The notes under the pieces: model-generated | Told to the model about the DNA's origin: nothing | The model's database searches: none | Seen by the model: the letters and a program-made list of their open reading frames with translations, nothing else | Shown here: positions 1 through 49,801 of the stretch, piece by piece | Numbering within the stretch: position 1 is the stretch's first letter | How the letters are laid out: every line of letters starts with the position of its first letter | Translations under genes and position numbers: made by a program | NCBI GenBank assembly: GCA_027064005.1 | Contig: JAMOQM010000058.1 | Coordinates: forward strand, 1-49,801 | Source: Candidatus Cloacimonadota bacterium | GTDB lineage: Bacteria; Cloacimonadota; Cloacimonadia; Cloacimonadales; JAMOQM01 | Direction of reading: 5' to 3' | DNA length: 49,801 nt

Positions 1-1
1 T

Positions 2-1084
2 GAGATTGAAAAATTCCAGCCAAATTTGAAAGGAAAAGCTGTTTCAGATTCTAAACAGAAAAATAATGTTCCAAAAAATCAAGAAGCTAAAATTGATTTG
101 AAAAATGGCGAAAATTCTTCTAAAGAAAAAACTTCTTTTAGAAAATTAGATAAATCTACAATCAATCATCATAAAGAAAATATTAGCGTTGAAAATAATA
201 GTCATTTTAAAACATCTAACTTGTTGAATAGCAAGAATATAACACTTGGGGATTTTGAAGAATTTTTGTCAGTAAATGGTTTCTATAATAAAAAATCTAA
301 AATTACGAACGACAAATTATCGCCGCAAAAATTGGCATATAGATTGCATAATATAGAGAGTAAACTTACGAAAAGATCTTTAAAAAGTAATAGAAGTGAG
401 AATTTGAAAAGTGATATTGCTTTTGAATCTTCACAATTGCCAGAAAAACTGAAACTTATGGATAAAGATGGTAAAGTTGTAACTCTAAATAAGGACGAGA
501 CAAAATTTTTGCTCAAGGAAATATTTTCCGAAAAATCAAAAAAGACTAATTCGAAAAATTTAGAGCAACATTCAGAACATTCATTTAACTCAGATTTCAG
601 GTCTATGAAATTGAATATTCCTAAACCAAATTTGAGCTCAAAAAGTTATGTAAGCAGTTATTCAGATTATAAAGAAATATTTGATAAACTTCAAGATGTT
701 ATTAAAAATTTCAAAATATTAAAAACTGCAAATGCAAATTTTGCAAAGTTAGCTTTTGTACATAAAAGTTTGGGTAATTTTAACATTGAAATCGAATCTT
801 CGGGTAAAAAACTGAAAATAAAATTCTTATCTGACAATCAACACCATTTAGATAATTTGAAAACACAGACTGTCGATTTGAAAGAAAATCTTCAAAGTAT
901 GAATTTCGAAGATATTGATTTGGATTTCAGTTTTAAGAAAGAAAATAGTGAAAATTTTGGTGAAGAAAATAATAGAAACACAAATTTCCAATCAAAAGAA
1001 AATGAAGGGGAATTTAAAAATGAAGAAAAGATTGTACCTGAGAGTCGAAACTTAGGGTATAATACTTTTGAATACTTAGCTTAG
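2..1084 (+). CDS. fliK: Flagellar hook-length control protein FliK, C-terminal part (5' end outside window)
   Basis: The reading frame is open to the first base of the window, so the N-terminus is missing. The first possible internal start is a TTG at 26, with no ribosome binding site in front of it. The visible ~360 residues are a Lys/Asn/Ser/Glu-rich, low-complexity stretch. It is followed at window residues ~245-310 by a segment with the pattern of the FliK C-terminal (Flg_hook) domain: LGNFNIEIES, then a beta-strand with KKLKIKFLS, then a helix rich in L and N. FliK measures hook length and switches export specificity at the flagellar export gate. The stop lies 9 bases before flgD, the usual fliK-flgD order. 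The family is identified by the C-terminal pattern plus context; the linker alone would not identify it. Confidence 0.75.
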   Translation, partial: EIEKFQPNLKGKAVSDSKQKNNVPKNQEAKIDLKNGENSSKEKTSFRKLDKSTINHHKENISVENNSHFKTSNLLNSKNITLGDFEEFLSVNGFYNKKSKITNDKLSPQKLAYRLHNIESKLTKRSLKSNRSENLKSDIAFESSQLPEKLKLMDKDGKVVTLNKDETKFLLKEIFSEKSKKTNSKNLEQHSEHSFNSDFRSMKLNIPKPNLSSKSYVSSYSDYKEIFDKLQDVIKNFKILKTANANFAKLAFVHKSLGNFNIEIESSGKKLKIKFLSDNQHHLDNLKTQTVDLKENLQSMNFEDIDLDFSFKKENSENFGEENNRNTNFQSKENEGEFKNEEKIVPESRNLGYNTFEYLA

Positions 1085-1093
1085 GAGGTAACA

Positions 1094-1768
1094 ATGCCTG
1101 GCATAGATACTTTAAGTTCCGTTGGCGTTAGCGATAATGCGGTAACTGATTTGCACAATAGTTTAACAGGAAATCAAATTATGGGTAAAGATGATTTTTT
1201 GAAACTATTGGTGAATCAATTAAAATACCAAGATCCGATAAATCCTATGGGAAATACGGAATTTGCTTCACAATTGGCGCAATTTAGTCAATTAGAATCT
1301 TTACAACAACTCAACACTTCTGCTGAAAATCAATTAGTTTTAGATCAATCTTTGAATAATTCATTCATGATTAATCTAATAGGAAAAGGTGTTGATGCGT
1401 ATGGAAATAATATAAAATTTGATGGAGGAAATACAGAAATAAAATATTCAATTGCTTCAAAAGCAGAAGTTAAAATAAAAATATTTAATGAAGATGGAAC
1501 ATTGATTAAAACAATTGATCAAGGTACATTAAAAGGAGGAGAACACAAATTTACGTGGGACGGAATGGCTGATAGCGGACTTGTTGCAAATGGAAATTAT
1601 CGTTTTGAAATCGAAGCGAAAGACGGTGATACGGATGTAACAAGTTATGGAATGATTTCCGGAATAATTTCAGGAATTTCTTATGATCAAGGTTCACCAT
1701 ATATCACGGTAAATGGTGAATTGATTAACCTTGGTGATATTATTTCCATAAATGACGGAAATGGATAA
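1094..1768 (+). CDS. flgD: Flagellar hook assembly (capping) protein FlgD
   Basis: FlgD caps the growing hook and promotes FlgE polymerisation. The N-terminal half holds the family signature, GKDDFLKLLVNQLKYQDP, then NTEFASQLAQFSQLESL (residues ~31-75). The C-terminal half is the FlgD Ig-like/tudor region, with FTWDG and a NGNYRFEIEA strand. The length of 224 aa is normal. An AGGAGG ribosome binding site at 1083-1088 lies just ahead of the ATG. It sits between fliK and a TIGR02530-type gene and ahead of flgE, the standard gene order in many flagellar clusters. Confidence 0.95.
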   Translation: MPGIDTLSSVGVSDNAVTDLHNSLTGNQIMGKDDFLKLLVNQLKYQDPINPMGNTEFASQLAQFSQLESLQQLNTSAENQLVLDQSLNNSFMINLIGKGVDAYGNNIKFDGGNTEIKYSIASKAEVKIKIFNEDGTLIKTIDQGTLKGGEHKFTWDGMADSGLVANGNYRFEIEAKDGDTDVTSYGMISGIISGISYDQGSPYITVNGELINLGDIISINDGNG

Positions 1769-1796
1769 TCTCAAAAAATAGTGTGGAGGTAAAAAA

Positions 1797-2195
1797 ATGA
1801 TTAACCGACTCCAACAATTTCAGGTTCATCCGATTCAGAAAGAAAAAATCAATCAAAATCGGAATGTAGCAAATGATCCCAGGATTCAGAATAATCAATT
1901 TCATGATATTCTTAAATCAAAATTAACGTCGAAAGATAAGCTTATATTTTCAGCTCATGCAAATATGAGATTGAAAGAACGAGATTTGACTTTGTCACCA
2001 AATGATGAAGAAGCTTTAAATAATGCTGTTAACGAAATAGCAAAAAAAGGCTGTAAAGAATCTTTAATAATGATGAAAAATGTTTCGTACATTGTTAATA
2101 TTCCCAATAAAACCGTGATTACTGCAATGGATACAAATGCAAATCAAAATCATGTTTTTACTAATATTGATAGTGCGATGATAATCGATAATTAA
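1797..2195 (+). CDS. Flagellar operon protein of the TIGR02530 type
   Basis: This 132-aa protein has the pattern of the small conserved protein that sits between flgD and flgE in Firmicutes and other phyla. It has a basic N-terminus, then FSAHANMRLKERD, a KGCKESL segment, a VNIPNKTVITAMD strand, and ends with VFTNIDSAMI. The family has no firmly established biochemical function; it is recognised by its place in fla/che operons. It has no signal peptide or membrane segment. A GGAGG site precedes the ATG by 7 bases. A 77-base leader with two inverted repeats separates it from flgE. Confidence 0.8.
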   Translation: MINRLQQFQVHPIQKEKINQNRNVANDPRIQNNQFHDILKSKLTSKDKLIFSAHANMRLKERDLTLSPNDEEALNNAVNEIAKKGCKESLIMMKNVSYIVNIPNKTVITAMDTNANQNHVFTNIDSAMIIDN

Positions 2196-2202
2196 AAATA
2201 AC

Positions 2203-2255
2203 GAGCCGGACCTTTTGGAGGCTCTCCAATAAAGCCGAATGACTGAAGCTTTATT
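2203..2255 (+). other. Two adjacent inverted repeats in the flgE leader
   Basis: Between the TIGR02530-type gene and flgE there are two potential RNA hairpins. GAGCC at 2203-2207 pairs with GGCTC at 2220-2224, with a 12-base loop. AATAAAGC at 2228-2235 pairs perfectly with GCTTTATT at 2248-2255. Neither is followed by a T-run, so they do not look like an intrinsic terminator. They lie 18 bases or more before the flgE start codon and its AGGAGG site. A processing site, mRNA-stabilising element or protein binding site is possible. I could not match it to a known RNA family. Confidence 0.4.
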
Positions 2256-2272
2256 TTAAATTAGGAGGAAAA

Positions 2273-4696
2273 ATGTTAAGATCTTTATTCTCAGGTGTAT
2301 CCGGATTAAAAAACGAACAATCACAAATGGATGTTATTTCAAATAATATTTCAAACTTAAACACAACAGGCTTTAAAAGAGGTAGAATAACTTTTGCCGA
2401 TACTTTGTCGGAAACTTTATCAGGAGCAAGAGGAACTGCCGGGAATTTTGGCGGAGCAAATCCTATACAAATAGGTCGAGGGGCAAGAATTTCCAGTATA
2501 GATACTGATTTCAAACAAGGTAGTTTGGATTCAACAGGAATTTCTACCGACCTTGCTATTAACGGAAAAGGATTCTTTATTGTAACTGATGGGCAGTCCC
2601 GTTATTATTCTCGAGCCGGTGCTTTTCAAATGCAAAAAGACGGTAGTTTAATGGCTCAAGGAGGTAGTCATTACGTAATGGGAAGGCTTGCTGATACTGA
2701 CGGAAATATTCAATCCACAACTTCTTTAGATAAAATTGTTTTACCATTTGGAAGGAAAGAACCGGCCAAAGCAACCAGTAATGTAGATTTTTATTGTAAT
2801 CTTGATAGGAATGCTTCAACAACAGAAGAGTGGATTTCTCAAAAAGCTATGACTGTTGATGATGATCCGGCAACCTTAAGTTCTGACCTAAGAGAAATTG
2901 ATGGTAATGAGATGTTTGCCGGTGATACAATTGATATTTCAGGAACAGATAAAGATGGAAATGATGTATCAGGATCATTTGTTTATGGTATTGACGGGCT
3001 AACAGTCGGAGATTTAATTGATAAAATAAACGCTGTTTATTCTAGTAATGATGCAGTTAACGGTGCAACAGCAAGTATTGATCAGAATGGCAATTTGCGA
3101 GTTAAAGCAAATCAAGCTGGTAATAACGATTTAACTGTTTTCTTGAGCAAACCGAGTTCAAATCATGAAGCAACAACGGAATCACATAGTGCAACCGCAG
3201 CTTATACTGCAGGAGGAACAACTCCGGCTACTCCCGCTACTTTGTATGATAAATTAAGCTCGTTAGATGGTGTTTCCGGAGTATCTGTAGGCAACTCTTT
3301 TACAATTTCAGGAACCAATCCGGATGGGACAACGGTAAATGATACATTTACGATTCAAACCGGAAATGAAACTATTAAAGATTTGTTAGATGAAATTAAT
3401 TCTAAATTTACAGGATTGAATGCTTCTTTAGACTCTGATGGTAAAATTCAGATATTAGATACAATTAGTGGTGAAAGTGCTACTGCCATAACAATTTCCG
3501 ATGGAAGCGGCACAACAGCTGTGACTGGTATTGCAAGAAACTTTACAAGTGAAGTATTTAGCTCAAATACAACGTTGACCACCGGTGGCGGAGCGTCAAC
3601 AGCTGTTGGAACTGATAATCTAACAGATATAGATAATTATAATTATGCTAATGGTGACACAATTGTTATTACTTCAACAAGAACAGATGGGACTACAATT
3701 AGAAGTGAACTAATTGTAGGTACTGATGTAACAACCGTTGATGATTTATTATCAGCTTTGAATTCTACTTTTCCGGGAACAACAGCTACACTTTCTTCCG
3801 GACAAATAATCGTCAGTGACAATAGTGGAACTGATTCAAATCAGTACACTTCAATGATTATTGCAGATAAAGATACTTCCGCAGGCACTCCAAGTATTTC
3901 TTTTGATACTACTTCGGGTACAAACAGTTCCTCAATTGTTACTCCGGGATTTAAAATTGAAACAGAAGGTTCGGCAGGAACTCACGAAACTTCAATTGAT
4001 ATTTTCGATAGTATGGGACAGCGTCATAAAATGGCTGTAAAATATACTCAGGATTTAGATAAAAATGCAAATAGGTGGACTTGGGAAGTTACGATTGATA
4101 ACGGAACAATTACTCCGTCTCACGGCTCAAGAGGATATGTTGAATTTAATGATGACGGTTCATTAAAGCAATTTGCTTCAAATGATAATTCAAATTTAAT
4201 ATTTGATGTACCCGGGGCTCAAAAAATGGATGTAGATTTGTCTAAAGGTGCCGGTACACCGGGATCATTTGACGGATTCACTCAATTAGCTTCACCTAGT
4301 ACAAATTTAGCTATCGATCAAGATGGATATACTCTAGGTGTTTTAGATACAATAAATATTGATGACCAAGGTAGAATTTTCGGGATTTATTCCAATGGGG
4401 TAAATAAAGCTCTTGCTCAAATTGCTTTAGCAAGTTTTACCAACGATGCAGGTTTACAAAAAGAAGGTAATAGTTTATATTCGGCAAATGATTCTTCAGG
4501 AAATCCTGTTGTTTCTTGGGCTGGTCAAAATTCAAAAACTGTTCTCAAATCAGGATATTTGGAAAGTTCTAATGTTGATTTAACTGATGAATTTGCGAAA
4601 ATGATTATTTCTCAAAGATCATTACAAGCAAATGCAAAAGTCGTAAATACCGCAGATCAAATTCTCAGTACTATAATTGATAGAATGAAAAGATAG
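2273..4696 (+). CDS. flgE: Flagellar hook protein FlgE with long repeated insert
   Basis: FlgE forms the extracellular hook. The N-terminus (SGVSGLKNEQSQMDVISNNI, then NLNTTGFKRGR) and the C-terminus (SGYLESSNVDLTDEFAKM and the final coiled-coil helix) are the conserved D0/D1 parts. At 807 aa it is about twice the ~400 aa of enteric FlgE. The extra length is a central insert holding three related modules at residues ~210-290, 330-410 and 450-530. Each has a GDTIxIS-like strand, a DG turn, a D-L-L/I-D-xIN helix and another strand, resembling the flagellin/hook IN repeat. A strong AGGAGG site sets the ATG. An intrinsic terminator follows directly. Confidence 0.95.
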   Translation: MLRSLFSGVSGLKNEQSQMDVISNNISNLNTTGFKRGRITFADTLSETLSGARGTAGNFGGANPIQIGRGARISSIDTDFKQGSLDSTGISTDLAINGKGFFIVTDGQSRYYSRAGAFQMQKDGSLMAQGGSHYVMGRLADTDGNIQSTTSLDKIVLPFGRKEPAKATSNVDFYCNLDRNASTTEEWISQKAMTVDDDPATLSSDLREIDGNEMFAGDTIDISGTDKDGNDVSGSFVYGIDGLTVGDLIDKINAVYSSNDAVNGATASIDQNGNLRVKANQAGNNDLTVFLSKPSSNHEATTESHSATAAYTAGGTTPATPATLYDKLSSLDGVSGVSVGNSFTISGTNPDGTTVNDTFTIQTGNETIKDLLDEINSKFTGLNASLDSDGKIQILDTISGESATAITISDGSGTTAVTGIARNFTSEVFSSNTTLTTGGGASTAVGTDNLTDIDNYNYANGDTIVITSTRTDGTTIRSELIVGTDVTTVDDLLSALNSTFPGTTATLSSGQIIVSDNSGTDSNQYTSMIIADKDTSAGTPSISFDTTSGTNSSSIVTPGFKIETEGSAGTHETSIDIFDSMGQRHKMAVKYTQDLDKNANRWTWEVTIDNGTITPSHGSRGYVEFNDDGSLKQFASNDNSNLIFDVPGAQKMDVDLSKGAGTPGSFDGFTQLASPSTNLAIDQDGYTLGVLDTINIDDQGRIFGIYSNGVNKALAQIALASFTNDAGLQKEGNSLYSANDSSGNPVVSWAGQNSKTVLKSGYLESSNVDLTDEFAKMIISQRSLQANAKVVNTADQILSTIIDRMKR

Positions 4697-4709
4697 AAAA
4701 TAACAATTT

Positions 4710-4736
4710 AAAAGGGTAGATTTTCTACCCTTTTTT
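4710..4736 (+). terminator. Intrinsic terminator after flgE
   Basis: GGGTAGA at 4714-4720 pairs with TCTACCC at 4724-4730 around a TTT loop. Flanking A and T runs extend the stem, and six Ts follow. It closes the fliK-flgE unit and separates it from flbD-fliR. Confidence 0.9.
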
Positions 4737-4756
4737 CATATATTCATTAGAATTAG

Positions 4757-4787
4757 TTGACGATAATTTGAAAAATTATTTTATATC
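4757..4787 (+). promoter_or_regulatory. Candidate promoter of the flbD-fliR unit
   Basis: TTGACG at 4757-4762 is followed after 19 bases by TATATC at 4782-4787, 18 bases ahead of the flbD start. It lies just downstream of the flgE terminator, where a new transcript must begin. The long spacer matches other candidate promoters in this window. Confidence 0.45.
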
Positions 4788-4804
4788 TTTAAAAAGGATG
4801 TTAT

Positions 4805-5017
4805 ATGATAAAGCTTACAAAAATAAATGATGAAAAATTTTATTTAAATTCGGATTTAATTGAATTTTTGGAATCTACACCCGATACTATAATTAGTCTA
4901 ACGACTGGTAAGAAGGTTATAGTACGAGAAACAGTGAACGAAGTTGTTGAAAAAATAATTAGTTTTAGAAGTAAAATATTAAAAAATTGGGAATTTTTAT
5001 CATCAGATAAAAAATAG
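4805..5017 (+). CDS. flbD: FlbD-family flagellar protein
   Basis: This small protein (70 aa) matches the FlbD family in length and pattern: MIKLTKINDEKFYLNSDLIE, then ESTPDTIISLTTGKK and a helix with VNEVVEKI. This small FlbD is not the Caulobacter sigma54 activator of the same name. It lies directly before motA, as in Firmicutes, spirochaetes and many other phyla, and its role is not well defined. It is cytoplasmic with no membrane segment. An AAGGA site precedes the ATG, and the stop lies 8 bases before motA. Confidence 0.85.
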   Translation: MIKLTKINDEKFYLNSDLIEFLESTPDTIISLTTGKKVIVRETVNEVVEKIISFRSKILKNWEFLSSDKK

Positions 5018-5025
5018 GAGTTTAT

Positions 5026-5787
5026 ATGGATATTGCTTCGATAGTTGGGGTTGCTTTTACATTTATATTGGTTTTTTCTCCAATATTAATGTCGGGAATG
5101 TTGATGTCATTTATAGATATCGGTTCAATTCTGATTGTAGTTGGAGGAAGTATTTCAGCGGTATTTACAGCATATCCTTTAGCAGAAGTGCTTTCAACAA
5201 TCAAGGTGCTAAAGAAAGTTTTCTTCGCGGATAAATCTGATGCTAAAGGTATCATTAATACTCTTGTGGATTTGGGAGAAAAGGCACGACGAGAAGGTAT
5301 TTTAGCACTTGAAAGAGAACTGAAGTCAATTGATGATGAATTTTTGCGTAAAGCTATTCAATTTGCTGTTGATGGTAATGAAATCGAAACAATTGAAGCA
5401 GTAATGAATTCCGAAATTGATGCAATTGAAGAAAGACATAAAGTGGGAAAATCTATTTTAGAAAATATGGCAACTTTTGCACCTGGTTTTGGAATGCTTG
5501 GAACACTTATCGGTTTGATTCAGATGCTCCAAAATTTATCAGATCCTTCTAATATTGGAGCCGGAATGGCGGTAGCATTAATAACAACTTTTTACGGTTC
5601 ATTGTTGGCAAACGGATTGTGGTCTCCAATGGCTGTTAAATTGGAAAGAAGATCTAAGGAAGAGTTGATTTTAAAACAATTGATTCTTGCCGGGATAATA
5701 TCAATTCAATCCGGAGATAACCCGCGAGTTTTACGCGACAAATTAGAAACATTTATTGCACCGGGATTAAGGGAGCCCAAGAGTTAA
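5026..5787 (+). CDS. motA: Flagellar motor stator protein MotA
   Basis: MotA forms the five-subunit ring of the ion-driven stator in the inner membrane. The 253-aa sequence has the four expected membrane segments. The large cytoplasmic loop contains a charged helix (KARREGILALERELKSIDDEF). The TM3 region ENMATFAPGFGMLGTLIGLIQM is typical of MotA/PomA. The coupling ion cannot be decided with confidence from the sequence alone. An AGGAG site precedes the ATG. The stop overlaps the motB start by one base (TAATG), implying translational coupling. Confidence 0.95.
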   Translation: MDIASIVGVAFTFILVFSPILMSGMLMSFIDIGSILIVVGGSISAVFTAYPLAEVLSTIKVLKKVFFADKSDAKGIINTLVDLGEKARREGILALERELKSIDDEFLRKAIQFAVDGNEIETIEAVMNSEIDAIEERHKVGKSILENMATFAPGFGMLGTLIGLIQMLQNLSDPSNIGAGMAVALITTFYGSLLANGLWSPMAVKLERRSKEELILKQLILAGIISIQSGDNPRVLRDKLETFIAPGLREPKS

Positions 5788-6548
5788 TGGCTAAATGTAA
5801 AAAGTGTCCGGATTGTCCACCGGTTGGTGCACCAGAGTATATGACCACTTATGGTGATATGATGACCCTATTGGTTACTTTTTTTGTTCTTCTAATTTCT
5901 TTTTCCTCAACTCAAGCTGCTAAATTTAATTCGGCTGCCGGTTCATTAAAAGGAGCTTTGGGTGTGTTGTCAGCTCAAGGAACTTATATAAAACAACCAA
6001 GTTTACCATATACTAAAGTCGGAAAAGGGTACCACGACAAAGAAATGAAAAAAATTATCCAAGAAACAAAAAATATGACCGAAAAATCCGGAATAAATGA
6101 GATGGTCAAAGTTACTCAATCAAAAGATCAGATACATTACAATATTAGTAATCCTATGATGTTTGATATCGGAAAGGCAGAAATAAAAGATGTTGGGAAA
6201 CCAATTTTAGATCAAGTTGTTAAAATTTTAAGTAAAACAAGTTATGAAGTACGAATTGAGGGTCATACAGATAATATTCCGATTCACACAAAAAAATATA
6301 GAAACAATTGGGAATTATCATTTGCGAGAGCTTTATCCGTTACTCAATATTTTATTTCAAAAGGAATTTCTGCTCAGAGATTTCAGGTTATCGGTTACGG
6401 TGAATATCGACCAATTGCCTCAAATTCTACAAGAGCAGGAAGAGCATTAAATCGACGTGTTGAAATATTTATAAATCTAAAAAGTGAAGTTACTAAAAAT
6501 GCTGAAGGTCAATCAGTATTACAATCATTAATAAATAATAAGGAGTAA
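5787..6548 (+). CDS. motB: Flagellar motor stator protein MotB
   Basis: MotB supplies the single TM helix with the ion-binding Asp and a periplasmic OmpA-like domain that anchors the stator to peptidoglycan. Asp24 in YGDMMTLLVTFFVLL is the expected ion-binding residue. The C-terminal OmpA-type domain (residues ~155-235) has EGHTDN, then NNWELSFARAL, GYGEYRPIASN and NRRVEI. The 253-aa length is normal. The short cytoplasmic N-terminus carries three Cys in a CX2CX2C pattern (C4, C7, C10). It overlaps motA by one base and is followed 2 bases later by fliL. Confidence 0.95.
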   Translation: MAKCKKCPDCPPVGAPEYMTTYGDMMTLLVTFFVLLISFSSTQAAKFNSAAGSLKGALGVLSAQGTYIKQPSLPYTKVGKGYHDKEMKKIIQETKNMTEKSGINEMVKVTQSKDQIHYNISNPMMFDIGKAEIKDVGKPILDQVVKILSKTSYEVRIEGHTDNIPIHTKKYRNNWELSFARALSVTQYFISKGISAQRFQVIGYGEYRPIASNSTRAGRALNRRVEIFINLKSEVTKNAEGQSVLQSLINNKE

Positions 6549-6550
6549 AA

Positions 6551-7090
6551 ATGGCTGAAAAATCTTCTAATAATAAATCTTTGATAATTATAGTTGCGGT
6601 AGTTGTTATTTTACAAATGGTATTTACCTTTGTATTTATGACTTTTATTTTGAAAAAAAATAATGCAGCTGTACAACAAGTTGTGCAAAATTCAGATGAA
6701 TCCCAACCTAAAAAATCTTCAAAAAAATCAAAAAGAAAGAAAAAAAGAAGTAGTGATGAAGAAGATGATAAAGATTATATCAATGATTATAGCGTATATA
6801 GTTTAGGCGATATTGTAGTGAATATTCCCGGTGCGGAAACGCATTATTTGGTAGTAACTGTTGCTTTCGAATATCAATTAAAAGATAAAAAGTTACCTGA
6901 TGAATTAAAAAACAAAGACGTTTTAATCAAAGACAAATTAAATTCTTATTTTGCTGCAAAAACATTAGAAGATTTACAAGACATTACTAAACGTGAGAAA
7001 ATGAAAGAAGATATTTTAGACGAAGTAAATCAAATGTTGCTTGAAGGCGAAATAACGAAAGTACTTTTTGCACAATTCGTTATTCAATAA
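6551..7090 (+). CDS. fliL: Flagellar basal body-associated protein FliL
   Basis: FliL is a single-pass inner-membrane protein near the stators. This 179-aa protein has one TM helix at about residues 10-34 and a very Lys/Ser-rich linker (KKSSKKSKRKKKRSS). The periplasmic domain (YSLGDIVVNIPGAETHYLVV, then a terminal helix with LLEGEITKVLFAQFVIQ) fits the family. An AAGGAG site gives the ATG. It lies between motB and fliM, as expected. Confidence 0.9.
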   Translation: MAEKSSNNKSLIIIVAVVVILQMVFTFVFMTFILKKNNAAVQQVVQNSDESQPKKSSKKSKRKKKRSSDEEDDKDYINDYSVYSLGDIVVNIPGAETHYLVVTVAFEYQLKDKKLPDELKNKDVLIKDKLNSYFAAKTLEDLQDITKREKMKEDILDEVNQMLLEGEITKVLFAQFVIQ

Positions 7091-7102
7091 TGGTATATTA
7101 TC

Positions 7103-8107
7103 ATGAGTAAACTGCTCACTCAAGATGAAATTGATGCTCTTTTATCGCAGGAAACAACGTCTGATAAGAGTCAAAAAGGAAATATTGTTCAGGCAGAAAA
7201 AGAATATCGTCTTTATGATTTTAGACGCCCCGAAAGAGTGTCAAAAGATCAGCAAAGATTTCTTAGAAATATTCACGAAAATTTTGCAAAATTATTATCG
7301 ACATATTTATCAAATAGCTTAAGATCTATGATTGATGTAAAAAGTCCAATTATTGATCAAGTAACCTACCTGGAATTTACCATGTCTTCTGCTGAATTTA
7401 CAAATATGTTTCTTTTTGAAGTGGAAAATTTAGAAGGTAAAGCTATCTTAGAAATCGATCCGAATTTAACAACATTTGTAATTGACAGATTATTTGGTGG
7501 AACAGGTTCGGTCATTAATCGAGCTAATCAAATAACGATTATTGAGTCGAGTGTAATCACTAATATCGCGAAGCATATTTTAGGATTATTGGAAGATGCA
7601 TGGAAAAATATATCACCGTTGAAATCAACAATAGTTGATTTTGAAAATAATCCCCAATTAGTTACAATTGCTCCATCAAGTGAAACGATGTTGATTTTAA
7701 ATTTCCCGATTGTCGCTCGAAATTATGATTTTTATGTCTATTTTTGTTTTCCGTATTTTATGATGGAACCAATTCTAAAAAAATTGATTTCTCAGAACTA
7801 CATAACTATGCTGAAGAAAAAAATTAGTCCTGAAGAAAAAGAAATTATAGAAGATAAATTAATTCATTCAACGGTAGAATTGAATGTAAAATTGGGAGAA
7901 GCTTCTCTTACTGTAGAAGATTTTTTATCTCTTGAGCCGGGTAATATCATAACACTTAATCAACGTGTCGATGAATTGGTTATCGCTGAAGTAAACGGTA
8001 AAAATAAATTTTTAGGAACGATAGGGAAAAAACGTAAAAGTTATGGATATAAAATTAACTATTTTATTAACGAGCAAGGAGATATTATAAATGGCACAGA
8101 ACAATAA
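7103..8107 (+). CDS. fliM: Flagellar motor switch protein FliM
   Basis: FliM is the C-ring protein that binds CheY-P. The N-terminus starts with LTQDEIDALLSQ, the conserved FliM head and CheY-binding region. The CheC-like middle domain follows (DFRRPERVSKDQQRFLRNIH, then DRLFGGTG). The C-terminal SpoA/FliN-like domain covers about residues 250-325 (LGEASLTVEDFLSLEPGNII). The length of 334 aa is normal. There is no clear Shine-Dalgarno before the ATG, so it may depend on coupling with fliL 12 bases upstream. The 3' end overlaps fliN/Y by 17 bases. Confidence 0.95.
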   Translation: MSKLLTQDEIDALLSQETTSDKSQKGNIVQAEKEYRLYDFRRPERVSKDQQRFLRNIHENFAKLLSTYLSNSLRSMIDVKSPIIDQVTYLEFTMSSAEFTNMFLFEVENLEGKAILEIDPNLTTFVIDRLFGGTGSVINRANQITIIESSVITNIAKHILGLLEDAWKNISPLKSTIVDFENNPQLVTIAPSSETMLILNFPIVARNYDFYVYFCFPYFMMEPILKKLISQNYITMLKKKISPEEKEIIEDKLIHSTVELNVKLGEASLTVEDFLSLEPGNIITLNQRVDELVIAEVNGKNKFLGTIGKKRKSYGYKINYFINEQGDIINGTEQ

Positions 8108-9062
8108 ATTAAATAAATTTTTGGAATTTTTTACCAATAATGCAGTTGGTGTATTGACCACGATAACGAATGAACAGTTGGAATTAACTTCCGCAGATGA
8201 AGTACCTTTTGATTTTGATATTATCCAAAAAAATATTGAAGTTCCCTTGGTTTTTTTATCTGTAAATTATACAGGTGATCAAAATTTTCAATTACAATAT
8301 GCTTTACCTAGAAAAATGGTTGCGATGCTTTCTGACTTTATGATGTTGGGTGATGGTTCAGCAGAGTATGACCCTGCAGAACACAATGATGCAATTAAGG
8401 AAATGTTTAACCAAATTTTAGGAAGTTTAACTGCCGAATTGAGTGGAGAAGGAATTAACATAACAGGCGATGTTGCTAATGTTGAATCAACTGATTTAGA
8501 AATTCAAAAAGAATTTTTAGCCGATAATATTATGGTTCCGTTCACAATGAAAATTATTGGACAAGAATTAAATATGTTTTTAGTGCTTGATCAAGTTGCT
8601 ATAGATTCAATTGAAAGTTTGTTTCCAACAATAGAATCAAATGCGTCTAATGAGCCATCAATGGATGAATTAATTACTCAGCTTGAAGGAAAAGATAATT
8701 CAAACCAAAGAGTACAACAGCCATCAGAGCAAAGACAGGTAAATGTTTCAAGAGCTGATTTTTCAGAATTCGATAATAGAAAAGCAGATTTGGGTAGTAA
8801 TATTAATCTTGGTTTACTGATGGATATCAATTTACCTGTTACTGTTGAACTTGGCAGAAAAAATATGCGGATTAAAGAATTGCTTGATTTGGGGCAAGGT
8901 TCGGTGGTTGAATTGGATAAATTGGCGGGAGATTTTGTCGATGTCCTTATTAATGGACAAAAATTTGCCGTTGGCGAGATAATGGTTGCTGATGATAATT
9001 TTGCAGTTAGGATAGTAAATCTAATTTCTCGTGAAGATAGAATTAAAAGTTTAGGTAAATGA
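8091..9062 (+). CDS. fliN: Flagellar motor switch protein FliN/FliY with a CheC-like N-terminal domain
   Basis: The C-terminal ~75 residues are the SpoA domain of FliN (INLPVTVELGRKNMRIKELL, then a GSVVELDKLAGDFVDVLING strand pair). Ahead of it are ~220 residues absent from short enteric FliN. They look like a CheC-type domain and contain one E-x-x-N-x-x-x-G motif (E104, N107, G111), the phosphatase signature of CheC/FliY. A short FliY-like helix MDELITQLEG precedes a polar linker. The protein may therefore be a C-ring part that also dephosphorylates CheY-P; that activity is inferred. An AAGGAG site inside fliM sets the start. Confidence 0.88.
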   Translation: MAQNNKLNKFLEFFTNNAVGVLTTITNEQLELTSADEVPFDFDIIQKNIEVPLVFLSVNYTGDQNFQLQYALPRKMVAMLSDFMMLGDGSAEYDPAEHNDAIKEMFNQILGSLTAELSGEGINITGDVANVESTDLEIQKEFLADNIMVPFTMKIIGQELNMFLVLDQVAIDSIESLFPTIESNASNEPSMDELITQLEGKDNSNQRVQQPSEQRQVNVSRADFSEFDNRKADLGSNINLGLLMDINLPVTVELGRKNMRIKELLDLGQGSVVELDKLAGDFVDVLINGQKFAVGEIMVADDNFAVRIVNLISREDRIKSLGK

Positions 9063-9487
9063 TGTTAAATTATTTATACGGTTTTATTTTTCTTTGTGCA
9101 AATAAATCTGTGTTTGGAGGAGTTTCTTCAACAGCTCCAACTACAGAAATGCCATCATTCGGGATGATGATTTTCAAATTAATAATTTCTTTAGTTATCA
9201 TCGTTGTGATTCTATATTTTTCTATTAAAATATTTAAAAAATACTCATCACAAGGAAAATTTATCAGCAATAAAAATTCTAATATAATTGATATTATGCC
9301 CTTAACAAATCTTCAAGCAATATATGTTGTTGAAATGTATGGATTAATTTATATATTATCAGTCAGCAACGATAACGTAAATTTATTAGAAAAAATTGAA
9401 GATCCTGATAAAATTAAGGAAATATTAGATTCCAAACAACAAGAAAGTAAATTTAATAACATTTTTAAAAAATTAGGAAAAAAATGA
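9059..9487 (+). CDS. fliO: Flagellar biosynthesis protein FliO
   Basis: FliO is an assembly factor for the FliP ring of the flagellar type III export gate. This 142-aa protein has an N-terminal hydrophobic stretch and a strong TM helix at about residues 37-60. A cytoplasmic domain with IDIMPLTNLQAIYVVEMYG matches the FliO pattern. It overlaps fliN/Y by 4 bases and fliP by 4 bases (ATGA), so all three are probably coupled. Sequence conservation in FliO is low, and the call leans on position. Confidence 0.85.
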   Translation: MMLNYLYGFIFLCANKSVFGGVSSTAPTTEMPSFGMMIFKLIISLVIIVVILYFSIKIFKKYSSQGKFISNKNSNIIDIMPLTNLQAIYVVEMYGLIYILSVSNDNVNLLEKIEDPDKIKEILDSKQQESKFNNIFKKLGKK

Positions 9488-10227
9488 AAAAAAAACATAT
9501 TTTAATCTTTTTAGCTATTCTTCTATTTTTTACAGCTTCTGCTTATTCCCAAACCGTACCAAAAATTTCGTTAAATGTGGCACCTTCCAATTCACCAAAA
9601 GATGTAGCTGTTGCTCTTCAAATTTTGATTTTAATGACTATATTGTCATTAGCTCCCTCAATATTGGTTCTTATGACTTCATTTACGAGAATTTCAATAG
9701 TACTATCTTTTGTGAGAAAAGCTGTTGGTACGCAATCAACTCCTTCTAATCAAATTGTTATAGCTCTCTCATTATTTTTAACTTTCTTTGTTATGGCTCC
9801 CGTATTCAAAAATATTAATGATAATGCTTTTCAACCCTATTTAAAAGGCAATTTAACAAATGAACAATTTTATAAAAAATCAATAACACCTTTACGAAAT
9901 TTTATGCTAAAACAAACCAGAGAAAAAGATCTGGCTTTAATGATAAAATCGTCTAAGTTGGAAAAACCAAATTCTGCAGAAGATCTTCCACTTCAGGTTA
10001 TTGTCCCGGCTTTTGCAATTAGCGAATTAAGAATTGCTTTTGAGATGGGTTTTCTCATTTATTTACCCTTTCTCATGATTGATATGATAGTCGCGAGTAT
10101 TTTGATGTCAATGGGAATGATGATGTTACCTCCGGTGTTGATTTCCGCACCTTTTAAAATTCTGCTTTTTGTAATGGTCGATGGTTGGTATATTGTGATT
10201 GACGCTTTAGTTCATAGTTTTCATTAG
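9484..10227 (+). CDS. fliP: Flagellar export gate protein FliP
   Basis: FliP is the main component of the FliP5Q4R1 export gate. It has a cleavable-type signal peptide (residues ~1-22, ending near SAYS) as in other FliP. Conserved segments follow: LTILSLAPSILVLMTSFTRI-like, AVGTQSTPSNQIVIALSLF and the terminal SMGMMMLPPVLISAPFKILL region. The 247-aa length is typical. It overlaps fliO by 4 bases and is followed 8 bases later by fliQ. Confidence 0.97.
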   Translation: MKKKHILIFLAILLFFTASAYSQTVPKISLNVAPSNSPKDVAVALQILILMTILSLAPSILVLMTSFTRISIVLSFVRKAVGTQSTPSNQIVIALSLFLTFFVMAPVFKNINDNAFQPYLKGNLTNEQFYKKSITPLRNFMLKQTREKDLALMIKSSKLEKPNSAEDLPLQVIVPAFAISELRIAFEMGFLIYLPFLMIDMIVASILMSMGMMMLPPVLISAPFKILLFVMVDGWYIVIDALVHSFH

Positions 10228-10235
10228 GTTAATTT

Positions 10236-10502
10236 ATGACTCAACAATTAGTTATTGAAATTGCCAGTCGTACTTTGTATTACACAATGATAATCAGTGC
10301 TCCAATTTTACTGACAGGTCTTATTGTGGGGCTTATTGTTTCCATTTTTCAAAGTGTAACCCAAATTAAAGAAATGACCTTTACATTTATTCCCAAAATA
10401 GTATCTGTAATGCTGATAATGCTTTTTTCAATTCCTTGGATGATAAATAAATTTACTGATTTTTTCAATTATATATTACACATAATGATGAATTTGCATT
10501 AA
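10236..10502 (+). CDS. fliQ: Flagellar export gate protein FliQ
   Basis: This 88-aa protein with two membrane hairpin segments carries the typical GLIVGLIVSIFQSVTQIKEM sequence between them and TFIPKIVSV at the start of the second helix. It assembles on the FliPQR gate in the inner membrane. The ribosome binding site is weak. It sits 8 bases after fliP and one base before fliR. Confidence 0.96.
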   Translation: MTQQLVIEIASRTLYYTMIISAPILLTGLIVGLIVSIFQSVTQIKEMTFTFIPKIVSVMLIMLFSIPWMINKFTDFFNYILHIMMNLH

Positions 10503-10503
10503 A

Positions 10504-11298
10504 ATGCTGGAACTGCTTGGATTTACTTTAGGGCAATTTGAAGAATTTATTTTAATAGCCATGAGAACAACTTCAATGATCTCGGTTATGGTTATTTTTT
10601 CCAACTCGAGTATGGCTCCCAAATTAAGAATATTTTTAGGATTTGCTCTTGCATTAATGTGTGTTTCGGTTATACCTCAACCTGATTTATTACCGGTTAC
10701 TTTTATGATGTTAATTCCTTTGGCAATTAAAGAAGTTTTAACAGGTTTAGCTTTAGGATATATTGGAAATATATTATTTGAAGCTTTGAAATTCTCCGGT
10801 TTTTTATCAGCACGTTTAATGGGATTATCTATGATGACAATAGTAGATCCATCTTCACAAGAACAAAACAACGTTCTTAGCCAATTACTAGTATTTTTTG
10901 CTATCTTCTTACTTTTTGTAAGTGATGGGCATTTATTTTTCTTCAAAGCAATAATTGATAGCTTTTATGTTTTACCTCTATTTAAGCTGGGATTTCATAA
11001 TAATATTGTTTTGGAAATGACTAAATTGGTGCAAAACATTTTTATAATTGGAATAAAAATTAGTGCTCCAATTTTAGTTATTTTGTATATGATACGTATC
11101 GTTCTCGGGATTATGGCAAAATTAAATCCCGATATGAACGTATTTTTTGTATCACTCCCATTAAGTATTCTTGTTGGACTTTATGTGATGACTTTAACCT
11201 GGCCTTATTTTGCTTATATATTTGGAAAAGTTTTCCAAACATTCCAATCGGATTACTATACAATTATGAAATTGTTGGCGTTACTTTCTCCTCTTTAG
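10504..11298 (+). CDS. fliR: Flagellar export gate protein FliR
   Basis: This 264-aa multi-pass inner-membrane protein has the FliR pattern: an early helix with RTTSMISVMVIFSNSSMAPK, then KEVLTGLALGYIGNILFEAL, then MMTIVDPSSQEQNNVLSQLL. It completes the FliPQR gate. It is the last flagellar gene of this run; flhB and flhA, often next, are not here. The 3' end overlaps the convergent small gene by 18 bases, and no terminator is visible between them. Confidence 0.95.
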   Translation: MLELLGFTLGQFEEFILIAMRTTSMISVMVIFSNSSMAPKLRIFLGFALALMCVSVIPQPDLLPVTFMMLIPLAIKEVLTGLALGYIGNILFEALKFSGFLSARLMGLSMMTIVDPSSQEQNNVLSQLLVFFAIFLLFVSDGHLFFFKAIIDSFYVLPLFKLGFHNNIVLEMTKLVQNIFIIGIKISAPILVILYMIRIVLGIMAKLNPDMNVFFVSLPLSILVGLYVMTLTWPYFAYIFGKVFQTFQSDYYTIMKLLALLSPL

Positions 11299-11661
11299 AG
11301 AGATAATCAAATCATATTGATGAGGAGGCTTATCCCAAATTTTAGTTTTTAAAAATTTTTCCGGATTGTTTTTAATTTCAGACTCCGTAACTTCTTCATA
11401 AGTTTTATCATCAAATGTTACCCAATAAATTTTTTGCATCTCATCTTTATCGATTTTTGCAGTTTTTGTTTCAGTTTTTTTTGCCATTAGTTCTCCTATT
11501 ATTTCATATTGCGGGTGTTTTTCCACAAAATTGTGAAAGATTTCCAAATCTATGTTATCAATATATTTTCTACATTTATTTTTGCAATTCAAGGCACAAA
11601 CAAATATTTTAGTGAACTGCTTTGTTTGAGGGCAAATTAATGTAGATTTATCTTTTTTCAC
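11281..11661 (-). CDS. Small Cys-rich protein of unknown function
   Basis: I do not recognise this 126-aa protein. It starts with GTG, which shares a base with the dapA stop (TAGTG on the minus strand); no clear ribosome binding site is visible, so translation is probably coupled. The N-terminus has four Cys spaced C10-X11-C22-X3-C26-X3-C30, suggesting a bound metal or Fe-S cluster. The middle is Lys/Glu-rich, and the end holds WVTFDDKTYEEVTE and a short strand-rich tail. It has no signal peptide or TM segment. It overlaps the 3' end of fliR. It is likely real because of the tight coupling and the ordered Cys pattern. Confidence 0.6.
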   Translation of the reverse strand: MKKDKSTLICPQTKQFTKIFVCALNCKNKCRKYIDNIDLEIFHNFVEKHPQYEIIGELMAKKTETKTAKIDKDEMQKIYWVTFDDKTYEEVTESEIKNNPEKFLKTKIWDKPPHQYDLIISLKRRK

Positions 11662-12536
11662 TAAATTAATGTATATTTAATTAGACATTCGGTTAAAGTT
11701 TTTATGTTGATCTCAGACATTTTATATAGGGGAAGTCTGATTTCTTCAGTTATTTTATTCATTAAATGAAGAGTGGTTTTTACTGGAATCGGATTTGTTT
11801 CCAAAAACATTTTGCGATTAATTTCGAGTAATTTCAAGTGCATTTCTTTTGCTTCCTCAATTTTATTTTGTTCTGAAAAACTCACGAGATTATGTAATTC
11901 TTTTGGAAGAATATTTGCCGTTACAGAGATAACACCTTTTGCTCCAATTGATAGAAGTGGCCAGTTTAGAGCATCTTCACCTGACATTAATGAAAATTCC
12001 GGATCAGTATCTCTAATAATCTCACTCGCTTGAACTATGTTTCCACTGGCTTCTTTGATTCCAACAATTCTATCGCATTCTTTTGAAAGCAAGGTTGTGA
12101 TTTTTGATGAGATATTCACTCCGGTTCTACCGGGGACATTATAAATTACGATGGGTATATTTGTCTTATCATGAACTTCTTTAAAATAATGATAAAGACC
12201 TGATTGGGTTGGCTTGTTGTAATAAGGTGTAATTACCAGGGCAAAGTCTGCTCCGAGTTTTTCAGCTTGTCTCGTTAATTCAATGGTGTGTTCTAAATTG
12301 TTCGTTCCGGTTCCGATCATAATTTTAGTTTGACGGTTAATTTTTTTTGAGCAAAAATCAAGAAGTTTATCTCTCTCTTCTGATGATAAAGATGGAGCTT
12401 CACCTGTTGTTCCACAAAGTAGAATACCATCTGTTTGATTTGTAATATGAAAATCAATTAAATTTTCCAATGACGAAAAATCGATGTCATTATTTTTAAA
12501 AGGTGTAACTAAAGCGACAAAAGATCCTTTTAACAT
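11661..12536 (-). CDS. dapA: 4-hydroxy-tetrahydrodipicolinate synthase DapA
   Basis: DapA condenses pyruvate with aspartate semialdehyde, the first committed step to diaminopimelate and lysine. The 291-aa TIM-barrel protein shows the pyruvate-binding GTTGEAPSLS motif, the YNVPGRTG motif with the catalytic Tyr, and the Schiff-base Lys in GIKEASG. An AAGGAG site precedes the ATG. It follows the nuclease-like gene by 12 bases. NanA and related N-acetylneuraminate-lyase-type relatives share the fold, but the motifs favour DapA. Confidence 0.93.
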   Translation of the reverse strand: MLKGSFVALVTPFKNNDIDFSSLENLIDFHITNQTDGILLCGTTGEAPSLSSEERDKLLDFCSKKINRQTKIMIGTGTNNLEHTIELTRQAEKLGADFALVITPYYNKPTQSGLYHYFKEVHDKTNIPIVIYNVPGRTGVNISSKITTLLSKECDRIVGIKEASGNIVQASEIIRDTDPEFSLMSGEDALNWPLLSIGAKGVISVTANILPKELHNLVSFSEQNKIEEAKEMHLKLLEINRKMFLETNPIPVKTTLHLMNKITEEIRLPLYKMSEINIKTLTECLIKYTLI

Positions 12537-12548
12537 TTGGTCTCCTTC

Positions 12549-13427
12549 TTATTTTAAATATTCAATTTCTGTTTCAGTTAATCCGGTTGTCTGCTTAATA
12601 ATTTCAATATCAATATTGTTTTTCAACAGGCTTTTAGCTATTTTTATTTTCTCGGCTTTTTTCCCTTTCTCAATCCCTTTCTCAATCCCTTTTTTAATTC
12701 CTTCTCTAGTTCCTTTTTCAAATGCCGAATCAATTTTGCTTTCAAAATCCATTTGCTCCTGCATTCTAACAGTATAAACAACACGTTCTTCTTCATCAAA
12801 CATTCTATCTATTGCTGTAACTGCTTTAACTATTTGAGGATTATCGGACATTTTTTCCGGTAAGTTTTTCTTATCTAACGTATTAGCTTTTGTCAAAAAA
12901 GTAATCCATCTATCCAATACATTAGTTATTTCACTATAGTCTTTTTTAAATTTTTTTAATTCTATATAATGAATTTCAAACATGTTATGTAAATTATCAC
13001 TTTTCCCTGTTTCTACATTTAGAATTTTATATTTATTATGGAATTTATCGCTGTCGATGATGTTAAAGTCCAGAATATTAATACTGATAGTTTTATTCAG
13101 TTGTTTAAACATCATTCCTTCACTTAATTGTTCAGTTACCATTTTAGACCAATAATAAATAGACCGTTTATCAAAATTTAAATCTTCCGCTATTTGCATT
13201 TCTATATTATAAAAATGGTCATTAGCATCTTTGGCTTTGATGTCAAGGATTGACATTTTTCCTTTTTGATAGTCAGCTAAATTATACGGATTTCTAAGTT
13301 CGATATATTCGATTTTTTCGTCTTCAGAAATTATAGAGTTAATTAATGAAATTAGCAGATCTTTATTTTCTTCACTTCCAAAAAGTTTTTTGAAGGCAAA
13401 GTCAATTTTAGGGTTTATTCTACACAT
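12549..13427 (-). CDS. Rpn/PDDEXK_2-family nuclease-like protein
   Basis: The N-terminus (INPKIDFAFKKLFGSEENKD) and the central ILDIKAKD...YNIEMQ segment carry the pattern of PD-(D/E)XK nucleases of the recombination-promoting nuclease / 'PD-(D/E)XK transposase' family. Asp of LDIKA and Glu of NIEMQ are candidate catalytic residues. The 292-aa length is typical. The C-terminal part has repeated IEKG/IKKG units and a final helix pair, a common variable tail of this family. The repeat is encoded by a 12-base tandem duplication near 12663-12690. Such genes often spread without other transposon genes; no inverted repeats were seen here. It lies inside a housekeeping run, 12 bases after trmL (RBS AAGGA). 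Confidence 0.85.
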   Translation of the reverse strand: MCRINPKIDFAFKKLFGSEENKDLLISLINSIISEDEKIEYIELRNPYNLADYQKGKMSILDIKAKDANDHFYNIEMQIAEDLNFDKRSIYYWSKMVTEQLSEGMMFKQLNKTISINILDFNIIDSDKFHNKYKILNVETGKSDNLHNMFEIHYIELKKFKKDYSEITNVLDRWITFLTKANTLDKKNLPEKMSDNPQIVKAVTAIDRMFDEEERVVYTVRMQEQMDFESKIDSAFEKGTREGIKKGIEKGIEKGKKAEKIKIAKSLLKNNIDIEIIKQTTGLTETEIEYLK

Positions 13428-13439
13428 AAATATTCCTTC

Positions 13440-13928
13440 TTAGATAAATGTTATTTGTTTCCAAGCTTCGTACAAGACGATAGCAACTGAATTTGAAAGA
13501 TTAATAGAACGAATTTCTTTACTCATGGGGATTGTGATTGTTTGATCCCATTTTTTTTTCAAAATATTTTCAGGAATTCCTCGCGATTCAGGACCAAAAA
13601 TAAAGATATCTCCCTTTTTGAATATCTTATCAGAATATTTATATTCTGTTTTGGTAGTACAATAATATACTGTATTTTCCGGATATGCTTCTAAAAAATC
13701 ATCCAATGAGTCCCAAACATGTAATTTTAATTTTGACCAGTAATCCAATCCTGCTCTTTTTACATATTTGTCATTTATAAAGAAACGCATTGGTTTGATA
13801 ATGTGAAGCTCTGAGTTTGAGCCCACACATAATCTTCCAATATTGCCGGTATTTGCCGGTATTTCAGGTTCAAAAAGAACTATTCTGAAATTTACTTTGA
13901 CATTATTTTTATCCATCTTTTTATCCAT
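13440..13928 (-). CDS. trmL: tRNA (cytidine/uridine-34-2'-O)-methyltransferase TrmL
   Basis: TrmL is a SPOUT-class enzyme that 2'-O-methylates the wobble nucleotide of tRNA-Leu using S-adenosylmethionine. The 162-aa protein shows the knot motifs: FEPEIPANTGNIGRLC, then FGPESRGIPENIL, and INLSNSVAIVLYEAWKQ at the C-terminus. The chosen ATG (13926-13928) has an AAGGAA site 12 bases upstream and overlaps the binding-protein gene by 37 bases. A second ATG at 13914-13916 would shorten it by four residues. Confidence 0.93.
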   Translation of the reverse strand: MDKKMDKNNVKVNFRIVLFEPEIPANTGNIGRLCVGSNSELHIIKPMRFFINDKYVKRAGLDYWSKLKLHVWDSLDDFLEAYPENTVYYCTTKTEYKYSDKIFKKGDIFIFGPESRGIPENILKKKWDQTITIPMSKEIRSINLSNSVAIVLYEAWKQITFI

Positions 13929-14944
13929 TTCTCTGAATTTTCCTTAATTGTTTTAGGGCTCAGTCTTTTGTTTAAAGTTTTTGTCGGTTGAGGTAGATTT
14001 TCAAAACTCTTTGGTAATTTAACATCTGAATTAACCGGATACATCCATTGAGTTTTAGGAATTAAATTTTGAACTTCAGTTGAAAGCATATAGTTTACAA
14101 ACTTTTTTGCTAAATCAGGATGTTTAGAATTATTGATGACACCGGAACCCTCAATTTGCATAAATGCGCCTTCTTTTGGAATAAAAGCTTTATATTTATA
14201 GGTAGAGTCATTTTCAATATGGTAAGCAGGACTAGTTGAATAACTTAAAACAATTGGTGCTTCACCCGCTAAAAACATATTGTATGAATCATCCCAACTT
14301 GCAGGAGTTGTGAGAATATTTTTTTTAACAGATTGCCAAAAATGTCCGTAGCCGTTTTCCCCGAATGCTGCAACTGTCCACAATAAAAGTCCATTTCCAA
14401 CGCTGGAAGTTCTGGGATCAATAAAAATAAATTTCTTTTCCCATTTTGGATCTTGCATTTCACCAAAAGTTAGAGGTGGGTTTTTCACAATTTCGGTATT
14501 ATAAACAAAAGCGAAATATCCATAATCGTACGGTGATAAAGAAAATGTCTTATCAAATATTAAAGATTTTTTGACGTGAGACAAATTAGCCGGTTTATAA
14601 GATGTTAATATTGATTCTTCGAGAGCTTTTTCTAAAAATGTGTTATCAATTCCAACAATAACATCAGCAATAGGATTTGCTTTTTCTTTAATTGTTTTGT
14701 TTAATAATTGCCCGGCATCACCACAACCTACCAGTTTGACTTTACAATTGAATTTTTTTTCAAATGCGGGAACTATTTTTGGACCGATTCCCCAACTTTC
14801 AACAAAACTGTCATAGCTGTAAATTGTAAGCTCTTTTGAACTCAGAGCGGTTTTATTTGTACTATTCGTTTGATTTTTTTTTACCTGTTTAGAACATCCA
14901 AACATTAAAAACGTAATCAAAATTAGGAGTAGAAATTTTTTCAT
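13892..14944 (-). CDS. Thiamine-type ABC transporter substrate-binding lipoprotein
   Basis: The N-terminus is a lipoprotein signal ending in FLMFGCSK, with Cys17 as the lipidated residue. The mature part follows the thiamine-binding TbpA/ThiB family. It has LTIYSYDSFVESWGIGPKI, then GCGDAGQLLNKTI, DVIVGIDN, YDYGYFAFVYN, DPRTSSVGNGLLLW and WMYPVNSDVKLP. It would deliver thiamine (or its phosphates) to an inner-membrane ABC importer. No permease or ATPase gene is adjacent, and no TPP riboswitch was found upstream, so the partner must be elsewhere. A GAGG site precedes the ATG. The ligand is inferred from family likeness. Confidence 0.85.
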   Translation of the reverse strand: MKKFLLLILITFLMFGCSKQVKKNQTNSTNKTALSSKELTIYSYDSFVESWGIGPKIVPAFEKKFNCKVKLVGCGDAGQLLNKTIKEKANPIADVIVGIDNTFLEKALEESILTSYKPANLSHVKKSLIFDKTFSLSPYDYGYFAFVYNTEIVKNPPLTFGEMQDPKWEKKFIFIDPRTSSVGNGLLLWTVAAFGENGYGHFWQSVKKNILTTPASWDDSYNMFLAGEAPIVLSYSTSPAYHIENDSTYKYKAFIPKEGAFMQIEGSGVINNSKHPDLAKKFVNYMLSTEVQNLIPKTQWMYPVNSDVKLPKSFENLPQPTKTLNKRLSPKTIKENSEKWIKRWIKIMSK

Positions 14945-14962
14945 TTTAACCTCTTAAATTTT

Positions 14963-14995
14963 TTTTTAGAAAACAAATTTGCGTTTTATTGTCAA
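14963..14995 (-). promoter_or_regulatory. Candidate promoter of the tbpA-like/trmL/dapA operon
   Basis: On the minus strand, TTGACA (14995-14990) is followed after 21 bases by TAAAAA (14968-14963), ahead of the lipoprotein start at 14944. A second TTGACT lies a few bases further upstream (15007-15002). The -10 box is weak in this AT-rich DNA. Confidence 0.35.
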
Positions 14996-15133
14996 ATAAT
15001 AAGTCAAAAAAATTACATAAATTTTTAAATTTGGTTTTTTAATTATGGGGAGCATATTTTTTTATTGATGAAGTATAAATTAGGAAAATAGAAGGGAGTC
15101 ATTATAATTTTATGAAAGAAATTTGAATTTTAC

Positions 15134-15166
15134 TTGACTTTAAACAAAGTCCTATTTTTGTAAATA
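15134..15166 (+). promoter_or_regulatory. Candidate promoter of mutAB
   Basis: TTGACT at 15134-15139 is followed after 21 bases by TAAATA at 15161-15166. The expected transcript start would be near 15173, which is downstream of the in-frame ATG at 15168 and upstream of the GGAGG site at 15185-15189. This supports the start at 15195. Confidence 0.45.
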
Positions 15167-15194
15167 TATGTTCAAACTGTTTTTGGAGGAAAAA

Positions 15195-17300
15195 ATGGAA
15201 CAGAAGGATAATAATAATAGGTTTGAAAACTTATTATCAGAATTTCCTATACCAACGAAAGAAGAGTGGCGAAATGCTACAGATAAGCTTCTTAAGGGAA
15301 AACCTTATGATAAAATTATGCTTACAAAAACCTACGAAGGTATTCAATTAGAACCAATCTATTGGCAAGACAATTTCGAAAAATTAGAATTAAAAGACAA
15401 TCTTCCCGGAACGGAAAACTATTTAAGATCCACTAATTTATTGGGTTATAGAGGGAAAGAATGGAATATTGCTCAAGAAATTCCATACGCATTCCCTGAT
15501 GAATTTAATCAAGCTTTATTGCATGATTTAAACTCGGGACAAAATTCCGTAAATATTATTTTGGATGAACCGAGTTATTTATCTCAAGATCCAAATCAAT
15601 CACGAGAAGGTGAAGTTGGGAAAAATGGAGTTTCAATTGCAAATTTAGAAGATTTGGAATTGGCATTGAAAGATGTGCTATTAGACATTATTCATCTCGA
15701 TATCAATGCCGAATTAAATGCGGCTGAATTTACTTCATTGGTAATTGCATTTGCGAAAAAAAATAATTTTGATCTTTCAAAATTATCAGCAAATATTGGT
15801 TATGATCCCATTAAATTTCTTTTAACAAATGGCAAACTTCCTAAATCAATCGATTCCTATTTTGATGAAATGTACAAACTTACAAAATGGGTTAATGATC
15901 AGAATTTGAATATTCGAACAATCTCAGTTAGCGGCTTAGATTATTGTAATGCCGGTGCTTCAGCTGTTGACGAATTAACTTTTGTTTTTTCAACAGCAAC
16001 TTTATACATTAAGGAATTGATTAAGAGAGGATTAAATATTGATCAAATCGCCGGTAAAATTAAATTTGAATTTGGTATTGGTCAAAATTTCTTTATGGAA
16101 ATATCCAAATTAAGATCAGCTCGTGTTCTTTGGACAAATATCGTATCAGCTTTTGGTGGTTCTGATGAATCTAAAAAAATGTTTATTCATGCAAAATCTT
16201 CGCTGATTAACAAAACAAAATATGATCCTTACGTAAATATGTTAAGAACAACTACAGAAGCTTTTTCTGCAATCTTGAGTGGAGTTGATAGTATTTGTAC
16301 TACTCCATTTGATTCAATTTTTGGAAAACCAACAGAATTTTCAAGAAGAATTGCCAGGAATCAGCAGATTATTCTCAAAGAAGAAGTGAAATTAGAAAAT
16401 GTTATTGATCCTGCCGGTGGTTCATGGTTTGTGGAAGAACTAACAAATCAAATTATCGATACGGTTTGGGGAAAATTTCAAGCTATTGAAAAAAAAGGAA
16501 ATTTCTTATCATCAATTAAAGAAAGTTATCCGCAAAACATTATTAAAGAAACAGCAGAAAAGCGATTGAAAAATATTTTAATTCGTAGAGATGTTGTTGT
16601 CGGAACTAATATGTTTGCAAATAATATTGAAACCCCATTAGAATTTAGAGAACCTGACTTTAAGAATATTTTTAAAGTTAGAAGCGAATATTATTCAAAT
16701 TATAAAAAACCGGAAATCGAAATTAAAGATTTTAATATTGATGAAATGATTAGTGCGTTTGAAAAAGGTGCAACTTTGAATCAAGTATATTCATCATTAG
16801 AAAACAAAAAAGATTCTTTATCTGTTAATACAATTAAAACAATTCGTTTAACAGAAATCTTTGAAGAGCTTCGCGATAATATGGAAAGCTATAAAAAAGA
16901 GAATGGTAAAGCAGCTAACATCTGTTTGTTAAATATTGGAACGATAAGCGAATATAAAGGCAGATCTGATTTTTCCAAAGCATTCTTTGAAGTTGGCGGA
17001 TTTAATGTTATTCAAACAAAAGCTGATATAAATGCTATTACTACTGCTAAAGAAGCTTTGACAATAGAGGATGACGTTTTTGTGATTTGTTCGTCTGATA
17101 AAAATTATGAAAATATCGTTCCGGAAGTTTGTAAATATATTAAAGCTGAAAAACCAAAAGCTACTATAGTTTTAGCAGGTTATCCAAAAGATAAAGTTGA
17201 AGATTATTCAAAATCGGGAGTTGATCTCTTCATTCATGCAAGAGCCAATTCTTATGAACTAAACAAAAATATCCAAGTCATTAAAGGAGTTATCAAATGA
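15195..17300 (+). CDS. mutA: Methylmalonyl-CoA mutase small (beta) subunit
   Basis: This is the non-catalytic subunit of the heterodimeric, adenosylcobalamin-dependent mutase that interconverts succinyl-CoA and (R)-methylmalonyl-CoA. It has the substrate-barrel pattern ([46 protein letters not shown]). The C-terminal B12-type domain lacks the DxHxxG motif, as expected for this subunit. I chose the ATG at 15195 (701 aa) because GGAGGA lies 4 bases before it. The in-frame ATG at 15168 would add nine residues without a ribosome binding site. The stop overlaps mutB by 4 bases. Confidence 0.93.
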
Positions 17301-19477
17301 AATTCCCTGACTTTTCAAAAATAAGCGTTAATAAAAGTTCATTAGCGGTTTCAACCGAAGAATGGACAGAGAAAGTATTGAAAGAAGGAAAAGATCCTAA
17401 AAAAATGGTTTGGGATACAAATGAGAAAATCCCGGTTAAACCATTATATACTTATGATGATGTTAAAAATTTAGAACATATAAAATATACCGCCGGAATC
17501 GCACCTTTTTTGAGAGGACCTTATGCGACAATGTATGTAATGCGTCCTTGGACTGTTCGTCAATATGCCGGATTTTCAACTGCTGAAGAAAGTAATGCTT
17601 TCTACAAAAGAAATCTTGCTGCCGGACAAAAAGGGCTTTCAGTAGCATTTGATTTGGCTACTCACAGAGGTTATGATTCTGATCATGAACGAGTTGTTGG
17701 AGATGTCGGGAAAGCCGGCGTTGCAATAGATTCTGTTTTGGATATGAAGATTTTGTTTGATGAAATTCCTCTCGGAGAAATATCTGTTTCAATGACAATG
17801 AATGGTGCTGTTTTGCCAATTATGGCTTTCTACATTGTTACTGCCGAAGAACAAGGTTTGGAATGGAAAGATTTGGCAGGAACAATTCAAAACGATATTT
17901 TGAAAGAATATATGGTGCGTAATACTTATATTTATCCTCCGGCTCCATCAATGAAGATAATCTCTGATATTTTTGAATTTACAGCAAATAATATGCCTAA
18001 ATTTAACAGTATTAGTATCTCCGGATATCATATGCAAGAAGCTGGGGCTACTGCCGATTTGGAAATGGCATATACTTTAGCTGACGGTTGGGATTATTTA
18101 AAAGCCGGAATTAAAGCCGGTTTGGAAATTGACCAATTTGCTCCGCGCTTATCATTTTTCTGGGCTGAAGGTACTAACTATTTTATGGAAGTTGCTAAAC
18201 TTCGCGCCGCTCGTGTTTTGTGGGCTAAAATAGTAAAAACTTTCAATCCAAAAAATCCAAAATCTCTAGCTTTGAGAACTCACAGTCAAACTTCCGGATG
18301 GTCTTTAACTGAACAAGATCCTTACAATAATATTGCCAGAACTTGTATTGAAGCAATGGCAGCTACTTTAGGACACACTCAATCATTGCACACAAATTCC
18401 TTGGATGAAGCAATTGCACTTCCTACGGATTTTTCCGCAAGAATTGCCAGAAATACTCAGTTGTTCCTTCAAAATGAAACAGGTATTACGAGAGTAATTG
18501 ATCCTTGGGGTGGTTCATATTATGTAGAAAGCTTAACAAATGAATTGATTCATAAAGCTTGGGGACATATTCAGGAAATTGAAAAACTCGGTGGGATGAC
18601 AAAAGCTATAGAAACCGGTTTACCAAAAATGAGAATTGAAGAAGCTTCTGCCAGAAGACAAGCAAAAATAGATTCTGCAGTAGATACAATTGTCGGGGTA
18701 AATAAATATCGTTTGGAAAAAGAAGATCCAATTGAGATTTTGGAAGTTGATAATTCAGCGGTAAGAATTTCTCAAATAAAACGATTGAATAAAATGAAAG
18801 CCGAAAGAAATGAAGAAAAAGTTCAACATTGGTTAAATAAAATTACCGAAGTTGCAAAATCAGGAGACGGAAATCTCTTGGAATTGGCAATTTATGCTGC
18901 TCGTGAAAGAGCAACTTTAGGAGAAATATCTTTTGCTATGGAAAAAGTATTTGGGAGATATAAAGCTACCATTAGAACCGTTTCAGGTATCTATAGTAGC
19001 GAATACGGTAAAAAGAACGAAATTGAAGAAGTCAGAAAAATGACGGATAAATTCCAAGAAAATGAAGGTCGTCGTCCAAGAATTCTTATCGCTAAAATGG
19101 GGCAAGATGGACACGATAGAGGAGCTAAAGTAGTCGGTACCGCTTATGCTGATATGGGTTTCGATGTTGATATTAGCCCTTTATTTATGACAGCTGAAGA
19201 AACTGCCAAAATGGCTGTTGAAAATGATGTTCATGTCATTGGAATGAGTTCATTGGCTGCCGGTCATAAAACTCTTTTACCGCAATTAGTTGAAGAATTA
19301 AAAAAATTGGATCGTGAGGATATCATGATAATTGTCGGCGGAGTTATTCCTGCCCAAGATTATGATTTTCTTTATGAACATGGCGCTTCATTGATTTTTG
19401 GACCGGGAACCGTTTTGCCGGATGCTGCCAGAAAAATGATTATTGAACTCAATAAGCGACTTGATTATACAGATTAG
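17297..19477 (+). CDS. mutB: Methylmalonyl-CoA mutase large (alpha, catalytic) subunit
   Basis: This 726-aa subunit has the full catalytic barrel ([38 protein letters not shown], then [20 protein letters not shown]). The C-terminal cobalamin-binding domain carries the cobalt-ligand motif DxHxxG (D604, H606, G609). It works with MutA in propionate formation or propionate oxidation through the methylmalonyl-CoA route. Epimerase, carboxylase/transcarboxylase and the MeaB chaperone are not in the window. It overlaps mutA by 4 bases and ends before an intrinsic terminator. Confidence 0.97.
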
Positions 19478-19482
19478 AAATT

Positions 19483-19508
19483 AAAGAGGCAATCCTGCCT
19501 CTTTTTTT
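19483..19508 (+). terminator. Intrinsic terminator after mutAB
   Basis: AAAGAGGCA pairs with TGCCTCTTT around a four-base ATCC loop and is followed by a T-run. It separates mutAB from the riboswitch-controlled B12 uptake genes. Confidence 0.9.
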
Positions 19509-19756
19509 ATTCTTAAAATATGGTATTGTTATAAAAAGCTATACAATCGTAAATTATTTATTCCTTTTTTGCTAAATATTCACTATCTAAAAATAGATGC
19601 AATTTATTCGTCTTAATAAAAACAAATTTTTGATATATCGCACAATTTATATTGTAAAAGCTTCATGTCTTTCTCTTTCAATATATTTACGGGAGAAATT
19701 GTGTTCGGTAACTTTATAAACTAAAAAATCACGATTAAATAAATTAAAAAATTATA
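19509..19756. other. AT-rich intergenic stretch, no gene seen
   Basis: About 250 bases lie between the mutAB terminator and the btuF promoter. They hold only short frames and a small imperfect inverted repeat around 19585-19600. I see no tRNA, small RNA or coding signal. With the riboswitch downstream, the gene-free gap between mutB and btuF is about 545 bases. Confidence 0.6.
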
Positions 19757-19789
19757 TTGACTGAATACTACTCTTCAAAAAAATACAAA
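19757..19789 (+). promoter_or_regulatory. Candidate promoter of the cobalamin riboswitch-btuF transcript
   Basis: TTGACT at 19757-19762 is followed after 21 bases by TACAAA at 19784-19789. The predicted RNA start, near 19796, is just before the first conserved riboswitch bases (GGTGC at 19801). The placement fits a leader that begins with the aptamer. Confidence 0.5.
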
Positions 19790-19795
19790 TAAGTT

Positions 19796-19990
19796 TTAAT
19801 GGTGCTATGGGAATTTCGTTAAAATCGAAAGCGATCTCCGTCACTGTAAGCAGACTTTAAGGTTTTTGAATCACTGTAAATTTTTTTATGGGAAGGTTCA
19901 AATTTTCATCCTCTGCAAGCCAGGAAACCTGCCATTAATTTTGAATTATCTACGGAAGATGGATATAGATTCAATCCCTTTGGGATCATT
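19796..19990 (+). promoter_or_regulatory. Cobalamin (B12) riboswitch
   Basis: The conserved landmarks appear in order. GGTGC and a GGGAA follow at 19801-19813. A core with TCCGTCACTGTAAG lies near 19836-19850. The B12 box GCCAGGAAACCTGCC is at 19919-19933. This RNA binds adenosylcobalamin or a related corrinoid and turns down downstream uptake genes. The 3' limit is approximate. Downstream, ATCCC-TTT-GGGAT (19974-19986) can form a small hairpin. Its TCCCTTT can instead pair with the btuF ribosome binding site AAAGGGA (20009-20015), which suggests translational control. Confidence 0.92.
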
Positions 19991-20022
19991 AAGACTGTTA
20001 ATATCTTGAAAGGGAGTTGAAA

Positions 20023-20829
20023 ATGAAAAGAATATTTATTATATTTTTCGTACTTTTTGTCACTATTATGTTTGCTGAACAGCGATTAGTAATCACTTCA
20101 CCGGAATTAGCCGAGATAATTTATCAATTAGATGGAGCGAAAAATATTGTCGGGATAACCAAAGAATGTAATTATCCGCCTCAAATTCAAAATATTACAA
20201 AAGTTGGCAATTTTAGTTCATTAAATTATGAAATAATATTAAAATTAAAACCTACCTTAATTTTTACATCATCATTGGAACAATCCAAAATTGCAAGTAA
20301 GCTAAAAGATTTTGGCTTTAAAGTTGTCCAAATTTATCCTAAAGATGTAAAGACTTTGGAATCCTCTATAATTGAAATCGGTAATCTGATAAATCGTCAA
20401 GAAAAGGCTGATTCCTTATCAAAGTATATTTCTTCTTCAATAAATCATCTCAATTATGATGAAAAAATAAAACCCAAAGTTTTCCTTGAAATTTATGGAA
20501 ATCCTTTAATGACAGTTTCTGACAATTCTTTTGTAGGACAATTAGTTAAGCTTGCCGGCGGAGAAAATATTTTCCCGCAATTACCGCGAGATTATTCACG
20601 CATTTCGCCTGAGAAAATCATTTTAAGGAATCCTGATGTAATTATAACAACTTATCCCGGTATTTCTTCTAAATACGTAAAAAGTAGAATGGGTTGGTCA
20701 AATATTAACGCTGTCAAAAATGATAGAATTTATACGATAAAAGATGTTAATCCCGATTTGATTTTAAGAGCCGGTCCAAGAATTATTGAAGGGATAAAGG
20801 CATTACATAAAGTGATATATGAAAAATAA
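20023..20829 (+). CDS. btuF: Cobalamin ABC transporter periplasmic binding protein BtuF
   Basis: This 268-aa protein has a signal peptide (MKRIFIIFFVLFVTIMFA) and the class III metal-chelate/B12 binding-protein pattern. The lobes show VITSPELAEIIYQL, KVGNFSSLNYEIILKLKPTL and a C-lobe with SPEKIILRNPDVIITTYPG. The B12 riboswitch directly upstream fixes the ligand as a corrinoid; sequence alone would also allow iron chelates. I start at the ATG at 20023 because AAAGGGAG lies 7 bases ahead. The in-frame TTG at 20017 is too close to that site. It overlaps btuC by 11 bases. Confidence 0.92.
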   Translation: MKRIFIIFFVLFVTIMFAEQRLVITSPELAEIIYQLDGAKNIVGITKECNYPPQIQNITKVGNFSSLNYEIILKLKPTLIFTSSLEQSKIASKLKDFGFKVVQIYPKDVKTLESSIIEIGNLINRQEKADSLSKYISSSINHLNYDEKIKPKVFLEIYGNPLMTVSDNSFVGQLVKLAGGENIFPQLPRDYSRISPEKIILRNPDVIITTYPGISSKYVKSRMGWSNINAVKNDRIYTIKDVNPDLILRAGPRIIEGIKALHKVIYEK

Positions 20830-21748
20830 AATACTCAAAATATTTATATTTGTTGGATTTATCTTCGTGATCTTTGCTTATCTGAAATATGATAATGCCG
20901 GTAATAACGCGATGATTTTCTATAAAATTAGAATTCCAAGATTGATTTTAGCTTTGACGACCGGAATGATTTTGGCGTCAATCGGAAATGTTTATCAATA
21001 TCTGCTTAATAATCCTTTAGCTGAACCATATATTCTCGGTATTTCATCCGGTGCTGCATTGGGAAGTACAATTGCTTCAATTACCGGCTATTTTTTGTTA
21101 ATGCCGATTTTCGGTTTTGTTGGAGCTTTGATTACAATGTTCGCCGTTTGGGCATTGGCACACGTTTCGGGGTATTTTGATAAAACAAAATTATTGCTTT
21201 CCGGGATAATTATCGGGATGTTCAATTCATCAGTACTTTCATTATTAATGTATTTGAACCAAAAAGATATCGGAAGTATTTTCAATATTTTAATGGGAAA
21301 TTTAGGACGAATTTTTTCTCGAAATGAATGGTATATTTTTCTCGGAGTTACTTTTTTAAATATTATTTTATTGATTTATCTCTATTTTGAGTCAAGTAAA
21401 TTAGATGCACTTTCTACAGGAGATGTTTCAGCTTTTAGTTTGGGTATTGATATCAAAAAATTGAGAATAAAAATATTTGTTATTACAAGTTTGATGATTG
21501 GATTAACGGTTTCATTTACCGGAATAATCGGATTTATCGGACTGATTATTCCTCATATGGCAAGAATGATTTTTGGGAACGGTATTAGAAAGACATTTCT
21601 TTTTTCACTATTATTAGGCGGTATGATTTTACTAATCTGCGATTTTATTTCTATGCATTTAACGATAATTGAAATTCCTATCGGAGTTGTTACCTCATTT
21701 TTAGGCAGTCCGTTTTTTATATATATTATGATAAAAAATAAGAATTAA
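20819..21748 (+). CDS. btuC: Cobalamin ABC transporter permease BtuC
   Basis: This 309-aa FecCD-family permease has many TM helices and the typical segments RIPRLILALTTGMILAS, NNPLAEPYILGISSGAALGS and TGIIGFIGLIIPHMARM. The last contains the loop that contacts the ATPase. It is slightly short compared with the ~325 aa of E. coli BtuC. It overlaps btuF by 11 bases and so shares its riboswitch control. The ATPase gene is not next; it lies 2.5 kb further on, beyond the isc operon. Confidence 0.92.
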   Translation: MKNKILKIFIFVGFIFVIFAYLKYDNAGNNAMIFYKIRIPRLILALTTGMILASIGNVYQYLLNNPLAEPYILGISSGAALGSTIASITGYFLLMPIFGFVGALITMFAVWALAHVSGYFDKTKLLLSGIIIGMFNSSVLSLLMYLNQKDIGSIFNILMGNLGRIFSRNEWYIFLGVTFLNIILLIYLYFESSKLDALSTGDVSAFSLGIDIKKLRIKIFVITSLMIGLTVSFTGIIGFIGLIIPHMARMIFGNGIRKTFLFSLLLGGMILLICDFISMHLTIIEIPIGVVTSFLGSPFFIYIMIKNKN

Positions 21749-21824
21749 TTATTTAACGATCTTAAAAAAGCTTTGATAGATGTGATTAAAATCATAATAA
21801 AATTTATGATTGTGAATAAATAAA

Positions 21825-21849
21825 AAAAACGACCGGTAAATTGGTCGTT
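21825..21849 (-). terminator. Second intrinsic terminator of the isc operon
   Basis: Read on the minus strand, AACGACC (21849-21843) pairs with GGTCGTT (21834-21828) and is followed by a run of Ts. It lies just beyond the first terminator as a backup and helps insulate the convergent btuFC transcript. Confidence 0.75.
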
Positions 21850-21856
21850 AATATAA

Positions 21857-21884
21857 ATAAAAAGGGGCGTAGAATTACGCCCTA
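21857..21884 (-). terminator. First intrinsic terminator of the isc operon
   Basis: On the minus strand, GGGCGTA (21882-21876) pairs with TACGCCC (21871-21865) around a four-base loop. A C and five Ts follow. It starts only a few bases after the iscU stop. Confidence 0.85.
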
Positions 21885-21887
21885 AAT

Positions 21888-22514
21888 TTACATAGTTAAT
21901 TTAATGTCTTTAATTTCGGGGAATTTTCCCAGATGTTCTCTAACTTCTTCAGCAATGTTATCACGCATTGGGTCAAAAGATGGAACGTCGAGATCGATAG
22001 TTACAACACCTTTATCGAAGCTTAAATATTTTACCATTTTCAAAGAAACAATATCTTCGCCGACATTGGGATAAACAACACTACGTAATTCTTTTAAGAT
22101 TAAATCTTTGGAGAACTTTTCCTTTTCTATGAGATGATGCTCAATCTTATATTTTTTAATTGCTGATTTTAACGTATCAACAGCGAGAACAGAACAATGC
22201 ATTTTTACTGCCGGCAATCCACCGAGTGCGTCTGCTGATTCTTTCCAAGTAATTTTTTCTGCTTCATCTAAAGTTTTACCTTTTGCCATTTCTGTAATGA
22301 TTGAGGCTGTTGCAATATTTGAGGCACAACCGTATGATTGAAATGAAATATCTTCAATAACCATTGTTTTGGGATTAACTTTTAAATATAATGAAACTTG
22401 ATCACCGCAAGCCGGGCTTCCTTCAGTAGCTTTAACATCGGCTAATTCAAGAATCCCTAAATTTCTTGGATGCATGAAGTGGTCTAAAACTTTTTGTGAG
22501 TATTGGGTATTCAT
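21888..22514 (-). CDS. iscU: IscU-type Fe-S scaffold fused to a MIP18/DUF59-like domain
   Basis: The first ~125 residues are an IscU/NifU-N scaffold with the three cluster ligands C36 (ACGD), C63 (YGCASN) and C107 (MHCSV), plus Asp38. Residues ~134-208 form an extra domain resembling MIP18/DUF59 (SufT, PaaD, Mrp N-terminus): LRSVVYPNVGEDIVSLKMVK, then VVTIDLDVPSFDP and a helix-strand end. The Cys often found in that P-S-C position is Phe here. The fusion implies that cluster assembly and target delivery or maturation are linked; this is inferred. It lies two bases after iscS, with an AAAGGAG site. Confidence 0.88.
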   Translation of the reverse strand: MNTQYSQKVLDHFMHPRNLGILELADVKATEGSPACGDQVSLYLKVNPKTMVIEDISFQSYGCASNIATASIITEMAKGKTLDEAEKITWKESADALGGLPAVKMHCSVLAVDTLKSAIKKYKIEHHLIEKEKFSKDLILKELRSVVYPNVGEDIVSLKMVKYLSFDKGVVTIDLDVPSFDPMRDNIAEEVREHLGKFPEIKDIKLTM

Positions 22515-22516
22515 TA

Positions 22517-23719
22517 TTATTCTCCTTTATTTTCCTTTATTTGATTTTTATAATCCGTGTAAAGCGGACTTCTTTCTCGCAAGGTTTGAACTATTTCTTT
22601 TAATTTATCAACGGTATAATCTACTTCTTCAATAGTGTTGAAACGGCTGAACGTAAATTTTATTGAACCGTGAGATTGTTCATGGGTTCTACCTGTTCCC
22701 ATTAAAATATAATTTGCTTTAAGCCCTTTTGATGCACAAGCACTTCCGGTGGCAACATTAATATTCATTAAATCCAACATTACGGTAATTGCTTCACCTT
22801 CAATAAAACTGAAACTAATATTCATATTATGACAAATTCTTTCCTCACCAATCGCACCGTTTACAATTATGTGAGGTATTTCATTTTGAACTCGTTCCAA
22901 TAAATGATTGCTTAAGTTTCTCATATAGGCAATTTTTTCATCAAGATTATCAAATGCCAATTCAACCGCTTTTGCAAAACCGGCGATTAAAGCAACACTG
23001 ATTCCGCCTGTTTCGTAGCGATCAATTCGATCGATTCCATGTTTTATTTGACCTAAATTGATACCCTTTCTAAGATATAAAGCTCCAATTCCTTGAGGTC
23101 CGTGTATTTTATGAGCACTGATAGACATCATATCAATTCCCATTTCTTTTGGATCAATATGCATTCTTGCATAAGCTTCACAAGCATCAACGTGCGTATA
23201 AATGTGATGGTCGCTGGTTGATAGAATTTCTTTTATTTTCGGCATATCTTGGATAGTACCCATTGTATGATTGGATAAAGTGGTCATAAATAACACAGTA
23301 TCGGGTCGAAGAGCTGCTTTTAATTCCTCTAAATTTATTCTTCCATCCCAATCGGCAGACAGATAAGTTACCTCAAAGCCACTTTTTTCAAAAAATGATG
23401 CGTTGGTTAAAATATCAGGATAATCAATGATAGAACAAATAATATGTGTGCCTTTGTTTGAATTTGCAGTTAAGAAACCTTTAATTGCCAAGTTATTGGC
23501 TGAAGTTCCACCGGTCGTAAAATGTATTTCCGATTTATCAACGTTTAAAGAATCGGCAATAATCTTTTTTGATTTATCTATATCGGAACTTGCCTGGGTT
23601 CCTATTGAAACAAAATTCTCCGGAAAATAGTATTTTTCGGTAAAATAAGGAATCATTTCCGTTACAACTTTTTTATCGGTTTTGCTCGTTAAGCAATTAT
23701 CAAAATAAATTTTTTTCAT
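22517..23719 (-). CDS. iscS: Cysteine desulfurase IscS/NifS
   Basis: This PLP enzyme moves sulfur from cysteine to the scaffold. The PLP Lys lies in SAHKIHGPQGIG, and the sulfur-accepting catalytic Cys is in VATGSACASKG. Other family landmarks are TTGGTSANNLAIKG and HVDACEAYA. I start at the ATG at 23717-23719 (400 aa) because TTAGGAGA lies right in front of it. The longer in-frame start at 23752 lies inside iscR without a ribosome binding site. The N-terminal KKIYFDNCLTS begins exactly where IscS proteins begin. Confidence 0.94.
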   Translation of the reverse strand: MKKIYFDNCLTSKTDKKVVTEMIPYFTEKYYFPENFVSIGTQASSDIDKSKKIIADSLNVDKSEIHFTTGGTSANNLAIKGFLTANSNKGTHIICSIIDYPDILTNASFFEKSGFEVTYLSADWDGRINLEELKAALRPDTVLFMTTLSNHTMGTIQDMPKIKEILSTSDHHIYTHVDACEAYARMHIDPKEMGIDMMSISAHKIHGPQGIGALYLRKGINLGQIKHGIDRIDRYETGGISVALIAGFAKAVELAFDNLDEKIAYMRNLSNHLLERVQNEIPHIIVNGAIGEERICHNMNISFSFIEGEAITVMLDLMNINVATGSACASKGLKANYILMGTGRTHEQSHGSIKFTFSRFNTIEEVDYTVDKLKEIVQTLRERSPLYTDYKNQIKENKGE

Positions 23720-23720
23720 T

Positions 23721-24140
23721 TTATCTCCTAATTTCTTTGATAAATTTATCAATCGTTATTTTTGCGAAATAATCTTTCAAGTCGCTCTGCAAACCTTTCC
23801 ATACCCGATAAAATCCACAATTTGAGTTATCACATTTTATCGTATTTGTCGAAGGTCTTTCACAAAGTACTGTGCTATATTTTTCTTCAACAGCATCCAT
23901 TATTTCTAAGAGAGTTATTTCATTGGCTTTCTTCAACAATCTATATCCGCCTTTTGAGCCTTTAGTACTGCTGATGATCTTAAAATTTTTTAAATTTTTA
24001 AACAGCTTTTCGATATATTTTTGTGGTAAACCTTGTCTTTCACAAAGTAATTTTAGTGAAACAGGTTTTCCCGTTTCTGAAATTAGCGCCAATTCCGTGA
24101 TGGCTCTAACAGCGTATTCTGTCTTTGATGAAATCTGCAT
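23721..24140 (-). CDS. iscR: Rrf2-family Fe-S cluster regulator IscR
   Basis: This 139-aa Rrf2 regulator has the winged-helix start MQISSKTEYAVRAITELA, the recognition region LPQKYIEKLFKNLK and the wing STKGSKGGYRL. Three Cys in the cluster-binding loop (C93, C103, C108; CX9CX4C) are expected to hold a [2Fe-2S] cluster. It heads the iscRSU operon, with a single base between its stop and the iscS ATG. A palindrome overlapping its own promoter suggests autoregulation. The family also includes CymR and NsrR, but the operon supports IscR. Confidence 0.9.
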   Translation of the reverse strand: MQISSKTEYAVRAITELALISETGKPVSLKLLCERQGLPQKYIEKLFKNLKNFKIISSTKGSKGGYRLLKKANEITLLEIMDAVEEKYSTVLCERPSTNTIKCDNSNCGFYRVWKGLQSDLKDYFAKITIDKFIKEIRR

Positions 24141-24158
24141 TATAACTCCTTAAGCGAA

Positions 24159-24186
24159 AACATACTAAATTAGTAGGTATTGACAA
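24159..24186 (-). promoter_or_regulatory. iscR promoter with overlapping palindromic operator
   Basis: On the minus strand, TTGTCA (24186-24181) and TATGTT (24164-24159) are spaced 16 bases apart. Between and across them lies ATACCTACTAATTTAGTAT (24180-24162), a near-palindrome centred on ACTAATTTAGT. It resembles the ATACC/GGTAT-ended IscR and Rrf2 operators, so binding would block the promoter. This is inferred by likeness to the known IscR type 1 site. Confidence 0.6.
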
Positions 24187-24237
24187 ATTTTTTATTGTTT
24201 TCTGGCAAGATATTTTTTATAAGGTGTAGATAAAGTG

Positions 24238-24265
24238 TTGTGTATGAGTAAATTAAAAATATAAT
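24238..24265 (+). promoter_or_regulatory. Candidate promoter of btuD-btuB-btuG
   Basis: TTGTGT at 24238-24243 and a perfect TATAAT at 24260-24265, spaced 16 bases, lie just before the btuD ATG at 24280. It is divergent from the iscR promoter in a 139-base region. No cobalamin riboswitch is visible here. Confidence 0.45.
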
Positions 24266-24279
24266 AAAAAGAGGATAAA

Positions 24280-25056
24280 ATGATAAAAACAAAGAATGTT
24301 TCACTAAATTACGGTGATAAAGTAGTTCTGGAAAATATTTCTCTTCATTTTAAAAAAGATAAATTCTATGGAATTATTGGACCAAATGGGGTTGGAAAAT
24401 CTACTTTATTAAAATCAATTATTGGATATTTTGCTCCCAAAAGCGGTGAGATTTTCATTAAGGATAAATTAATTTCTGAATATTCACATCATGATTTAGC
24501 AAAAATAATAAGTCTGATTCCCCAAACAATAAATCTTCAATTTGATTATACTGTTCGTGAAATTGTATTGATGGGACGATATCCGTACATTTCATATTTT
24601 AGAGGATATTCAAAAGAAGATTATGAAATTTGTGATCGTATTTTAAATAGATTGGATTTGTGGAAATATAAAGATACGAATTTTACAAATCTATCCGGTG
24701 GTGAGCAACAGCGTTCAATTATTGCTCGAGCATTGGTTCAAGATACTCCGATAATTCTTTTAGATGAAGCTTTTTCACATTTGGATTTGCATCATCAATT
24801 AGAGCTTGTTGAGTGGTTAAAAAATATTAACGAGAATGACAATAAGCTGATAATTATGGTATCTCATCAATTGAATTTGGCTTTTGAATTTTGTAATGAA
24901 TTGATAATTCTAAAAGATAAAAATGTTATGATGACCGGAAAACCGGAAGAAATTATTACTACTGAAATGATTCAAAAAATATACGGTAAAAAGTTGTTTG
25001 TGAACGAAAATCCTCATTCTAAGAGGCCAAATATATTTTTCTCAGGAAAGTTATGA
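24280..25056 (+). CDS. btuD: Cobalamin ABC transporter ATP-binding protein BtuD
   Basis: This 258-aa ABC ATPase of the FecE/BtuD type has Walker A GPNGVGKST, signature LSGGEQQR, Walker B IILLDEAF and the H-loop MVSHQLN. The segment LMGRYPY is typical of metal-chelate/B12 ATPases. It is the only ATPase of this type near btuFC and is followed by a TonB receptor, so a B12 role is likely. It has its own candidate promoter. The 3' end overlaps the receptor gene by 4 bases. Confidence 0.88.
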   Translation: MIKTKNVSLNYGDKVVLENISLHFKKDKFYGIIGPNGVGKSTLLKSIIGYFAPKSGEIFIKDKLISEYSHHDLAKIISLIPQTINLQFDYTVREIVLMGRYPYISYFRGYSKEDYEICDRILNRLDLWKYKDTNFTNLSGGEQQRSIIARALVQDTPIILLDEAFSHLDLHHQLELVEWLKNINENDNKLIIMVSHQLNLAFEFCNELIILKDKNVMMTGKPEEIITTEMIQKIYGKKLFVNENPHSKRPNIFFSGKL

Positions 25057-27191
25057 AAAAGATAATTACAATTTTATTTATTTTCTATTTGAATATTCTT
25101 TTTGCAGATATTTATTTCGGAAAAGTCGTGGGTAGAAATAACCAACCTTTAAAAGATGTGATTATTTATCATAAAAATAATGTTACCATCAGCAATAAAA
25201 AAGGTCGGTTTATTCTTAAAAATATTATAAAATCAGACACTCTTTTTTTTCATAAAATTGGTTATAAAGATAAAATAGTTTTAGCTAAAACTTTAGATTC
25301 TCAAAAAAAAATAGAGATGCTTTTACAACCTTTTCAAGGAAAAAAAATAAAAGTAATTGGGAAAGAAAGTAACGTTTTGCCAAATTTATCTGATAAAATA
25401 GTAATTCAAAATGATATGGGAAATGGTTCCGCTGTAGATTTGATTGAAAATGCTCCGAGTGTGAATATTCACGGAACCGGACTTAGCGGGGAAGAGCAAA
25501 CTGCCTCAATTCTTGGTCATCACGGTCGGCACACTTTGGTTATGATTGATGGAATCGCTCAAAATCAGGATGGTAAAGCTTATGATTTATCTCAAATTCC
25601 ATCGGAAATTATTCAAAATATTGAGATAATTACCGATAATTCCGGTTCTGAAGGTGGAAGCGGGGCAATTGCCGGGATTATTAACATAAATACGAAAAAA
25701 TCTTTTGGGTCAAATTCGGTAAGTTTTTCAAAAAAAATAGGAAGTTTTGGACTGCAAAAAGAAAGTTATGGTTATTCATTTGGTACAATAAATTACAATG
25801 GTATTGTTCATTTCGAAAAGGTTTTTTCACGAAATGATTTTAAATATAAACAAAAAGTAGAGAGTCATTTTGAAGAAATCAAGCGAAAGAATAATGAAAA
25901 GAAATCCTATAATTTTTCTTCAAAAATGAATTATCATAAAGGTAATTTTCATCTTGATTATAGTATTCTTACAAATCAGTTTCAAAAATATTTACCCGGT
26001 AATTCCGAGATGCTTTTGCTTTACGAAAATAGTCATTTAGACGGTTATGATATTAATCAAAGAATTGACGTAGGATATTCATCAAAAAAATATATTCTGA
26101 AAAATTCTTTTTACGATAATAAGAAACACAGTAGTTACAAAAATTTGTTAGCTCCAATTTCGATGTATAAAAATTATGGAATTAGTAATTATGAAATTAT
26201 GGGCGATGTCTTTAAACTCAAATCTACTTATCATTTTCCTTTGAATTTTGAAACCGGTCTTGATTATAAAAAACAATCGTATAAATATGATGATGTCTAT
26301 TTCGGATTGAGTAATTTACCTAAAACCAGCCAATATAATTTTGGGTATTTTTCAAAGTTTATGATGAATTATGAAGTTTTTCCAATTTCAAATAAAAGTA
26401 TTCTAAGTCTTCGATATGATAAAAATCAACGATTTAATGATTTTCTAAGTTATAAGTTTTCTTCTCAAATGAAATTTACCTTTTTGGTTGAAACAACGAT
26501 TGGAGGGAATATTGGAAATGCCGAATCATTGCCTTCATTCTATAATCTTTATTGGAAAGGTGATTCTCAAGCAAGCGGAAATCCGAATTTAGTTCCTGAA
26601 AAATCAAAAGGTTATGAATTGTTTGGAGCAATAAAATATGATATTATAAAAGCAAAATTTTCTTATCATAAAAACGAAGTTGAAAATTTGATTTATTGGT
26701 ATCGGTCATTTAATGGTTCGTGGAAACCGGATAATTTAGTTAATGCCGAATATCAAAACTATGTCGGAAATGTTGAATTGGAAATTTCTAGAAATCTGAG
26801 ATTTGTCGGGAATTATACAACAACGCTTGCTTTGGATAAAAGTAAAAAAAACGATGGTACGCATTCTCAGTTTTGGAATAAACATATAATTTATACTCCG
26901 ATTTATAAGCAAAACTATTCCTTAAATTATAAGAGTCGAGTTTTCAAATTTCAATTTGGTTATCAACATACGGGGAAACAATGGATTACGCGAGATAATA
27001 TTTATACTCCGATTAAAGATTATGAAATCTTATTTGTTAAAAATTCTTTTAATTTGGATTTTAAAAAATACAATATTTTGCTTTCGAGTGAATTTAATAA
27101 CCTTTTAAATACAGAATATGAAATTTATCAACATACTCCTCAACCGGGTTTTAATTGGGGATTGAGTGTGATAATAAAAATAAAAATGTAG
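25053..27191 (+). CDS. btuB: TonB-dependent outer-membrane receptor, BtuB-like
   Basis: This 712-aa protein has a signal peptide (residues ~1-18) and an N-terminal CarboxypepD_reg-like domain (~20-95). A plug domain follows (~115-215; DLIENAPSVNIHG, then HTLVMIDGIAQNQ and SGAIAGIININTK), then a beta-barrel of aromatic, strand-rich repeats ending at a short terminal strand. The extra N-terminal domain is common in FCB-group receptors. Cotranscription with btuD and proximity to btuFC suggest cobalamin as substrate; the sequence itself does not prove it. The start overlaps btuD by 4 bases. Confidence 0.85.
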   Translation: MKKIITILFIFYLNILFADIYFGKVVGRNNQPLKDVIIYHKNNVTISNKKGRFILKNIIKSDTLFFHKIGYKDKIVLAKTLDSQKKIEMLLQPFQGKKIKVIGKESNVLPNLSDKIVIQNDMGNGSAVDLIENAPSVNIHGTGLSGEEQTASILGHHGRHTLVMIDGIAQNQDGKAYDLSQIPSEIIQNIEIITDNSGSEGGSGAIAGIININTKKSFGSNSVSFSKKIGSFGLQKESYGYSFGTINYNGIVHFEKVFSRNDFKYKQKVESHFEEIKRKNNEKKSYNFSSKMNYHKGNFHLDYSILTNQFQKYLPGNSEMLLLYENSHLDGYDINQRIDVGYSSKKYILKNSFYDNKKHSSYKNLLAPISMYKNYGISNYEIMGDVFKLKSTYHFPLNFETGLDYKKQSYKYDDVYFGLSNLPKTSQYNFGYFSKFMMNYEVFPISNKSILSLRYDKNQRFNDFLSYKFSSQMKFTFLVETTIGGNIGNAESLPSFYNLYWKGDSQASGNPNLVPEKSKGYELFGAIKYDIIKAKFSYHKNEVENLIYWYRSFNGSWKPDNLVNAEYQNYVGNVELEISRNLRFVGNYTTTLALDKSKKNDGTHSQFWNKHIIYTPIYKQNYSLNYKSRVFKFQFGYQHTGKQWITRDNIYTPIKDYEILFVKNSFNLDFKKYNILLSSEFNNLLNTEYEIYQHTPQPGFNWGLSVIIKIKM

Positions 27192-27214
27192 CATGAAAAA
27201 TGCAAGGAGAAAAA

Positions 27215-28480
27215 ATGAAAAAATTACTAATCTTAGTACTGTTGATTATCGGTGGTTTGCTTTGGGGAACACCTCAGGCATTTGTGGTCAATACAATAAG
27301 TATGACTTTATCGAAAGTAGATTTAACTACCGGAGATGTAAATAATAATTTTGCAACTTTAGGGAGTGGTGCTAATCGAATAGCAATTAATGGTGATTTT
27401 ATTTATGCAATTAATTCGATGGATAACAATCTTCAGAAAATTGATGCAGCAACCGGAAATGTTATTTCTACTTTGAATTTTGAAAACTCAAGTAATCCTT
27501 ATGATTTGGTCATCATCGACGGATTTGCTTATGTAACCGGACTTATTACCTCTAAAGTTTACAAAGTTGATTTAACTTCCTTTAGTGTTGTAGGTTCTGT
27601 TGAAGTAAATACCGCTCCGGAAGGAATCGCTTATTTTAATGGAAATCTCTACGTTGCTTGTACAGCAGTGGCTTATCCAAATTATGGACAAAGTTCCGTA
27701 GATGTAATAAATGTAGAAAATTTTACAAATATTGCTTCAATTAATGTAGGCCTAAATTGCCAAAATGTTGTTGTTTCAAATTCAAAAATTCATGCAATTT
27801 GTACCGGAAATTATTCTGATATTCAGGGTGAAGCTGATGTTATTGACCCGATTAATAATACTGTTATTCATACAATTTCTGTTGGTGGTACTCCCGGATC
27901 AGCTTTTGCATTTAATAATCTTGTTTATGTTTGTGACGGATATTCTTATGGAACAATAGTTTATGATGCCGATAGTTACGAATTTGTATATTCTGTCGAT
28001 AATCCTCTATCTGCTTTTGGCTCTTCAATCTTTGTTAATGAAGATTATATAGCGATAACTTCTGCTGATTATACAAATAATTCTTCCTTAAAAATTCTTT
28101 CAAATGAAGGTGATGAAATTAATACTTATGAAGTTGCTGTCGGTGCTGTTGATGTAGTTATTTTCGATACTGAAACATCTGTTTCCGATGCAAACATTCC
28201 TGCCTCAAATTGGACTATAAATGCTTATCCGAATCCATTCTCAAATTACTCAACAATTGAAGTTAAAAATAACAATAAAAGAACTGTTTTGAATAATGGA
28301 ACCGTAGAAATTTTCAACATTAAAGGACAAATTGTTAACACGCTTAAACTGAAAAATGGCAAAGCTCATTGGAATGGAAAAGACAAGTTAAATAATCGCT
28401 GTCACTCCGGAATATATTTTTCCAGAGTTAGAAGCGGGAACAAAATTTTCTCCACCAAAAGGATTACTATAATTAGATAA
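27215..28480 (+). CDS. Secreted YncE-like beta-propeller with T9SS-type sorting tail (BtuG-like candidate)
   Basis: The start at 27215 follows AAGGAG (27204-27209); an earlier in-frame ATG at 27200 lies ahead of that site. Residues 1-18 form a signal peptide. Residues ~20-320 are tandem propeller blades with recurring units such as FIYAINSMDNNLQKID, AYVTGLITSKVYKVD and LYVACTA, as in YncE-type proteins. The last ~80 residues (AYPNPFSNYSTIEV, IKGQIVNTLKLKNG, SGIYFSRVRSG) are a Por-secretion/T9SS-like C-terminal domain that would place it on the cell surface. Bacteroides BtuG is a YncE-type surface propeller beside BtuB that captures B12. By position and fold this may be its counterpart. Confidence 0.8.
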   Translation: MKKLLILVLLIIGGLLWGTPQAFVVNTISMTLSKVDLTTGDVNNNFATLGSGANRIAINGDFIYAINSMDNNLQKIDAATGNVISTLNFENSSNPYDLVIIDGFAYVTGLITSKVYKVDLTSFSVVGSVEVNTAPEGIAYFNGNLYVACTAVAYPNYGQSSVDVINVENFTNIASINVGLNCQNVVVSNSKIHAICTGNYSDIQGEADVIDPINNTVIHTISVGGTPGSAFAFNNLVYVCDGYSYGTIVYDADSYEFVYSVDNPLSAFGSSIFVNEDYIAITSADYTNNSSLKILSNEGDEINTYEVAVGAVDVVIFDTETSVSDANIPASNWTINAYPNPFSNYSTIEVKNNNKRTVLNNGTVEIFNIKGQIVNTLKLKNGKAHWNGKDKLNNRCHSGIYFSRVRSGNKIFSTKRITIIR

Positions 28481-28494
28481 TCCTCCAAAAACAG

Positions 28495-28519
28495 GAAGCC
28501 TCGAAAGAGGCTTTTTTTT
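28495..28519 (+). terminator. Intrinsic terminator after the btuD-btuB-btuG run
   Basis: AGCCTC (28497-28502), a GAAA tetraloop and GAGGCT (28507-28512) are followed by a T-run. Confidence 0.9.
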
Positions 28520-28886
28520 AAATTTAATTATTTGTAATATCCATTACTTCTATTTTCAATACCAAAAATAAGCTTATTATTAATTATAGAATTTCTTTTC
28601 AATTTATTTCTAAAATAGCTAAACCGAGAATTTTGGTAATCTTTATGCTGACAATTTTATATTCGGTAAGATAATTTTTGCAATGAGATAACTTATTTTC
28701 TTAATTGGATTTTGTTAGGAGTTAATAAATTTTGAAAATGAAATTATTGGACAATTTTTCTAAACATATAAAAATACGGTAAAATAAAAGTCTAAAAATA
28801 CAGCTAAAATTATTTTCTTTGACTAAAATGTTAAATAAAATTTTTCGGCATCTTTAATTAACAAAATAATAATTAATGAGGTGAGA
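28520..28886. other. AT-rich intergenic region, no gene seen
   Basis: About 365 bases separate the terminator from the YitT-type gene. The sequence is very AT-rich with stops in all frames. TTGACT at 28819-28824 could be a -35 box, but I find no convincing -10 box at a usual distance. No RNA gene or clear repeat was recognised. Confidence 0.6.
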
Positions 28887-29831
28887 ATGAAAATTAATAT
28901 GTATCGTGAAATTAAACAATATTTAGGTATTACTTTTGGAGCTTTAATGTTGGCTATTTCTTATTCGTGGTTTTTAGTTCCTTATAAAATTGCTCCCGGT
29001 GGAGTTGGTGGTATTGCTGAAATTATGTATCATTTGTTTCATATTCCAATTGGCATTACGATGATTTTTTTTAATGTTCCATTATTTTTTTTAGGATATT
29101 TAATGCTGGGAAAAACTTTTGGAATTCGTTCAATTTATGGAATGTTTTCTTCGTCAATTTTAACAGACCTTGTCAGTTTTCAAACTCTTCATAAATTAGG
29201 GATAATTAAAAATTTAGGCAGGTTTTCCTTTATTGATAACGGGCATAAAATTTATGCGATACTTTCGCCTTCCGATATATATTTATCAGCAATTGCAGGA
29301 TCGGTTATACTAGGATTAGGTTTAGGTATTATTTTTAAATTTAGAGGATCTACAGGTGGCACCGATATTCCTGTGGCTATTATCAAACAAAAATTAGGAA
29401 TCTCAATTGGTACCGGATATTGGTTTGTGGAAACATTAATTATTCTTTCGGTAGGAGTTTTCTTCCATGACATAAAATTAATTTTGTGGGGATATATTAA
29501 CTTATTTATTTCCTCAAAAGTTACCGATTTTGCCAGTGAAGGACTTCCTTACGTAAAAGGTGTTTATATTATAACTGATTTTCCAAACGACGTTAGGAAT
29601 GAGATATACAAAACATTAGAACGTGGCGTTACTTTTATTAAGTCTGAAGGTGGTTATACCGGCACGCAAAGAGATATGATTTTTGTAATATTAAATCGTA
29701 GGCAAGTTTCAATTTTAAGAGATATAATGCTTGATCTTGATCCAAAAGCATTTATGATTGTAACAGATGTTTATGATGTATTGGGGTATGGTTTTACTAC
29801 TCGGAGTATAGATTTTACAGCTCCAAATTAG
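28887..29831 (+). CDS. YitT-family membrane protein (DUF2179 C-terminus)
   Basis: This 314-aa protein has five to six TM helices in its first ~215 residues, with YKIAPGGVGGIAEI, FNVPLFFLGYLMLGKTFGIRS and GSTGGTDIPVAIIKQK, which mark the YitT/YpjC family. The last ~85 residues are the soluble DUF2179 domain (GVTFIKSEGGYTGTQRDMIF). The transported substance of this family is not known. I start at the ATG at 28887, 5 bases after GAGG; a GTG at 28881 lies inside the ribosome binding site. It stands alone between a terminator and the apbE promoter. Confidence 0.88.
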   Translation: MKINMYREIKQYLGITFGALMLAISYSWFLVPYKIAPGGVGGIAEIMYHLFHIPIGITMIFFNVPLFFLGYLMLGKTFGIRSIYGMFSSSILTDLVSFQTLHKLGIIKNLGRFSFIDNGHKIYAILSPSDIYLSAIAGSVILGLGLGIIFKFRGSTGGTDIPVAIIKQKLGISIGTGYWFVETLIILSVGVFFHDIKLILWGYINLFISSKVTDFASEGLPYVKGVYIITDFPNDVRNEIYKTLERGVTFIKSEGGYTGTQRDMIFVILNRRQVSILRDIMLDLDPKAFMIVTDVYDVLGYGFTTRSIDFTAPN

Positions 29832-29859
29832 TTAGAATAAAAATTAAAAGAGCATTAAA

Positions 29860-29890
29860 TTGACAGAAAAAATGTGATTTAAAATATCTG
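29860..29890 (+). promoter_or_regulatory. Candidate promoter of the apbE operon
   Basis: A perfect TTGACA at 29860-29865 is followed after 19 bases by TATCTG at 29885-29890, 35 bases before the apbE TTG start. Confidence 0.45.
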
Positions 29891-29924
29891 TTTTAAATCA
29901 TTAAATAAAGAAATTGGAGTTATT

Positions 29925-30923
29925 TTGAAAAAACGAGATATAGTGAATTTTATTTTACTCATTGTGGTATTATCATTTGCCTTTTACCGATATAAAACCA
30001 GAGAATTTAATTATAAGAAAACCAAAATTATCATGGATACGGTTGTTGAAATTAATTTTAATTCAAGACTTAAAAATGAAAATGCCTTTATGGATAGTCT
30101 TTTTTCCGTGATTGATAAATACGATAATATTTTGTCATATTATAAAGATGGGACTGAATTGCAAAAGTTAAATTCTTCTAAAAAAGATTCTATCAAAATT
30201 AATTCCGATTTCTATCAAATGCTCTCAATGTCAAAATATCTCTATGGTCTTTCTAATGGTCATTTTGACACTACTATCGGAACTTTAACTGATTTATGGG
30301 ATTTTGAAAAAGCAATTGTACCTGATAGTTCACAAATTAGAAAAGCGAAAAAATTTGTTGGTTTTGACAAGATACAATTTTCAAAAAATAACTTGGTCAA
30401 AATAAAAAATATGAAATTAAATTTTGGTGCGATTGCCAAAGGTTATATTATTGATAAGGTTTTTGAACGGATGAATTCTAATAAGAATATTGTGAGCGGA
30501 TTTATTAATGCCGGCGGGGATATTCGTTTATTTGATAGAAAAAATATTCCTCAACTTATTGGTATTCAACATCCACGAGATAAAAAAAAGATTATTGCCG
30601 AAGTGAAAGTTGCTAATAAAAGTGTTGTAACTTCCGGTGATTACGAGAGATTTTTTATGAAAAACGGTATTCGATATCATCACATTATCGATCCATTTAC
30701 GGGAAATCCCTCGCGAACTTGCATCTCTGTTACCGTGATAGCGGATAATGCTTTTTTGGCAGACGGTTTATCTACATCATGTTTTTTGATGAAACCGCAG
30801 AAAGCAGTTGAAATGATTAATAAAATACCCGATACTGAAGTATTGATTTATTATGTTAAAAATGATAAAATTATTAAAACACAATCAAAAAATTTAGGAA
30901 AGTATTTGAAAAATGAAAAATAA
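29925..30923 (+). CDS. apbE: FAD:protein FMN transferase ApbE
   Basis: ApbE attaches FMN from FAD to Thr residues of exported redox proteins such as Rnf/Nqr subunits. The 332-aa protein has an N-terminal membrane anchor (residues ~7-22) instead of a lipoprotein Cys. It has MDTVVEINF, GHFDTTIGTLTDLW, NFGAIAKGYIIDK and HIIDPFTGNPS, the last holding the metal/FAD-site motif. It starts with TTG, with GGAG 6 bases ahead; no in-frame ATG lies nearby. No Rnf or Nqr genes are in the window. It overlaps folE2 by 11 bases. Confidence 0.92.
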   Translation: MKKRDIVNFILLIVVLSFAFYRYKTREFNYKKTKIIMDTVVEINFNSRLKNENAFMDSLFSVIDKYDNILSYYKDGTELQKLNSSKKDSIKINSDFYQMLSMSKYLYGLSNGHFDTTIGTLTDLWDFEKAIVPDSSQIRKAKKFVGFDKIQFSKNNLVKIKNMKLNFGAIAKGYIIDKVFERMNSNKNIVSGFINAGGDIRLFDRKNIPQLIGIQHPRDKKKIIAEVKVANKSVVTSGDYERFFMKNGIRYHHIIDPFTGNPSRTCISVTVIADNAFLADGLSTSCFLMKPQKAVEMINKIPDTEVLIYYVKNDKIIKTQSKNLGKYLKNEK

Positions 30924-31692
30924 AAAAGATATTCAAAACGAAATAGACGAACGAAAAATTCCTATTAATAAGGTTGGAATTAAAGATGTGAAATATCCCA
31001 TTATTGTCGAAGACATGGCAAATAAAACGCAAAACACAATAGCTGATTTAGATATTTTCGTTAATTTACCACATCAACATCGCGGCACTCATATGAGCAG
31101 ATTTATAGAAATTCTTCATCAATATCATAAAGATAATTTGATAAATAAATTGCCTCAATTTCTTTTGGAAGTAAAAAACCGCCTTAATTCCGAGTCTGCA
31201 TTTATCGATATTAAATTTCCTTATTTTATTGATAAAGTTGCTCCGGTTAGTAAAATTTCTTCAATAATGTCTTATGATTGTTTTTTTCATGCAAGTTATA
31301 AAGATGATTATAAATTAATTATCGGGATTAAAGTTCCAATCACGACCTTGTGTCCATGTTCAAAAGAAATTAGTGAATATGGTGCTCATAATCAGCGGTC
31401 GATAGTTACGGTAGAATTTTCTTATGATGAATTTATTTGGATGGAAGAGGTAATTAATATTGTAGAAAGTCAGGCGAGTTGTGAAGTTTACTCTCTTTTG
31501 AAAAGACCTGATGAAAAATATGTTACGGAAAAAGCTTATGATAATCCTAAATTTGTTGAAGATATTGTGAGAGATGTTACCTTAAAATTAAAAGAAGATA
31601 AGCGGATAAACTGGTTTAGAGTTCAATCGGAAAATTTTGAATCAATTCATAATCATAGTGCTTATGCTTGTGTTGAATTTTCAAAAGAATAA
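30913..31692 (+). CDS. folE2: GTP cyclohydrolase IB, FolE2 type
   Basis: FolE2 turns GTP into dihydroneopterin triphosphate for folate and related pterin or deazapurine products. The 259-aa protein shows the family landmarks HQHRGTHMSRFIE, VPITTLCPCSKEIS with the metal-binding Cys, SQASCEVYSLLKRPDEKYV and a final ESIHNHSAYA. FolE2 replaces the zinc-dependent FolE in many anaerobes. It overlaps apbE by 11 bases and is followed 8 bases later by the M16 peptidase gene. Confidence 0.95.
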   Translation: MKNKKDIQNEIDERKIPINKVGIKDVKYPIIVEDMANKTQNTIADLDIFVNLPHQHRGTHMSRFIEILHQYHKDNLINKLPQFLLEVKNRLNSESAFIDIKFPYFIDKVAPVSKISSIMSYDCFFHASYKDDYKLIIGIKVPITTLCPCSKEISEYGAHNQRSIVTVEFSYDEFIWMEEVINIVESQASCEVYSLLKRPDEKYVTEKAYDNPKFVEDIVRDVTLKLKEDKRINWFRVQSENFESIHNHSAYACVEFSKE

Positions 31693-31700
31693 GGGGATAA

Positions 31701-34226
31701 ATGCTTAATACTATAGATTTTACGTTGGAAAATAATTTTAAAGTAATTGCAAATCAAAACAAAACTCAGCCGATAATTAATTTGCAACTTTATATAAAAA
31801 CCGGTTCTTGCAATGAAAATTCTTCTAATCGAGGATTTTCACATTTAACTGAACATTTGGTTTTTAAATCCACCTCGAAATATCCAATGAATGGAGTTAT
31901 GGAAAAAGCTGCTAATATTGGCGGAAACATTAATGCTTTTACCGAATATGATACAACCTGTTTTTACATTTATTTGCCTGCCGATAAATTGGAAGAGGGA
32001 ATTGAATTATTGTCAGAATTGGCGATAAAGGCAAACTTTAGCGATGAAGAATTTAAGATGGAAAAGAAAGTTGTTTTAGAAGAAATTAAACAATATCAAA
32101 ATGATCCTGAAGATTTTTTTGTAGAGTCTATTCCTCAGAAATACTTTAAAAACAGTCCTTTAAAACACCCAATTATTGGTTATGAAAATTTATTAATAAA
32201 TGCTGCTCCGCAACAATTACGAGATTTTTATCAATATTATTATTGTCCCGGTAATTCTTTTTTCGTGGTTTCCGGAGATTTTAAAGAAAATAATTTAAGG
32301 CAACTTGTAGAGAAATATTTTGGCGGTTGGAAAGATAAAAATGTCAAACCGAATAAGGTTGATAATTCCTATTATCCTACCAAAAATTACGATTTTATTC
32401 AACGAAATGTTGCCAATGATATGATTGCTTTTGCCATTCCTGAACTTTCGGAACGTGATATTGAATCTTTCCAACTATCAATTGTAACTAAACATTTTGC
32501 GGTGGGTAAGGATTCTGTTCTTTATAAAAAACTTTTCTACCAAGAAAAATTAATTGATTCCATTCATGTTCATTCTGTTTCCGGAGTGAATAATGGGATT
32601 ACTATAATTCTTATTATTCCAAAAATCAAAGCTGACCGATATAGAATAATTGATATTTTCTTAAAAGAATTTGATAAATTGCAACGATTAAAAATATCTG
32701 AAAGTGAGTTAAAATTTCATAAAAATGATCTTTTGGTTAGTCATAAATATTCTTTTGAATTTAACGAAAATATTGCGATGAATTTAGCTTCTGAAGAAAT
32801 GTTGGAGGATTATAAAAATTTGGAAAGATATCCGAATATAATTCGAAATATTTCAATGCAGGATGTTGATAATGTTATTAACAAATATCTAAATTATAAG
32901 TACTTAACCATTTATTATTTTGGAAAGAAAAATTTGGATGAACATAAGATCGAGTCCTTTTTTAAAGATAAAGATAAACAAAAAATTTCGACAGAGTTTA
33001 ACAAAAATTTTGTCCATACAAAGCTGAATAAGAATGTTCATCTCAGCTTAAAAAAAATTAAATCTGAAATCGTGGGTATTTCGGTTTATTTCAAAGTGTC
33101 TCATTTTCATGAAAAACTTAACGAACGCGGTTTAAATAATTTAACTTCAACCTTGTTTTTATATGGAACTGAGAAAAAAACTCATAATGAATTGTTGAGA
33201 TTTTGCGTTTCAAACGGAATTCAAATAAATGTTGATCATCGAACGGAAATGACGGGAATTAAAATAAAATGCTTTAAGTCCAATTTTCAGGAAGCTTTAA
33301 CTTTGCTTTTTGAGATAATTACCTTACCGGTTTTTCCGGAAGATCAAATAGAAACAATAAAAAATACCTATATAAATCAACTTGATCGCCTAAAAGATTA
33401 TCCTCAATCTTATGCTGGAAATCTCTGGAAAAAGATGTATTTTGGAAGGAAAAATAATATCGTTTCAAGAATGGGAACGAAAAATAGTTTGAGGAAAATT
33501 AATCGCGATAAAGTTAAAAATTGGTATAATAAATATTATAAAAATACCGAAATGTATTTTGGAATTGTCGGTGATATTGACCCAAATTACGGAATCTCTT
33601 TGATGAATGAATTGTATGATTTTTCTAAAACTCATCATATTATTAAAACTCCGGAAATTAATATCCAACATTCTAAATCGCATTTATTAAGATTAGTTAA
33701 AAATAACGATCAATCAATTATAAATATCGGTGGAAAAGCTCCGACTATTCATGAAATAAATGATGCCGTTGCCTTTAATTCTTTAGCTCAAATTATTGGA
33801 GGTGATATTAATTCTCGATTATTTACTAAACTTCGAGAAGAAGACGGTGTAGCATATTCTGTTGGTTTTGATCAAAATAATTATGATAAATTCGGGTTTT
33901 TTATCTGTTCGGCAATTGTCGATAAAAACGAAACGAAGTATTCCTTAAAATCTATAAAAACGATTTTTAATGATATCAAAAAAGACGGTGTGCAGGAAAA
34001 AGAATTGAATATTGTAAAGAATTTTATTCGAGGCTCAAGAATGATTGACGAAGAATCTATTTTAATTCAATCCCAGATTTTAGCGATGATTTATGCCATT
34101 GGTTTTGATTATGATTATTATTGCAAACGAAATGAAAGATTAATGAATCTCACGATTGATGATCTTCAAAGAGTAGCTAAAAAATATTTTGTTGAATCGG
34201 AATATTATACCTATATTTTGTCTTGA
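31701..34226 (+). CDS. M16-family zinc metallopeptidase
   Basis: This 841-aa protein has two M16 halves. The N-terminal half carries the inverted zinc motif HxxEH (H48, E51, H52 in SHLTEHLVF) and a downstream Glu in the EKKVVLEEIKQY helix as third ligand. The C-terminal half (from ~residue 450) lacks the motif but has the R-Y pair-like region LFTKLREEDGVAYSVGF, as in inactive partner domains. There is no signal peptide, so it may be cytoplasmic. The substrate is not known. An AAGGGG site gives the start; it sits in a run with folE2 and an activase. Confidence 0.9.
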   Translation: MLNTIDFTLENNFKVIANQNKTQPIINLQLYIKTGSCNENSSNRGFSHLTEHLVFKSTSKYPMNGVMEKAANIGGNINAFTEYDTTCFYIYLPADKLEEGIELLSELAIKANFSDEEFKMEKKVVLEEIKQYQNDPEDFFVESIPQKYFKNSPLKHPIIGYENLLINAAPQQLRDFYQYYYCPGNSFFVVSGDFKENNLRQLVEKYFGGWKDKNVKPNKVDNSYYPTKNYDFIQRNVANDMIAFAIPELSERDIESFQLSIVTKHFAVGKDSVLYKKLFYQEKLIDSIHVHSVSGVNNGITIILIIPKIKADRYRIIDIFLKEFDKLQRLKISESELKFHKNDLLVSHKYSFEFNENIAMNLASEEMLEDYKNLERYPNIIRNISMQDVDNVINKYLNYKYLTIYYFGKKNLDEHKIESFFKDKDKQKISTEFNKNFVHTKLNKNVHLSLKKIKSEIVGISVYFKVSHFHEKLNERGLNNLTSTLFLYGTEKKTHNELLRFCVSNGIQINVDHRTEMTGIKIKCFKSNFQEALTLLFEIITLPVFPEDQIETIKNTYINQLDRLKDYPQSYAGNLWKKMYFGRKNNIVSRMGTKNSLRKINRDKVKNWYNKYYKNTEMYFGIVGDIDPNYGISLMNELYDFSKTHHIIKTPEINIQHSKSHLLRLVKNNDQSIINIGGKAPTIHEINDAVAFNSLAQIIGGDINSRLFTKLREEDGVAYSVGFDQNNYDKFGFFICSAIVDKNETKYSLKSIKTIFNDIKKDGVQEKELNIVKNFIRGSRMIDEESILIQSQILAMIYAIGFDYDYYCKRNERLMNLTIDDLQRVAKKYFVESEYYTYILS

Positions 34227-34234
34227 GGTGAAAA

Positions 34235-35005
34235 ATGAAATACGGAATTGGAATAGATTTGGGGTCACGAACTACTAAAATTGTTTTTTTTGAAAAGGAA
34301 AGTAGATCAATTAAATATACAAATGTCATTGCGACAAAGGTAAATCCTGCGGATTCGGCATTTGATTTGTTGGAAATGGGAAAGAAGGAATTAAATATTA
34401 AAGATGCTGAAATTAGTAAAATTTTCACAACCGGTTATGGACGGAAAATCGTTTCTTTCAGCGATAAATTTGTTTCGGAAATTACAGCTCATGCAAAAGG
34501 AATTGTGTTTCTCTTTCCAAATGTAAGGACAATTTTGGATATCGGCGGACAAGATTCAAAAGTAATTTCTATTGTTGATGGGAAAGTGAATGATTTTTCG
34601 ATGAATGATAAGTGTGCAGCCGGAACAGGCAGATTTTTGGAAAAAGTTGCGGTTTTGTTAGGAATTCAAGTAAAGGATTTTGGCGAAATCGCTTTAACTG
34701 CCGATAAAAAAATAGATATTAGCAGCACCTGTGTTGTGTTTGCGGAATCTGAAATAATCGGTTATCTTGCAAAAACTGAGAAGCCGGCAAATATTTTAGA
34801 ATCTGTTCATCAATCAATAGCTAAACGCCAAAAAAATTTGTTATCGCGAATACCGTTAATTGAACCGGTAGTTTTTACCGGTGGAGTAGCAAATAATGAA
34901 TCAATGATTCGTGCTTTGGAAGAGACTTTAAATATTACCTTGTCAATCCCTAAAGATCCTTCAATTACCGGAGCTTTAGGAGCGGCTTTATTAGCTTCAA
35001 AGTAA
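34235..35005 (+). CDS. BadF/BcrA-type acyl-CoA dehydratase activase (HgdC-like)
   Basis: This 256-aa ASKHA-fold ATPase matches the small activator of 2-hydroxyacyl-CoA dehydratases and benzoyl-CoA reductases. It has the phosphate-1 loop GIDLGSRTTK, then LDIGGQDSKVI. Two Cys, in DKCAAGTGRF and SSTCVVFAESE, would hold the [4Fe-4S] cluster shared between two subunits. The C-terminus is FTGGVANN and a GALGAA loop. The dehydratase subunits that it would activate are not in the window. Orphan activators of this family also occur next to DUF-type CoA-reductase proteins. GAGGTG precedes the ATG. Confidence 0.88.
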   Translation: MKYGIGIDLGSRTTKIVFFEKESRSIKYTNVIATKVNPADSAFDLLEMGKKELNIKDAEISKIFTTGYGRKIVSFSDKFVSEITAHAKGIVFLFPNVRTILDIGGQDSKVISIVDGKVNDFSMNDKCAAGTGRFLEKVAVLLGIQVKDFGEIALTADKKIDISSTCVVFAESEIIGYLAKTEKPANILESVHQSIAKRQKNLLSRIPLIEPVVFTGGVANNESMIRALEETLNITLSIPKDPSITGALGAALLASK

Positions 35006-37363
35006 ATGAAAAAATATCTTTTTCTAATTATAATTTTAGTCTCTCAACTGAAAATATTTTGTTTAGAGACTTTTGATATAGATTTGTATGAAAGAGATGT
35101 TTACGAAAAATCTTTAGAATTCCAAACCCAAAATAAATTAGATTTAGCCCTTCAAGAAATAGAAACAATCCCTGATTTGTCAAATAATTACAAAGCCCGG
35201 ATTTTATATATTAAGCTCTTATTTGTTAATGAAAAATATGATAAATTGATTGAAGAAATTAAAAAATCTCAAAAATATTTTTTACAAAAAGGTATAAATA
35301 GTATCTCTTACGAAATAATTGTAAGTTATGCTAATATGGCAAAATTAGAAGAGTTAAGGACTTTAATCTCTGAAATTGGTTCAGAAAAAGTTAAGGATTC
35401 AGTTGGCATTTTATTAGTTAAATATCTTCAGGAAAAAGATTATGAAAAATATTTGGATGTGATTAATAAACTTCAAAATATGGTTTTTGATTCTGATGAA
35501 AAATTGCTCTTGCGATCCATTTATTTTTATTATAAAAAAGATTATAAAAAAGCAATTGCCGGATTTTCAAATCTTAAAAATAAGTCAGGGAATGTTAAAG
35601 ATATTTCAGAACACTATTTAAGTTTAATCCAATTTTATACAAAAGAAAATATACTTGAATTTAATGATGGTTTTGAAAATTCGGTAAAACAAAACTTGAT
35701 AGTTTATGAATCGAGAAATGCCGATTTTAGGCATATTTCATCTTTAAATAAATTCAATACTAAGTTGTATTATAATTTATTAGCTTATAAATATTTTCAT
35801 GAGAAAAAATATCAACTGTCTTTAAATACTCTGAAGTATGAAGAAAATTCTTTCTATTATTTTCTTTTGGCAGAAAGTGAACAGAAAATGAAAGATTACA
35901 AGTTAGCTATTAAACATTATAAATACTTGAAAAATAGAAAATTAACTCAACAAGATTATCTTAATTATGCGATTGGAAATTGTTATTATCAACTTTTCAA
36001 ATATAATAACTCTGCTTATTATTGGATGAAAATGCTATATTCAAAAGACAATAACTATAAATTTACCGGATTGAAAAAACTTTCAAAATTATATACTTTT
36101 ACAAAACATTATGAATATGCAATTCCATATTACCAATCTTTATTGGATAAATATTCTTATAGAAATAAAAAATACGTGAGAGCTTTCTTTAGAATTATTT
36201 TAAAAGAAAAAAGAAGGGTTTTGCTGGAGGAATATTTTACCAAATACAAAAAATTATTAGATAAAGGTTTACGCTCTCAAATTACATTATTTTTGGGCAA
36301 ACAATATGAAGAAGAAAAATTATATGAAAAAGCTATCAAATACTATCGGGAATTTCTCAAATTACAAAAAGATGATGAAATAGAATTCAAAATATGTTAT
36401 TTGAAATATAAATTGGATGGTGAAAAATCTTATGAAGATTTTCTGAAGAACTTTGTGTTTACCCATCCAAACAATTCTTTAAATAAGCAATTTGCCCTTG
36501 ATTTGTTAAAATTTTATCTAAAAAAAGAAGAGTATTCCAAAACAATAAATATCATTAATGATTTGGATTCGGTTTCTGTAAAATTAGATAGTTTGAATTA
36601 TTTCAAAGCAATAGCTTTAAATGGATTAAACAAATGGAATGAATCATCTGAAATACTTTACAAAATGGTTCGGAAAGATTCTGTATATAACTCATATTAC
36701 AGACTTTACGAATTTACTTTGAAAAATATGGACGCCAAAAATAGTATTGAATTTCTTAACACAAAACTGGATTCAACAAATAATCTATTTCTAAGGAAAA
36801 GAGAGATTTTAGCTTTGTCAGAAATTTATGATAAAAACAGATTATTTCACGAAGCTATCCAAAATTATGAAGATTTGTTGAAAGACACCACTCTAACACT
36901 TTCTAAAAAGGAAGTTTATGAAATAAATATTAAGATTGCAACTGATTATATTGTAATTAAAAAATACCAAAAAGCTATTGATACCTTAAATCTTATTTAT
37001 CAAAAAGGGTTCAGGGGAGAAGAATTGGATTATCTAATGTTTGTCGCTTATGCGGCAAAGAAAGATACTGATATGCAAAAAAAATATCTGTTGGATTATT
37101 TCTTTAATTATCAGAATGGAAATGAATTTGACTTGGTTGCGCTGAAATTAATTCAAATATATTCCCAAGAAGACAAAAACCTTTTGGCTTGGATAATTTA
37201 TAAAGAGGTTTTAAAAACTAAAAGCAAGGATTTTAAAACAATTGCAGAAATTGAAAAACTGAGAAATAATTTTAAAACTATGGATTTTGATTCGCTATTA
37301 TATTATCAAGTACAACCAATTAAAAAAGTATTCTTTTGGGAGAATGATAAAAATCAAAATTAG
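35006..37363 (+). CDS. Secreted TPR-repeat protein
   Basis: This 785-aa protein has a signal peptide (residues ~1-20) and then almost continuous TPR-like helical pairs. Examples are DYKKAIAGFSNLKNKSGN, DYKLAIKHYKYLKN, LYEKAIKYYREFLKL and KYQKAIDTLNLIYQKG. It should be periplasmic or envelope-attached and probably serves as a protein-binding scaffold. I do not recognise a specific family. Its ATG directly follows the activase stop with no gap, so it is probably coupled. About 160 AT-rich bases follow before the next operon. Confidence 0.75.
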   Translation: MKKYLFLIIILVSQLKIFCLETFDIDLYERDVYEKSLEFQTQNKLDLALQEIETIPDLSNNYKARILYIKLLFVNEKYDKLIEEIKKSQKYFLQKGINSISYEIIVSYANMAKLEELRTLISEIGSEKVKDSVGILLVKYLQEKDYEKYLDVINKLQNMVFDSDEKLLLRSIYFYYKKDYKKAIAGFSNLKNKSGNVKDISEHYLSLIQFYTKENILEFNDGFENSVKQNLIVYESRNADFRHISSLNKFNTKLYYNLLAYKYFHEKKYQLSLNTLKYEENSFYYFLLAESEQKMKDYKLAIKHYKYLKNRKLTQQDYLNYAIGNCYYQLFKYNNSAYYWMKMLYSKDNNYKFTGLKKLSKLYTFTKHYEYAIPYYQSLLDKYSYRNKKYVRAFFRIILKEKRRVLLEEYFTKYKKLLDKGLRSQITLFLGKQYEEEKLYEKAIKYYREFLKLQKDDEIEFKICYLKYKLDGEKSYEDFLKNFVFTHPNNSLNKQFALDLLKFYLKKEEYSKTINIINDLDSVSVKLDSLNYFKAIALNGLNKWNESSEILYKMVRKDSVYNSYYRLYEFTLKNMDAKNSIEFLNTKLDSTNNLFLRKREILALSEIYDKNRLFHEAIQNYEDLLKDTTLTLSKKEVYEINIKIATDYIVIKKYQKAIDTLNLIYQKGFRGEELDYLMFVAYAAKKDTDMQKKYLLDYFFNYQNGNEFDLVALKLIQIYSQEDKNLLAWIIYKEVLKTKSKDFKTIAEIEKLRNNFKTMDFDSLLYYQVQPIKKVFFWENDKNQN

Positions 37364-37477
37364 ATAAATTTTATAATTATTAATCTCTATTTGTAATTAT
37401 ATCAATTCATTAACTATTTTAGATTTGTAAAGCATAATTATTTCTCTGAATAAAATTAGTTTTACGAAAATTTATCC

Positions 37478-37510
37478 TTGACTAACTGACAGTGAAATTT
37501 CTCTTAAATT
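37478..37510 (+). promoter_or_regulatory. Candidate promoter of the HDOD signalling operon
   Basis: TTGACT at 37478-37483 is followed after 21 bases by TAAATT at 37505-37510 (or TTAAAT after 20), 12 bases before the first ATG. The closeness leaves a short 5' leader that still includes the GAGGA site. Confidence 0.4.
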
Positions 37511-37521
37511 AGAGGATTAAT

Positions 37522-37854
37522 ATGAAATATATTGTTTTAGAAAAGGTTAAAGAAGGAATGATCACTGCTAAAGATTTGTTATCTGATAAAGGTAAAATTC
37601 TTTTAAAGAAAAATGTGGTTTTGGACGAATTCTATTTGAATTTTGCCCGAAAGCAAGGGATTGAAAGTATCTGTATTAAAGAAGATAGTGATGAAAAAAT
37701 TAAAGAGCCTTCTAATATGGAAAAATTAATCTTAAAACAAGAAGTAAAAAATGAATATAAAGAAATGTTTAGAATGACAACCTCCGACCAAAATATGACG
37801 ATTTTTTTGGATGCAATTATTGAAAATGAAGTAAGGAAAAGAATTTATGGTTAA
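37522..37854 (+). CDS. Small protein resembling the N-terminal domain of HD-GYP proteins
   Basis: This 110-aa protein has the strand pattern found before many HD-GYP and HD-domain phosphodiesterases: LEKVKEGMITAKDLLSDKGK, then LLKKNVVLDEFYLNF and a GIESICIK strand. It is followed by a charged helix and a tail. Here it stands alone, without the catalytic domain. The next gene, an HDOD protein, overlaps it by 8 bases. The pair looks like a split form of a two-domain signalling protein. Its function is unknown. GAGGA precedes the ATG. Confidence 0.65.
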   Translation: MKYIVLEKVKEGMITAKDLLSDKGKILLKKNVVLDEFYLNFARKQGIESICIKEDSDEKIKEPSNMEKLILKQEVKNEYKEMFRMTTSDQNMTIFLDAIIENEVRKRIYG

Positions 37855-38698
37855 CCAAAATAAAATGCTGGAAATAACTCACATTATAGAAAAATGTGAA
37901 CCGTTTCTTTCTTTAAATTCTGCATTTATAGAAATAAATTCTCTGTTGAAAAATTCTAAATTTAATAAGGAAAATGGTTTTAGATATATTGCAAAAGATC
38001 CGTTAATGACATGTATAGTTTTGAGTAAAGCTGCTAATTCTGTAGATAACGGGAGAATTTTAACATTAAAAAAAGCTGTTGAGATATTAGGAGAAGACTC
38101 TTTAAAAAATATTTTTTCTCAACAAATTATGCAAGAGACTTTTTTAGATTCTCGAAAAGATGAAAATGAAGATTTTTGGCTTCATAATTTAGGTGTGGGA
38201 ATAATATCAAAAATTATTTGCGAAAATACGATTTATTCTTCAAAAGCAGATGAGTTATATTTCGCTGGTTTATTACACGATCTTGGTTCTTATGTAATTA
38301 AAAAATATTTTAAAAATGATTACCAAATTATTCAAGAAATTGTCGGAAAAGACCCAAATAAAAGATTATTGTTGGCTGAAAAAAAAGTTTTGGGAGTAAC
38401 ACATCAAGAAATCGGGACTTTTTATGCAACAAAAATGAACCTTCCAAAATCAATTATTAATGTTATTCGCCATCATCATTATGTCGATTCATCTATGGAT
38501 GATAAACAAAATATTGCTATTGTTATGGTTGCAAATAATTTGGCGAAAGGGATGAAATTTGGTAAAAGTGATAATTTTTATCTCGAACCGATTCCTGATT
38601 GGGTTTGGCGTTATCTACAATTAGATCAAACAATGTATTATCAAATAATCTCTGATATTCAGGATAAATTTGATATCGCAACCGCTTTTATTAAATAA
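37847..38698 (+). CDS. HDOD-domain signalling protein
   Basis: This 283-aa protein is an HDOD domain through most of its length, with IAKDPLMTCIVLSKAANS, LTLKKAVEILGEDSL, LLHDLGSYVI and VTHQEIGTFYATKMNLP then IRHHHY. Some HD-type His/Asp pairs remain, but HDOD proteins usually lack the full metal site and act as signalling scaffolds. It is cytoplasmic with no TM segment. It overlaps the upstream small gene by 8 bases and is followed 2 bases later by a large unknown gene. Confidence 0.85.
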   Translation: MVNQNKMLEITHIIEKCEPFLSLNSAFIEINSLLKNSKFNKENGFRYIAKDPLMTCIVLSKAANSVDNGRILTLKKAVEILGEDSLKNIFSQQIMQETFLDSRKDENEDFWLHNLGVGIISKIICENTIYSSKADELYFAGLLHDLGSYVIKKYFKNDYQIIQEIVGKDPNKRLLLAEKKVLGVTHQEIGTFYATKMNLPKSIINVIRHHHYVDSSMDDKQNIAIVMVANNLAKGMKFGKSDNFYLEPIPDWVWRYLQLDQTMYYQIISDIQDKFDIATAFIK

Positions 38699-38700
38699 TT

Positions 38701-40239
38701 ATGAATTTAGCTAAATTTAATTTTTCAGAATTCGATCTCAATTTTTCAGCAACAAAAAAAAATGGCGTTTATTTAATTAATTCTAATAATGATTTCATCA
38801 ATTATTATCTCTCGCTTCAAATTGCCTTTGAGAATGTTTTGAAAAAAAAGAGAGTATTATTTTTTACAGATAATGATTTTTGCACATTGAAAGATTATGG
38901 AGTTAATATTAATTTGGATTTCAATAGAATCTTTAATAGTGATTATTTTTTACTTCTTCAATATCCAAAAAATCTTTATGATTTGTTTAAGGATCCCGGT
39001 GTTGTAACATCTTTTCTGAGAGATATTGATAATTATATAGAAGAATTTAATCCCGAGATAGTTATTTTTGATAGGGTTAATAAGTTCTATTCATCAGATG
39101 ATGTAAAAATAGATTCTTTTAAAAATAGGTTTTTAATTTCACTCAAAAAAAATTATTCCATTAATTATCTGATAGGATCCGTTGGAGAATCTTTTGAATA
39201 TAAAAAGATAGAAAATCTATTCGAAGGTATTTTTAAGATTAATTATTCTTACAATGATAGAGAAAAAAACTTTATAACATATTCTATTCCAAGTAAAAAA
39301 GAAGTGAAATTAAAAATTGATCTTTCGCCAAACGGGATAGTTGTTGATCCTAAAGGAATTAATTTTAAAAAAGTTAGTCTTAAAAAAATAGCCGTTATTC
39401 TGTATCCTTCGTTTCTGAATAATTTTGAAAAAGATATTAAAAATATTTTTGGAAATCAAGTTTTGTGCAAATCATTTGTAAATGAAAAGGATTTACAATT
39501 TGATAAATATAAAGAATCACAATTAGCAATATTCTTACCGGATTGGATTGGAGACCCCAGTGTTTTTGAATATGCAAGGAAAATAAAAAAAGAATTTCCG
39601 AAAATAACACTTTTTCTCTTAACATCAAAACTAACTGCATATAGTCACAAAGCAAGAGCAAAACGGATTGGTTTTAATGATTTTCTTGAAATGCCTGCAG
39701 GTATTAATGAAATAAAAAAATTGTTCCGAAAAAAAATAAGCAATAGTAATTCTATTGAAGATATAGACGGTTACAACGTAATTTTTGATAAAAATAATAT
39801 TATGGAAAATGATAAATATTCTCGAGATGAATTGTCGGAAATTTTAACAAGATTTTCTAAAAAGAAGATTTTTGCTGAAGAAAGTTTTGCTTTGTTTTCA
39901 ATAATCTCAAGAGTTAAATTTGATGAAAAGGAAATTGAGAAAAATATAAATTTTCCGGGGCTTGAACTGATGATTGGGAAAAATATAGATTCCGGATATC
40001 ACTATGTTCTTATTGTTAATTCCAAGACCGGAGATGTCTCAAAAATTTATAAAAATAGCATTTTGAAGGAATTTAATAAAAATTTAGACATTGGTGATAA
40101 TTTTACTAATTTTGAGAACAATGTAATAATTGATTATGCTCCCAAAAAGATTGAAAAAAAAATAATCTCCTTTGAAAGTTATTTTTATCCCTTAGAGAAT
40201 CCTAATTTTAATGTGATTTTGGAAAAGATATTATTATGA
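38701..40239 (+). CDS. Unknown protein: degenerate RecA/KaiC-like plus receiver-like domains
   Basis: I do not recognise this 512-aa family. Residues ~15-215 have the alternating strand/helix order of RecA/KaiC-type ATPases (KKRVLFFTDND, then EFNPEIVIFDRVNKF as a Walker-B-like strand, INYLIGSVGES), but no GxxGxGK[ST] Walker A. Residues ~225-345 look like a receiver domain (IAVILYPSF, LAIFLPDWIGDP, ITLFLLTSKL, GFNDFLEMPAGINEIKKL), with Asp in LPDW but no Lys after the last strand. The last ~150 residues are a further alpha/beta domain. It is probably a non-hydrolysing signalling scaffold. The downstream gene overlaps by 4 bases. Confidence 0.6.
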   Translation: MNLAKFNFSEFDLNFSATKKNGVYLINSNNDFINYYLSLQIAFENVLKKKRVLFFTDNDFCTLKDYGVNINLDFNRIFNSDYFLLLQYPKNLYDLFKDPGVVTSFLRDIDNYIEEFNPEIVIFDRVNKFYSSDDVKIDSFKNRFLISLKKNYSINYLIGSVGESFEYKKIENLFEGIFKINYSYNDREKNFITYSIPSKKEVKLKIDLSPNGIVVDPKGINFKKVSLKKIAVILYPSFLNNFEKDIKNIFGNQVLCKSFVNEKDLQFDKYKESQLAIFLPDWIGDPSVFEYARKIKKEFPKITLFLLTSKLTAYSHKARAKRIGFNDFLEMPAGINEIKKLFRKKISNSNSIEDIDGYNVIFDKNNIMENDKYSRDELSEILTRFSKKKIFAEESFALFSIISRVKFDEKEIEKNINFPGLELMIGKNIDSGYHYVLIVNSKTGDVSKIYKNSILKEFNKNLDIGDNFTNFENNVIIDYAPKKIEKKIISFESYFYPLENPNFNVILEKILL

Positions 40240-40535
40240 TTGTTTTAACGTTTGTTATTTTAGTTATCAATCTTATCATCTTGTTTTTTTCAATTTATGA
40301 TGAATATCTCACAAAACATCTTGAAGTTCATAAAAAAAATCAACATAATAAAAAAAAATTAACTTCAAAATTATCTTTAGATATAACGAAGCGAAATTTT
40401 TTTTTGGAAGAAGAAAATGGCTTGATATTACGTAAAAAGATCTTAGAAAGTGAGAGTGAGAAAATAACAGATTTAATCACTAATGCTAATCTAAAACAAA
40501 TAACTTTTTTTTTGAAACATAAAGGATTTGAATAA
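40236..40535 (+). CDS. Small single-TM protein of unknown function
   Basis: This 99-aa protein has one N-terminal TM helix (residues ~2-20, all hydrophobic) and a basic, coiled cytoplasmic tail rich in Lys, Glu and Leu. It overlaps the preceding large gene by 4 bases (ATGA), and the next gene starts two bases after its stop. It may anchor the signalling proteins of this operon to the inner membrane. No family was recognised. Confidence 0.6.
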   Translation: MIVLTFVILVINLIILFFSIYDEYLTKHLEVHKKNQHNKKKLTSKLSLDITKRNFFLEEENGLILRKKILESESEKITDLITNANLKQITFFLKHKGFE

Positions 40536-40536
40536 A

Positions 40537-40908
40537 ATGAATAAAAATGTTGGAATTTTCGGGAAAAACCAAGTCGCAAATCTCAGCCTGTTTAAGATAT
40601 TAGAAAAACAAGATTATTACCCTGTAATGTCAAGTAGCTTAGATGTTTTTTTAGAACAACTTAAACATTTCAATTTTGAGATTATTTTTTGTAATTTTAT
40701 TAATTCAAATGACAATGATTATCAAATAGTTGATAAAATTTTAATGATGAAACCGGAAATAAATATTATTTGCGTAGTGAATAAAAAATCTTATTTAAAA
40801 GCGTATGCACTATTTAATTTAGGAGTAGTGGAAATTATTGAAGCTCCTTTTAATTATCAAAATCTTATTGAAAAATTTAACCAAGTCGTGTTTAATTGTT
40901 TGACTTAA
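40537..40908 (+). CDS. Degenerate response-regulator receiver protein
   Basis: This 123-aa protein has the five-strand receiver order: NVGIFGKNQVANLSLFKILE, FEIIFCNFINS, INIICVVNKKS, GVVEIIEAPFNYQNLI. The phospho-accepting Asp at the end of strand 3 is replaced by Asn (FCNF), the acidic pair after strand 1 is missing, and the usual KP before the last helix is AP. It should not be phosphorylated in the normal way and is probably a binding module. I start at the ATG at 40537, 10 bases after AAAGGA; a TTG at 40528 is too close to that site. Confidence 0.7.
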   Translation: MNKNVGIFGKNQVANLSLFKILEKQDYYPVMSSSLDVFLEQLKHFNFEIIFCNFINSNDNDYQIVDKILMMKPEINIICVVNKKSYLKAYALFNLGVVEIIEAPFNYQNLIEKFNQVVFNCLT

Positions 40909-40930
40909 AATACTGTTTGAAAACTATGAC
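40900..40930 (+). promoter_or_regulatory. Candidate promoter of nifJ
   Basis: TTGACT at 40900-40905 is followed after 19 bases by TATGAC at 40925-40930, 25 bases before the nifJ ATG. The -35 box overlaps the last codons of the receiver-like gene. Confidence 0.4.
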
Positions 40931-40955
40931 AAAAAAATAAAAAGGATGGAAAATT

Positions 40956-43900
40956 ATGGCAAATTTTAAGAAAGCTACAATGGATGGAAATACAGCTGCT
41001 TCACATGTGGCATATGCGTTCAGCGATGTTGCTGCTATATATCCTATTACTCCATCAAGCCCTATGGGTGAGATGATCGATGTTTGGTCTGCTTACGGAC
41101 GTAAAAATATTTTTGGTGAGGAAGTTGACGTAACTGAAATGCAATCGGAAGCCGGCGCTTCAGGAGCTGTTCATGGATCTTTAACGGCTGGTGCTTTAAC
41201 AACTACTTTTACAGCATCTCAAGGTTTAATGTTGATGTTGCCTGTTATGCATAAAATTGCAGGTGAAATGCTTCCGGCAGTATTTCATGTTTCTGCTCGG
41301 TCACTTGCAGCACAATCATTATCTATTTTTGGTGATCACTCTGATGTAATGTCAGCAAGAAATACAGGTTTTGCAATGTTGGCGTCAAATTCTGTACAAG
41401 AAATTATGGATTTAGCTTTAGTTGCTCATTTATCTTCAATTAAATCAAGAATTCCTTTTATGCACTTTTTTGATGGATTTAGAACTTCTCACGAGATTCA
41501 AAAAATTGAAGTTATTGATTATGATGTAATGAATGAATTAGTTGATAAAAAAGCTATTACAGAATTTAAAAACAGAGCTTTAAATCCTCAACATCCTTTA
41601 TTAAAAGTTGGTGCTCAAAACCCTGATGTATATTTCCAAGGCAGGGAAACTGTTAATAAATACTATGATGAATTACCGGAAATTGTTCAAGATTATATGA
41701 ATAAAGTTTCCGAAAAAATTGGTAGAAAATATCGACTTTTTGATTATGTTGGTGCTGAAGATGCCAATAAAATTATTGTCCTTATGGGTAGTGGTGCTGA
41801 AACTGTAGAAGAAACAATAAACTATTTGAATGCTAATGGTGAAAAACTCGGACTTCTCAAAGTTAGACTTTACAGACCTTTCTCTGTAAAACATTTCATT
41901 GATGCAATTCCTGAATCCGTTAACAAGATCGCTGTTCTCGATAGAACAAAAGAACCGGGTGCAATCGGTGAACCACTTTATCTTGATGTTGTTACAGCCT
42001 TGAAAGATAAAAAAGATCTGACAATTATTGGTGGCAGATACGGTCTTTCTTCAAAAGAATTTACTCCTTCCATGGTAAAAGCTGTTTATGATTATCTTGA
42101 CGGTGATTGCAAGCACGGATTTACAGTTGGTATTAATGATGATGTTACTAACTTATCTATTCCTGTTAATGAAGAAATAAATACAATCCCCGAAGGGACA
42201 ATCTCTTGCAAATTCTGGGGATTAGGTTCAGATGGGACAGTTGGGGCAAATAAAAATTCAATCAAAATTATTGGTGATAATACCGATATGTTTGCTCAAG
42301 GTTATTTCCAATATGATTCAAAAAAATCAGGTGGAATTACTAGAAGTCACTTAAGATTTGGTAAGACTCCTATTCAATCACCTTATTTAGTTAAAAATGC
42401 AGATTTTATTGCTTGTCACAATCCGGCTTTTATCGGACGATATGATATTATTGAAGGAATTAGAGAAAAAGGTGTGTTCTTAATTAATTCTCAATGGTCA
42501 AAAGAAGAAGTTTTTGAAAATTTAACTAAAGATATGCAGGAAACTATTATCAATAAAAAAGTTAGATTATACAATATCAATGCTCTTGAGATTGCTAAAA
42601 AAGTTGGACTTGGTCAAAGAATTAACACTGTAATGCAAGCTGCTTTCTTTATCATCAGTGAAGTTCTTCCGCGTGAAGAAGCAATTAAATTGATTAAAAA
42701 ATCTATTGAAAAATCCTACATGAAAAAAGGTAAAGATGTTGTTGAAATGAATTGGAATGCTGTTGACTTAACAAATGAAGCTCTCGTTCCGATTGAAGTT
42801 CCGGCTAATCTTCCTTCTAAATATAAAGAAATGAAAAAACTTGTTCCTGACAATGCTTCTGAATTTGTTAAAAAAATTGTAGAACCTATTATGAGAGAAA
42901 AAGGTGACGAAATTAAAGTTTCCGAAATGCCTCTTGATGGTGCAGTTGAACTTGGAACAACTAAATTTGAAAAACGTGGTATTGCTCCGGTAGTTCCTCG
43001 CTGGAATGCTGATAAATGTATTCAATGTAATCAATGTTCGTTTGTTTGTCCTCACGCAGCTATTAGACCAAAACTTATCGACCGTAAAGATTTAGAAAAT
43101 GCTCCTGAAACTTTCAAAACTTTGAAAGCTCAAGGAAAAGACGGAGATTCTTTTGATTATAGAATGCAAGTATATATTGATGACTGTCAAGCTTGCGGAG
43201 TTTGCGTCGAAGTTTGTCCTGTAAATGCTTTGGAAATGAAACCTATTGAAGAAGAAAGAGCTGCCGGTGAAACAGAAAATTACAAATTCTTTGAAACTCT
43301 TGAAGAAGATGTTAAAAGTTCTTTCGTGAAAGAAACTACGGTTAAAGGCTCTCAATTTAAACAACCATTACTTGAGTTCTCCGGAGCTTGTGCCGGTTGT
43401 GGTGAAACTCCTTACGCTAAATTATTAACTCAATTATTTGGCGATAGAATGATTGTTGCAAATGCAACCGGTTGTTCTTCAATTTGGGGTGGAACATTTC
43501 CTAATATTCCTTATTGTGCGAATAAAAATGGTCACGGTCCTGCTTGGGCTAACTCTCTATTCGAAGATAATGCGGAATATGGTTTAGGAATGAGATTGGC
43601 TGTTGAAGCAAATAGAAAACAACTCTTAACTAATATTAAAAAACTTGCTTTGAAAAATATTGATGCTGAATTGGTTGCAGCTTTCAAATATGCAATTGAT
43701 AATTGGTCAAAAACTGATTCGGAAGCAAAAGAAAATGCTGTAAAAATAAAATCACTTTTGAAAAATGTTAAACCGAAAGATAAAGAAACCACCGAGCTTT
43801 TAGCAAAAGTTACAGAATTAAAAGACTATATTGTTGATAAATCTGTTTGGGCTATTGGTGGTGACGGTTGGGCTTATGATATTGGATATGGCGGATTAGA

Positions 43901-44480
43901 TCACATAATGGCTTCGGGTAAAAACATTAACGTATTGGTTCTTGATACGGAAGTTTATTCCAATACAGGCGGTCAAGCTTCCAAATCAACTCAACTTGGT
44001 GCTGTTGCTAAATTTACAGAAGCAGGTAAAAAGACTACAAAGAAAGATCTTGGTAGAATGATGATGAGTTACGGTTATGTTTATGTTGCGTCTGTTTCAA
44101 TGGGTGCAAATAAAAACCAACTTGTGAAAGCAATGTTGGAAGCTGAAGCTTACGATGGTCCTTCAATCATTATTGCTTATGCTCCATGTATTAATCACGG
44201 TTTGAATATGACTCATGCTGAAGATGAAGAAAAGCTTGTTGTAGATAGCGGTTATTGGTTGTTATACAGATACAATCCTTTGAATAAACTTGAAGGTAAA
44301 AATCCATTTGTTTTAGAATCAAAAGAACCTAATTATGAGTTAGTTCACCAAATTACTAAAAATGAAAAACGATATAGTTCTTTAGAAAGAACTTTTCCTG
44401 AGAATGTCCCGGCTTTCAGAGAGGGATTAATTAATTTCTTTAAAGAAAGATATGAAACATATAAAAAAATGGCTGATTAA
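40956..44480 (+). CDS. nifJ: Pyruvate:ferredoxin (flavodoxin) oxidoreductase
   Basis: PFOR oxidises pyruvate to acetyl-CoA and CO2 and reduces ferredoxin. This single-chain, 1174-aa form has the usual order. The N-terminal domain has AYAFSDVAAIYPITPSSPMG and is followed by the gamma domain. Two [4Fe-4S] motifs follow (CIQCNQCSFVCP near residue 690 and CQACGVCVEVCP near 750). The TPP-binding domain has GACAGCGETPYAKL, then GGDGWAYDIGYGGLDH and VYSNTGGQASKS. AAGGA precedes the ATG. It is a one-gene unit with its own candidate promoter and terminator. Confidence 0.97.
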   Translation: MANFKKATMDGNTAASHVAYAFSDVAAIYPITPSSPMGEMIDVWSAYGRKNIFGEEVDVTEMQSEAGASGAVHGSLTAGALTTTFTASQGLMLMLPVMHKIAGEMLPAVFHVSARSLAAQSLSIFGDHSDVMSARNTGFAMLASNSVQEIMDLALVAHLSSIKSRIPFMHFFDGFRTSHEIQKIEVIDYDVMNELVDKKAITEFKNRALNPQHPLLKVGAQNPDVYFQGRETVNKYYDELPEIVQDYMNKVSEKIGRKYRLFDYVGAEDANKIIVLMGSGAETVEETINYLNANGEKLGLLKVRLYRPFSVKHFIDAIPESVNKIAVLDRTKEPGAIGEPLYLDVVTALKDKKDLTIIGGRYGLSSKEFTPSMVKAVYDYLDGDCKHGFTVGINDDVTNLSIPVNEEINTIPEGTISCKFWGLGSDGTVGANKNSIKIIGDNTDMFAQGYFQYDSKKSGGITRSHLRFGKTPIQSPYLVKNADFIACHNPAFIGRYDIIEGIREKGVFLINSQWSKEEVFENLTKDMQETIINKKVRLYNINALEIAKKVGLGQRINTVMQAAFFIISEVLPREEAIKLIKKSIEKSYMKKGKDVVEMNWNAVDLTNEALVPIEVPANLPSKYKEMKKLVPDNASEFVKKIVEPIMREKGDEIKVSEMPLDGAVELGTTKFEKRGIAPVVPRWNADKCIQCNQCSFVCPHAAIRPKLIDRKDLENAPETFKTLKAQGKDGDSFDYRMQVYIDDCQACGVCVEVCPVNALEMKPIEEERAAGETENYKFFETLEEDVKSSFVKETTVKGSQFKQPLLEFSGACAGCGETPYAKLLTQLFGDRMIVANATGCSSIWGGTFPNIPYCANKNGHGPAWANSLFEDNAEYGLGMRLAVEANRKQLLTNIKKLALKNIDAELVAAFKYAIDNWSKTDSEAKENAVKIKSLLKNVKPKDKETTELLAKVTELKDYIVDKSVWAIGGDGWAYDIGYGGLDHIMASGKNINVLVLDTEVYSNTGGQASKSTQLGAVAKFTEAGKKTTKKDLGRMMMSYGYVYVASVSMGANKNQLVKAMLEAEAYDGPSIIIAYAPCINHGLNMTHAEDEEKLVVDSGYWLLYRYNPLNKLEGKNPFVLESKEPNYELVHQITKNEKRYSSLERTFPENVPAFREGLINFFKERYETYKKMAD

Positions 44481-44500
44481 ATTATATTAGCTAAAATTCC

Positions 44501-44533
44501 AAAAGTCCTGATTTTTTTCAGGACTTTTTTTTT
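44501..44533 (+). terminator. Intrinsic terminator after nifJ
   Basis: AAAAGTCCTGA (44501-44511) pairs with TCAGGACTTTT (44519-44529) and runs into a T-tract. The paired A and T ends would also let it work on the minus strand. Confidence 0.92.
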
Positions 44534-44670
44534 GCACAATTTTTTGAGATTAAGATATATCTTCAAATACAGGGCTTTTTAATAATTTTTTTTCAAAGCT
44601 GTATCTCCTTGAAAATAAAGCTATTAAGAAATAATTTCAGTCATTAAATTTAGAATGTCAAATAAAGTTC

Positions 44671-44721
44671 TTGACGTTCATATTATGTCATAAAAATATA
44701 TAATATGTTCATATTTGGTCA
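44671..44721 (+). promoter_or_regulatory. mraZ promoter region with a direct repeat
   Basis: TTGACG at 44671-44676 and TATATA at 44697-44702 are spaced 20 bases; TATAAT at 44699-44704 is an alternative. Two copies of GTTCATATT-N2-GTCA (44676-44690 and 44707-44721) lie 31 bases apart, one on each side of the -10 box. MraZ is known to repress its own promoter through short direct repeats upstream of mraZ, so these may be its operator. The sequence differs from the TGGGN boxes of E. coli. Confidence 0.45.
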
Positions 44722-44743
44722 AAAAAATAATTAAAGAGGTATC

Positions 44744-45187
44744 ATGGCTGGAGAATTTTTAGGAACTTATGAGAATTCAATTAGTAATCAAAGGGTAAAT
44801 ATACCTTCTGCTTATAAAAAGGAATTTTCAGCTGCTGCAAAACAATCTGTAGTAGTAACTTTAGGTCCTAGTTCCAGTTTGGTAATTTATCCCTATGATA
44901 AATGGAAAGAATTAATTGACCGATTGAAAGATGGCGACAGAAGCGAAAAAATGTTTAGAACTCAATTAATTTTCTGGGCTGATCCAAAACAAAAATTAGA
45001 AGGTCCGGGAAGAATTAGAATTTCAAAAAGATTAATGGAATATGCCAATATTGATAAACAGGTTGTCTTGTCAGGCGGTAATGGATTTTTCTATCTATGG
45101 AGTCCTGATAATTACAAAAAATATGAGACAAAACTTCGAAAATTACGAGATGAAAATATGGATGAAATGTTCGAGACGTTATTATGA
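44744..45187 (+). CDS. mraZ: Transcriptional regulator MraZ
   Basis: MraZ is the first gene of the division and cell-wall (dcw) cluster and a DNA-binding regulator of that cluster. The 147-aa protein has two SpoVT-AbrB-type halves, FLGTYENSISNQRVNIPSAYKK-like at the N-terminus and KLEGPGRIRISKRLMEYANI in the middle. GAGG precedes the ATG. The stop overlaps rsmH by 4 bases. Confidence 0.95.
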   Translation: MAGEFLGTYENSISNQRVNIPSAYKKEFSAAAKQSVVVTLGPSSSLVIYPYDKWKELIDRLKDGDRSEKMFRTQLIFWADPKQKLEGPGRIRISKRLMEYANIDKQVVLSGGNGFFYLWSPDNYKKYETKLRKLRDENMDEMFETLL

Positions 45188-46116
45188 CAAATAAAAAATA
45201 TCATGTTCCCGTTTTATTGAAAGAATGTATTGAAGCTTTAAATATCAAAGATAATGGTATTTATGTTGATACAACTCTGGGCGGTGGCGGTCATTCCAAA
45301 GAAATATTAAAGTCGAATAAAAATATCAAATTATACTCGTTTGATAGAGATTCGGAAGCAATTAATTATGCTCATGAATTGTTAAGTACGTTTGGTGAAA
45401 GGTCAGTTTTAATTCATTCAAATTATGATCAATTACGAACCCAATTAGCTTTAAAAAAGGTAAAGAAGATTGATGGAATTTTGTTTGATTTAGGTGTATC
45501 TTTTCATCAGATTACGGATCCGGAAAGAGGATTTAGTTTTTCAAAAGATGGTAAACTGGATATGAGAATGGATAATCGTGATACGGTTACTGCTTATCAA
45601 ATAGTTAATGAATTTAGAGTTGAAGAGTTGAGCAAAATTTTCTTTGAATATGGAGAAGAAAAAAAATCCAAAGTTATTGCCAGGAAAATAGTTCAACAAC
45701 GTGAGATTAAAAAAATCGAAACAACGGGAGAATTATCTTCCGTGATTGATCAAGTAATTAAAGGTCCTGCCAGAGTAAAATCTAAGGCACGAATTTTCCA
45801 AGCTTTAAGAATTTATATTAATGGTGAGCTTGAATCAATTAAAAAAGCTATTAAAGAAGCTGTTGATATTTTGAATCCCGACGGAAGAATAGTTATTATA
45901 ACTTATCATAGTTTAGAAGATAGAATAATTAAACAATTTTTTAAATATGAAGAAAAAAGTTGTATTTGTCCATCAAATTTTCCTGTGTGTATTTGTGATA
46001 AAAAAAGTCGATTAAAGATAATTACCAAAAAACCAATTATTCCTACTGAAGATGAAAAAAATATTAATCCTCAGTCAAGAAGTGCAAAACTAAGAATAGC
46101 AGAGAGAGTGCAATGA
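45184..46116 (+). CDS. rsmH: 16S rRNA (cytosine-1402-N4)-methyltransferase RsmH
   Basis: RsmH (MraW) methylates N4 of C1402 in 16S rRNA using S-adenosylmethionine. The 310-aa protein begins with the family's YHVPVLLKECIEAL and the SAM-binding loop TTLGGGGHS. It goes on to ILFDLGVSFHQITDPERGFSF, LDMRMD, ARIFQALRIYINGEL and TYHSLEDRIIKQFF. It overlaps mraZ and ftsL by 4 bases each, so the run is coupled. Confidence 0.97.
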   Translation: MTNKKYHVPVLLKECIEALNIKDNGIYVDTTLGGGGHSKEILKSNKNIKLYSFDRDSEAINYAHELLSTFGERSVLIHSNYDQLRTQLALKKVKKIDGILFDLGVSFHQITDPERGFSFSKDGKLDMRMDNRDTVTAYQIVNEFRVEELSKIFFEYGEEKKSKVIARKIVQQREIKKIETTGELSSVIDQVIKGPARVKSKARIFQALRIYINGELESIKKAIKEAVDILNPDGRIVIITYHSLEDRIIKQFFKYEEKSCICPSNFPVCICDKKSRLKIITKKPIIPTEDEKNINPQSRSAKLRIAERVQ

Positions 46117-46475
46117 AATATTTTTTTAAATTTTTACTTACTTTAAGTGTTTGGATGATCTCGTATTTTATTATTAGTTATAAAATTACGAGTATTGATA
46201 GAGAATCGCACAAATTGGAAAAATCTATTAAAGTTGAATTAGATAAAAACATTGATTTGAATACTGAATGTCAAAAACTGATGTCAGAAGACAGAATTTG
46301 TACTATAGCTGCAAATCAATATGGGATGTTACCGGTTGGTTCAAAAGATTTTAACGCTGTAAACATCAGTGTTGCCTATAGTTATCATAAAAATGATAAG
46401 AAATTATTTGCTTTTTTTGATAAATTCATTTCAGAGGCTCACGCAGAAGAATTTAATGAAAACAAATTCAAATAA
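46113..46475 (+). CDS. ftsL: Cell division protein FtsL (by position and topology)
   Basis: This 120-aa protein has one N-terminal TM helix (residues ~5-24). A periplasmic coiled coil follows (DRESHKLEKSIKVELDKNIDLN), then IAANQYGMLP. This is the FtsL layout between rsmH and ftsI. FtsL sequences are poorly conserved, so position carries most of the weight. The C-terminal ~40 residues extend beyond the usual end. It overlaps rsmH by 4 bases and ftsI by one (TAATG). Confidence 0.75.
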   Translation: MKYFFKFLLTLSVWMISYFIISYKITSIDRESHKLEKSIKVELDKNIDLNTECQKLMSEDRICTIAANQYGMLPVGSKDFNAVNISVAYSYHKNDKKLFAFFDKFISEAHAEEFNENKFK

Positions 46476-48655
46476 TGTCGGACAAAATATTAAATCAAAG
46501 ATTAAAGATATTAAAGTATTTCTTTATCATTGTATCCTTATTTTACATTTGGTATTTAGGGATAATACACTTTTCAAATTTTTTAGATTTAACTTCCAGC
46601 GTAACATTACGTTATAAAGCTCAAAAAAAAATAATATATCCTAAACGTGGTGATATTTACGATAGGAATGGCAAATTATTAGTTGGTTCAAATCGATTAT
46701 ATCAATTGGATATTGATCTTAATCGAATTAGTAAAATTGCTCATAAAAGAAATAAAACCGGAAATGATTTAGTCAATCAATTGGCAAAAATAATTAGCAA
46801 AGATTTAGATAAAAAAAAGAAAATTATTCTAAAAAAAATGAGAAAATCTAAAGATCGCGGGAGTTGTTATTTAGGAGACCAAATTAATGAAACGATTTGT
46901 AACCGACTGGAAAGAGATCTTAAAAAAATAAACCTTAGTTCTTTATTAATTAAAAAATATACCGGATTTGAAAGATATTATCCGGCTGGATCTATAGCAA
47001 AGAGATTAATCGGTAATATTTATCAAGATAAGAGTAATAAGCTTCTAATTTCAATTTCCGGTAAAACAGGTATTGAAAAATCTTTTGATTACGAATTAAG
47101 CGGAAAATCAGGTTGGAAAGAATATTATAAAACTGCTACGGGAAGTGAAATAAAATATCCTCTTAGAAAAATGGCGGAAAAAAAAGCAGTTGATGGATTA
47201 GATTTGTATTTAACGATTGATTATGATTTTCAAAGAATTTTAGACAAAGAAATTTATAACGGAGTAAAAAAATATCAAGCTGAAAATGGATATGGAGTTT
47301 TTATTGATGTTAAAACCGGAGAAATATTAGCGATGTCAAGTTGTAGCAAGAAGGATTTATTACTTCAAGATAAAGCGATCAGACAATACAATGATTTAAA
47401 CGTCGTTAACAGCTTTGAACCTGGTTCTACATTTAAACCGTTTATGGCTTTGTTGGCGTTAGAATCAGGGAAGGTAAAGCCTTACGATAAAATAGATTGC
47501 ACGGCATTGCATGAACAGAAACGCACAATTACCGATCATCACCCTTTCAAAAAATTAACTTTTAAAAATATCATCGCCTATTCCAGTAATCCCGGAATCA
47601 GTAGGATATCAGATATGGTAGGAATTGATAAATTCTATAAAAGACTTCTTGATTTGGGCTTTAAATATAAAACCAATATAAGATTGCCTTATGAGTCTTC
47701 CGGTTTAATGAGGGATAAAAACAAATGGAATCTTAGTTCATTACACTCGATTTCATTTGGACAAGAAATATCGGTTACTTCTTTACAATTAGTTTCAGCT
47801 TATGCTGCATTAGCAAATGGTGGTAAAGTTTATCAACCGAAAATTTGGTTGGAAACTAAAAAGAAAAACGGAACAATTAATGAAAAAAATAAGATAATAA
47901 TTTCAAAGATTATTTCTAATAAGGTCTCTTTGGATACATTAAAAACTTTTTTGCGAGCAGTTGTTGAATATGGTACAGCAACAGGCGTTGAGATAGAAGG
48001 ATTGGATATTTGTGGTAAAACTGGAACTGCTCAAAAATCAATCAAAGGTAAAAGAGGATATTCGGAAAAGGATTTTTACGCTGTATTTGCGGGATTTTTC
48101 CCTTATGAAAATCCACAAATTGCCGGAGTTGTTATTTATGATTCACCGATATATAAATACCATTTTGGCTCGTCTTCCGCTGTTCCGACATTTAGAAATA
48201 CAGTAAAAAAATATACTGATTTACCAAACACATCCATTCTAAAGAATCGGAAAAAAAATATTAAAAAACATAAGATACCAAATGTAGAATCTCTTTCTTA
48301 TAAAAAAATGGTTAAAAAATTTGCCAAATATGGAATCAAATTTAAAGCTAATCAGAAGAATGGATTTGTTATGTATCAAATTCCTCAACCGGGAGCAAAA
48401 ATTCCGATTAACGAAAAGGTTCTTGTTTATTTGCAAAACAAAGAAAATAATAAGAATAGCAAACAAGAAACTGATAAATCCGAAAAATATCTTATGCCGA
48501 ATTTAATAGGATTGCCAATCAGGAACGCTGTGAAAAAAGCTCATTCTGCCAGAGTGCGTTTAAAAATTCTTGGCTCGGGAATAATTTATCAACAGAAAAT
48601 TAAACCGGGCACAAAAATAAACTTTGAGGATATATGCGAAGTAAAAGCCAAATAA
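46475..48655 (+). CDS. ftsI: Penicillin-binding protein FtsI (PBP3) with two PASTA domains
   Basis: FtsI is the septal peptidoglycan transpeptidase. The 726-aa protein has an N-terminal TM helix (~15-33) and a dimerisation domain with PKRGDIYDRNGKLL. The transpeptidase domain has the active-site S318-T-F-K321, the S370-x-N372 motif and K515-T-G517. Residues ~600-660 and ~672-726 are two PASTA repeats (IPNVESLSYKKMVKKFAKYG and LMPNLIGLPIRNAVKKAHSA). PASTA tails are frequent in FCB-group and Gram-positive enzymes and absent from E. coli PBP3. The last 22 bases overlap murE. Confidence 0.95.
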   Translation: MSDKILNQRLKILKYFFIIVSLFYIWYLGIIHFSNFLDLTSSVTLRYKAQKKIIYPKRGDIYDRNGKLLVGSNRLYQLDIDLNRISKIAHKRNKTGNDLVNQLAKIISKDLDKKKKIILKKMRKSKDRGSCYLGDQINETICNRLERDLKKINLSSLLIKKYTGFERYYPAGSIAKRLIGNIYQDKSNKLLISISGKTGIEKSFDYELSGKSGWKEYYKTATGSEIKYPLRKMAEKKAVDGLDLYLTIDYDFQRILDKEIYNGVKKYQAENGYGVFIDVKTGEILAMSSCSKKDLLLQDKAIRQYNDLNVVNSFEPGSTFKPFMALLALESGKVKPYDKIDCTALHEQKRTITDHHPFKKLTFKNIIAYSSNPGISRISDMVGIDKFYKRLLDLGFKYKTNIRLPYESSGLMRDKNKWNLSSLHSISFGQEISVTSLQLVSAYAALANGGKVYQPKIWLETKKKNGTINEKNKIIISKIISNKVSLDTLKTFLRAVVEYGTATGVEIEGLDICGKTGTAQKSIKGKRGYSEKDFYAVFAGFFPYENPQIAGVVIYDSPIYKYHFGSSSAVPTFRNTVKKYTDLPNTSILKNRKKNIKKHKIPNVESLSYKKMVKKFAKYGIKFKANQKNGFVMYQIPQPGAKIPINEKVLVYLQNKENNKNSKQETDKSEKYLMPNLIGLPIRNAVKKAHSARVRLKILGSGIIYQQKIKPGTKINFEDICEVKAK

Positions 48656-49801
48656 AATACGAAAATATCAAAAATATCTTACTTGAAAAAGATTTATTTT
48701 CAGAAGAATTTATTTTAGATGATAGCTTAAATTATGATAAAATTCAGTATGATTCTTCTAAAATTATAAGTGGAGATATTTTTGTCTGTATTGTGGGATA
48801 TAAATCCGATGGACATAATTATGCCAAAGATGCGGTTGAAAGAGGAGCTAAATTATTAATTGTTCAACGGAAATTACCAATTCCGGTAAATCAAATTGTT
48901 GTAAAAGATTCGAGAAAATCTTGTGCTATAATTTCATTATTAATCAACGATTTTCCTACAAAAGAAATGGAATTAGTCGGAATTACCGGAACAAACGGTA
49001 AAACTACCACCGGATTTTTGATTTATAATTCCCTAAAAATATTAGGAAAATCTGTAGGTTTTATCGGAACGTTGGGATATTGGATTAATGATGATTTTCA
49101 CTCACTTTCGCGAACAACACCGGATATTATAGAATTGCATCAAATATTTGTTAAGATGAAAAATCATAAAATTAAATATGTTGTGATGGAAGTGTCATCT
49201 CATTCAATTTTTTTATCAAGAATTTACGGACTTCATTTTTCAATTGGAATGATAACGAATTTATCCCGCGAGCATTTGGATTTTCATAAAAATATGGAGG
49301 AATATTCAAACACTAAATTTGAATTTTTAAACGATACTCTAAATCATAATGGTAAAGTTGTTGTAAATTATGATAACGAGTATATTCAAAAAAGAATTTC
49401 TGAAAAAATGCTCAAAATGTCATTTGATAAAGGTGATTTTGTGATAAATGACGCAAATTATGATATTAATCAATCTAAATTTTACTTAAAATTTTTTAAA
49501 GAAAGATATAAATTAAAAACTAATTTAGTGGGAAAATATAATATTCAAAACGTAGCATTTGCTTTTATTGCCTTAAAATTACTTAATCTTGGAGAAAAAA
49601 ATTCTTCCATAATTAATGCTCTATTTAAAATAAAATCTATTCCCGGTAGGCTACAACAATTAAAAAAATCAAATATATTTGTAGATTTTGCTCATACTCC
49701 GGATGCTTTGGAAAATGTTCTTTTGACACTTAAAAAATTGACGAAAAAAAGACTAATTGTGGTCGTTGGAGCAGGTGGAGATAGGGATAAAGGTAAAAGA
49801 C
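48634..49801 (+). CDS. murE: UDP-N-acetylmuramoyl-peptide ligase MurE (3' end outside window)
   Basis: The frame runs off the window end with 389 codons visible. MurE adds the third amino acid to UDP-MurNAc-L-Ala-D-Glu. The P-loop VGITGTNGKTTT, a TTPDIIELH segment, VVMEVSSHS, NLSREHLDFH and the near-terminal DFAHTPDALENVL then VGAGGDRDKGK are all MurE landmarks. The DNPR-type box that separates diaminopimelate- from lysine-adding enzymes lies beyond the window. The dapA gene in this window makes diaminopimelate likely. A GAGGA site at 48626-48630 sets the ATG, which overlaps ftsI by 22 bases. Confidence 0.95.
   Translation, partial: MRSKSQIKYENIKNILLEKDLFSEEFILDDSLNYDKIQYDSSKIISGDIFVCIVGYKSDGHNYAKDAVERGAKLLIVQRKLPIPVNQIVVKDSRKSCAIISLLINDFPTKEMELVGITGTNGKTTTGFLIYNSLKILGKSVGFIGTLGYWINDDFHSLSRTTPDIIELHQIFVKMKNHKIKYVVMEVSSHSIFLSRIYGLHFSIGMITNLSREHLDFHKNMEEYSNTKFEFLNDTLNHNGKVVVNYDNEYIQKRISEKMLKMSFDKGDFVINDANYDINQSKFYLKFFKERYKLKTNLVGKYNIQNVAFAFIALKLLNLGEKNSSIINALFKIKSIPGRLQQLKKSNIFVDFAHTPDALENVLLTLKKLTKKRLIVVVGAGGDRDKGKR

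Follow-up and report, generated by a model that had tools for sequence, protein, structure and literature searches.

Between positions 37522 and 40908 of the window (the whole stretch of 49,801 nucleotides of Cloacimonadota DNA that was analysed), five genes follow one another on the + strand, each overlapping the next or separated from it by no more than 8 nt, just as the first-pass annotation had described them. Gene A (37522..37854) encodes a 110-aa HD-GYP-N-like protein; gene B (37847..38698), a 283-aa HDOD protein; gene C (38701..40239), a 512-aa protein with the architecture of BcsE; gene D (40236..40535), a 99-aa protein with one N-terminal transmembrane (TM) helix; and gene E (40528..40908), a stand-alone receiver-like domain of 126 aa when read from its TTG. 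A and B overlap by 8 nt, B and C are 2 nt apart, C and D share the 4 nt of an ATGA, and D and E either overlap by 8 nt or, if E starts at an alternative in-frame ATG at 40538, stand 2 nt apart. Upstream of the module, the gene for a 785-aa TPR protein ends at 37363. The candidate promoter reported earlier for the upstream stretch turns out to be weak, with 37 promoter-like matches at the module against 25.8 +/- 5.5 in shuffles, only modestly above the AT-rich background. Because this excess is modest and no terminator-like site was found at the module, we infer a transcription unit from the packing of the genes only.

Are these five frames really genes, and does their order mean anything beyond this one genome? 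Divergent genomes carry relatives of all five in this same order, which excludes chance ORFs. With the C protein as query, full-length C was found in 7 of 125 genomes of the phylum, the window's included. (Matches to the C profile in most genomes of the phylum were set aside, being only receiver-domain matches to ordinary regulators.) The order A-B-C-D-E recurs in G016 (L009, whose D and E are small ORFs that were read by hand), in G020 (L010), and in G023 (L012), and in G008 (L013), C-D-E is present and the end of the contig cuts inside B; with this last one counted, these are four divergent genomes of another family. Two further families have C-D-E, in G002 (L008, where the gene upstream is, by eye, a TIM-barrel-like protein) and in G004 (L011), and carriers of the module span four families in all. 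The relatives of C share 15–24% protein identity with the C of the window, and the keeping of gene order at such distances argues for selection on the unit. The first-pass annotation had staked its reading on an order conserved beyond this genome, and other families of the phylum do share it. Stand-alone A is confined to module-bearing genomes.

Around the module, neighbors differ between families. In the window, a pyruvate:ferredoxin oxidoreductase-like gene (40956-44480, named from sequence) follows E, as one does in G004 (L011), and this is a small piece of synteny beyond the module. In the MAG with L012, two ORFs (8580-9435) take the place of a single HDOD gene B, through a frameshift or an assembly error. 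A scan of the genome contig collection with peptide patterns from the window C alone gave no match; the seven-member C alignment was too divergent for such patterns, and a five-member alignment, used instead, led to five Cloacimonadota MAG loci, which account for five of the six relatives. The distribution given here comes from searched genomes within the phylum and from peptide-pattern scans outside it, so that a wider occurrence is possible.

Gene A had been called an HD-GYP-N-like stub. Its N-terminal half resembles the domain with which HD-GYP proteins begin, and positions 1-73 of the A profile match residues 1-75 in a protein of 390 aa of the HD-GYP type (L062; domain E 4.4e-5). That protein is encoded at another place in the same genome, and its HD-GYP assignment comes from reading the sequence. 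The C-terminal part is a helical tail in which K80, F83, and D89 are invariant. B is, as first described, an HDOD protein, and an ordinary one (PF08668, E 2.1e-32; 112.6 bits against a cut-off of 22.9, over domain positions 4-194 of 196). What could join the two? In G004 (L063, contig C53, 427-4378), a receiver fused to an A-type tail is followed by an HDOD gene and then by the gene for an 822-aa PAS/hybrid histidine kinase-like protein, apparently an alternative A-B unit that is wired to a phosphorelay. This fusion of tail and receiver beside an HDOD gene suggests that A docks onto HDOD proteins by its tail and may form a unit with B. In both Pseudomonas and Xanthomonas, HDOD proteins act on flagella; SadB of Pseudomonas, which contains an HDOD domain, is a c-di-GMP-binding protein that controls flagella (PMC6543031).

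In C, the first-pass annotation recognized degenerate RecA-like and receiver-like domains, correctly, and missed a third, C-terminal GGDEF-like alpha/beta domain. Residues about 1-228 are RecA/KaiC-like and lack a P-loop, residues about 229-347 are a receiver that lacks the phospho-Asp, and residues about 370-512 are a degenerate GGDEF-like domain by predicted fold only; neither a Walker A motif nor a receiver phospho-Asp was found in the C of the window. Across the family, Pfam finds KaiC (PF06745) in five of seven members (best 1.1e-9), Response_reg in five of seven, and CBP_BcsE, weakly, in two of seven; at the sequence level, the PDB entries that the C profile matches are receivers and KaiC. 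AlphaFold models, for which alignment depth was limited to six, are of low confidence for the window C (pLDDT 49, pTM 0.36) and better for its relative at L060 (pLDDT 75, pTM 0.46), and both contain a RecA-like domain, a receiver-like domain, and a third beta-alpha-beta-beta-alpha-beta domain. In Foldseek searches against 350,542 PDB chains, the window model has BcsE at ranks 1-3 over 583-587 alignment columns, and the L060 model has it at ranks 4, 9, 10, and 12 (E 3-6e-12; 565-580 columns), level with KaiC. For both models, the TM-scores of these matches over the whole chain are low, as the position of the domains relative to one another is not well predicted. Among the top matches, BcsE alone has all three domains in C's order.

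Is C a distant counterpart of BcsE, or did a KaiC-like domain, a receiver, and a GGDEF-like fold fuse independently and converge on the same layout, in a protein with another mode of action, such as that of a KaiC-type oligomer? In Pfam, C matches KaiC best; in Foldseek, KaiC ties with BcsE; and hhalign found no significant similarity to BcsE in the REC-like and GGDEF-like parts. Convergence would have to account, however, for three degenerate domains whose order and length agree with those of BcsE, for a BcsF-like gene downstream of C, and for an N-terminal domain that hhalign aligns co-linearly with that of BcsE over 204 columns (P 0.0012, against 0.11-0.67 off the diagonal), a likeness that we call suggestive. 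Full-length comparisons were not decisive, whether the C profile was set against the single E. coli BcsE (P 0.27) or against an eight-member BcsE alignment (P 0.021). Overall, we take convergence to be unlikely, if a serious contender.

The one-TM protein noticed earlier is D, whose single N-terminal TM helix (residues 2-20) is followed by positive charges and by a tail presumed to be cytosolic. The window D has no K/R before the helix and three in the 15 residues after it; its relatives have 0-2 before and 3-6 after, and BcsF has 0 and 5. Sequence similarity of D to BcsF was not found. E scores 21.6 bits against PF00072, below the cut-off of 30.2 for a phospho-receiver, and was rightly described as a receiver without its phospho-Asp; the window E has Asn there, and two of the seven family members (L011 and L012) have Asp. 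With the Asp lost in the window and kept in some relatives, E appears to be drifting from phosphorylation rather than being uniformly dead. The broader claim that every domain here has lost its usual catalytic or phospho-accepting residues thus stands for the window C (Walker A and receiver Asp) and for the window E and does not hold throughout the E family or for B, which keeps typical HDOD residues. HDOD domains are noncatalytic by nature. Could the whole set simply be decaying, a group of pseudo-signaling genes without function? Motif losses in most members and the two fragments of B at L012 are what one would expect of decay, and open frames and a gene order kept across families at 15–24% identity are what one would not; we regard this explanation as very improbable.

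If C looks so much like BcsE, why not file it there? Against the Pfam family CBP_BcsE, the best C reaches 15.9 bits, below the gathering score of 25 and over the N-terminal part only, and the window genome has no CBP_BcsE match. The RxxD motif of the GGDEF domain (R415xxD418) is present in eight of eight BcsE and that of the REC domain in six of eight, whereas the window C has no RxxD except at residue 107, and the other six C have none at the corresponding places. Sensing of c-di-GMP by C through the known BcsE sites was rejected, RxxD being gone at both sites in all seven. BcsB is absent from all 22 genomes searched, the window genome included, and PilZ is absent from six of seven carriers, again including the window genome. 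Judged by BcsB and PilZ, C is not part of a Bcs cellulose system (BcsA with PilZ, BcsB, and BcsQR), and because of these absences, together with the subthreshold Pfam score and the missing RxxD, we do not call it BcsE; C has a BcsE-like layout, yet it is not a member of the BcsE family. As to c-di-GMP itself, the window genome encodes real GGDEF proteins, so c-di-GMP signaling probably exists in this organism. The two genomes that share a genus have, convergent with E, a gene for a protein of ~302 aa that combines a GAF-like with a degenerate GGDEF domain (L010, 8264-9172; L013, 2647-3552); the protein keeps an RDTD I-site-like motif and resembles the cytosolic part of PelD.

What, then, might the module serve? 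For Cloacimonadota, the literature searched holds only metagenome-level hints of motility genes (PMC13082233). The flagellar export gene flhA is present in 12 of 123 genomes of the phylum, and all seven carriers of the module are among these 12 (hypergeometric P 1.1e-8 by genome and 0.049 by family). Since the value by family is only 0.049, phylogeny explains part of the link. C is missing from 5 of the 12 flagellated genomes, so the module does not belong to the flagellar core, and it lies outside any flagellar cluster. Strong HDOD matches occur in exactly the 10 FlhA-positive genomes among 22 tested. The flagellar tie of the module is correlative and, with four carrier families, confounded by phylogeny. 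Six families of the sampled order and class include genomes with flhA, and flagella look to have been patchily lost or gained across the phylum. In G010, a flagellated relative that has no C gene, an HDOD gene lies directly behind flhB-flhA-flhF-flhG-fliA-like genes (L097, contig C50, 5710-12934; named by eye).

Co-occurrence with flagellar or type IV pilus genes had been proposed as a check on the first reading, and the two halves come out differently: seven of seven carriers are FlhA positive, and the pilus does not discriminate. PilT/PilB-type ATPases are found in 22 of 22 genomes, with the module or without it, and the type IV pilus was therefore rejected as a discriminating partner. One might still propose that the module regulates type IV pili (twitching or pilus polarity) and not flagella, given that these ATPases occur in all genomes tested, but they occur regardless of the module, whereas FlhA does predict it, and we find the proposal quite improbable. 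A third possibility is that the module regulates, in the manner of BcsE or PelD, an exporter of exopolysaccharide or of a cell-surface polymer that has no Bcs proteins, with the link to flagella a phylogenetic coincidence. The nearest analogues in architecture, BcsE and PelD, both act in polysaccharide secretion (PMC7439463), and the association with flagella stands at P 0.049 by family. No polysaccharide synthase was recognized among the neighbors scanned, however, BcsB and PilZ are missing from the window genome, and the neighbors vary between families; we judge such a role improbable.

We favor, and hold to have about an even chance of being correct, the reading that the operon encodes a membrane-tethered, nonenzymatic, BcsE-BcsF-like scaffold for signal integration that serves a flagellar or motile lifestyle rather than cellulose secretion. 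The membrane-tethered complex proposed in the first-pass annotation fares well here: this is a conserved five-gene signaling module, and its scaffold is probably membrane anchored and nonenzymatic. BcsF captures BcsE by adding a strand to a BcsE sheet. By analogy, D would sit in the inner membrane, where its cytosolic tail would capture the NTPase-like domain of C and so anchor it. C would dimerize, and its two dead domains, the REC-like and the GGDEF-like, would be exposed for docking; the C-terminal tail of A would bind the HDOD protein B; B (a noncatalytic HD domain) and E would feed the state of a second messenger or a phosphorelay into the scaffold, which in turn would sequester or release a partner that affects motility. 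Who might that partner be? BcsE binds a BcsQ-like SIMIBI ATPase via its GGDEF-like domain and tail, and the SIMIBI ATPases FlhG and FlhF are encoded beside flhA in flagellated relatives. It is conceivable, if improbable in our own estimation, that C docks FlhG or FlhF at the membrane through D and that the control of cellulose secretion and that of flagella share an ancestral scaffold.

In the literature searched, BcsE is described solely in cellulose secretion systems, as an accessory. A BcsE-BcsF-like counterpart in a distant phylum, in genomes that lack the cellulose genes looked for, suggests a scaffold that predates cellulose or has a more general use. The module also suggests that dead signaling domains can be retained together as a docking platform, and it gives us a testable candidate regulator of the motile lifestyle in Cloacimonadota, a little-known phylum.

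The first-pass annotation had called this the segment of the window least explained by known systems, a description that gives way now that the three domains of C are seen to be arranged as in BcsE and D to match BcsF in position and topology. Other likenesses are partial. B belongs to the same family (PF08668) as the flagella-acting HDOD proteins SadB and GsmR, but it is a stand-alone HDOD protein paired with an adaptor, A, instead of a YbaK-HDOD protein. The N-terminal domain of C shares its fold with the KaiC/RecA-like signaling ATPases (PF06745, matched by five of seven members), but it has no Walker A, and this single RecA-like domain is followed by REC and GGDEF-like domains. With PelD (GAF-GGDEF*), C shares a degenerate GGDEF as a docking or sensing domain (PMC7439463), but not the GAF domain, the N-terminal TM region, or the I-site. 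BcsE itself is a degenerate NTPase-REC-GGDEF trio, and the membrane peptide BcsF uses its tail to capture the NTPase-like domain (PMC7439463; PMC11470070). D resembles BcsF in being the gene immediately downstream (with an ATGA overlap in the window, as in bcsE/bcsF) and in its single N-terminal TM helix with positive charges behind it, and it differs in a longer tail (ORFs of 99-143 aa against 63 aa) that carries an NPL-like motif in most relatives. C resembles BcsE (PF10995, the c-di-GMP-sensing regulator of cellulose secretion) in its length of about 520 aa and in its domain order, an NTPase-like domain without P-loop, a REC domain without Asp, and a degenerate GGDEF; it differs in being found in Cloacimonadota, and across the whole chain, BcsE is its best or near-best match in the PDB.
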